Shown: one piece after another, positions 1 through 38,345 of the stretch | Position numbering within the stretch: the stretch's first letter is position 1 | How the letters are laid out: each line of letters begins with the position of its first letter | Origin: Rhodospirillaceae bacterium | GTDB lineage: Bacteria > Pseudomonadota > Alphaproteobacteria > Thalassobaculales > Thalassobaculaceae | Direction: 5' to 3' | Length of the DNA: 38,345 bases | Assembly (NCBI GenBank): GCA_002709155.1 | Contig: PAQA01000033.1 | Coordinates: 3,715 to 42,059, forward strand | Notes under the pieces: model-generated | What the model saw: the letters and a program-made list of their open reading frames with translations, nothing else | Told to the model about the DNA's origin: nothing | Database searches by the model: none | Made by a program: the position numbers and the translations under genes

Positions 1-765
1 CATAGACGAAATCGCATCAAACAGATGCCGATTAGTGTAATAATACCTAACCTAATCACAGTAATGGCGTTGTGCTCTGGACTTACAGGAATCCGCTTTG
101 CGTTGCAGGATAGGTGGGAGTTTGCGATTGGTGCTATAGCATTAGCTGCAATCCTAGATACGCTTGATGGCCGAATGGCACGGCTCCTAAAGGGACAAAG
201 CAAGTTTGGCGCGGAGCTTGATTCGTTATCGGATTTTATTAGTTTTGGTGTGGCGCCTGCCTTAATACTATTTTTTTGGAGCACCCAAAATATTCAAGGA
301 ATTGGTTGGGCAAGTGTTTTGTTTTTTTCCACATGTATGGCCTTGCGCTTAGCTCGGTTTAATACTCAATTAGAAGATCCAGATCCACCAGTATTCGCGT
401 CTAGATTTTTTTCGGGCGTCCCAGCTCCGGCTGCTGCGGGTCTCGCTTGCTTTCCTGTAATTATGAGCTTTGAAATCGAAGTGACAGTTATTAGCCAACC
501 TTACTTAATTTCAGCGTGGTTGGTTTTTGTTGGGCTATTAATGGTGAGCAGCATCCCGACTTTTTCTTTCAAAGGAAGTAAACTACCAAGAAAAATGGTT
601 ATCCCTTTATTCGTGATAGCCGGATTATTTATCGCTTGCGTACTAACGGAAACTTGGATCGCGTTGGCGGTTTTAATTATAATATATTTTTTCTCAATAC
701 CACTAAGCATTATTTCCCATAAAAGATTGAGCTTAGCTTTGAAACGTAGCAACATAGAGGACTAA
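1..765 (+). CDS. pssA: CDP-diacylglycerol--serine O-phosphatidyltransferase, 5' partial
   Basis: This membrane enzyme makes phosphatidylserine from CDP-diacylglycerol and serine, the first step towards phosphatidylethanolamine. The CDP-alcohol phosphatidyltransferase signature DGxxARx8Gx3Dx3D is complete (DGRMARLLKGQSKFGAELDSLSD, near residues 48-70 of the track ORF). Several hydrophobic segments follow, as expected for this integral membrane family. The track starts at the ATG at 25, but the frame is open back to base 1 and reads HRRNRIKQ just before it. That resembles the basic N-terminus usual in alphaproteobacterial PssA ahead of the IPNLIT segment. I therefore think the true start lies upstream of the window. 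In alphaproteobacteria psd often precedes pssA; that position is off the window. The gene runs convergently into the RND pump gene, 53 bases away. Confidence 0.93.
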   Translation, partial: HRRNRIKQMPISVIIPNLITVMALCSGLTGIRFALQDRWEFAIGAIALAAILDTLDGRMARLLKGQSKFGAELDSLSDFISFGVAPALILFFWSTQNIQGIGWASVLFFSTCMALRLARFNTQLEDPDPPVFASRFFSGVPAPAAAGLACFPVIMSFEIEVTVISQPYLISAWLVFVGLLMVSSIPTFSFKGSKLPRKMVIPLFVIAGLFIACVLTETWIALAVLIIIYFFSIPLSIISHKRLSLALKRSNIED

Positions 766-818
766 TTTATCAGTCACAGAGCTAGTATCAGCAATTGGTT
801 GATATCTTCGTTCTTCTG

Positions 819-3800
819 CTAGTTTTGTTTACTTGATCCAGGAAACCGTTCTTCTCGCCAAATTATTAGGTTGGAACGCAGCATTAAAGCGCACGGAGTA
901 ACAATTAAGGTTAGGACTGTAGCGAAGCTAAGGCCGAATACTATCGTCGTTGAAAGTGAAACCCACCATTGTGTTGATGGCGCTCCTACAGTTATTTCTC
1001 TTGTAAGGAAATCAATATTCGTCTGAAAAACCATTGGCATCAAGCCTAGAACAGTAGTTATAGTCGTAAGCAACACTGGCCGTAATCGTTGCGCCCCAGC
1101 CACAAGGATTGCCTGTTGAACAGAGATAGACGTGCGCTTTATATGATCGAAGGTATCAATCAGCACTATATTATTATTAACTACAATGCCTGCCAAAGCT
1201 ATAACGCCGACTCCCGACATAACAATGCCAAATGGCTCCCCTGTAATGAGTAACCCCAGAAAGACGCCAGCAGTCGACATTATTACTGCCGACAGTATCA
1301 AAAACGCACTATAGAAACTATTGAATTGCGTGACTAATATGATGGTCATAATAAATAATGCTGCAGCGAAGGCCTTTATAAGGAAACTCTTAGCCTGTTT
1401 TTGTTCAGCATCCTCCCCTTTAAATTGAATTCTTACAGATCCAGGAAGGTCTGCTTTGTTCAGCCACGCTTTTATTTCTTTAGCTTTCGAATCGGCGAGA
1501 ATGCCCGGGGCAACATCAGCCTGAATAGTTTTCGTTCTAATAGATTGCACTCGCTTAATTACACCAATTTTGGGTTTGGGAGACCACTTGATGAAGTTAT
1601 CGATGGGGATAAGGCCTTTATTGGTTTTTATGCTTATCCTTTCATATTGATTGAGCTTCCGATAATGTTTTGGGTATCTTATTACGACGTCAATTTCTTC
1701 GTCGCTAACTTCCGTGCTGTAATCTGTTACTTTCAAGCCCTTGGTGATGAGTTGCACATAATTTCCAACGAGAGCTATATCAACTCCAAATTTTAACGCT
1801 TGAGTTCTATCGACAGTCAGCTGCCATTCGATTCCGGGCAAATCCCTATCATCTTCAATATTGGTGAGACCTACAATGGTATTTAGATGGTTTCGAATAA
1901 TCGAGGTGGCGTTATCGAGGTCCGAAGCATTATCGGATTTAATCAGTAGTTTTAGTGGTTTCCCCGTTGGTGGGCCTTTCTGTAATTCAACAAACTCTAC
2001 TTTTATACCTGCGTATTTTGCTGAGCGATTTTTGATTTCATCTAATATCGCTTTAGCTGGTCTGCGTTGGGTCCAATCTTTGAATTCAAGTTGAATAGTT
2101 CCAATCACATCCTTTGGTACATCCTCTCCCCCACCGTGAAGTTTGCCAACAAAGGTATAAATTGATTTAAATTCATTGATATTTAAAACTTCTTTCTCAA
2201 TATCGTAAATTAACTTGGCTTTTTCCTCAGTAGATAAATTTCCTCGCGCATGGATATAAATTTTTGCTGTATCGGGCTCGATAGCTGGAAAAAATTCAAC
2301 TCCATTACCTCTAGTTATGTAGGTGTATTGAACAGTAACCAACGTCAGTATTGCAATTATAATAACTTTAAATGGATTTTGTAATGCTGTTTCCAGCAAT
2401 TGAATATAGAATCGGGTAAGCCAATTATTGTTTTTAAAGTCCTTGAGACTATCTCTTTCTACCCTACTGTTTTCCCGTTTAACCAACATATTGGACTGCC
2501 CAAGTGTTACCCCAACGGTTGGAACAAAAATTAATGCCATGAAAAGTGATGAGGTTAATATTGCGATCAATGTGATTGGCATAAACTTCATGAATTCACC
2601 AACTATTCCCGGCCAAAATATTAAAGGCATAAAAGCGGCCAGGGTAGTGGCTGTGGAGGCTATTATAGGACCAGCCATTCTTTTCGCTGCATTTCGATAG
2701 GCATCTTCTCGGGAAATGTGGTCCCTCATTTGGCGATCTGCAAATTCTGTAACGACAATTGCCCCGTCAACTAACATCCCAACAGATAAGATCAGGCTAA
2801 AGAGTACAACTATGTTTATTGAAAAGCCTAGTGCTGCTAGGACCAAAATACCCATCAAGAAAGAACCTGGAATAGCTACGCCGACTAATAGCCCTGAGCG
2901 CCAGCCGAGTGCTCCCACTATTATTATCATGACTAACAAGATAGCACTGATAATATTATTCTGAAGGTCTTTTAGCATACGATTTATATGCAATGAACGG
3001 TCCTGTGAAAAAGTTACCTTCACCTCTTGAGGCCAGCGTTTACTGTGCTCAGAAACCTTTTCCCTAACGCTTTCAATAGTGTCAATTATATTGTGACCGC
3101 CTCTTTTTGATACTTCCACTCCTATCGACGACTCGCCAGATAGTCGAGCTATCGTATCTTTATCTCTAAATGATCGCCTCACGGAGGCAACGTCGGCAAT
3201 AGTTACTGCAGCGTCGTCATTCACCTTTATCGGCTGACTTAAAATATCGGAAATATCTTGATAAAGTCCCGGGACTTTTATTGGGAAACTACCATTTCCT
3301 GCATCGAGCTTGCCAGCTGCTACTAATAAATTTGAACGCGCGATTATCTGCAGAATACTTATAGAATCTAGTCCATAGCTTTCTAGTAGTGCTGGATCTA
3401 TAATTATTTCAATCAGTTCTTTCCGATTTCCCGTAAGTTTAGCTTCGAGTACACTACTGATGCCGCCGATTTCATCGCTAAGGTCGCGTGCTAACGCTAA
3501 TAGAGTGCGTTCGGGAAGGTTTCCTGATATCGTGACGACCAAAACAGGAAATAAACTAAAATTTATTTCTTTTACTTTTGGTTCTTTGGTTTCAGTTGGA
3601 AGACGGGTCTTTGCTAAGTCAACTTTTTCACGGACGTCGCTAATTGCTTTTTTTGAGTCGAAGCCAGCATCGAATTCTAGGACAATACTAGCGCCACTTT
3701 CGTATGCAGAACTGCGCATCTCCTTTACACCTTCAATGCCACGCAGTGAGCTCTCAAGAGGCTGGAGTAATAATCGTTCACTATCTTCTGGTGAAATCCC

Positions 3801-3959
3801 ATCATGTTGAAGGAGAATATAGATCAAAGGAATATCAATATCGGGATCAGCTTCTTTTGGAATGTCTATATAGGCAACCGTTCCGGCGGTTAGTATCAGG
3901 ATCAAAGCTAGAAGCGTTGCCCGAGATCGTGACAATGCTTTGTTGATGAATGATTTCAC
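819..3959 (-). CDS. RND-family efflux transporter permease subunit
   Basis: Inner-membrane proton-driven pump of the resistance-nodulation-division superfamily, 1046 aa, the usual length for AcrB-like proteins. The first TM segment is near residues 13-32, followed by a large periplasmic loop. A TM cluster follows at about 335-480, then a second periplasmic loop and a second TM cluster near 870-1030. It starts with GTG inside GTGA, overlapping the stop of the upstream membrane fusion gene by 4 bases, so the two are translationally coupled. In TM4 the AcrB Asp-Asp pair reads VDGA (Asp398, Gly399). The AcrB TM10 lysine region reads VVNNNIVLID, with Asn where AcrB has Lys. That pattern resembles SwrC-like RND relatives more than multidrug AcrB. 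The substrate is unknown. No outer-membrane TolC gene is in the window. Confidence 0.92.
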   Translation of the reverse strand: MKSFINKALSRSRATLLALILILTAGTVAYIDIPKEADPDIDIPLIYILLQHDGISPEDSERLLLQPLESSLRGIEGVKEMRSSAYESGASIVLEFDAGFDSKKAISDVREKVDLAKTRLPTETKEPKVKEINFSLFPVLVVTISGNLPERTLLALARDLSDEIGGISSVLEAKLTGNRKELIEIIIDPALLESYGLDSISILQIIARSNLLVAAGKLDAGNGSFPIKVPGLYQDISDILSQPIKVNDDAAVTIADVASVRRSFRDKDTIARLSGESSIGVEVSKRGGHNIIDTIESVREKVSEHSKRWPQEVKVTFSQDRSLHINRMLKDLQNNIISAILLVMIIIVGALGWRSGLLVGVAIPGSFLMGILVLAALGFSINIVVLFSLILSVGMLVDGAIVVTEFADRQMRDHISREDAYRNAAKRMAGPIIASTATTLAAFMPLIFWPGIVGEFMKFMPITLIAILTSSLFMALIFVPTVGVTLGQSNMLVKRENSRVERDSLKDFKNNNWLTRFYIQLLETALQNPFKVIIIAILTLVTVQYTYITRGNGVEFFPAIEPDTAKIYIHARGNLSTEEKAKLIYDIEKEVLNINEFKSIYTFVGKLHGGGEDVPKDVIGTIQLEFKDWTQRRPAKAILDEIKNRSAKYAGIKVEFVELQKGPPTGKPLKLLIKSDNASDLDNATSIIRNHLNTIVGLTNIEDDRDLPGIEWQLTVDRTQALKFGVDIALVGNYVQLITKGLKVTDYSTEVSDEEIDVVIRYPKHYRKLNQYERISIKTNKGLIPIDNFIKWSPKPKIGVIKRVQSIRTKTIQADVAPGILADSKAKEIKAWLNKADLPGSVRIQFKGEDAEQKQAKSFLIKAFAAALFIMTIILVTQFNSFYSAFLILSAVIMSTAGVFLGLLITGEPFGIVMSGVGVIALAGIVVNNNIVLIDTFDHIKRTSISVQQAILVAGAQRLRPVLLTTITTVLGLMPMVFQTNIDFLTREITVGAPSTQWWVSLSTTIVFGLSFATVLTLIVTPCALMLRSNLIIWREERFPGSSKQN

Positions 3960-5056
3960 GATTGTTTGCCTGAAGAGGTAGTTTCTGCAACTGCTTTAAC
4001 GATTTGACCGTGTATCACAAATCCGTGGCCGACCACTATTACGTTAGAAGGATCCGGTAGCCCGGTCACAAATGTTTTATCTTCCGACCCGCCAACAATT
4101 GTAATTGGTCTAAACTGCACTCTTCCTTCTTCATTGATTATTTTGACCCCTAAATCGCCTTTTTCATCTAATGAAAATAATGATGGCGACAACTGGTGTG
4201 CTGAGATCTCAGGCAAAGGTATTATCAACTCTGCCGTTATTCCCTCTGGTATCTGGGCTCTGGGATTTGGTGTCTTTAGTTCTACTTTAAACGTTCTGGT
4301 ATCTCTTTGGGCCACTGGGCTTATAAATTGAATGCGCCCGTTTATTTTTTTTTCTTTTCTCAACTTAACTTGAGCAGATTGGCCCATTTTTATTTTTAGA
4401 TAATCACGTTCTGAGACGTAGGCTGTAATCAGGAGTGGATCTAAATCGATCAACTCTGCCACAGGGTCAGATTTGCGTAAAACGTCACCTATCTCAGCAC
4501 TTTGCGCGCTCAAGATGCCAGAAAAAGGAGCAGGAATATCAGTATATTCCAAATTAATTCTTATACGTTCAGCAAAAGCCTTTGCTGCCTGTAGATCTGC
4601 AAAAGCCGCTGCATATTTGGTCTCCGCTTTGTACCCTTTTTGCGATAGTTTTTTTGCGGCAGAAAATTCCAACTCCCTCTGTTTCACTCGAGCTCTTGCT
4701 TCTTTTAGACGAAGAGGCAAATCCTCTGAATAAAGCGTGGCAATTATGTCTCCCTTATTTACATTATCGCCAGCCTTTTTTATTATTTTGGAAATTTTAC
4801 CACTAATTTGAGTGCGAATTATCACTGACCGTGATCTTTCTGTCTGTCCTGTCACGCGCATATTTGGAGTGTATGATTGGGCTTTGATGTGACGAGTCCT
4901 TACGGTCACAAGTTTTTCGGATACGCTTCGTTCCTGATTTTGCGTGTGCTTTTTTTGGGATTTAGAATTATTGGTAAACTGGCCTGAGATTAACCAGCCT
5001 GCTGCCAGCATTGAGATGGCGATTGCGATAAGCAGAGATAGTTTAGATTTAATCAT
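3956..5056 (-). CDS. RND efflux periplasmic adaptor (membrane fusion protein, HlyD/AcrA type)
   Basis: Periplasmic adaptor that would link the adjacent RND pump to an outer-membrane channel. An N-terminal hydrophobic segment (LSLLIAIAISMLAAGWLIS) acts as anchor or signal. It is followed by the split lipoyl/barrel-sandwich region (about 80-200) around a coiled-coil hairpin rich in Ala, Lys and Arg (RVKQRELEFSAAKKL), then beta-barrel and membrane-proximal domains. I start it at the ATG at 5056 (366 aa). The track begins five codons earlier at a TTG, and neither has a clear ribosome binding site. It is the first gene of the efflux pair and overlaps the pump start by 4 bases. A repeated GGTATGA element lies just upstream. 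Confidence 0.88.
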   Translation of the reverse strand: MIKSKLSLLIAIAISMLAAGWLISGQFTNNSKSQKKHTQNQERSVSEKLVTVRTRHIKAQSYTPNMRVTGQTERSRSVIIRTQISGKISKIIKKAGDNVNKGDIIATLYSEDLPLRLKEARARVKQRELEFSAAKKLSQKGYKAETKYAAAFADLQAAKAFAERIRINLEYTDIPAPFSGILSAQSAEIGDVLRKSDPVAELIDLDPLLITAYVSERDYLKIKMGQSAQVKLRKEKKINGRIQFISPVAQRDTRTFKVELKTPNPRAQIPEGITAELIIPLPEISAHQLSPSLFSLDEKGDLGVKIINEEGRVQFRPITIVGGSEDKTFVTGLPDPSNVIVVGHGFVIHGQIVKAVAETTSSGKQS

Positions 5057-5087
5057 ATAATTAGCGACCAAAATAAATAAGACGGAT

Positions 5088-5111
5088 GGTATGATACCGA
5101 TTTTGGTATGA
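5088..5111 (-). promoter_or_regulatory. Candidate operator upstream of the efflux operon
   Basis: GGTATGATACC (5088-5098) is an 11-base palindrome, and its left part recurs as GGTATGA at 5105-5111, 17 bases further on. On the minus strand these elements lie within a weak promoter-like arrangement, CTGTCA and TACCAT separated by 17 bases, ahead of the adaptor gene. A repressor site is my inference; no regulator gene is adjacent. Confidence 0.3.
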
Positions 5112-5177
5112 CAGGCTTTTAAATCATTTTATAACATAAGCCTAGCCAACATTGCTGTTATTAATGGTTTATTTTGC

Positions 5178-5870
5178 CTAGAATGTTTCCAACCAGGGCC
5201 TTAACTCAATCTCCCAAGACCATGAACTTCGATGCTGTCGGTGAAATTGAAGGTAAGTCTCCGCTATAGCTTCGGAGTCCAACATACTGTCGTTTCCTGG
5301 ATCATTTCTTTCTTGTCTATGGTCTGCTTTTATTCCGCCATCTATAATGAAATGGCCTATATGTATATTTTGCGGATGTAGTTCTCTAGCAAGCGCCTGT
5401 GCCAAACCGCGCAGACCAAACTTTCCCATCGCAAATACAGAAGAATTTGCATACCCCTTTACGCTGGCTGAAGCGCCTGTGAAAAAGATACTCCCACTGC
5501 CTCGCTTAACCATCCTTTTTGCTGCTTCCTGAGCCACCAGGAATGCTCCAAAACACGTTATATTTATGGCCTTCTGAGTGTCTTCGGGATCGACTTCAAC
5601 AATTTCTCCACGAACCCGTGCCGAGGGATTGTATATTACTAGGTCTGGAGTTCCCAAAGTTTTATCTAGTTTTTTAAATAATGTTTGAACTTGATTAATA
5701 TGACTAGCATCACATGTGAAGACATCGACATTTGATGTTTCTGCTAAAGTTGTAAGCTTTGCAACATTGCGCGCTGCTATAGCCACTTTAAATTTATTCT
5801 TTAAAAGAAGATACGTTAGGGATGAGCTTAATCCAGGTCCTGCTCCTACTATCAAGGCTGTCTCTGTCAT
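5178..5870 (-). CDS. Short-chain dehydrogenase/reductase-like protein with Phe at the catalytic Tyr position
   Basis: Rossmann-fold SDR protein. The nucleotide-binding glycine motif GAGPGLS is at residues 9-15, and the SDR Asn is near 103 (NITCFGAF). The Ser region is TGASAS (131-136). The YxxxK motif reads FAMGK (Phe146, Lys150), so the catalytic tyrosine is replaced. The track ORF begins 27 residues upstream inside the ThDP gene, but the ATG at 5870 immediately precedes the nucleotide-binding motif. AAAGGA lies just ahead of that ATG, and the ThDP gene stops only 4 bases before it. That gives 230 aa, slightly short for the family. Tight coupling suggests the two proteins act in one pathway. 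Phe at this position appears, from memory, in an SDR subgroup with the same KF-LRGLAQ context, so it may be a family trait. Substrate unknown. Confidence 0.85.
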   Translation of the reverse strand: MTETALIVGAGPGLSSSLTYLLLKNKFKVAIAARNVAKLTTLAETSNVDVFTCDASHINQVQTLFKKLDKTLGTPDLVIYNPSARVRGEIVEVDPEDTQKAINITCFGAFLVAQEAAKRMVKRGSGSIFFTGASASVKGYANSSVFAMGKFGLRGLAQALARELHPQNIHIGHFIIDGGIKADHRQERNDPGNDSMLDSEAIAETYLQFHRQHRSSWSWEIELRPWLETF

Positions 5871-5874
5871 TCCT

Positions 5875-7527
5875 TTAACCTTTCGTTCCGCGGGTTGCTG
5901 CTGGCCGAAGTAATTCGAATGGTTCTGGAAAGGCTTTGACGGGGATTTCAATGATGGTTGGTCTGTTTGCTGAGAAACCCTTTTCTAATGCAATTCTTAA
6001 TTCATTAGGGGTTTTCGCCCGAAGTCCCAATGCCCCAAAACTCTCTGTTAATTTAACAAAATCTGGATTAGTGAACTGTGATGCAATAATTTTCCCATCA
6101 TGTAACTCACGTTGCATACGAAGAACATTACCATACGCCCCATCAGAGAATACGATAGCAACTAAATTTATGTTATGGTGAACTGCAGTTGCAATTTCGG
6201 GCATCGTGTACATGAAGCCCCCATCACCATTTACAGATACGACCGGTTTATCCGGATGGGCTACCTTGACGCCAAGGGCTGTCGCGTAACCATACCCTAG
6301 CGTTCCCTGATATCCCGGAGTTATCATCGACCTAGGGCTGTAAACTGGAAAACCTACCCGTGATACATACCCTACTTGGGTGAATTCATCGACGAATAAA
6401 CCATTGTCAGGTAAAACATCCCGGATGGCTCGAAGCCATGCCATTTGTGGCCCTGCTTTTTCCTCCATAAGCTTTTCGGCCTGAGCCTTTATGTTAAGCA
6501 TTTCTTCTTCGCGAGAGGTTCGTTTAATATTATATTTATTCAGAGCATCAATGATTTTTCTAGTAGTAAATGCTGCGTCCGAAACGAGCCCAACATCAGG
6601 TTTCGTAATACGATTTATCTCGGTCGGATCTATATCAACGTGTATGATTTTTAAAGCATCATCCATGCCCCACGACATACGTTCTGCCTGCAATCGACAC
6701 CCAATACTGATAGCAGCATCACAGTTTCTCCATAGTATTGCACCTGCCGTATTAGTATGGGCGAGGTAGTGACGTTCATCTAAAATACCACGACCATTTT
6801 GATAGGATATTACAGGGGCTTGTAGCGTTTCAGCCAACGTCCTGATCTCTCGGCAGGCTTCATAAGCGCCGCCACCAACAAAAATCATTGGTTGTTGAGA
6901 TTCTCCCAGTATTTTGGCGGCTTTTTCGACAAGATCGGGGTCAGGTAATGGAGCAGGAGAACCAGACGTCTTACTTCCTAAGGTTACTTCTGATTTTTTC
7001 CACATTATATCCATCGGCATTTCAAGCCCAACCGGCCGGGGGCGGCCGCTACGTAGTTGGCGAAAAGCTTCGCTAATTTTCTGGGGAGCTTCGGTAGGAT
7101 GATTTATTCTGGCAGAGTGTTTTGTTAATCCTTTCATTACTTCTAGCTGTTCCGGTATCTCGTGTAACATTCCAAACCCTTTATTTATCGAAGTTGAAGG
7201 GATTTGGCCCGTGATTGCTAATACACGCGTGTTACATGCATATGCTGTAGACAGGGCAGCGGTTGTGTTTAGTATTCCAGGTCCAGGTACAACAGCGTAA
7301 GCGCCTACCTTTCCAGTGGATTGGGAATAACCGAAAGCCATATAGGCAACGCCCTGCTCATGTCTGGAATTAATAACCGATATCGCATTCCCTGCATCGT
7401 GCAATGCGTTAAACATTGGATCAAGTTGGATCCCCGGCAGACCAAATACTGTATCGATACCTTCAATAATGAGAGAACGGACTAGGGCGTCACCTCCGCT
7501 TAATTTTTCAGTATTCTGATGTTCCAT
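5875..7527 (-). CDS. Thiamine diphosphate-dependent enzyme, acetolactate synthase-like
   Basis: 550-aa member of the pyruvate oxidase/acetolactate synthase/2-oxoacid decarboxylase superfamily. The N-terminal pyrimidine-binding domain carries the conserved Glu57 in RHEQGVAYMA. A central domain of the usual type follows. The C-terminal domain has the ThDP/Mg motif GDGGFMYTMPE...GAYGN in the standard GDG-N arrangement. Genes of this type are often labelled acetolactate synthase large subunit. There is no small regulatory subunit here, and the neighbours (SDR, AtuA-like genes) point to degradation or modification of a 2-oxo acid instead of branched-chain amino acid synthesis. That role is inference. 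An inverted repeat lies 36-55 bases upstream of the ATG. Confidence 0.88.
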   Translation of the reverse strand: MEHQNTEKLSGGDALVRSLIIEGIDTVFGLPGIQLDPMFNALHDAGNAISVINSRHEQGVAYMAFGYSQSTGKVGAYAVVPGPGILNTTAALSTAYACNTRVLAITGQIPSTSINKGFGMLHEIPEQLEVMKGLTKHSARINHPTEAPQKISEAFRQLRSGRPRPVGLEMPMDIMWKKSEVTLGSKTSGSPAPLPDPDLVEKAAKILGESQQPMIFVGGGAYEACREIRTLAETLQAPVISYQNGRGILDERHYLAHTNTAGAILWRNCDAAISIGCRLQAERMSWGMDDALKIIHVDIDPTEINRITKPDVGLVSDAAFTTRKIIDALNKYNIKRTSREEEMLNIKAQAEKLMEEKAGPQMAWLRAIRDVLPDNGLFVDEFTQVGYVSRVGFPVYSPRSMITPGYQGTLGYGYATALGVKVAHPDKPVVSVNGDGGFMYTMPEIATAVHHNINLVAIVFSDGAYGNVLRMQRELHDGKIIASQFTNPDFVKLTESFGALGLRAKTPNELRIALEKGFSANRPTIIEIPVKAFPEPFELLRPAATRGTKG

Positions 7528-7562
7528 AGATATCGTCCTATTTTATAAACTTTTTGAGAATT

Positions 7563-7582
7563 AACCTGTTATTAAACTGGTT
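7563..7582. promoter_or_regulatory. Inverted repeat upstream of the ThDP enzyme gene
   Basis: AACCTGTTATTAAACTGGTT is an 8-4-8 inverted repeat with one mismatch per arm pair. It sits 36-55 bases upstream of the ThDP gene start and just past the 3' end of the AtuA-like gene. It could be an operator for the ThDP-SDR operon or a weak terminator for the upstream operon. The T-run is only four bases, so I favour an operator. Confidence 0.3.
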
Positions 7583-7668
7583 TTATCACAGAGACTTTTC
7601 TTGCGGTTAGGCTTCGGTTTTTGAAAGCAAAATTATATTGGCTCTACCGAGTTATTTTACTCAGTATT

Positions 7669-8016
7669 TTAAACTGTTAACGTTACGGGGACTTCCACTG
7701 ATAAGGTCAGCAGAAGAAATGAGAGGGTCTTTCCGTGCTGATCGAGATTTAAAGCGCTATTGACTCCCCCTTCCAAAACATCATCTATTACAAAATTTAA
7801 TGCGGGTAGGTTCGGTAATTCGTATCGGATTACGTTACTGGCGCCTTTATTTGAGAAAAGTTCTAGTACTCGTTTTTCGGTAACTTGCTCAAGTAATATT
7901 TCATATGTCGCGGCCCTGTATGGAATAAGACTAATATTCGAACGATTACCCTTGTCCCCAGCCCTCGCATGAGCAATGTCATGCAACCTTACTGTTCTCA
8001 TATGTTCTTGTGCCAT
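7669..8016 (-). CDS. AtuA-like small protein (C-terminal domain partner of AtuA/DUF1446)
   Basis: 115-aa protein beginning MAQEHMRTVRLHDIAHARAGDKGNRSNISLIPY. This matches the small ferredoxin-fold-like domain that follows DUF1446 in AtuA-type proteins; the LxxIAxxRAGDKGNxxNI stretch is its hallmark. Its ATG directly abuts the TAA stop of the 458-aa AtuA gene, so it must be translated from the same message. Together the two products total 573 aa, close to the length I recall for single-chain AtuA proteins, so they probably form one functional enzyme from two chains. Reaction unknown. Confidence 0.85.
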   Translation of the reverse strand: MAQEHMRTVRLHDIAHARAGDKGNRSNISLIPYRAATYEILLEQVTEKRVLELFSNKGASNVIRYELPNLPALNFVIDDVLEGGVNSALNLDQHGKTLSFLLLTLSVEVPVTLTV

Positions 8017-9393
8017 TTAAGCATAATCCGTCAAGAAATGGACTTTAGGCAAGATCTTATTCCGATCTACTAATATCGAAGCTGTTTGAACTTGATCCGT
8101 TAAATGCTGGCGAAAACCACCACCTGCTGCAGGGCCACTGCAGTATAGGCTCAACATCTCCTGATTAACGCGCTCAACTATTTCTTTATCATGGCCGCAG
8201 GTCGCAATCCGAATTCTGTAGTCTCCATCATCAGGGTATTTATGTGTATTTGTAGTATCCTCATTATCACCAGAATGCACACTCATAGTTCCGACAATAT
8301 CAAATCTAATGGGGTTATTTGTTTTAATATCGCGACATCGGCTTTTCAGTACATCAATAGCTAGTTGCGCCCTTTTTAAAGCGTTAGGGCCAGCGTAACT
8401 CATTTCAGCTTCTCCCATCCAACCCCCATCTATACTCACCGTTGCTTTTAAAGTATCTGGTCTCTGTTTTCCGCGAGCTCCGGTGACTTTCACGCGGTCT
8501 GGCCCAACTTCTAAGACTTTTACCTTGCTGATATCCAGTATAACATCGGCGGTGAAATAGTTCTCTGGATCGTGAATTTCATACAAAAGTTGTTCCTTCA
8601 CTGTTTGTGCTGACACAAGCCCACCCGTATTATCGGCTTTTGTTATGATTAAAGATCCGTCATTCGCAACTTCAGCAATTGGAAATCCAACATTCGCCAA
8701 ATCCGGTACATCTTTGTAGCCGGGGTCAGCGAAGTAAGCTCCAGTAACTTGCCCTCCACATTCTAAAAGATGGCCGGCCATCGTTCCTGTTGCTAAATTA
8801 ATCCAATCATCTTCGCCCCAACCGAATTCTTTGACCAACGGTCCAAGTACTAGTGCTGGATCAGTGCATCTTCCAACTACCACCACATCTGCCCCTCTTG
8901 AGAGCGCCTCGGCTATTGGACGCGCCCCAAGGTAGACATTTGCCGCGACTACCTCATTATCGCCTATTTCTAGCCCTTCGATCGTAGGATAGTTTTGAAT
9001 ATCTTGGCTCGACATGATCTGTAGTAAGTCATCTCCTTCAACAACCGCAATCTTAATATTTTTACAACCGAGCTGATCAGCGATTTCACTAATTTTCATC
9101 GCAGCACCTTTTGGGTTGGCTGCTCCAAAATTAGATACGATTTTGATGTCAGTTTCATAACATTTCTTCAGGATTGGTCGAATATAGTTTTCTAGAAACG
9201 GGGAGTATCCGTGAGTGGGGTCCTTGCGTCGGTGCTTCTGGGCCAAAGCTAATGTTCGTTCAGCTAATGTTTCAAAAATGAGATATTTTGGACCCTCTTT
9301 ATTCGCAAGCGTCTCCACAACCGGCATAGCTGCATCTACACGGTCTCCTGAAAACCCGGCGCCGCAGCCTATGTTAACTACAGATGGAACCAT
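8017..9393 (-). CDS. AtuA family protein (DUF1446, acyclic terpene utilization-like)
   Basis: 458-aa protein with the DUF1446 N-terminus (NIGCGAGFSGDRVDAA) and later signatures such as VVGRCTDPALVLGPLVKEFGW and AGHLLECGGQVTGAYFADPG. AtuA is needed for citronellol/geraniol degradation in Pseudomonas, but its precise reaction is not established, and DUF1446 proteins also occur in other acyl-CoA or carboxylate pathways. No other atu gene (carboxylase, isohexenyl-glutaconyl hydratase) is in the window, so terpene catabolism should not be assumed. The C-terminal part of the family is supplied by the abutting downstream gene. It is divergent from the VOC gene; the 180-base spacer must hold both promoters. 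Confidence 0.87.
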   Translation of the reverse strand: MVPSVVNIGCGAGFSGDRVDAAMPVVETLANKEGPKYLIFETLAERTLALAQKHRRKDPTHGYSPFLENYIRPILKKCYETDIKIVSNFGAANPKGAAMKISEIADQLGCKNIKIAVVEGDDLLQIMSSQDIQNYPTIEGLEIGDNEVVAANVYLGARPIAEALSRGADVVVVGRCTDPALVLGPLVKEFGWGEDDWINLATGTMAGHLLECGGQVTGAYFADPGYKDVPDLANVGFPIAEVANDGSLIITKADNTGGLVSAQTVKEQLLYEIHDPENYFTADVILDISKVKVLEVGPDRVKVTGARGKQRPDTLKATVSIDGGWMGEAEMSYAGPNALKRAQLAIDVLKSRCRDIKTNNPIRFDIVGTMSVHSGDNEDTTNTHKYPDDGDYRIRIATCGHDKEIVERVNQEMLSLYCSGPAAGGGFRQHLTDQVQTASILVDRNKILPKVHFLTDYA

Positions 9394-9579
9394 TGTTTTT
9401 ATCCCTATAGAAATAATATTCTGTCTTTTCCAAATACATAAAACTCAATATATGCCATCTAAACAGAAAAGAGTATCATCTATCCGGTCCATATCAATAT
9501 TCAAAAATACTAGTTGAAAAGAAAAAATAGTGTATGCTTTCGACCTCATTAGGCTTTATACTCTTATGGAGGCTTGGAA

Positions 9580-10023
9580 ATGCGTGTACACGGCTTGGGG
9601 CATGTGGTTCTTAAAGTTAGGGATCTAAATCAATCGGTGCCTTTTTACAGAGACGTTCTTGGATTAAAAAAAGTGGGGCAGGCAGGAGAAAAAATGGTGT
9701 TTTTCTCATTTGTAGATAATCACCACGACCTCGCTTTATTGGAAACAGAACAAGACGCAGCAGCACCTAACGAGAATTCGCCGGGCCTTCACCATGTGGC
9801 ATTTAAAGTGGGCGATAGCATCGATGAGCTCCAGGAAGCGAAAGATTGGTTAATTAGCAAAGGCGTGACCCCACATCGAACACGGGATCATGTAGCCACT
9901 CAATCAGTTTATTTTCATGACCCCGATGGAAATCAAATTGAAGTTTTTGTGGAGTCAGATCCCTCAGTTTGGCACGATGAACCTGAATTAGTTGCCACAT
10001 CAAATCCATTAGAACTTCGTTGA
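9580..10023 (+). CDS. VOC (glyoxalase/extradiol dioxygenase) family protein
   Basis: 147-aa single-module protein of the vicinal oxygen chelate superfamily. It has two beta-alpha-beta-beta-beta repeats. Likely metal ligands are His in GLGHVVLKV, His in GLHHVAFKV, and Glu in NQIEVFVE near the end. I choose the ATG at 9580: GGAGG at 9568-9572 lies 7 bases ahead. The track start at 9574 is a TTG inside this spacing. Members include extradiol ring-cleavage enzymes, glyoxalases and fosfomycin-type resistance proteins. Sequence alone does not separate these, although the HDPDGNQIEVF ending is typical of dioxygenase-like members. It is divergent from the AtuA operon. Confidence 0.85.
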   Translation: MRVHGLGHVVLKVRDLNQSVPFYRDVLGLKKVGQAGEKMVFFSFVDNHHDLALLETEQDAAAPNENSPGLHHVAFKVGDSIDELQEAKDWLISKGVTPHRTRDHVATQSVYFHDPDGNQIEVFVESDPSVWHDEPELVATSNPLELR

Positions 10024-10198
10024 TGTAAAAAAATTGAATCCATAGCGACCAAGATCTTGGATCAACTTTAAAAGGCCATTTTGCATTTTGGACGTAATCT
10101 TCTGAGAGGAGCGTTCAGACGAGTACGCGATCACCATGGATGCGCTTTAGATTGGGAATTTATAGTCCTCGCCGGCTAAAATATTTTGGAATTACCGT

Positions 10199-10996
10199 AT
10201 GATAATGAATAATACGTTTAGGAAAGCACTAGAGGCCGGTAAATCGACAATTGGAACACATTTTCTGTTTTCCGATCCGGACGTTGCAGAGCTAATAGGA
10301 GATACCGGCCTTTTTGATTATGCGGAATATTCCGCGGAATATTCTATATTGGATATGCAATTGTTGTATCATTTGGCGAGAGCAGCACAGTGTTCTAACT
10401 TACCCCTTATGATCAAACTGGATGAAGAAGGGCAGGGTTTTTGGGCGCAGGCTGCTCTCGGCGCTGGTTTTAAATCGATATTATTCACTGATATAAGAAC
10501 GCCCGATGACATCAATACCTGTCATAAAATCATAAGGCCAGATGACCCAAATGCTGGCGGAAGGATGGGTTTAAAACTCAGACGACCGGCATTATCCTCC
10601 TACGAACCTAAGGCTTATTTGAATGACCTCAACTCGATAGTTTTTTGCGTGATGTTGGAAAAGAAGATTGCGGTTGAAAATATTAATGATGTCCTTTTGC
10701 GAGCCAATGAAAGGGGTGTTGATATGATCCAATGGGGGCCAGCTGACTATAGTATAACGCGGGGCAGGCCTAATATGATGTATGAAGCAGATATAAAGCC
10801 CATTGAAGAAATGATTATAGGAAAGTGTCTTGAATATGGTGTTGCGCCACGCATCGAAATTGGGGATGTTGAGCAGGCAAAACGCTATATAGATATGGGA
10901 GTCAGGCACTTTTGTATTGGTTGGGACCGGTTCATTTTGCAAGCAGGTCTGAGAAATATTGGGGAAGGCTTGCGTAAGCTTACAGATAATATCTGA
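10199..10996 (+). CDS. HpcH/HpaI aldolase/citrate lyase-family protein
   Basis: 265-aa TIM-barrel protein of the class II, metal-dependent HpcH/HpaI aldolase family (retro-aldol cleavage of 4-hydroxy-2-oxo acids). The metal-binding Glu is seen in VMLEKKIAVEN (Glu154) and the Asp in WGPADYSITRGRP (Asp183). The position equivalent to the catalytic Arg of HpaI, in the 'VVRxP' strand, reads MIKLD, so Lys73 replaces Arg. Two starts are possible (ATG at 10199 and at 10205), and no strong ribosome binding site is visible before either. The 175-base gap upstream holds no other gene. Substrate unknown; the Lys substitution and the AEYSAEYS segment suggest a divergent subgroup. Confidence 0.82.
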   Translation: MIMNNTFRKALEAGKSTIGTHFLFSDPDVAELIGDTGLFDYAEYSAEYSILDMQLLYHLARAAQCSNLPLMIKLDEEGQGFWAQAALGAGFKSILFTDIRTPDDINTCHKIIRPDDPNAGGRMGLKLRRPALSSYEPKAYLNDLNSIVFCVMLEKKIAVENINDVLLRANERGVDMIQWGPADYSITRGRPNMMYEADIKPIEEMIIGKCLEYGVAPRIEIGDVEQAKRYIDMGVRHFCIGWDRFILQAGLRNIGEGLRKLTDNI

Positions 10997-11087
10997 ATAG
11001 TCATTATCACAGGTACTAATGGTTATTAGATTACTTGAAGTTTAAGAAAATAATATTTTTTGAATACTTAGTGTGGAGAAAAATTAG

Positions 11088-11714
11088 ATGAGCCCGATTG
11101 ATTTATATACGTGGAAGACTTCCAATGGGAAAAAAGCAACTATTATGATGGAGGAGTGTGAACTAGAATATAAAATACACCCCATCGATATTTCGACTGA
11201 CATTCAATTCTCGGAAGATTTTGTTAAAGTAAATCCAAATTCTAAAATACCTGCAATGGTAGACCCCGATGGACCGAATGGACAGCCTTTCACAGTCATA
11301 GAGTCGGGTGCGATTTTAATGTATTTAGCCGAGAAGACTGGATTATTTCTGCCTAGCGAGATGCAACAAAAATATGAGGTGATCCAGTGGGTTATGTTTC
11401 AAATGGGAGGTATTGGACCAATCTTCGGCCAGGTACACCATTTTAAAAGAGCGGCCAAGGAAAAAGTGCCTTATGCAATCAATAGATATTTCAACGAATG
11501 TCGAAGGCTATATGGGGTATTAGATTCGAGATTAGCTGATAGAGAATATATAGCAAACGATGAAGTATCGATCGCAGATTTCTGCACCGTTCCTTGGGTT
11601 TTTCGCCATGACTGGCAGGAGATAGACCTAGATGAATTTACGAATGTGAAACGTTGGTATAATAACATGATGCAACGCCCGGCATTAACTAAAGGTATGA
11701 ATCTTCCTGATTAA
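11088..11714 (+). CDS. Glutathione S-transferase, YfcG/YghU-like (nu class)
   Basis: 208-aa cytosolic GST. The N-terminal thioredoxin-like domain has the NSKIPAMVDPDG cis-Pro loop and ESGAILMYLAEKTGLFLP, which closely follows E. coli YfcG. The helical C-terminal domain shows QWVMFQMGGIGPIFGQVHHF and the N-capping box SIADF. The start region reads LYTWKTSNGKK; in nu-class GSTs a Thr here replaces the usual catalytic Tyr, Ser or Cys. Relatives have disulfide-bond reductase activity towards small disulfides. GGAG at 11075-11078 precedes the ATG by 9 bases. It may detoxify intermediates of the neighbouring catabolic genes, but that is speculative. Confidence 0.9.
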   Translation: MSPIDLYTWKTSNGKKATIMMEECELEYKIHPIDISTDIQFSEDFVKVNPNSKIPAMVDPDGPNGQPFTVIESGAILMYLAEKTGLFLPSEMQQKYEVIQWVMFQMGGIGPIFGQVHHFKRAAKEKVPYAINRYFNECRRLYGVLDSRLADREYIANDEVSIADFCTVPWVFRHDWQEIDLDEFTNVKRWYNNMMQRPALTKGMNLPD

Positions 11715-11865
11715 ATTCGTAGTTTGCCCAACAATGTTTTTGTATCAAATTTTAGATGCAAAAACCTTATCCAAATATCAATAATTGGCGGCGTATTTTA
11801 TTAAAGCTTAAGGTTAAAACCCAATCCGTATTCACGCTTAATTTTAAATTGTGGGACTACCTCTT

Positions 11866-11893
11866 TTAACTTGCCATAATGGTATTATATAAT
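11866..11893 (+). promoter_or_regulatory. Sigma70-type promoter for the HtrA-like gene
   Basis: A perfect TATAAT (-10) at 11888-11893 follows TTAACT (-35, 4 of 6 consensus bases) at 11866-11871 with a 16-base spacer. Transcription would start near 11900, about 20 bases before the ATG at 11923. Confidence 0.5.
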
Positions 11894-11922
11894 AGGGTGT
11901 CCGGATCTAGAGAAATAGGCTA

Positions 11923-12882
11923 ATGGCTATTAAAACACAGCATAAACCCCGACAGAAGGATTACTCTTTTGACTTGCAGAAGGTATTCAACAGTATCGTG
12001 TCAGTGCAATCTAATATTCCTGGGGATGCGTTTACCGCGCCGGTATTAGGGACCGAGCGCGGAGGGAATGGTATAGTAATAAAGGATAATGGTATCGTCT
12101 TAACCATTGGCTATCTTGTTACAGAAGCGGAGACAATTTGGCTCACAGATCACACTGGGGCAGCTGTTCAGGGACATGTTCTCGGGTATGATCAGGAGAG
12201 TGGTTTAGGCCTCATACAGGCTCTTGGGAAATTGAATGCGGAAGTGGTGCCCATTGGTAGATCTTCATCTTTAAAAGAGTCTGATAAGGTTGTTGTTGCA
12301 GGTTTTGGAGGGCAGAAAAATTCGGTTAGTGCTGAAGTTATAGCAGTTAGGGAATTCGCTGGGTATTGGGAGTATTTACTAGATGAAGCGATTTTCACGT
12401 CGCCGGCTCATCCAAATTGGGGGGGGACTGGCCTGATAGGCGGCGATGGAGAATTATTAGGCGTTGGTTCTCTATTTATACAGCATGAGACCGTGGGAGA
12501 CGAGATAGTTGATGGCAACATGGTTGTACCCATAGATCTGCTCGCACCTATAATTGATGATCTTCTTACAATGGGGAGGCCAAATAAAAAAGCTCGCCCC
12601 TGGTTAGGTTTATTCGGTGCAGAATCAGAAGGTGCTGTTGTTGTGGCAGCTCTTACAGAAGGCGGGCCTGCACATGACGCAGATGTGGAAGTGGGCGATA
12701 TAGTTCGCGCTGTAGCGGGTAATGAAATTGGGTCCCTTGCAGATTTTTTTCGAAATATTTGGTCTATTGGTCCAGCTGGTGTTGAGGTTCCACTTTTAAT
12801 AGAAAGGGACGGAGAAATTTTAGAAATATATATTTCCTCTGTTGCAAGATCAGATATGTTAAAAGGTCCAAGGTTACATTAA
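11923..12882 (+). CDS. DegP/HtrA-like (S1C) protein with PDZ domain; catalytic triad absent
   Basis: 319-aa protein with a trypsin-like S1C domain (about 20-215) followed by one PDZ domain (about 225-305). Aligned by eye to DegP, His105 becomes Tyr64 (VLTIGYLV for VVTNNHVV), Asp135 becomes Gly94 (SGLGLIQ for SDIALIQ), and Ser210 becomes Trp166 (PNWGGTG for GNSGGA). All three catalytic residues are gone, so it is a pseudoprotease. There is no signal peptide: the N-terminus MAIKTQHKPRQKDY is polar, so a cytoplasmic location is likely, unlike DegP. The reading frame is intact and well conserved in structure, so it is probably a working binding or scaffold protein and not a decaying gene. It converges on the aminotransferase gene. 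Confidence 0.87.
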   Translation: MAIKTQHKPRQKDYSFDLQKVFNSIVSVQSNIPGDAFTAPVLGTERGGNGIVIKDNGIVLTIGYLVTEAETIWLTDHTGAAVQGHVLGYDQESGLGLIQALGKLNAEVVPIGRSSSLKESDKVVVAGFGGQKNSVSAEVIAVREFAGYWEYLLDEAIFTSPAHPNWGGTGLIGGDGELLGVGSLFIQHETVGDEIVDGNMVVPIDLLAPIIDDLLTMGRPNKKARPWLGLFGAESEGAVVVAALTEGGPAHDADVEVGDIVRAVAGNEIGSLADFFRNIWSIGPAGVEVPLLIERDGEILEIYISSVARSDMLKGPRLH

Positions 12883-12902
12883 ATACCTTAGTAACTTGAA
12901 CG

Positions 12903-12919
12903 TCCCTTGCTATAAGGGA
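12903..12919. terminator. Weak bidirectional hairpin between convergent genes
   Basis: TCCCTT-GCTAT-AAGGGA forms a 6-bp stem with a 5-base loop in the 48-base gap between the convergent HtrA-like and aminotransferase genes. There is no T-run on either side, so termination here is only suggested by position. Confidence 0.3.
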
Positions 12920-12930
12920 TAATTACTTCC

Positions 12931-14187
<1,257 letters not shown>

Positions 14188-14231
14188 TCATTCTTGCAAG
14201 TACTCTGATAAGTTGATGGGTTATATTTATG

Positions 14232-14244
14232 CCATAAATTATGG
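14232..14244. promoter_or_regulatory. Palindrome in the aspC/metallophosphoesterase intergenic region
   Basis: CCATAAATTATGG is a perfect 13-base palindrome around a central A. It overlaps the ATG at 14241 that the ORF track uses. A TTGATG-N16-TAAATT promoter-like pair overlaps it, which suggests an operator and a start codon further downstream. A second inverted repeat, TGCAAG-TTCATT-CTTGCA, is at 14181-14198. Confidence 0.3.
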
Positions 14245-14267
14245 TATCGTTGTGCAATGACGAAAAC

Positions 14268-15110
14268 ATGGCCAATCTAATGCAGTTATTAGCGATAAGC
14301 GATCTTCACCTCTCTCAAGCTTCGAATAAAGATGCAATATTAAAAATGAGTGATCATGGGGACGATTGGCTGATTATTGGTGGAGACATAAGCGAAAAAC
14401 CAGAGCTTCACGAATTTTTATATAGAGAACTCAACAAACGTTTTGGAAAAATAATTTGGGTCCCGGGTAACCACGACTTGTGGACGGAGGATACTAGAGA
14501 TCAACAGGTTGAACGCGGTGTTGATAAATATAATTTATTGGTGGAGTTAGCGAGGTCGTTTGGTGTTATTACCCCGGAGGATCCATTTGTGGAATGGCCA
14601 GAGAAGTTACAAGATAGAGAGGGGGCGCTCATTATAGCGCCACTTTTCTTGTTATATGATTATTCATTCCGACCCAAGTCCGTCAGCAGAGAAAATATCA
14701 AAGACTGGGTTAGGCAAGTGCACGCTGAGTGTAGTGATGAGCTTCTGTTACACCCGAACCCGTTTGAAAGTCGTGAACAGTGGTGCTGGGCTCGATGCGA
14801 TTTCTCTTTGGAAAAATTATCTGGTATTCCTTCAACAAGCACAACAGTTTTGATAAACCACTGGCCTCTGCGATTAGATCTTATTAACTTGCCACGTGTG
14901 CCTCGCTTCACGCCCTGGTGCGGAACTAGAATAACGCATGAATGGCATAAAAAATTTAGAGCCTCGATTGTCATTAGCGGACATCTGCACACGCGGCGAA
15001 CCGACGTTATAGATGAATGCAGATTCGAGGAAGTTTCTTTGGGGTATAAACGCCAATGGAACCCCGACTTTGGTATAGATTATTATTTACGACAAATAAT
15101 GCCCTTGTGA
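14268..15110 (+). CDS. Calcineurin-like metallophosphoesterase
   Basis: Predicted cytoplasmic phosphoesterase with the full set of metal motifs: DLHLS (DxH), GGDIS (GD), PGNHD (GNHD), a later His region in NHWPLRLDL, and ISGHLHTRR (GHxH). Length is 280 aa from the ATG at 14268. The track start at 14241 lies inside a palindrome and probably upstream of the transcription start. ATG 14280 (MQLLAISDLHL) is also possible because it places the DxH motif at the usual distance from the N-terminus. Substrate is not predictable; the family covers nucleases, cyclic-nucleotide phosphodiesterases and phosphatases. The flavin monooxygenase gene begins about 50 bases downstream and is probably co-transcribed. 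Confidence 0.85.
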   Translation: MANLMQLLAISDLHLSQASNKDAILKMSDHGDDWLIIGGDISEKPELHEFLYRELNKRFGKIIWVPGNHDLWTEDTRDQQVERGVDKYNLLVELARSFGVITPEDPFVEWPEKLQDREGALIIAPLFLLYDYSFRPKSVSRENIKDWVRQVHAECSDELLLHPNPFESREQWCWARCDFSLEKLSGIPSTSTTVLINHWPLRLDLINLPRVPRFTPWCGTRITHEWHKKFRASIVISGHLHTRRTDVIDECRFEEVSLGYKRQWNPDFGIDYYLRQIMPL

Positions 15111-15163
15111 AAACGGACTTTTATCCGTATTGGTCATTAAAAGTATACTTGGAGTGTAGAAAA

Positions 15164-16387
15164 TTGATCTTGATTATTGGAGGAGGTATAGGGGGCTTAA
15201 CATTAGCTTTAAATCTTCATAAAGCAGGTATTCCATGTCAAATATTTGAAGCCGTGGAGACGATCAAACCCCTAGGGGTGGGAATAAACATTTTGCCACA
15301 TGCGATGAAGGAATTGTCTGCCCTTGAATTGGAGTCAGATATAGCAGCCAATGCTGTCGAAACACATGAAGTCTGTTTTTACAACCGTTTTGGTCAACAT
15401 ATATACACCGAACGTCGCGGTCGATTTGCTGGTTATAAATGGCCACAATATTCAATTCATAGAGGGACTTTGCATGAAATTCTGGTGAATGCTGTTCGCG
15501 AACGCCTAGGCCCTAAAGCATTCTTAACGGGGCACCGGTTTTGTCAGTTGGAACAGGACGCAGAAAAAGTTACAGCATATTTTTATACCGGGACTTCCAA
15601 GCAGATTTTAAAACCTTACCGCGGAACTGCATTAGTTGGTTGTGACGGTATAAAGTCAGCTGTAAGAGGGTTGTTTTACGAAAAAGACGATCCCTTAATT
15701 TACTCTGGTATTACTATGTGGCGTGGTGTAACGAGGCAACAGCCGTTCTTATCTGGTGCCTCTATGATCTATGCTGGTTGGTTGAAGACTGGGAAAGTTA
15801 TAGCATACCCAATAGCCAAGTTAGATAATGGCATGCAGATTGTAAATTGGCTGTGTGAATTCTATTGTTCTCCAAGAAGCCCGTCAGGTGACTGGGGACA
15901 GGCTGGAAATGTGGACGATTTCCTATGGTCATGCGAAGAAATGAATTTCCCCTGGCTCAATATTCCTCAAATGGTAAAGGATGCCGAATACATACTTGAA
16001 TATCCAATGGTGGATAAGGAACCATTAACAAAATGGAGTTTCGGTAGGGCCACGTTGTTGGGTGATGCAGCGCATCCAATGTATCCCAGGGGATCAAATG
16101 GCGCAGGTCAAGCTATAATTGATGCTAGAATTTTAGCTGACAGCTTATCTGTCGAGTCGGATGAGGTTGTTGCATTCGTAAAATATGAAAAGGAACGTTT
16201 GCCAAAAACAACTGCTATAGTTCATGCAAATAGAACTAACCCACCAGATGCTATTTTGAGAGAGGTCTATGAGAGAAGTGGTGATAAACCATTTAAATCA
16301 ATGAAAAATATTATTACAAAAGATGAACTTTATGAGTTGTCAGATCAGTATAAAAAGATAGCTGGGTTTCAGGTGTCAATGACGTAA
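15164..16387 (+). CDS. FAD-dependent monooxygenase, PhzS-like
   Basis: Class A flavoprotein monooxygenase. The FAD dinucleotide motif GGGIGGL is near the N-terminus. It is followed by the PLGVGINILPHA and YSIHRGTLHEIL segments, GCDGIKSAVRG (DG motif), GITMWRGVT, and LLGDAAHPMYPRGSNGAGQAIIDAR (GD motif contacting FAD). These closely resemble Pseudomonas PhzS, which hydroxylates 5-methylphenazine-1-carboxylate, and related 'flavin-dependent oxidoreductases'. The track ORF begins 36 codons earlier within the phosphoesterase gene. TTG at 15164 has GGAG at 15151-15154 and places the FAD motif within the first ten residues, giving 407 aa, the family's usual size. No phenazine genes are present, so the aromatic substrate is unknown. 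Confidence 0.87.
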   Translation: MILIIGGGIGGLTLALNLHKAGIPCQIFEAVETIKPLGVGINILPHAMKELSALELESDIAANAVETHEVCFYNRFGQHIYTERRGRFAGYKWPQYSIHRGTLHEILVNAVRERLGPKAFLTGHRFCQLEQDAEKVTAYFYTGTSKQILKPYRGTALVGCDGIKSAVRGLFYEKDDPLIYSGITMWRGVTRQQPFLSGASMIYAGWLKTGKVIAYPIAKLDNGMQIVNWLCEFYCSPRSPSGDWGQAGNVDDFLWSCEEMNFPWLNIPQMVKDAEYILEYPMVDKEPLTKWSFGRATLLGDAAHPMYPRGSNGAGQAIIDARILADSLSVESDEVVAFVKYEKERLPKTTAIVHANRTNPPDAILREVYERSGDKPFKSMKNIITKDELYELSDQYKKIAGFQVSMT

Positions 16388-16521
16388 AGCATACGAGGCT
16401 TCTTAAAGTTATTGGACTTTTAAATTTCAGATTTGTCTATAATTGTAGTATTAAAGTGATATTAATTCTCACCCGAAAAGTATAGTGTTCTGTCAAGAAA
16501 GGATTTTTAGGATAACCAATC

Positions 16522-17079
16522 ATGAAAAGATCTAAAGCATTGAAATTATCACTAATGGGAGCGAGCGCTCTGACACTAGTAGCTTGCGATAACAGCCAGG
16601 AAGTAGGAGTTTTCGAGACAATAGATCAATGCGTAGATAAAGCAGGATTTACCCGTGATGTATGTGAGAAAAATCAGAAAGTCGCTCAGTCGGAACATAT
16701 TAAGGTGTCACCAAAATATACTTCTTTGTCAGATTGTGAGACAGACTTTGGCTCCGAAAAATGTGAAGTGGCGCCTCAGAGAACGACCTCGGGGGGATCA
16801 GTGTTTATGCCAATGATGATGGGGTATATGATGGGTAACATGTTAAGTGGAGGTTCACGCGTTGCTACTCAACCACTTTACCGATCTCGTGATGACTCCC
16901 GAAATTTTAGAACTGGCGATAACCAAAAGGTATCTGGGAAAACTGGAGTTACAAGAGTAGCAGGTCATACAACAAGAGCTCCCTCAACCAAAACAAGAAC
17001 GATCCGTCGGGGTGGCTTTGGATCGGCTGCTAGGGCCTCTGCAGGAAGATTCCGAAGTTTTCGTGGCTTCGGGGGTTAG
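16522..17079 (+). CDS. DUF1190 (YgiB-like) lipoprotein
   Basis: 185-aa predicted lipoprotein. The signal peptide MKRSKALKLSLMGASALTLVAC ends in a lipobox LVAC with Cys22 as the lipidated residue. The body has Cys-containing repeats (FETIDQCVDKAGFTRDVCEK; YTSLSDCETDFGSEKC), a Met-rich stretch MPMMMGYMMGNML, and a basic Gly/Arg/Ser-rich tail ending RSFRGFGG. This fits DUF1190, typified by E. coli YgiB. The next gene, 11 bases downstream, is the YgiC-like protein. The ygiB-ygiC pairing is the usual arrangement and strengthens both calls. Function not established. Confidence 0.87.
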   Translation: MKRSKALKLSLMGASALTLVACDNSQEVGVFETIDQCVDKAGFTRDVCEKNQKVAQSEHIKVSPKYTSLSDCETDFGSEKCEVAPQRTTSGGSVFMPMMMGYMMGNMLSGGSRVATQPLYRSRDDSRNFRTGDNQKVSGKTGVTRVAGHTTRAPSTKTRTIRRGGFGSAARASAGRFRSFRGFGG

Positions 17080-17090
17080 TAGTCCAGAAA

Positions 17091-18251
17091 ATGCAGCGTA
17101 TTGTGGTTGAGGAGCGAGCAGACTGGAAAGCTCAGGCAGAGTCTCTAGGGTTTAACTTTCACACCATGTATGGCACTGCCTATTGGGATGAGACAGCGTG
17201 TTATCGTTTCTCAATGAAACAAATAGAGAATGACATTGAGGATCCGACAAATGAGATAGAACAAATGTGCTTTGAATTAGTCTCTCGTGCTGTTAATGAC
17301 GAGGAAATTTTTACAAGGCTCGCAGTTCCTGAAGCATACTGGGATTATGTGAGGACTAGCTGGTTAAACCAAGAGAAAAATTTATATGGTCGTTTAGACC
17401 TTTCTTATAATGGGACATCACCTGCAAAACTTCTTGAGTATAATGCGGATACTCCCACCTCACTTTATGAAAGTTCGGCATTCCAGTGGGTGTGGCTTGA
17501 GCAAGCTATGGAACAAGGTCTAATACCAGCTGGTTGCGATCAATTTAACTCGATCCACGAAAATATGGTTAAGGCGTTTGAGAAATTTGGAATAGATGAT
17601 CAATTGCATTTGACGGCATGCAAAGGAAGTGAGGAAGATGAGGGGACTGTGAGATATATAGAAGAGTGTGCTGTTCAAGCAGGGTTGGAAACCAGCTTTA
17701 TATTTCTTGAAGATATAGGTATCGATGAAAATGGTTTTTTTACCGACCTTGATGATGAGAGGATAACCGCCCTTTTTAAGCTGTACCCCTGGGAGTGGAT
17801 TTTTAAGGATGAATTTGGACTTTCATTACAAAAAAATCAGTTAACAATGATCGAACCCCCTTGGAGGATAATTTTGTCTAACAAAGGTATGCTCCCTTTA
17901 CTTTGGGAAATGTTTGAGGGACACCCAAACTTATTGCCGGCTTATTTTTCCAATGACCATCGAGCGAGTAAAATAGAAAATAATTTTGTAGAAAAACCTT
18001 TATTCTCTCGAGAGGGGGCTAATGTCGAAATAACTAAAGCAGATGGAAGTATCATTAGAGAGGATGGGCCGTATGGCGAGGAAGGTACCATTATACAAGC
18101 CTTACATCCGCTACCCGTGTTTGATAACAATCATACAGTAATAGGTTCTTGGCTAGTAGCGAGTAACGCTTGTGGAATTGGAATTAGAGAGGATGATACA
18201 GCCATCACAAAGGACACTTCACGTTTTTTGCCGCACGTTATTTTGGATTAA
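17091..18251 (+). CDS. Glutathionylspermidine synthase-like ATP-grasp protein (YgiC/YjfC family)
   Basis: 386-aa protein of the glutathionylspermidine synthase C-terminal (pre-ATP-grasp plus ATP-grasp) family, the same length I recall for E. coli YgiC. Recognisable pieces are LGFNFHTMYGTAYWDE at the start, LLEYNADTPTSLYESSAFQW, the MIEPPWRIILSNKGMLPLLWEM segment, KPLFSREGANVEI (ATP-grasp Lys and Glu region), and the C-terminal SWLVASNACGIGIRED. It lacks the amidase domain of true glutathionylspermidine synthetases. Peptide-polyamine ligation is presumed for the family but unproven. It is co-transcribed with the DUF1190 lipoprotein gene. A hairpin terminator lies 18 bases past the stop, though its T-run serves the opposite strand better. 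Confidence 0.9.
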   Translation: MQRIVVEERADWKAQAESLGFNFHTMYGTAYWDETACYRFSMKQIENDIEDPTNEIEQMCFELVSRAVNDEEIFTRLAVPEAYWDYVRTSWLNQEKNLYGRLDLSYNGTSPAKLLEYNADTPTSLYESSAFQWVWLEQAMEQGLIPAGCDQFNSIHENMVKAFEKFGIDDQLHLTACKGSEEDEGTVRYIEECAVQAGLETSFIFLEDIGIDENGFFTDLDDERITALFKLYPWEWIFKDEFGLSLQKNQLTMIEPPWRIILSNKGMLPLLWEMFEGHPNLLPAYFSNDHRASKIENNFVEKPLFSREGANVEITKADGSIIREDGPYGEEGTIIQALHPLPVFDNNHTVIGSWLVASNACGIGIREDDTAITKDTSRFLPHVILD

Positions 18252-18262
18252 TACATGTTATG

Positions 18263-18291
18263 AAAAAAGCCCAGGCATTTAATGCCTGGGC
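18263..18291 (-). terminator. Strong intrinsic terminator (minus strand)
   Basis: A perfect 10-bp inverted repeat GCCCAGGCAT...ATGCCTGGGC with a 3-base loop is followed on the minus strand by TTTTTT. It ends the candidate sRNA and would also stop read-through from lysR. On the plus strand the hairpin is followed only by GAGTTTAAA, so it is a weaker stop for the YgiC-like gene. Confidence 0.75.
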
Positions 18292-18379
18292 GAGTTTAAA
18301 CAGGGAGGTTTTCGTCTGGGAGACGAAGGAGCCGAAGCCCCAGATATTTTGGTCACTGATGTTTTATCATCAGAACATA
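18263..18379 (-). ncRNA. Candidate small RNA with three hairpins and an intrinsic terminator
   Basis: Read on the minus strand, this stretch has the build of a trans-acting sRNA of about 117 nt. In order from the 5' end: hairpin CTGATG-ATAAAA-CATCAG (18373-18356); hairpin GGGGC-TTCG-GCTCC with a C(UUCG)G tetraloop (18341-18328); an immediately adjacent 7-bp hairpin TTCGTCT-CCC-AGACGAA (18327-18311); a single-stranded AACCTCCCTG (18310-18301); then a perfect 10-bp stem GCCCAGGCAT-TAA-ATGCCTGGGC followed by six T (18291-18263). A -10-like TATACT lies at 18391-18386, about 6 bases ahead of the proposed start. CCUCCC is complementary to Shine-Dalgarno sequences. I do not recognise the family. No ORF explains this region. 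Confidence 0.55.
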
Positions 18380-18455
18380 GGTTATAGTATACCGGTTTAT
18401 ATCTGCGCTAGTGACAATTGAGCAAGGCCGCTATGCGTATTTTGCATGACTGAGA

Positions 18456-19346
18456 TTAAAATGAAGTTTTTGCTACTTCTTGAATCAAGAAATCTCTCAG
18501 CACGGAAATCCGCTTTGATCTCTTTAACTCTTCTGGGTATACGAAAAATGCAGGGACCGCTGGGCCGTCTATATCAGGTAATATTCTTAATAAACTTGGA
18601 TCCTCAGAAGCTAAATAATCAGGTAACGCCGCTATCCCAACCCCGCCCTGTACCGCTCGAAAAATCCCATAAACATTATTAACACGGACAATTTTTTGCT
18701 GGGACGTTAATGACTCTGACAGTAATCCGAGTAACCAGTTAGCTTCGCTATAAGGCAAGCTAATACTCTCTCCATAAATCACTATTCTATGTTTGGTAAG
18801 GTCTCGTATAGACTTTGGGATTCCATAATTTTCAACGTAACGTGGGGACGCATAAAGATGAAATCTAATAGTTTTCAAATGACGCTGAATTAAGTCGGGT
18901 TGCTTGGGGGGAGTTAGACGGACAGCGACGTCCGCTTGCCGCATTGATAGGTCCAATTCAAAATCATTTATAAATAGTGTCACGTTAACTTCTGGATACA
19001 ATTCTATAAAACGTCCGATACGTGACGCTAGCCAGGTAGAGCCAAATGCCACAGTACTTGTGATTCGTAAATTTCCTTTTGGACGCTCTCGTCCCTCACT
19101 TATAAGTGCTTCAGTGGTAGCTAATTTTGAAAACATTTCGCGGGCGGTACTAAATAAAACCTCTCCTTGCTCGGTCAGTATTAGTCCTCGAGCGTGTCGG
19201 TGGAAGAGTGCTACGTTTAAACTTTGTTCCAAATTACTTATTTGTCGGCTCACAGCAGACTGACTGAGATTGAGGCGTTCCCCGGCGTGAGTGAAACTAC
19301 CAGCCTCGGCAGCAGCGTGAAATACGCGAAGTTTATCCCAGTCCAT
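18456..19346 (-). CDS. LysR-type transcriptional regulator
   Basis: 296-aa LTTR. The N-terminal winged helix-turn-helix is clear (FHAAAEAGSFTHAGERLNLSQSAVSRQISNLEQSL, about 9-43), followed by the linker helix and a periplasmic-binding-protein-like effector domain (about 90-290). The start MDWDKLRVFHAAAEAGSF is typical of an alphaproteobacterial LTTR commonly found beside trxB. Three TTATAAC boxes at 20-bp spacing lie directly upstream and are probably its own binding sites. It sits 86 bases downstream of trxB on the same strand. The effector and remote targets are unknown. Confidence 0.92.
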   Translation of the reverse strand: MDWDKLRVFHAAAEAGSFTHAGERLNLSQSAVSRQISNLEQSLNVALFHRHARGLILTEQGEVLFSTAREMFSKLATTEALISEGRERPKGNLRITSTVAFGSTWLASRIGRFIELYPEVNVTLFINDFELDLSMRQADVAVRLTPPKQPDLIQRHLKTIRFHLYASPRYVENYGIPKSIRDLTKHRIVIYGESISLPYSEANWLLGLLSESLTSQQKIVRVNNVYGIFRAVQGGVGIAALPDYLASEDPSLLRILPDIDGPAVPAFFVYPEELKRSKRISVLRDFLIQEVAKTSF

Positions 19347-19356
19347 TTTGTGCTTT

Positions 19357-19404
19357 CTTATAACAGCTTATTTTTTGTTATAACACAAATTATGAGGTTA
19401 TAAC
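19357..19404. promoter_or_regulatory. Three TTATAAC boxes at exact 20-bp spacing upstream of lysR
   Basis: CTTATAAC (19357-19364), GTTATAAC (19377-19384) and GTTATAAC (19397-19404) are repeated at 20-bp intervals, about two helical turns, in the 86-base gap between trxB and lysR. The last two are perfect 8-base palindromes. Same-face spacing upstream of an autoregulated LTTR gene is the classical layout for cooperative binding. Confidence 0.5.
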
Positions 19405-19432
19405 TACCTTTCCTGCCGTATTGGAGAATAAT

Positions 19433-20380
19433 TTAATCTCCTAAGCTAGCTATATACTTTTCGCTTTCTAATGCCGACATGCATCCAAGGCCTGCTGCAG
19501 TAACGGCCTGTCGATATACTTTATCGACGCAATCTCCTGCAGCGAAAATTCCAGGCACATCTGTTTTTGTGGTGCCTTGCTTAACGATAATATAGCCGTC
19601 TTCATCCATTTCTATTTTATTTTTAAATGGCTCTGTAGCTGGTGTATGACCGATTGCTATGAAACATCCTTGGGTTGAAATTTCTGAACTCTTTTTTGTT
19701 ATCAGATTTAGGATTCGTACACTTTCGACACCTGCCCCCGGTTTGGAGTCCCCACAAATCTCAGTAACTTCGCTATCCCAAATAATATCAATATTTGCGC
19801 TTTTGAAAACGCGGTCTTGTAGGATTTTTTCAGCGCGCAATGTGTTTCTTCTATGAATTAGAGTTACCTTAGACGCTATATTAGCTAGATATAAGGCCTC
19901 TTCTACCGCCGTATTTCCTCCTCCTACAACTACTACCTCCTGATTTCGGAAGAAAAAACCGTCGCAGGTAGCGCAAGCGGATACTCCCCGACCATTGAAA
20001 ATAGATTCGCTTTCTAAGCCAAGCCAACGCGCCTGGGCACCTGTAGCCACGATTAGTGAGTCAGCTGAATATGTATCACCCGAGTCTCCTTTTAACAAAA
20101 AGGGCCTGTCGGCAATATCGATAGAAGTAATAATATCTTGAACAATCCTTGTTCCAACATGTTTTGCTTGCGCTTCCATTTGTTCCATTAACCAAGGACC
20201 TTGGATCACATCTGCGAAACCTGGATAATTCTCAACATCTGTTGTAATCGTCATTTGTCCTCCTGGTTGAAGTCCCGCAATTAAAAGTGGAGACATATTG
20301 GCGCGCGCTGTATAGATTGCCGCGGTTAATCCTGCAGCCCCTGATCCAATTATTATTACTTTTTCCTTATTGGTTGGCAT
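19433..20380 (-). CDS. trxB: Thioredoxin-disulfide reductase
   Basis: 315-aa FAD/NADPH flavoprotein that reduces thioredoxin. FAD motif GSGAAGLTAAIYTARA is at about 12-27, the redox-active CATC is in SACATCDGFFF (near 135), the NADPH motif is GGGNTAVEEALYL, and the C-terminal FAD motif is GIFAAGDCVD. The ENYPGF segment is present. Length is standard for the low-molecular-weight bacterial enzyme. It is followed by the LysR gene; the pairing is common in alphaproteobacteria from memory. Cytoplasmic. Confidence 0.96.
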   Translation of the reverse strand: MPTNKEKVIIIGSGAAGLTAAIYTARANMSPLLIAGLQPGGQMTITTDVENYPGFADVIQGPWLMEQMEAQAKHVGTRIVQDIITSIDIADRPFLLKGDSGDTYSADSLIVATGAQARWLGLESESIFNGRGVSACATCDGFFFRNQEVVVVGGGNTAVEEALYLANIASKVTLIHRRNTLRAEKILQDRVFKSANIDIIWDSEVTEICGDSKPGAGVESVRILNLITKKSSEISTQGCFIAIGHTPATEPFKNKIEMDEDGYIIVKQGTTKTDVPGIFAAGDCVDKVYRQAVTAAGLGCMSALESEKYIASLGD

Positions 20381-20605
20381 GCGTTTAAAATCCCTATATT
20401 GATGATTAGTTATGCTAATTACTTTAATTTACTGAACCAAAGGTTATTAACGAAAAATCGCAAAGTTTCAATTGATAAAACTGACTGCCAACCTCTTCCC
20501 TTTTAGGTGTTGAGTAAAATAGAGTTTGTTTATTATTAAAGGGCTGTTATGGGTTATGTATCGGCGATTTGAGCTGAAGATGCTGGAAGCCCAAGGGAAG
20601 AAAAA

Positions 20606-21382
20606 TTGCTCCAAACTTTTATTGCAACAAATATAGTTACCCTAATTATTCTCTATTTAGTTACTCGGAGAATGTTGAAGCTAAGACGTCAAAAAAATCG
20701 TTCATTTAATCTCCGACAATATCCCATTTCAAAAGTAGATTTGAGTTCTGTGGCGCCTTGTTTTTCCATAAATGAGTATGGAATTACGGCTAACTCGGCG
20801 GTTTCATTTATTGGGGGTGAGGGGATAGTTGCGTCGCTAACAGACAGGGAAACGTGGGTGCTCGCCGGTTTGTCTAAGTCGGCCAAGAAGATATTTGAAT
20901 TTGGAACATGCTCCGGAAAGACAACACATGTGATGGCTCTAAATACCAGTGAAGACGCCGAATTATTTACATTGACAATTCACCCAGACGAAGCTGATAA
21001 ATTATTTTTTGATGCTAAGGATGATAGACGCCACAGGGAAGTAGCAGAGTTAGAGGCTAAGTTTATTAAATTCTATTATGAAGGGCATCCTACGGAGAAA
21101 AAAATCACTCAAATTTTTTCCGATAGCAAAAAATTTGATGAAACTGAATTAACAGGGAAAATCGATCTAATTTTCATTGATGGAGCCCATACAAAGTCTT
21201 ACGTAGAGAATGATACTAAAAAAGCGTTCAGAATGCTGAGCTCCCAAGGTGTCATAGTCTGGCATGATTATAAACCGGATGCCCCCGATGTCTTTAAATA
21301 CCTTAATGAATTGTCTAAGACGATTGAGTTAATGCACATTAAGGACACCGACCTGGTTCTGTATCGAAAGCATCCTGTATGA
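20606..21382 (+). CDS. Membrane-anchored class I SAM-dependent methyltransferase-like protein
   Basis: 258-aa protein with one N-terminal transmembrane helix (FIATNIVTLIILYLVTRRM) and a soluble Rossmann-type methyltransferase domain of the Methyltransf_24 kind. Motif I reads IFEFGTCSGKTTHVMA and motif IV reads IDLIFIDGAHTKSYVENDT. The late segment GVIVWHDYKPDAPDV is characteristic of this group. The start is a TTG at 20606 preceded by AAGGGAAG. The function may be methylation of a cell-surface sugar or lipid, but that is inferred only from relatives and the membrane anchor. Its 3' end overlaps the convergent ELM1 gene by 44 bases. Confidence 0.75.
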   Translation: MLQTFIATNIVTLIILYLVTRRMLKLRRQKNRSFNLRQYPISKVDLSSVAPCFSINEYGITANSAVSFIGGEGIVASLTDRETWVLAGLSKSAKKIFEFGTCSGKTTHVMALNTSEDAELFTLTIHPDEADKLFFDAKDDRRHREVAELEAKFIKFYYEGHPTEKKITQIFSDSKKFDETELTGKIDLIFIDGAHTKSYVENDTKKAFRMLSSQGVIVWHDYKPDAPDVFKYLNELSKTIELMHIKDTDLVLYRKHPV

Positions 21383-22349
21383 TCCCTTTTTCTTTTAATT
21401 TAGTATTAATTAAATTAGCTACTCGGGCAGTTTCATTCAACGGTTCGTAGTCCCAACTCCGATATTCCCCATTAAAGTACTTTACTACCCCCATCTTTTC
21501 CAGAGAACCAATGAACTTTTCTCGTTTCTCAGAATTTTTTCCTAGTGGAAATATATTAACAGGTTTTCCTGTGGAACATGCTTCGGAAATCATGTTAATG
21601 GAATCAGAAGTAACAATAATTGCATCAGCTATACCAAGAAATCCTGCGTAAGGGTTTCGACTTCCGCCTGTCCATAAAATGATATTGGGGTTTTCCGTAA
21701 GGTGGGTTAGCGCTTTTTTGAGTGGTTCGCTTGTACGATTCGTCGTTGTGATCATCAGACTACACTTATTATCTGCAGAGAATTGGTTTAGTGATAAGAT
21801 CAATTTCTTAATAGTTTCATCATCAACCTTATTATCTTTTGTATCTCCTCCGATATTTACAGCGACCTTCTTTCCAACAAGACTTTTAACTTCTTGCTTG
21901 ATTAATTGGGCTTCCTTATCGAGTATCGATTGTGTTATTCGCGTCAAAGAGCCGTTCGAAAGGATTATATTAGGTGCTCGCGGCCTGTCGTGTTCGGGTA
22001 CTATCAATAAATCAAAATGTTTAGGATTTATCTTGGGGTCTTGGATGTGAATGGTGTAGGTCGTGCCCTTCGACAGTCTTTTTAGAGCGATCGAAGCTCC
22101 GGAATGTCTTCGTCCACAGGTGATTAATATGTCAGGGGCTGATTGAGACGTCACCTGTTTAAAATTTGTTGATAAGGGAATTCCAGGCAATTTTGCCAAG
22201 CGTGGAAAAATTCGGTTTAACCAATATGGTTTTATATGCTTTTTGTCATATTCAAATCCGAGTGCTTCCGCCAGAGCTATGCACTGTACTTCCATACCGA
22301 TAGTTCCATCAGAAAGTATCCAACATGATGGCTGTTCTACTATCACCAT
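21339..22349 (-). CDS. ELM1/DUF1022 family protein (mitochondrial fission ELM1-like)
   Basis: About 336 aa. The start (CWILSDGTIGMEVQCIALAEALG), DILITCGRRHSGASIALKR, IHIQDPKINPKHFDLLIVPEHD and IVTSDSINMISEACSTGKPV match the bacterial ELM1 family, whose eukaryotic member was linked to plant mitochondrial fission. The fold resembles GT-B glycosyltransferases (UDP-GlcNAc epimerase/MurG-like), so a role in envelope glycan synthesis is plausible for bacteria; unproven. The track starts at a TTG at 22370. I prefer the ATG at 22349 because it has GGA 7 bases ahead and matches the short N-terminus. It ends 44 bases inside the convergent methyltransferase gene and is divergent from the Lrp-type gene. 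Confidence 0.85.
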   Translation of the reverse strand: MVIVEQPSCWILSDGTIGMEVQCIALAEALGFEYDKKHIKPYWLNRIFPRLAKLPGIPLSTNFKQVTSQSAPDILITCGRRHSGASIALKRLSKGTTYTIHIQDPKINPKHFDLLIVPEHDRPRAPNIILSNGSLTRITQSILDKEAQLIKQEVKSLVGKKVAVNIGGDTKDNKVDDETIKKLILSLNQFSADNKCSLMITTTNRTSEPLKKALTHLTENPNIILWTGGSRNPYAGFLGIADAIIVTSDSINMISEACSTGKPVNIFPLGKNSEKREKFIGSLEKMGVVKYFNGEYRSWDYEPLNETARVANLINTKLKEKGIIQDAFDTEPGRCP

Positions 22350-22425
22350 AAAATCGTCCAGACCCACCAAAACTTCTTAAAGATGTTATTTTTAAACAAT
22401 AAAACTTTTGCTGATAGAAATACCG

Positions 22426-22440
22426 CGCAAGAATCTTGCG
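22426..22440. promoter_or_regulatory. Perfect 15-base palindrome between elm1 and the Lrp/AsnC gene
   Basis: CGCAAGAATCTTGCG is palindromic around a central A. It lies in the 179-base divergent spacer, 89 bases before the Lrp-type start. On the plus strand a run of seven T follows 8 bases later, too far for a good terminator. An operator controlling either gene, possibly bound by the Lrp-type protein itself, is the more likely reading. Confidence 0.35.
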
Positions 22441-22528
22441 TCTGATCTTTTTTTAAGCGTAGTATAGTGAATAAGAGAAAATTATTAAAGCTTTGTTCGG
22501 GACTATATAGACGAGGGGATATATATTT

Positions 22529-23029
22529 ATGCAGCGTGTGAAACTCGATCCGATAGATAGGCGAATTTTACGTGATCTTCAAGAAGACGGTAGAATGACA
22601 AATGTAGAGTTAGCGGAACGCGCTGGAATATCTGCTCCGCCGTGCCTCCGAAGAGTTAAAGCTCTCGAACGAGCCGGCTTCATTCGTGGATACCATGCAG
22701 ATGTTAATTCGGAGAAATTGGGGTTCTCTGTTATAATTTTCGCGTTTGTTGGACTTTCCAGTCAATCTGAAACGGACTTGCTGGCATTCGAGGAGATGAT
22801 AGAAGACTGGGAAGAGGTTAGAGAGTGTCACATGTTATCAGGAGAAACCGACTTTTTATTGAAAATAGTGGCGAGAGATTGGGACGAGTTTCAGAAATTT
22901 TTAACTGGAAAGTTAACGCCAGCGTCCAATGTCTCTAATGTTAAAACTGCTCTCGCTTTCAGAACAAAAAAGCAAAAACCAGGTGTCCCTATTGACGACA
23001 ACGTTATAACTGGAACCACGGACGACTAG
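22529..23029 (+). CDS. Lrp/AsnC family transcriptional regulator
   Basis: 166-aa regulator. The helix-turn-helix is near residues 8-55 (DPIDRRILRDLQEDGRMTNVELAERAGISAPPCLRRVKALERAGFIRGY). The RAM/AsnC ligand-binding domain follows (about 68-140), including the VRECHMLSGETDFLLKIVARD segment. A GAGGGG ribosome binding site lies 12-17 bases upstream of the ATG. In many alphaproteobacteria such a regulator sits near trxB; here elm1 and the methyltransferase are in between. The regulated genes are unknown. It converges on greA with a 20-base gap. Confidence 0.93.
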   Translation: MQRVKLDPIDRRILRDLQEDGRMTNVELAERAGISAPPCLRRVKALERAGFIRGYHADVNSEKLGFSVIIFAFVGLSSQSETDLLAFEEMIEDWEEVRECHMLSGETDFLLKIVARDWDEFQKFLTGKLTPASNVSNVKTALAFRTKKQKPGVPIDDNVITGTTDD

Positions 23030-23049
23030 GCGTCTCCTCGAACTTCTGG

Positions 23050-23523
23050 TCATGAAACTTCAATGTTAAGTATTTCATAACTTTTAGACCCTCGGGGTGT
23101 ATTAACTTCAGCACTGTCTCCAACCTTCTTGCCGATTAAAGCTTTAGCTATTGGCGACGATGTGGATATCAAGCCCTTAGAAATATCGGCCTCGTACGGC
23201 CCTACAATTGTGTAGGTGTTCTCTTCGTCCGTGTCTTCGTCTGCAAGAATAATGGTGGTTCCGAATGTGACTGTACTTCCATCAATCATTGAGGAATCGA
23301 TTACTTCCGCACGACTGATTACGTCCTCTAACTCGCCGACGCGACCCTCTATAAAACTTTGCCGGTCTCTCGCGGCGTGATATTCCGCATTTTCTGATAA
23401 ATCACCATGTTCTCTTGCCTCCGCTATAGCGCGGATAACATCTGGCCGTTCAACTGATTTGAGTTGCTTTAACTCTTCTTGCAAACGCTCAAGGCCGTCG
23501 CGTTTGATTGGAATCTTTTGCAT
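23050..23523 (-). CDS. greA: Transcription elongation factor GreA
   Basis: 157-aa protein of standard GreA length. It enters the RNA polymerase secondary channel and stimulates cleavage of backtracked RNA. The N-terminal coiled coil spans about 1-75, with the acidic tip region REHGDLSENAEYHAARDRQ that carries the catalytic Asp and Glu. The C-terminal FKBP-like domain includes ISTSSPIAKALIGKKVGD and the ending TPRGSKSYEILNI. It is the third gene of the carA-carB-greA run, 48 bases after carB, and is probably co-transcribed. Confidence 0.97.
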   Translation of the reverse strand: MQKIPIKRDGLERLQEELKQLKSVERPDVIRAIAEAREHGDLSENAEYHAARDRQSFIEGRVGELEDVISRAEVIDSSMIDGSTVTFGTTIILADEDTDEENTYTIVGPYEADISKGLISTSSPIAKALIGKKVGDSAEVNTPRGSKSYEILNIEVS

Positions 23524-23571
23524 CTTTTCTTATCCAAACTTCCCCATAACCTTGTTACAAAATCAATTCCC

Positions 23572-26500
23572 TTAAAGATAAGACTGCAACGACACAACTT
23601 CAAGAGGCCCCTCTCTAATTGCAGTAATGGCTTGAACTGCCGCTTTGGCACCTTCAACCGTTGTATAGTAGGGGATCCCATGCGTTAACGCAGATCTACG
23701 TAAACTAAAACTATCTTGAATTGCCTGAGCCCCATCCGTAGTATTTATTACCAAATCTATATGCCCAGAAATCATATTGTCAACGACATGTGGCCTTCCT
23801 TCAAGAACCTTTTTAATTCGCTTAACCGGCAAATTAGCGTTTTTTAATGCTTCAGCGGTTCCTGATGTGGCCAACAAAAGAAAGCCTTTTTCATGTAGTA
23901 TCCGCGCGGGCTCTAATATTGAATCTTTGTGATCATCACGGACAGATATGAAAACACTGCCGGCTTGTGGTAACAGCGTGCCCGCTGCTATCTGGCTCTT
24001 GGCGAAAGCAGATGAGAAATTGATATCTATTCCCATTACTTCTCCCGTCGATTTCATCTCTGGCCCCAAAATACTATCAACGCCGGGAAATCGGGCAAAT
24101 GGGAAAACAGCTTCTTTTACGGCTACATGTGTGGGACGGGTTTCCTTGAGATTAAAAGAAGCTAGTGGCTCTCCAGCCATGACCAGGGCAGCTATTTTAG
24201 CAATCGGCACTCCAGTAGCTTTTGCAACAAAAGGGACAGTTCGACTAGCTCTAGGATTAACCTCTAGAAGGAAAACTTCGCTATCTTTCACTGCAAATTG
24301 AATATTCATTAACCCACAGACTTTTAATCCTTTAGCCAGCTGTCTCGTCTGTTCCTTAATTTTATCTATGATTGGTTCTGGCAAAGATTGTGGTGGTAGA
24401 GAGCAAGCGCTATCTCCCGAGTGAATACCCGCTTCCTCAATATGTTCCATTACGCCTGCGATATAGGTTGTTGTGCCATCCGCTAAACAATCAACATCAA
24501 TTTCTATTGCACTTGACAGAAATCGATCTATTAAAATTGGATTTTCACCTGATGCAGTTATTGCATTTTGCATATACCGCTTTAAAGAAATTGTATCATG
24601 AACTATTTCCATAGCTCTTCCACCAAGAACATAAGATGGCCTAATGACGATGGGGAATCCAATTTTATTTGCAGCATCCTCGGCCTCATCGAGTGTAGAT
24701 ACGATCTCATTGGCGGGTTGTTTTAATTTTAATTCATCTAATAACGCTTTAAACCGTTCTCGATCTTCTGCTAAATCGATTGAGTTAGTGGGCGTGCCTA
24801 AAATAGGAATATTTGCTGCTTCAAGGGCATGACAAAGTTTAAGAGGAGTTTGACCCCCAAGTTGAACGATGACCCCCTTCACCGACCCTTTTTTTTGCTC
24901 TGTTCGTATCAACTCAATGACATTCTCAGCTGTTAACGGTTCAAAGTATAATCGATCCGAAGTATCATAATCGGTTGATACGGTCTCAGGATTGCAATTG
25001 ACCATTATAGTTTCATAACCCGCTTCCGTTAGGGAATACGCAGCATGAACACAACAATAATCGAACTCTATACCTTGCCCAATTCGATTTGGCCCGCCGC
25101 CAAGAATTATTATTTTTTCACTATTTGTAGGCTCGGATTCACATTCTGTTAAGTTATGTCCATCCCCTTCGTAGGTCGAGTACATATATGGTGTTTTGGC
25201 TTCGAATTCAGCGGCACAGGTATCTATGCGCTTAAAAACGGGATGAATAGTGAGTTGTTCCCGGCGTTTAGTTACCTCAGACTCTTTTATATTAAGCAGT
25301 TTTGCTATGCGAGCATCGGAGAATCCATCCTGCTTCAACTTAAATAGACTTGGTCTATCATTGGGTAGGCCATTGATCTTTAGTGCAGACTCTTTTTTCA
25401 CAATAGATTCGATGTGCCGAAGAAACCATTTGTCTATAGAACAGGCATTATAGATGTCGTCGATAGAAAGACCGGACCTAAAAGCTTGTGCCACCCGTAG
25501 GAGTCGATCGGGTACTGGCTCTGAAAGGGCCGCAATAATAGCACTTTTATCTACAGCGCCTGCGATATTAGTTCCTAGCAGTTCTATATCATCGAGGCCG
25601 CTTAGGCCGGTTTCCATTGAATTGATAGCTTTTTGAAGGGATTCAGAAAAATTGCGACCGATTGCCATAGCTTCTCCAACGGACTTCATGGAGGTGCTCA
25701 ACGTGGCTTCTGCTCCAGCAAATTTTTCAAATGTAAACCGTGGAATTTTAGTGACAACATAATCTATGGTTGGTTCAAAACTCGCTGGTGTTGCACCAGT
25801 GACATCATTATCTAACTCATCAAGCGTGAAACCAACAGCTAATTTAGCTGCTATTTTAGCAATTGGAAATCCCGTAGCTTTAGATGCAAGTGCTGATGAT
25901 CTGGAAACTCGTGGATTCATTTCAATCACAACAAGTCTTCCGTTTTCAGGATTAACAGCGAATTGAACGTTAGAGCCACCTGTATCTACACCTATCTCCC
26001 TCAGCACCTCTATTGAGGCGTTGCGCATCCTTTGGTATTCTTTATCAGTAAGTGTAAGCGCCGGGGCAACTGTTATAGAGTCGCCTGTGTGTATGCCCAT
26101 AGGATCTACATTTTCTATAGAACAAATGATAATGCAGTTGTCCGCGCAGTCACGGACAACTTCCATTTCAAACTCTTTCCAGCCTAGAACAGATTCCTCG
26201 ATTAAAACTGTACTAACCGGTGATAGTCGGAGCCCTGTTCTTAAAATCTCATCAAATTCATCCAAGTTATACGCGATGCCGCCGCCGGTACCTGCTAGGG
26301 TAAAGGAGGGTCGTAGTATTGCTGGCAAGCCGACCTCCGCTAATGCTCTTCGGCCATCTTCCTCTTTTTCTACAAGACGAGAGCGCGGTGATTCGAGGCC
26401 AATCTTGTCCATCGCGTCTCTAAAAAGGAGCCTATCTTCTGCTTTTTCTATGGCTTCAAGATTAGCGCCAATTAGCTCCACATTAAGTCGTTCCAGCGTG

Positions 26501-26817
26501 CCATCCTTAGCAAGAGTTAAGGCTGTATTGAGAGCAGTCTGACCACCCATAGTTGGAAGTAAAGCATCGGGCTTTTCTTTTTCAATGATCCGAGCAACCG
26601 TATCGCTTGTTATTGGTTCGACATAAGTTGCATCAGCAAGGCCCGGATCTGTCATAATTGTCGCTGGGTTGGAATTCACCAATATGATTCGGTAGCCTTC
26701 CTCTTTCAGTGCCTTGCAGGCTTGGGTTCCGGAATAGTCAAATTCACATGCTTGACCTATTACGATTGGCCCCGCTCCTATAATCAAAATACTAGATATA
26801 TCGGTGCGCTTAGGCAT
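23572..26817 (-). CDS. carB: Carbamoyl-phosphate synthase large subunit
   Basis: 1081 aa, full length. It makes carbamoyl phosphate from bicarbonate, ATP and ammonia supplied by CarA, feeding arginine and pyrimidine synthesis. Two homologous ATP-grasp halves are visible: the first begins near [21 protein letters not shown] and the second near [20 protein letters not shown]. Repeated signatures include [10 protein letters not shown] / [12 protein letters not shown] and [18 protein letters not shown] / [18 protein letters not shown]. An oligomerisation region lies between them. The C-terminal MGS-like allosteric domain (about 935-1081) starts near [14 protein letters not shown]. It overlaps the carA 3' end by 8 bases. 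Confidence 0.98.
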
Positions 26818-28030
26818 GGTTAGATATCATGCCCTCCTGGACTAAAGTTATAAATTTTGTGAAAAGATAATCACTTTCAGTTGGTCCCGGTGATGCCTCC
26901 GGATGATATTGTACAGAGAAAATTGCCTTGTCTTTATATTTTAGACCTTCAATTGAATTATCGAATAATGATCTATGGGTAATTTCCACATTTTCAGGCA
27001 AACTTTTTTCTGAAAGTACGAACCCATGATTCTGACTTGTAATCTCAATTTTTCCCGTCAATAAGTCTTTTACTGGATGGTTAGCTCCACGGTGTCCAAC
27101 TTTCATTTTTTCGGTTCTTGCCCCCAATGCTAAGCCAAGGAGCTGGTGTCCAAGGCAAATACCGAATATTGGTGTGTTACTATCTATCAAGGTCTTTATT
27201 ATTGGGACAGCATACCCCCCTGTTGCGGCGGGATCTCCCGGACCATTTGATAAAAAAATACCATCCGGGTCTAGAGCCAATATAGTTTTGGCTGGAGTTG
27301 TTGCCGGCACAACAGTTACCCTACAACCAATTTTCACTAAATTTCGTAGTATGTTTTTTTTCACACCATAGTCTATCGCAACAATATGAAAGGTTGTAGG
27401 GGAAACTGTTTGAAAGGCTTCGGAGCTATCATCATTTCCAAATTTCCATGTCCCTTCAGCCCAAGAATAAATATCATTACAGGTGACAGCGCTTGCCAGA
27501 TCTTTTCCTTCCAAGCCCTCGTAATTTTTTGCCTGTTCAACTAATTTCGCAATATTGAAAACCTTATTTTTAGAGTGGCATATCACGCCATTTAGAGCCC
27601 CAAAAGTACGTATCTTTTTTGTTAGCTCTCTTGTGTCTATTCCATAAATACCTATCAATCCAAGCGCATTTAACCATTCTCTGAAATGACTAGATGCCCT
27701 GTAGTTTGATGGATCAGTTACATCTGCCCTAACAACAATACCCTTTGCAAATGATCGCGAATGCTCCAGGTCATTATCATTGACGCCGATATTCCCTATA
27801 TGAGGAAACGTAAAGGTGATAATTTGATCAGCGTAAGACGGATCTGTAATAATCTCTTGATAACCAGTCATCGATGTATTGAAACATATTTCGCCGGAGG
27901 TACAACCTTCTGCCCCAAGCCCGTCACCCCAATACACTGATCCATCGGCAAGCACTAAGGCACCTGTCGCGGAATGAGGTTGCTCATTCACATTCAGCAA
28001 GTGAGCTTCGGTCGCGGTAGCGATCGCCAT
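26810..28030 (-). CDS. carA: Carbamoyl-phosphate synthase small subunit
   Basis: Glutamine-hydrolysing subunit, 406 aa from the ATG at 28030. The N-terminal CPSase_sm_chain domain begins near [20 protein letters not shown] and includes [25 protein letters not shown]. The class I glutamine amidotransferase domain has the nucleophile in [14 protein letters not shown] and the His-Glu pair in [10 protein letters not shown]. The track start is a TTG at 28051. I prefer the ATG because AAGGA lies ahead of it and the predicted promoter would leave only about 6 bases before the TTG. It heads carA-carB-greA and is divergent from yqeY. Confidence 0.97.
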
Positions 28031-28063
28031 TAGCAATTTTTCCTTGGACAAAATTCGCGATTT

Positions 28064-28092
28064 TGGATACGCGATGTAATCATTTTGGTCAA
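28064..28092 (-). promoter_or_regulatory. Sigma70-type promoter for carA
   Basis: TTGACC (-35, 5 of 6 consensus) at 28092-28087 and TATCCA (-10, weak) at 28069-28064 are separated by exactly 17 bases. Transcription would begin near 28057, about 27 bases before the chosen ATG at 28030. No pyrimidine attenuator-like hairpin is evident in this short leader. Confidence 0.45.
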
Positions 28093-28212
28093 CCTTTATG
28101 TTGTCATTTCCGCTATATTTTTGACTTCCATTAACAAAAAGCTTGCGTTTTTCTGCGATTAACTGATTACTAGCGGTTACTTGTTAAAACGTTCGTTGAG
28201 AGAGGGGCAGTT

Positions 28213-28671
28213 GTGTTGCGCGACAATTTAAATGACGCTCTCAAAGTTGCTTTGAAAACTAAGGACAAGGCGTCTTTAGGAACGATTCGTTTGATCTTAG
28301 CCTCAATAAAGGATCACGATATATCGGTTCGGGTAGATGGTAATTCGGAGGGCGTCTCTGACGCTCAGATATTATCATTGCTCCAAACGATGGTGAAGCA
28401 AAGAAACGAATCAATAAGATTGTATGAAGATGGCGGTCGGCATGATCTTGCTGATCAAGAAAAAAATGAAATAACAGTAATCCAAAGGTTTATGCCTAAA
28501 CAACTGGGCGATGAGGAAGTCGTATCAGCCATAAAAGATGCTATTCAAAAAATTGACGCGAAAAGTCTTAAAGATATGGGGAAGGCGATGGGTTATTTGA
28601 AGGAGCGATATCCCGGCCAGATAGATTTTTCAAAAGCTAGTATTGTCGTGCGGAATATTTTAGAAAATTGA
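28213..28671 (+). CDS. GatB/YqeY domain-containing protein
   Basis: 152-aa stand-alone YqeY-type protein, beginning LRDNLNDALKVALKTKDKASLGTIRLILASIKDHDI. It contains the segments QMVKQRNESIRLYEDGGRHDLADQEKNEI and the C-terminal KAMGYLKERYPGQIDFSKASIVVRNIL. It resembles the tRNA-binding tail domain of the amidotransferase subunit GatB, and a role in tRNA handling has been supposed but not shown. It starts with GTG at 28213 (or TTG at 28216); GAGGGG lies 5-8 bases upstream. It is divergent from carA, which is the usual neighbour in alphaproteobacteria. The dnaG-rpoD genes that often follow it are absent here. Confidence 0.9.
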   Translation: MLRDNLNDALKVALKTKDKASLGTIRLILASIKDHDISVRVDGNSEGVSDAQILSLLQTMVKQRNESIRLYEDGGRHDLADQEKNEITVIQRFMPKQLGDEEVVSAIKDAIQKIDAKSLKDMGKAMGYLKERYPGQIDFSKASIVVRNILEN

Positions 28672-28691
28672 TAAAAATATTAAAAAATGGC

Positions 28692-30059
28692 TTAGATAAT
28701 TTCAAAATAACGGTTCAGTTGCCAGTCTGTTACTTGTCTTCGATATTCCGCAATCTCCCACTCTCGTGTCGCTGAATAATGGTCTACAAAATCGCTTCCT
28801 AAGTAGAAACGTGCGGGGCTCGATTTCTTTAAAGTTGTGACAGAATCCTGAAGTGTTTGAGGTAGATCCTCGAGGCCGTTAGTTTCATTCTGATAACTAT
28901 TCCCATGCAAAGGTGGGCCCGGTTCAACGTTATTCTCAATTCCCCATAGACCAGAGGCTAATGCGGCTGCCATGCTTAGATATGGATTGCTGTCTGCTGA
29001 TCCAAGCCTGTATTCCACTCGTTGGCTGCTCGGTGACCCTGAAATGACCCGTAGAGAGCATGTTCTGTTATCAATGCCCCAGCTATTGTTTGTTGGAGCC
29101 CATAAACCAGGCACAAGTCGTGTGTATGAATTAATTGTAGGAGCGACTAAAGCCATAAAATCCGGTAATAGCCTCTGTTGCCCGCCAATAAACCATCTCA
29201 TGGTGTCACTGATGCCATTCTGTTTCTGGGAGTCATGAAACATAGATTCCCCTTTGCTGTCAGTAAGTGAAATATGAATATGCCCCGATTGCCCTGGATG
29301 GTCCATTGACCATTTAGCCATGAATGTCGCCATGAGATTATTTTTTTGCGCTAAGACCTTTGTAAAGGTTTTGAATAAAACGGCTTTATCTGCGGCAGCT
29401 AAGATTTCATCTACTTTTAGCGCTGCCTCTATAACTCCCGGACCAGTTTCTGTGTGGTATCCTTCAATTGGAAACCCCATATTCTCGCTCATTTCCAACA
29501 AGTCATTATGAAAGTCAGAATTCACTGTGTTTCTTATCACAGAGTAACCAAAATTCCCGGGCGTATATGGGGTTAAATTATGGAATTTTTTTTCCCGAAC
29601 AGTTTCTGGGGTTTCGTCAAACAAAAAAAATTCATACTCCGCGGCTGCTAGAGCGAAGCAACCCATGGATTTAGCTTTTGAAATTACTTTTTTAAGAATA
29701 TTTCTGGGGCAGATAGTTTGGGCTGCACCAATAAATTCGGCAAGAAAAAAAAGTGTCCCATTTTCCCACAGTATCGAACGACATGTTTGCGGGATTGGTT
29801 TTACTAGCGCGTCTGGAAATCCTGTGTGCCAGCCAGTATGTCCACTATTGTTATAAAGTTGATCATTACAATCCCACCCCAAAATGACATCGCAAAAACC
29901 AAATCCATTTTCCATCGCATCGGTAAGTTTTTCTTTTGAGATATATTTTCCGCGAAGGATACCATCGATGTCTGTGACCGCAACTTTTGCATGAGACAGG
30001 TTTTGTTCACTGATTAGTTTTTTTGCTTCTGCTAATGTTTTGACATTTGGTTGTTGCAT
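28692..30059 (-). CDS. Glutamine synthetase family protein (GS-like gamma-glutamyl ligase)
   Basis: 455-aa member of the glutamine synthetase superfamily. The beta-grasp N-terminus contains VAVTDIDGILRGKYI. The catalytic barrel has EYEFFLFDET, TETGPGVIEAAL, the ATP/ammonium-site region GQSGHIHISL, LVPGLWAPTNNSWGIDNRTCSLRV and RVEYRLGSADSNPYLSMAAAL. The DxxGxxRGK N-terminus and the GFCDVILGWDCNDQLY insert are closer to PuuA-like gamma-glutamyl-polyamine or amino-acid ligases and to an uncharacterised alphaproteobacterial subgroup than to housekeeping GlnA. Substrate unknown. It is divergent from the PNPOx-like gene and convergent with yqeY, 20 bases away. Confidence 0.87.
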   Translation of the reverse strand: MQQPNVKTLAEAKKLISEQNLSHAKVAVTDIDGILRGKYISKEKLTDAMENGFGFCDVILGWDCNDQLYNNSGHTGWHTGFPDALVKPIPQTCRSILWENGTLFFLAEFIGAAQTICPRNILKKVISKAKSMGCFALAAAEYEFFLFDETPETVREKKFHNLTPYTPGNFGYSVIRNTVNSDFHNDLLEMSENMGFPIEGYHTETGPGVIEAALKVDEILAAADKAVLFKTFTKVLAQKNNLMATFMAKWSMDHPGQSGHIHISLTDSKGESMFHDSQKQNGISDTMRWFIGGQQRLLPDFMALVAPTINSYTRLVPGLWAPTNNSWGIDNRTCSLRVISGSPSSQRVEYRLGSADSNPYLSMAAALASGLWGIENNVEPGPPLHGNSYQNETNGLEDLPQTLQDSVTTLKKSSPARFYLGSDFVDHYSATREWEIAEYRRQVTDWQLNRYFEII

Positions 30060-30167
30060 TACCGAGCTTCTTTATTACATTCCTCGAATAGACTAATAAC
30101 AATATATGTTGTTTCTTTATCACTTAAAACTAATATATTCGCCCTATAAGTCGACGGATTTGGAAAA

Positions 30168-30623
30168 ATGCTACAGCCTCAACTAAGTGGACCATGGTCA
30201 ATATCTCAAATTGAATCCTATCTTAATGCGAAGGCTGTGCCTCTTAAACTCTCAGTCATATCTTCTGGTGGATGGCCAATTATTGTGTCTTTGTGGTTTG
30301 TTTTTGATGAAAATAGAATAATCTGCGCCAGTCGTAAGAATTCAAAAATAATCACATTTTTAAAAAGTAACCCGAGATGTGCTTTTGAAGTATCTGGCGA
30401 GTCTCCACCTTATTCTGGTGTTCGCGGGCAGGGAATTGCTAAACTTACAGAAAAGGATCGTGATGGAATCCTTGAAAGGTTGCATGACCGTTTTTTGGGA
30501 AAGCAAGATACTCCATTTAAGCAATGGTTGTTAAGAAATTCTGAAAATGAAACTATCATATCTATAGAGCCCAAACGACTAATGACTTGGGATTATAGTG
30601 CGCGGATGACGAAGAGTGGTTAA
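30168..30623 (+). CDS. Pyridoxamine 5'-phosphate oxidase-related flavin split-barrel protein
   Basis: 151-aa protein with the split-barrel fold pattern of the PNPOx-like/Rv1155-like family: GWPIIVSLWFVFDENRIICASRKNSKIITFLKSNPRCAFEVSGESPPYSGVRGQGIAKL. The W-to-RKxxKxxxLxxNPRxA series is the usual flavin-facing part of the family. Members bind FMN or F420 and many have no known reaction. It is much shorter than biosynthetic PdxH and lacks its C-terminal dimerisation region, so vitamin B6 synthesis is unlikely. It is divergent from the GS-like gene, 108 bases away, and converges with clpB. Confidence 0.78.
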   Translation: MLQPQLSGPWSISQIESYLNAKAVPLKLSVISSGGWPIIVSLWFVFDENRIICASRKNSKIITFLKSNPRCAFEVSGESPPYSGVRGQGIAKLTEKDRDGILERLHDRFLGKQDTPFKQWLLRNSENETIISIEPKRLMTWDYSARMTKSG

Positions 30624-30642
30624 CTGAACCCCATGTATCGTA

Positions 30643-32787
30643 TTATGTGACCGGAAAAATCGACAAACGATCATCATTCGCAGATATTGAAATTGTATCC
30701 CCTTCTGAGATATGTCCTTCTAAAATATATTTAGCTATGGGGTTTTGGAGATGATTTTGGATTACTCTTTTTAATGGACGCGCTCCATACTTAGGATCAT
30801 AAGCAGCCCTCGCTAGCCAAGTTTTGACAGAAGCATCCAGAGAAATATCAATATCCTTAGTTTTTAATCGCGCTCGGAGCTGGTCAACTTGAAGGTCTGC
30901 GATTTGTTCCATATCGGATATTGATAATTTTGAAAAAAGAATAATGTCATCTAATCTATTCAGAAATTCTGGACGCATCAATTGTCGCACCTCTTCCATA
31001 ACACGCTCTCGAATAGAGTCGAACTCTTCGCTTTTGGAGGATAAGAAATGATTTGCTCCAATATTTGAAGTCATGATTATTATCGTGTTTCGGAAATTTA
31101 CCGTTCTGCCTTGCCCGTCGGTAAGCCGTCCATCATCTAATACCTGCAACAGTATGTTTAAAACCTCAGAGTGCGCCTTTTCAATTTCATCAAAAAGTAG
31201 AACTTGGTACGGTCTCCTGCGGACAGCCTCAGTTAGCATTCCACCTTCCTCATATCCGACATATCCCGGTGGAGCGCCAATCATACGTGCAACAGAGTGC
31301 GATTCCATGAATTCAGACATATCAAATCGGGTGATAGATTCTCTATTGTCAAATAAAAATGTTGCTAGAACTTTACTCAATTCTGTTTTCCCAACACCAG
31401 TTGGTCCTAAAAACAAAAAAGAACCGATTGGTTGTGATGGGTCTTGTAACCCAGTGCGAGCTCTTTGGACAGCATTCACTACTTCTTGGATAGCATATGA
31501 TTGTCCTATTACTTGATTGCTGATGAAGCTTTCCATCGTTAATAGTTTTTCTTGTTCTGTAGAAACCATCTTAGTCAATGGAATGCCGGTCCAACGCGAT
31601 ATTATTGAAGCTATGTCGTCTGAGGTTACTTCTTCCTTAACTAATGTTTTTGATGATTTGCTCTTCATGGAATGTAGCTTATTTTCTAGGTTGGGTATCT
31701 CACTATAAAGTAATCTTCCCGCGACCTCATATTCACTAGATCTCTGGGCTTCAAGCAATTCTTGTCTAGTTTTTTCGAGAGTTTCCTGAAGGCTCTGAAT
31801 TTGGCTTAAAATAGCTTTTTCATCATTCCAATGCTTGGTTAGCGTTTCAGAGCGTTCTTGTAATATTGATAATTCAACCTCTAACTGATGTAAACGATCT
31901 TCGTTGCTGTTCTCTTGTTCTTTCTTCACAGCCTCTTGTTCTATTTTCAATGCTATAATTTTTCTATCCAGGGCATCAATTTCCTCAGGCTTTGAGTCTA
32001 TTTCTATCCGCCGGCTCGAAGCAGCCTCATCTATAAGATCAATTGCTTTATCTGGAAGGAATCGCTCACTTATGTAGCGATCAGATAATTTTACGGCAGA
32101 AACAATTGCTTTATCCATGACCTGGACCCCATGATGCAATTCATACTTTTCTTTTAGGCCACGGAGTATATTGATCGTTTCGGATATACTTGGTTCTTTA
32201 ACAAATATAGGTTGGAATCGGCGAGCCAATGCTGCGTCTTTCTCGATATATTTCCGGTATTCATCAAGTGTAGTAGCTCCTACACAATGGAGTACTCCTC
32301 GTGCCAAAGCAGGTTTTAACATATTAGATGCATCCAACGATCCTTCTGCAGCCCCAGTACCTACCAACGTGTGCAATTCATCTATAAAAAGTATTATTTC
32401 TCCTGATGCTCTAGTGATTTCGTTAAGTAGTGATGTGAGTCGTTCCTCGAACTCTCCTCTAAATTTCGCTCCTGCAACTATGGAACCTAGATCTAAACTG
32501 AGTAATTTTTTATTTTTAAGTGTTTCAGGGACATCACCATCGATAATACGCAACGCTAATCCCTCTGCTATTGCTGTTTTACCTACTCCTGGATCACCAA
32601 TAAGGACAGGATTATTTTTTGTCCTTCTTGCTATTACCTGTATCGTACGCCGGATTTCGTCATCTCTACCTATTACAGGATCTAAGCTACCATTTTTAGC
32701 CATTTCAGTAAGGTCGCGAGTATACTTTTCCAAGGCTTTATAAGCGTGACTAGATTGATTTTGTTTGTTTCGTTTATCGTTTGCCAT
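30643..32787 (-). CDS. clpB: ClpB-type AAA+ disaggregase lacking the N-terminal domain
   Basis: 714 aa against about 860 for full ClpB. It begins [33 protein letters not shown], the point where E. coli ClpB leaves its N domain. AAA1 has Walker A GDPGVGKT (64-71) and Walker [10 protein letters not shown] long coiled-coil M domain (about 265-385, [22 protein letters not shown]...) identifies ClpB and excludes ClpA. AAA2 has GPTGVGKT and [10 protein letters not shown]. The C-terminus reads [20 protein letters not shown]. No ClpP-binding IG(F/L) loop is seen. It would resolubilise protein aggregates with DnaK. AAGG lies 10 bases before the ATG. The 371 bases upstream hold no N-domain coding remnant in any minus frame. 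A heat-shock-like promoter is at 33008-33035. Confidence 0.93.
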
Positions 32788-33158
32788 ACTAGTTTAACCT
32801 TGGTTCTAAAGACTATTAAAGTAATAAAGCTCCTCGTATATCTTCGAAGGGGCGCCCATTTTTTAATCAAATTTTCTAATAGCTGCGAATACTTTTCAGG
32901 CTCAGATAGGGTTATTTAGGAGCTAAAAAAGAAGGTGACATGCTATTCCCCTTGGCCTTTTTGATTAGGCGCTTGTGTACCGCGATCCTTTTACAGTTAC
33001 CAATGTGATATGGGGATTAATGGATTTTCTACAAGTATAGATAAATCATTCTACGGTCGTTACCAAATCAATAACCTTTTCTCAGCTAGCTTAGTCAATC
33101 TTTATTGCGGAAAAGGACAGTTTCTAATAGCTATATAGCTTAATGATGTTCGCTATTT
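32788..33158. other. 371-base intergenic region upstream of clpB
   Basis: Stops in every minus frame exclude an N-terminal ClpB extension. The region holds the sigma32-like promoter (33008-33035), a 12-base palindrome AGCTATATAGCT (33129-33140) just past the DUF4167 gene, and a 9-codon minus-strand ORF (MSPSFLAPK, ATG at 32941-32939) behind AAGGGG. Otherwise I see nothing in it. The leader of the proposed clpB message would be about 210 nt. Confidence 0.5.
33008..33035 (-). promoter_or_regulatory. Heat-shock (sigma32/RpoH)-like promoter upstream of clpB
   Basis: CTTGTAG (consensus CTTGAAA, 5 of 7) at 33035-33029 and CCCCATAT (consensus CCCCATNT, full match) at 33015-33008 are separated by 13 bases, within the sigma32 spacing range. 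It points at clpB, a classical RpoH regulon gene. The predicted start near 33001 leaves a long leader. Confidence 0.55.
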
Positions 33159-33827
33159 TTAATCGGAACTAAAGGAAGTTTGATCTTTGGTCTCAGCTGA
33201 TTCTTCTCTATCGCCAGCGGCATTATTTTTTATTCGCCGACGAGATCTGGAATATCGTTGATTCCTTGAGCGTTCATCATTGGTTTCTTCATCCAACCTG
33301 CTGTCGGGTTCGATGTTTGTGTCGACCCTTTGGTCGCTTCGTAATGCGATTGTCGGCTTATCGCCGACGTTTGCACCCTCGATATTTATTTCACGTTCAT
33401 CAATTGTTTCAACCCCATCAGCTGATACCTCTCTATTGTGTTCCTGTTGTTTTTCAGACTCTGTTGGTTCTGCCATCATAGAGGATGTGTTTGTTTGCGC
33501 GGCGTTTTGCCCATTGCCTGAATGGTTACTCCCATTATTTTGATTTTTATTCTTATTTGTCTCTGAATTATTATCATCTGTAAAAGCGCTTAATATTCGG
33601 TAATAATGTTCTGCGTGTTGAAAATAGCTTTCAGCTAGCACAACCTCCCCATTTGTTGATGCCTCACGAGCTAAATTCATATATTTTTCATGAACTTGAT
33701 GCGCATTGCCACGTATTCTTATATCGGGACCATTGCTATCAAAAGTATGATTACGACCAGGAGGACCTGAGGAACGGCGGTTTCCACCTCTACCTCGGCC
33801 ACGTTTAGAATGGGAGCCTTGTCTCAT
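33159..33827 (-). CDS. DUF4167 domain-containing protein
   Basis: 222-aa basic, low-complexity protein. The N-terminus MRQGSHSKRGRGRGGNRRSSG is Arg/Gly-rich. The DUF4167 core follows (about 33-85: NGPDIRIRGNAHQVHEKYMNLAREASTNGEVVLAESYFQHAEHYYRIL). The rest is a polar Asn/Gln/Glu-rich tail ending in RNQRYSRSRRRIKNN. The family is largely alphaproteobacterial and commonly sits between prmC and clpB, exactly as here. The RG-rich N-terminus suggests nucleic-acid binding; no function is established. A weak terminator separates it from prmC. Confidence 0.92.
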   Translation of the reverse strand: MRQGSHSKRGRGRGGNRRSSGPPGRNHTFDSNGPDIRIRGNAHQVHEKYMNLAREASTNGEVVLAESYFQHAEHYYRILSAFTDDNNSETNKNKNQNNGSNHSGNGQNAAQTNTSSMMAEPTESEKQQEHNREVSADGVETIDEREINIEGANVGDKPTIALRSDQRVDTNIEPDSRLDEETNDERSRNQRYSRSRRRIKNNAAGDREESAETKDQTSFSSD

Positions 33828-33946
33828 TATTTACCATTTCTGTGGTGTTGGTTGACGAAGTTTGTCTCTCCGCCTTTTCAAATGCAAACACATAAAAAAT
33901 GCACCTTTGCTTTGGGTGAACTATCTTTTATACCTGATTTATAGCC

Positions 33947-33969
33947 AAAAAAGGATCTTCCCAGAAGAT
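33947..33969 (-). terminator. Intrinsic terminator after prmC
   Basis: On the minus strand ATCTTC-TGG-GAAGAT (6-bp stem) is followed by CC and six T. It lies 70 bases past the prmC stop and would end the ispG-hemA-prfA-prmC transcript. The stem is short and A/T-rich. Confidence 0.4.
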
Positions 33970-34038
33970 GCTTTCCTCAATGCTACCTGTATACTAGTAG
34001 GGTTCTTCACCCAATCCAAGTATAAATTGATAATTACT

Positions 34039-34920
34039 TTAATATTGATGGCGATGAGCCAAAACTAGGCACCGATCGCGGTTTCCAAGGTCTTGATTTA
34101 TATGAAGGCACTTGAGTCCACTGTACTCCATTATATCAGAGACGCTTTTCCTTTGATTATAGCCTATTTCCAGAAAAACGAGGCCTCCTTTTTTTAGAAC
34201 TTCCACAAATTGGGGAGCTAGTTTTCTATAACAGGATAAACCATCCTGACCACCATTTAATGCTATATGTGGATCAAAATTTTTGACTTCTGGGTCAAGG
34301 GTTGGAATGGTGTTAGACTGAATGTAAGGCGGGTTAGCTATAATTATATCGAATTTACCGGTTACTTCCCCGCCCCAGTCACTTTCTATAAAGACCGCTC
34401 TTTGGCTAAGCCCGTTTAAAGCGGCATTCTCTTGGGCTAATTGTATACATTTTTTGGAAATATCGACACCGACACCACTTGAATTGGGGAATTCGTTTAA
34501 AGCCGATAAAAGCAAGCATCCTGTCCCAGTTCCAAAATCAATAAATTTTAAATTGGCGGCTTTATCTGGAAAGGTCTTAAGGATAGACTCGATTAATATT
34601 TCACTGTCAGGCCTTGGATCAAGAGACGATAGATTTATTCTCAATGTGAGATTCCAAAAACCACGGGTTCCTATAATCCTGGATACAGGTTCTCTTTTGC
34701 AACGACGCTCTATAAGTTTTGTATAATTATATGCTTGGCTTTTCGTTAAAGTTTCATCTTCTGATCCGTAAAAACGCTCCCGAGGGATGCCGAGAGCAAA
34801 ACCAAGAAGAAGTCTGGCATCTAGAATAGGGCTTTCTATTTGAGCTCCCAAAAGTTTTTCTTTGGCCCACTCTAAAATTACTTTAACCGAAGTTGTTTCT
34901 TTAGCTGGTTTTGGATACAT
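34039..34920 (-). CDS. prmC: Peptide chain release factor N5-glutamine methyltransferase
   Basis: 293-aa SAM-dependent enzyme that methylates the Gln of the GGQ motif in release factors, raising termination efficiency. An N-terminal helical domain (about 1-85) is followed by the Rossmann methyltransferase domain with motif I FIDFGTGTGCLLLSALNEF and the active-site signature IIANPPYIQSN (NPPY). RDPRPDSE-like SLDPRPDSEILIE contacts the substrate side. It starts 13 bases after prfA, whose product it modifies, as in the conserved prfA-prmC pairing. Confidence 0.96.
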   Translation of the reverse strand: MYPKPAKETTSVKVILEWAKEKLLGAQIESPILDARLLLGFALGIPRERFYGSEDETLTKSQAYNYTKLIERRCKREPVSRIIGTRGFWNLTLRINLSSLDPRPDSEILIESILKTFPDKAANLKFIDFGTGTGCLLLSALNEFPNSSGVGVDISKKCIQLAQENAALNGLSQRAVFIESDWGGEVTGKFDIIIANPPYIQSNTIPTLDPEVKNFDPHIALNGGQDGLSCYRKLAPQFVEVLKKGGLVFLEIGYNQRKSVSDIMEYSGLKCLHINQDLGNRDRCLVLAHRHQY

Positions 34921-34933
34921 TTATTTATTTGTC

Positions 34934-36007
34934 TCAGGTCGTTAGGGCTAAACGAGCTGCCTCATCTTCGGCTGTGAGTCCGTTAATTATTTCCTCTAGG
35001 CCTTCTCCAATGATTATCTTATCTATTTTATAGAGTGTCATATTAATGCGGTGATCGGTAACTCTGCCCTGTGGAAAATTATATGTTCGTATCCTTTCTG
35101 AGCGGTCACCACTTCCAATCTGACCTCTCCGATCGGCTGCCCGCTCTTCGTGGATCCTATTGCGTTCAAGATCAAAAATCCTAGCCCGCAATATTTTCAT
35201 CCCCTTTGCCTTATTTTTATGCTGCGATTTCTCATCTTGCTGAGATACTACTATGCCTGTTGGAATATGGGTTATTCTGACTGCACTGTCGGTTGTGTTG
35301 ACCGACTGGCCACCTGGACCACTCGCGCGAAATATGTCTATTCTAAGGTCTTTATCATCAATATTTATATCGACATCCTCTGCCTCGGGAAGGACGGCTA
35401 CCGTAGCAGCAGACGTGTGTATGCGGCCGCCAGACTCTGTCGTCGGGATTCTTTGAACTCTATGAACACCAGATTCAAATTTTAATTTAGCGAAAACGGA
35501 CCGTCCAGTGATTGACGCTATTGCTTCCTTATAGCCACCTATAGCCGTTTCGGAAACCTCCAATATCTCAAATCTCCAACCCATAATGACAGAGTATTTC
35601 TGATACATCGAAAAAAGACTAGAGGCGAATAATGCCGCTTCATCTCCCCCTGTTCCGGCTCGTACCTCTAAAATCGCATTTTTTTCATCGGCTTCGTCCC
35701 TTGGCAAAAGTAGACGTTGCAACTCGTTTTTCAATATGGGTAATCTATTTGATAAATCGTGGATCTCGTTTTTTATTAATACCTCTAACTCATCATCGGT
35801 ATTGTCACTCAACATGTTTTTGGCGTCGTTGAGCTCGTTTTCCATTGATCGCAATTCCAAAACTTTCTCCGCAATGGGGGTTAGTTCAGATAATTCTTTG
35901 GATATTTTGGTGATTTCTTCCGCGTTTAGTGCTTTGGAGGATGAGAGCATGCGTTCAAGTTCGCGATGTCGGGACTCGACCCGCTCCAAATTGGCCTCAA
36001 AACTCAC
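34934..36007 (-). CDS. prfA: Peptide chain release factor 1
   Basis: 357-aa RF1 that reads UAA and UAG. The PxT anticodon-like tripeptide occurs in [27 protein letters not shown] (PTT; E. coli has PAT), and the hydrolysis motif GGQ occurs in [19 protein letters not shown]. The GGQ glutamine is the target of the adjacent prmC product. It begins with GTG at 36007 behind a strong AAGGAG. The start lies 11 bases inside the hemA 3' end, so translation is coupled. Confidence 0.97.
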
Positions 36008-37289
36008 CCGTATCTCCTTTCCACTTAGCCGTTGATGTAAAAAGTTTTCTTATTAACAATTCAGTTCTCTCATCTAATTCTTCATCAGTATATAATTCTT
36101 TTATAGTAGTTATGGGAATATGTAATAATCGGTTTACTAAAAGTTGGCTTACTGCTTCGGAGCTTAGATTTGGCTTTTGTTTAAGGACTTCAAGCCGTTC
36201 CTGGTTCATAGAATTTATTATTTCTCTCAAAAGTGGCTCAATATTTTTACCGTTTATTCTTTTGGTGAAACGCTCTAATTCCTCATCTATGATTTGTTCT
36301 GCCTCTGCTAATGCAGACCCACGCTGGTTCTTTCCTTTGAGGGCTATTCGCTCAAGATCGTCTAGATTATACAAAAAAACTTCATCAATATCCTCAATTG
36401 CCGGGTCAATTACGCTCGGGACTCCAACATCTAAAATAAAAAGGGGCTTGTATTGGCGTTTTTTTATGACTGATTTAATCATTTCCTTGGTGATGACATA
36501 GTTGAGACTATTGGTGCTAATTATTGCTATGTCGACTAGCATCAGAATTTTAGCTGTTTCATCGTAATTGGCAATTTCCCCAACAAAATTTGTTGGGCTT
36601 TGGTCACTATTATCCGTATTTTCACTAATAAAAATAAAATTGCGTAAATTTGCGGCTTTGAAGTGTTCGGAGAGAAAAATAGTTGCCTCTTCATTACCAA
36701 AAATAGCCGCTTTACAATGTGACAAATCTCCGTTGATATCCCGAGCAACACGAATAGCCGCGGCTGCTATAGTAACAGGTCCTTGCCCGATATTCGTCTC
36801 TTTTCTTACGCGTTTAGCGGCAAAATAAGCATGCTCGAGGATATTATTTAGTTGAGAACGGATTGCCCCTGTTTCTTTCCCTATTCTGTGGCTCGATCTA
36901 ATTTGACCGAAAATTTGTGGTTCACCTATAATGTGACTGTCTAAGGCAGCTGCAACTCTAAATAAGTGCTGTAAAGCAGAGTGTTTTGAATACTTATAGG
37001 ATGCGGCCAAAATTTTTCTAAAAACCTGTTCATCACCAAGGGATAATTTTCTGAAAATAACTTGAGTAACCATCTCTATATTATTTTCTAGAAAGTAAAA
37101 TTCCACTCTGTCACATGTGGAAACTACTAGAACCTCACATTTGATGGATTGGTATAAAGATTTCGAGAAATCCTGTATTTCATGCTCATTGATAAATAAC
37201 TTTTCCCTCAACGAACTTGAGCAAGCTCCATATTTTAGCCCGATAACATGAAAAATATCTATACAATTTTGGCTGGAGACTATCGTCAT
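35997..37289 (-). CDS. hemA: Divergent glutamyl-tRNA reductase
   Basis: 430-aa protein homologous to GluTR, which reduces glutamyl-tRNA(Glu) to glutamate-1-semialdehyde in the C5 route to tetrapyrroles. The catalytic Cys is present ([11 protein letters not shown], Cys59; usual STCNR). So are the His region [28 protein letters not shown] (His103) and the C-terminal dimerisation helices. The NADPH-binding loop, normally GAGE, reads FGNEEATIF (197-205), the following NRT is SEN, and VPR reads VPS. Cofactor binding may thus be altered. Its start overlaps the ispG stop as ATGA. Most alphaproteobacteria use 5-aminolevulinate synthase, so a GluTR gene here is noteworthy. ALAS cannot be excluded elsewhere in the genome. 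Confidence 0.88.
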
Positions 37290-38345
37290 CTGGCTGTAGA
37301 TGAAATTTCTAGCTTTTTATCTTTTTCAACAACAAGCTCTGCTTCAATTTCGCGGGCTTTGTTTTCTACTAACCCTACGATATGCGCAATAATCCCCTCA
37401 TCTTTCAATCGATGATTAGGAAGGCCTCCCAAGTAAATTTGATGTGTACCTTTTCCCCCTCCTGTCAATCCAATATCTGTTTCACGCGCCTCTCCAGGAC
37501 CGTTGACAACACAACCAATTATTGAGAGCGTGATAGGGGTTGTTATATGCGAAAGTCGTTCCTCAAGTATTTTGACGGTATTGATAACATCGAATTGCTG
37601 TCTAGCACATGATGGGCAAGAAATTACATTGACGCCACGGTGTCTTAGCCCAAGAGACTTTAGAATGTCGAAGCCCACTTTTACTTCGTTTACTGGATCA
37701 TCAGATAAGGAAACTCTTATAGTATCGCCGATGCCGCCCCACAAAAGCATTCCCATTCCTATAGAGGATTTTACTGTTCCTGCCCTAAATCCTCCGGCTT
37801 CTGTGATGCCAACGTGTAGTGGGGTGTCTGTTAAATCTGAAAGTTTTTGGTAGGCTGCTACAGCGAGAAAAATATCAGATGCCTTAACACTAATTTTGAA
37901 ATCTAAGAAGCCTTTGTCTTCTAATATTTTCGAATGCTCGAGAGCACTTTCTACCATTGCTTCTGGACAGGGTTCACCAAATTTTTCAAGAATAGGCCTC
38001 TCAAGGCTCCCAGCGTTCACACCAATACGCATTGAGCAACCATTATCTTTAGCAGCTTTAATAACGTCCATGACTTTTTGAGGGCTTCCAATATTTCCCG
38101 GGTTAATTCGCAAACATGCAGCGCCCGCTTCTGCGGCCTCAATGGCTCTTTTATAATGAAAATGAATATCTGCGATTATTGGAATCGGAGAGGCCTTTAC
38201 TATCGATCTCAAGCTATCTGTTGATTCAATGTCAGGACATGAGACTCTTATTAAGTCTGCCCCGGCAGCTGCGCATTCTTGTATCTGTGCTATTGTAGAT
38301 TTCGCATCAGTAGTGAGTGTATTAGTCATTGTTTGTACCGATATA
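37286..38345 (-). CDS. ispG: 4-hydroxy-3-methylbut-2-en-1-yl diphosphate synthase (GcpE), 5' partial
   Basis: [4Fe-4S] enzyme of the non-mevalonate (MEP) isoprenoid pathway that converts MEcPP to HMBPP. The TIM-barrel part reads [43 protein letters not shown]. The C-terminal part holds the cluster ligands CPSCARQQF and [11 protein letters not shown]. The track begins at an internal Met at 38329. The frame stays open to the window edge and reads ISVQT before MTNT, matching the family's 'VQSMTNT' motif, so the true start lies beyond 38345. It is first in view of the ispG-hemA-prfA-prmC operon. Confidence 0.96.

Follow-up and report, generated by a model that had tools for sequence, protein, structure and literature searches.

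Organization of the locus

The window, a 38,345-nt stretch of DNA from a Rhodospirillaceae bacterium, contains a previously unannotated small RNA gene of ~117 nt on the minus strand. The gene follows a LysR-type regulator gene and trxB, both located upstream on the same strand (Table 1). On the side facing away from lysR, a glutathionylspermidine-synthase-like (YgiC-like) gene runs convergent to the small RNA and forms a pair with a DUF1190 (YgiB-like) gene (16522-18251). The source assembly is fragmentary, with 1.86 Mb and a completeness of 71%.

Table 1 Features of the trxB-lysR-small RNA locus in the window.
Feature	Position	Strand	Remarks
trxB, thioredoxin reductase (TIGR01292)	19433..20380	(-)	60% identical to S. 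meliloti neighbour
LysR-type regulator, LsrB/VtlR orthologue	18456..19346	(-)	48% identical to S. meliloti LsrB
LsrB/VtlR-type operator, ATGC-N7-GCAT-N3-NG-N3-T (ATGCAAAATACGCATAGCGGCCTT)	18424..18447	(-)	about -68 to -45 from predicted start
-10 box TATACT	18386..18391	(-)	sequence
Predicted small RNA, ~117 nt	18263..18379	(-)	start inferred from -10 box; fold z -5.7; kept in 84/190 class genomes
Hairpin P1, CTGATG/CATCAG core	18352..18376	(-)	fold
Hairpin P2, GGGGC-UUCG-GCUCC	18328..18341	(-)	fold; covariation in relatives
Hairpin P3, stem UUCGUCU/AGACGAA, loop CCC	18311..18327	(-)	fold
CUCCCA within P3, identical to AbcR motif M1	18317-18322	(-)	M1 from PMC5461406
Single-stranded linker, holds CCUCCCUGUU at 18299-18308	18292..18310	(-)	fold; SorX model match
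Rho-independent terminator, 10-bp stem (18269-18291) and U6 (18263-18268)	18263..18291	(-)	terminator scan

The regulator is assigned to LsrB/VtlR by its full-length identity (48% over 296 aa) and by synteny with trxB. The loci of S. meliloti and R. leguminosarum follow the order trxB, lsrB/vtlR, two ar15 (AbcR) RNAs, arsR, and Agrobacterium has been described with the order trxB-vtlR-abcR1-abcR2 (PMC7486931). A redox role is known for the cysteines of S. meliloti LsrB (PMC8844928). As the window LysR has no cysteine in its entire protein, the disulfide redox sensing of S. meliloti LsrB may not apply to it.

Structurally, the small RNA consists of three hairpins, a single-stranded linker and a terminator. 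The 117-nt minus strand folds at -41.9 kcal/mol, compared to -23.0 +/- 3.3 kcal/mol for dinucleotide shuffles (z -5.7, 0/200), and still beats the shuffles when the terminator is left out (z -3.2, 1/200). The parts listed by the sequence-only reading are all present, namely the TATACT box, three consecutive hairpins, the C(UUCG)G tetraloop (in P2), the CCC in a hairpin loop (in P3), the single-stranded CCUCCC (18308-18303 in the fold) and the perfect 10-bp terminator stem followed by six U. No recognisable -35 box precedes TATACT, in agreement with that reading; the transcription start was placed at ~18379 from the -10 box. Besides the CUCCCA of P3, CCUCCCUGUU in the linker constitutes a second anti-Shine-Dalgarno motif. 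Of the nine terminators that the scanner found in 9 kb, this one is the richest in G-C pairs, although the mere number of terminator-like sites does not exceed chance (9 vs 7.2 +/- 2.8).

A LysR-type operator upstream of the small RNA

Between the lysR stop and the small RNA lies an operator that, like the identity of the neighbouring genes, was not part of the sequence-only reading. Its core, ATGC-N7-GCAT, has the regular T-N11-A form of a LysR-type dyad. The box published for VtlR/LsrB, GCAT-N3-TG-N3-T, has been called divergent from the typical boxes of its class (PMC7486931); it equals the right half of the dyad together with the bases that follow, and the window operator fits it except for a G replacing the T of TG. 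The LsrB/VtlR site is thereby sharpened from a half box called divergent to a regular, testable T-N11-A dyad. At the S. meliloti abcR1 promoter (PabcR1), tandem T-N11-A motifs have been noted, and removal of the LsrB site proven there (-61 to -49) lowers promoter activity more than 22-fold (PMC8844928). In the window, the GCAT-to-T part of the operator spans about -58 to -46 relative to the predicted start. The same dyad precedes the ar15 RNAs of S. meliloti (L189, 3526) and R. leguminosarum (L190, 3420) as well as a SorX-like RNA in Paracoccus (L192, 3470).

Across relatives, 87 of the 114 LysR-linked loci contain the pair of half-sites, where shuffles give 3.4 on average and 9 at most. Of the 24 copies not behind LysR, 11 contain it (0.55 in shuffles). 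The spacer measures exactly 7 in 97 of 108 dyad occurrences, with the consensus ATGCR-N5-YGCAT-RNCNGNNNT. Elsewhere in the 1.86-Mb assembly, the operator pattern appears in two other places only, as often as a reversed control. A further ATGC-N7-GCAT dyad at 24552-24566 of the window lies inside an ORF (23572-26817), is devoid of the right-hand operator part and probably reflects chance.

Conservation across Alphaproteobacteria

The test set beforehand for the sequence-only reading, whether relatives that share the locus also conserve the element, came out strongly in its favour. DNA similarity searches recovered the small RNA from the genus (four genomes, counting that of the window), from other genera of the same family and from more distant members of the class. 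In the GTDB species set, a strict core pattern matched more than 100 contigs, the majority from Rhodospirillales in the wide sense. These include Azospirillum, Nisaea, Thalassospira, Roseomonas relatives, Reyranella, Kiloniella and Magnetovibrio, together with Caedibacter and Micavibrio MAGs. In most core-pattern loci, a LysR homologue ends 130-400 nt upstream and is itself preceded by trxB.

A covariance model (R1), built from 74 sequences picked by motif and not by neighbour gene, gave matches in 84 of 190 alphaproteobacterial genomes. With LysR orthologues located independently by protein search, 61 matches (60 genomes) lie on the same strand 98-483 nt (median 178) behind the orthologue, including matches as weak as E 1e-4 on what is a rough E-value scale. 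The small RNA occupies the same spot behind the regulator in dozens of alphaproteobacterial families. No small RNA was seen directly behind that LysR copy in the Azospirillum chromid, Methylobacterium and Tistrella loci, and a plasmid search with the small RNA as query returned no match. In a phylum sample, matches fell in Alphaproteobacteria alone, which is not counted as a negative control.

The same 190-genome sample holds 23 strong R1 copies not directly behind LysR. Such separate copies, sometimes two per genome, are found for example at L079, L080, L137, G088:C15, G140:C12 and G048:C29. About half of the unlinked copies have the operator, which hints at control in trans and at sibling RNAs as in rhizobia.

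Within the RNA, P1 is variable, and many relatives have another hairpin upstream of P2, often GATGTTGC/GCAACATC. At one pair of P2, U-A, C-G, G-C and A-U all occur among relatives; P2 covariation was assessed by counting, since R1 carries only 7 pairs. The covariation score of P2/P3 (0.175 vs 0.111 +/- 0.009 shuffled, 0/500) is support rather than proof, because the shuffles keep the relatedness among sequences. The invariance of P3 in the core-pattern set is partly due to the search pattern, which required P3. In distant LysR-linked loci, the P3 stem is changed and the hairpin is kept, as in CATGC-CCUCCCAG-GCATG of L239. RNAalifold on the first alignment found P3 alone, which, like the few pairs of R1, is attributable to MAFFT misaligning the variable terminators.

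Relation to known small RNAs

Rfam gives no family for the window at gathering scores, and the sequence-only reading had likewise not recognised one. We found no description of this RNA family in the openly readable literature searched, and its novelty is accordingly provisional. That reading had further named the CcsR/'cuckoo' RNAs as a precedent. The C-rich anti-Shine-Dalgarno loops are indeed shared, but CcsR/'cuckoo' is not the closest precedent: AbcR behind LsrB/VtlR is closer in locus, operator and exposed motifs, and SorX/SorY are closer in the 3' half. In the cuckoo-type RNAs of rhizobia, every loop repeats CCUCCUCCC, and CcsR is cut from ccaF1 mRNA; no match to these RNAs was seen in the window.

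AbcR1/AbcR2 (ar15, RF02345) of Sinorhizobium, Agrobacterium and Brucella likewise lie behind trxB-lsrB/vtlR, with the LsrB/VtlR operator at the same distance as in the window. AbcR RNAs act via a pair of exposed motifs: their first hairpin displays CUCCCA, and their linker displays GUUCCC (PMC5461406). They resemble the window RNA in the CUCCCA hairpin, a second C-rich single-stranded motif, the terminator and a predicted livK-type target. They differ in copy number (a tandem pair in rhizobia, a single copy in the window), in the linker motif (GUUCCCCUC in AbcR1, where M2 is GUUCCC, compared to CCUCCCUGUU) and in the extra UUCG hairpin of the window RNA. By sequence, the window RNA was rejected as a member of ar15: the ar15 model finds no match in it even at E 10, and with R1 the true AbcR RNAs do not rise above noise (5-12 bits). 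The ar15 model reaches 106-127 bits on the S. meliloti and R. leguminosarum RNAs, and the positive-control loci of S. meliloti, R. leguminosarum and Shinella score 97-127 bits (gathering score 40). Over the 190 class genomes, a sample that itself holds no positive control, ar15 gave no match. The ar35 model (RF02346) gave weak, sub-threshold matches only, and MmgR (suhB, RF00519), of the same Rfam clan as ar15, has no match in the window.

The best permissive Rfam match is the SorX model (RF02784), with E 2.5e-6 on 371 bases. Its 32.9 bits stay below the gathering score of 46.6, and membership in SorX was rejected on this ground. SorX and SorY (RF02651) of Rhodobacter sphaeroides have a hairpin, a ACCUCCCUGUU linker and a GC-rich terminator in common with the window RNA. 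As R1 also finds the SorX-like Paracoccus RNA (29.5 bits), the 3' half of the window RNA is probably related to SorX/SorY. SorX is cut from the ompR-1 mRNA, whereas the window RNA has LysR as its neighbour, with an operator and a -10 box in between. SorX/SorY belong to an alternative-sigma stress network, and a link to LsrB is not described in the literature searched.

Several RNAs of related type were observed behind LysR homologues in other genomes. The SorX-like RNA of Paracoccus (L192, 3533-3627) exceeds the gathering score and lies behind a LysR homologue and before purL, with no trxB. SorX/SorY-like RNAs with the same operator are found directly behind a LysR homologue in two other genomes (L273, 171-254; L274, 159-248). 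In L239 (G202) and L240 (G076), LysR is followed by two or three C-rich small RNAs in tandem, with two ATGC-N7-GCAT dyads per region. These tandem RNAs, three of them in L239, are matched by R1 and SorX and weakly by suhB; they may stand midway between AbcR and SorX in type.

The window RNA could be a true AbcR descendant that has diverged past detection by the model, a claim of ancestry compatible with the function proposed below. Locus, operator and the order of CUCCCA hairpin, C-rich linker and terminator are all the same, and the three copies of L239 match R1 and SorX and, only weakly, suhB of the ar15 clan. However, the ar15 and R1 models miss each other's members, the linker motifs differ, and replacement of the RNA behind the same regulator would give the same picture. 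We place this descent slightly short of an even chance.

Predicted targets

In S. meliloti, livK has been verified as a target of AbcR1 (PMC3712013). The assembly contains two clear LIV-type ABC binding-protein genes, one in L313, the better of the two, and one in L314. At L313, the linker is predicted to form 10 contiguous bp across the ribosome site (AAACAGGGAG : CUCCCUGUUU; -17.2 kcal/mol), and at L314 it is predicted to pair with AGGGAGG (-14.7 kcal/mol). Compared to 336 genes from 20 sampled stretches of the same genome, obtained by a simple open-reading-frame scan and treated in the same way, L313 ranks in the best 3.3% and L314 in the best 8%. Since an anti-Shine-Dalgarno motif pairs with many ribosome sites, pairing at least as good was found in 11/336 genes for L313 and in 26/336 for L314. 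The best predicted pairings in this sample belong to non-transporter genes. The single SBP_bac_3 gene of the assembly has no good pairing with the linker, and a genome-wide count of exact 9-mer target seeds gave totals much like a reversed-pattern control, with no convincing gene starts. The LIV-type pairing is suggestive only, because the family was chosen for the known livK target, several non-transporters pair better and SBP_bac_3 pairs poorly.

The main targets could also be stress or general mRNAs, in a SorX/SorY-like network, and not ABC transporters. This would fit the SorX/SorY-like 3' half and the non-transporters at the top of the gene sample. Yet transporter mRNAs, for spermidine and malate, are targets of SorX and SorY as well (PMC8307010), and both LIV-type binding-protein genes pair well; we consider a role mainly on stress or general mRNAs rather unlikely.

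Proposed function and evolutionary context

The element is real, and its conservation, its position, the operator and the P2 covariation are shown at the level of sequence. Conservation, P2 covariation, the operator and the conserved terminator also support what the sequence-only reading had proposed, a small RNA gene that stands on its own and exposes anti-Shine-Dalgarno motifs. For its transcription, control by LsrB, association with Hfq and targets, we infer the following course. As a gene of its own within the trxB-lsrB/vtlR locus, the small RNA would be activated by the LysR protein encoded just upstream, which would bind the ATGC-N7-GCAT dyad; the promoter is devoid of a good -35 box. 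The ~117-nt RNA would stop at its own terminator, with CUCCCA exposed in P3 and CCUCCCUGUU in the linker. These C-rich motifs, probably with Hfq, whose part is assumed from AbcR, would pair with a group of mRNAs at their ribosome binding sites and halt translation, transporter binding-protein mRNAs among them. The RNA looks designed for silencing transporter mRNAs, as AbcR does in rhizobia and Brucella. That it works like AbcR is the best reading of locus, operator, exposed motifs and predicted target; identity as AbcR is not claimed. As a whole, we consider an LsrB/VtlR-activated, independent anti-Shine-Dalgarno small RNA gene that represses transporter mRNAs to be quite probable.

Alternatively, the element could be no more than the end of the lysR mRNA, a structured 3' UTR with its terminator, and any small RNA would be cut from that mRNA by RNase E. 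It does lie on the same strand directly behind lysR, and its nearest Rfam match, SorX, is a 3' UTR-derived RNA processed from the ompR-1 mRNA (PMC8625941). Against such an origin stand the LysR operator at fixed spacing and the -10 box between the lysR stop and the RNA, the 23 strong copies away from lysR, and the operator kept at 11 of 24 unlinked copies. AbcR1, in the same place, moreover has its own promoter (PMC8844928). We regard processing from the lysR mRNA as distinctly improbable. A chance structure between two convergent genes, where a terminator is expected in any case, is refuted by conservation across dozens of families together with covariation and operator, and we give it practically no credence.

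AbcR RNAs have so far been treated as a Rhizobiales feature, central to uptake control, symbiosis and virulence. The arrangement of trxB, LsrB/VtlR and a C-rich small RNA may instead be an ancient alphaproteobacterial unit. AbcR (Rhizobiales), SorX/SorY-like RNAs (Rhodobacterales) and the window RNA (Rhodospirillales-like orders) would then either have branched from one RNA family or have replaced one another in series under one regulator; the true operator of that regulator would be the T-N11-A dyad ATGC-N7-GCAT. For this broader proposal, we see the balance as even. Given an RNA with the same locus, operator and exposed motifs across much of Alphaproteobacteria, the LsrB/VtlR-RNA pair would be an old core circuit, and Rfam would gain a missing family. 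Experimentally accessible hosts are Azospirillum, Nisaea, Thalassospira, Roseomonas and Reyranella. Two species records under the name Rhizobium sp. Q54 (MAGs; L056, L091) have an RNA and a locus of the Rhodospirillales type and are possibly misnamed.
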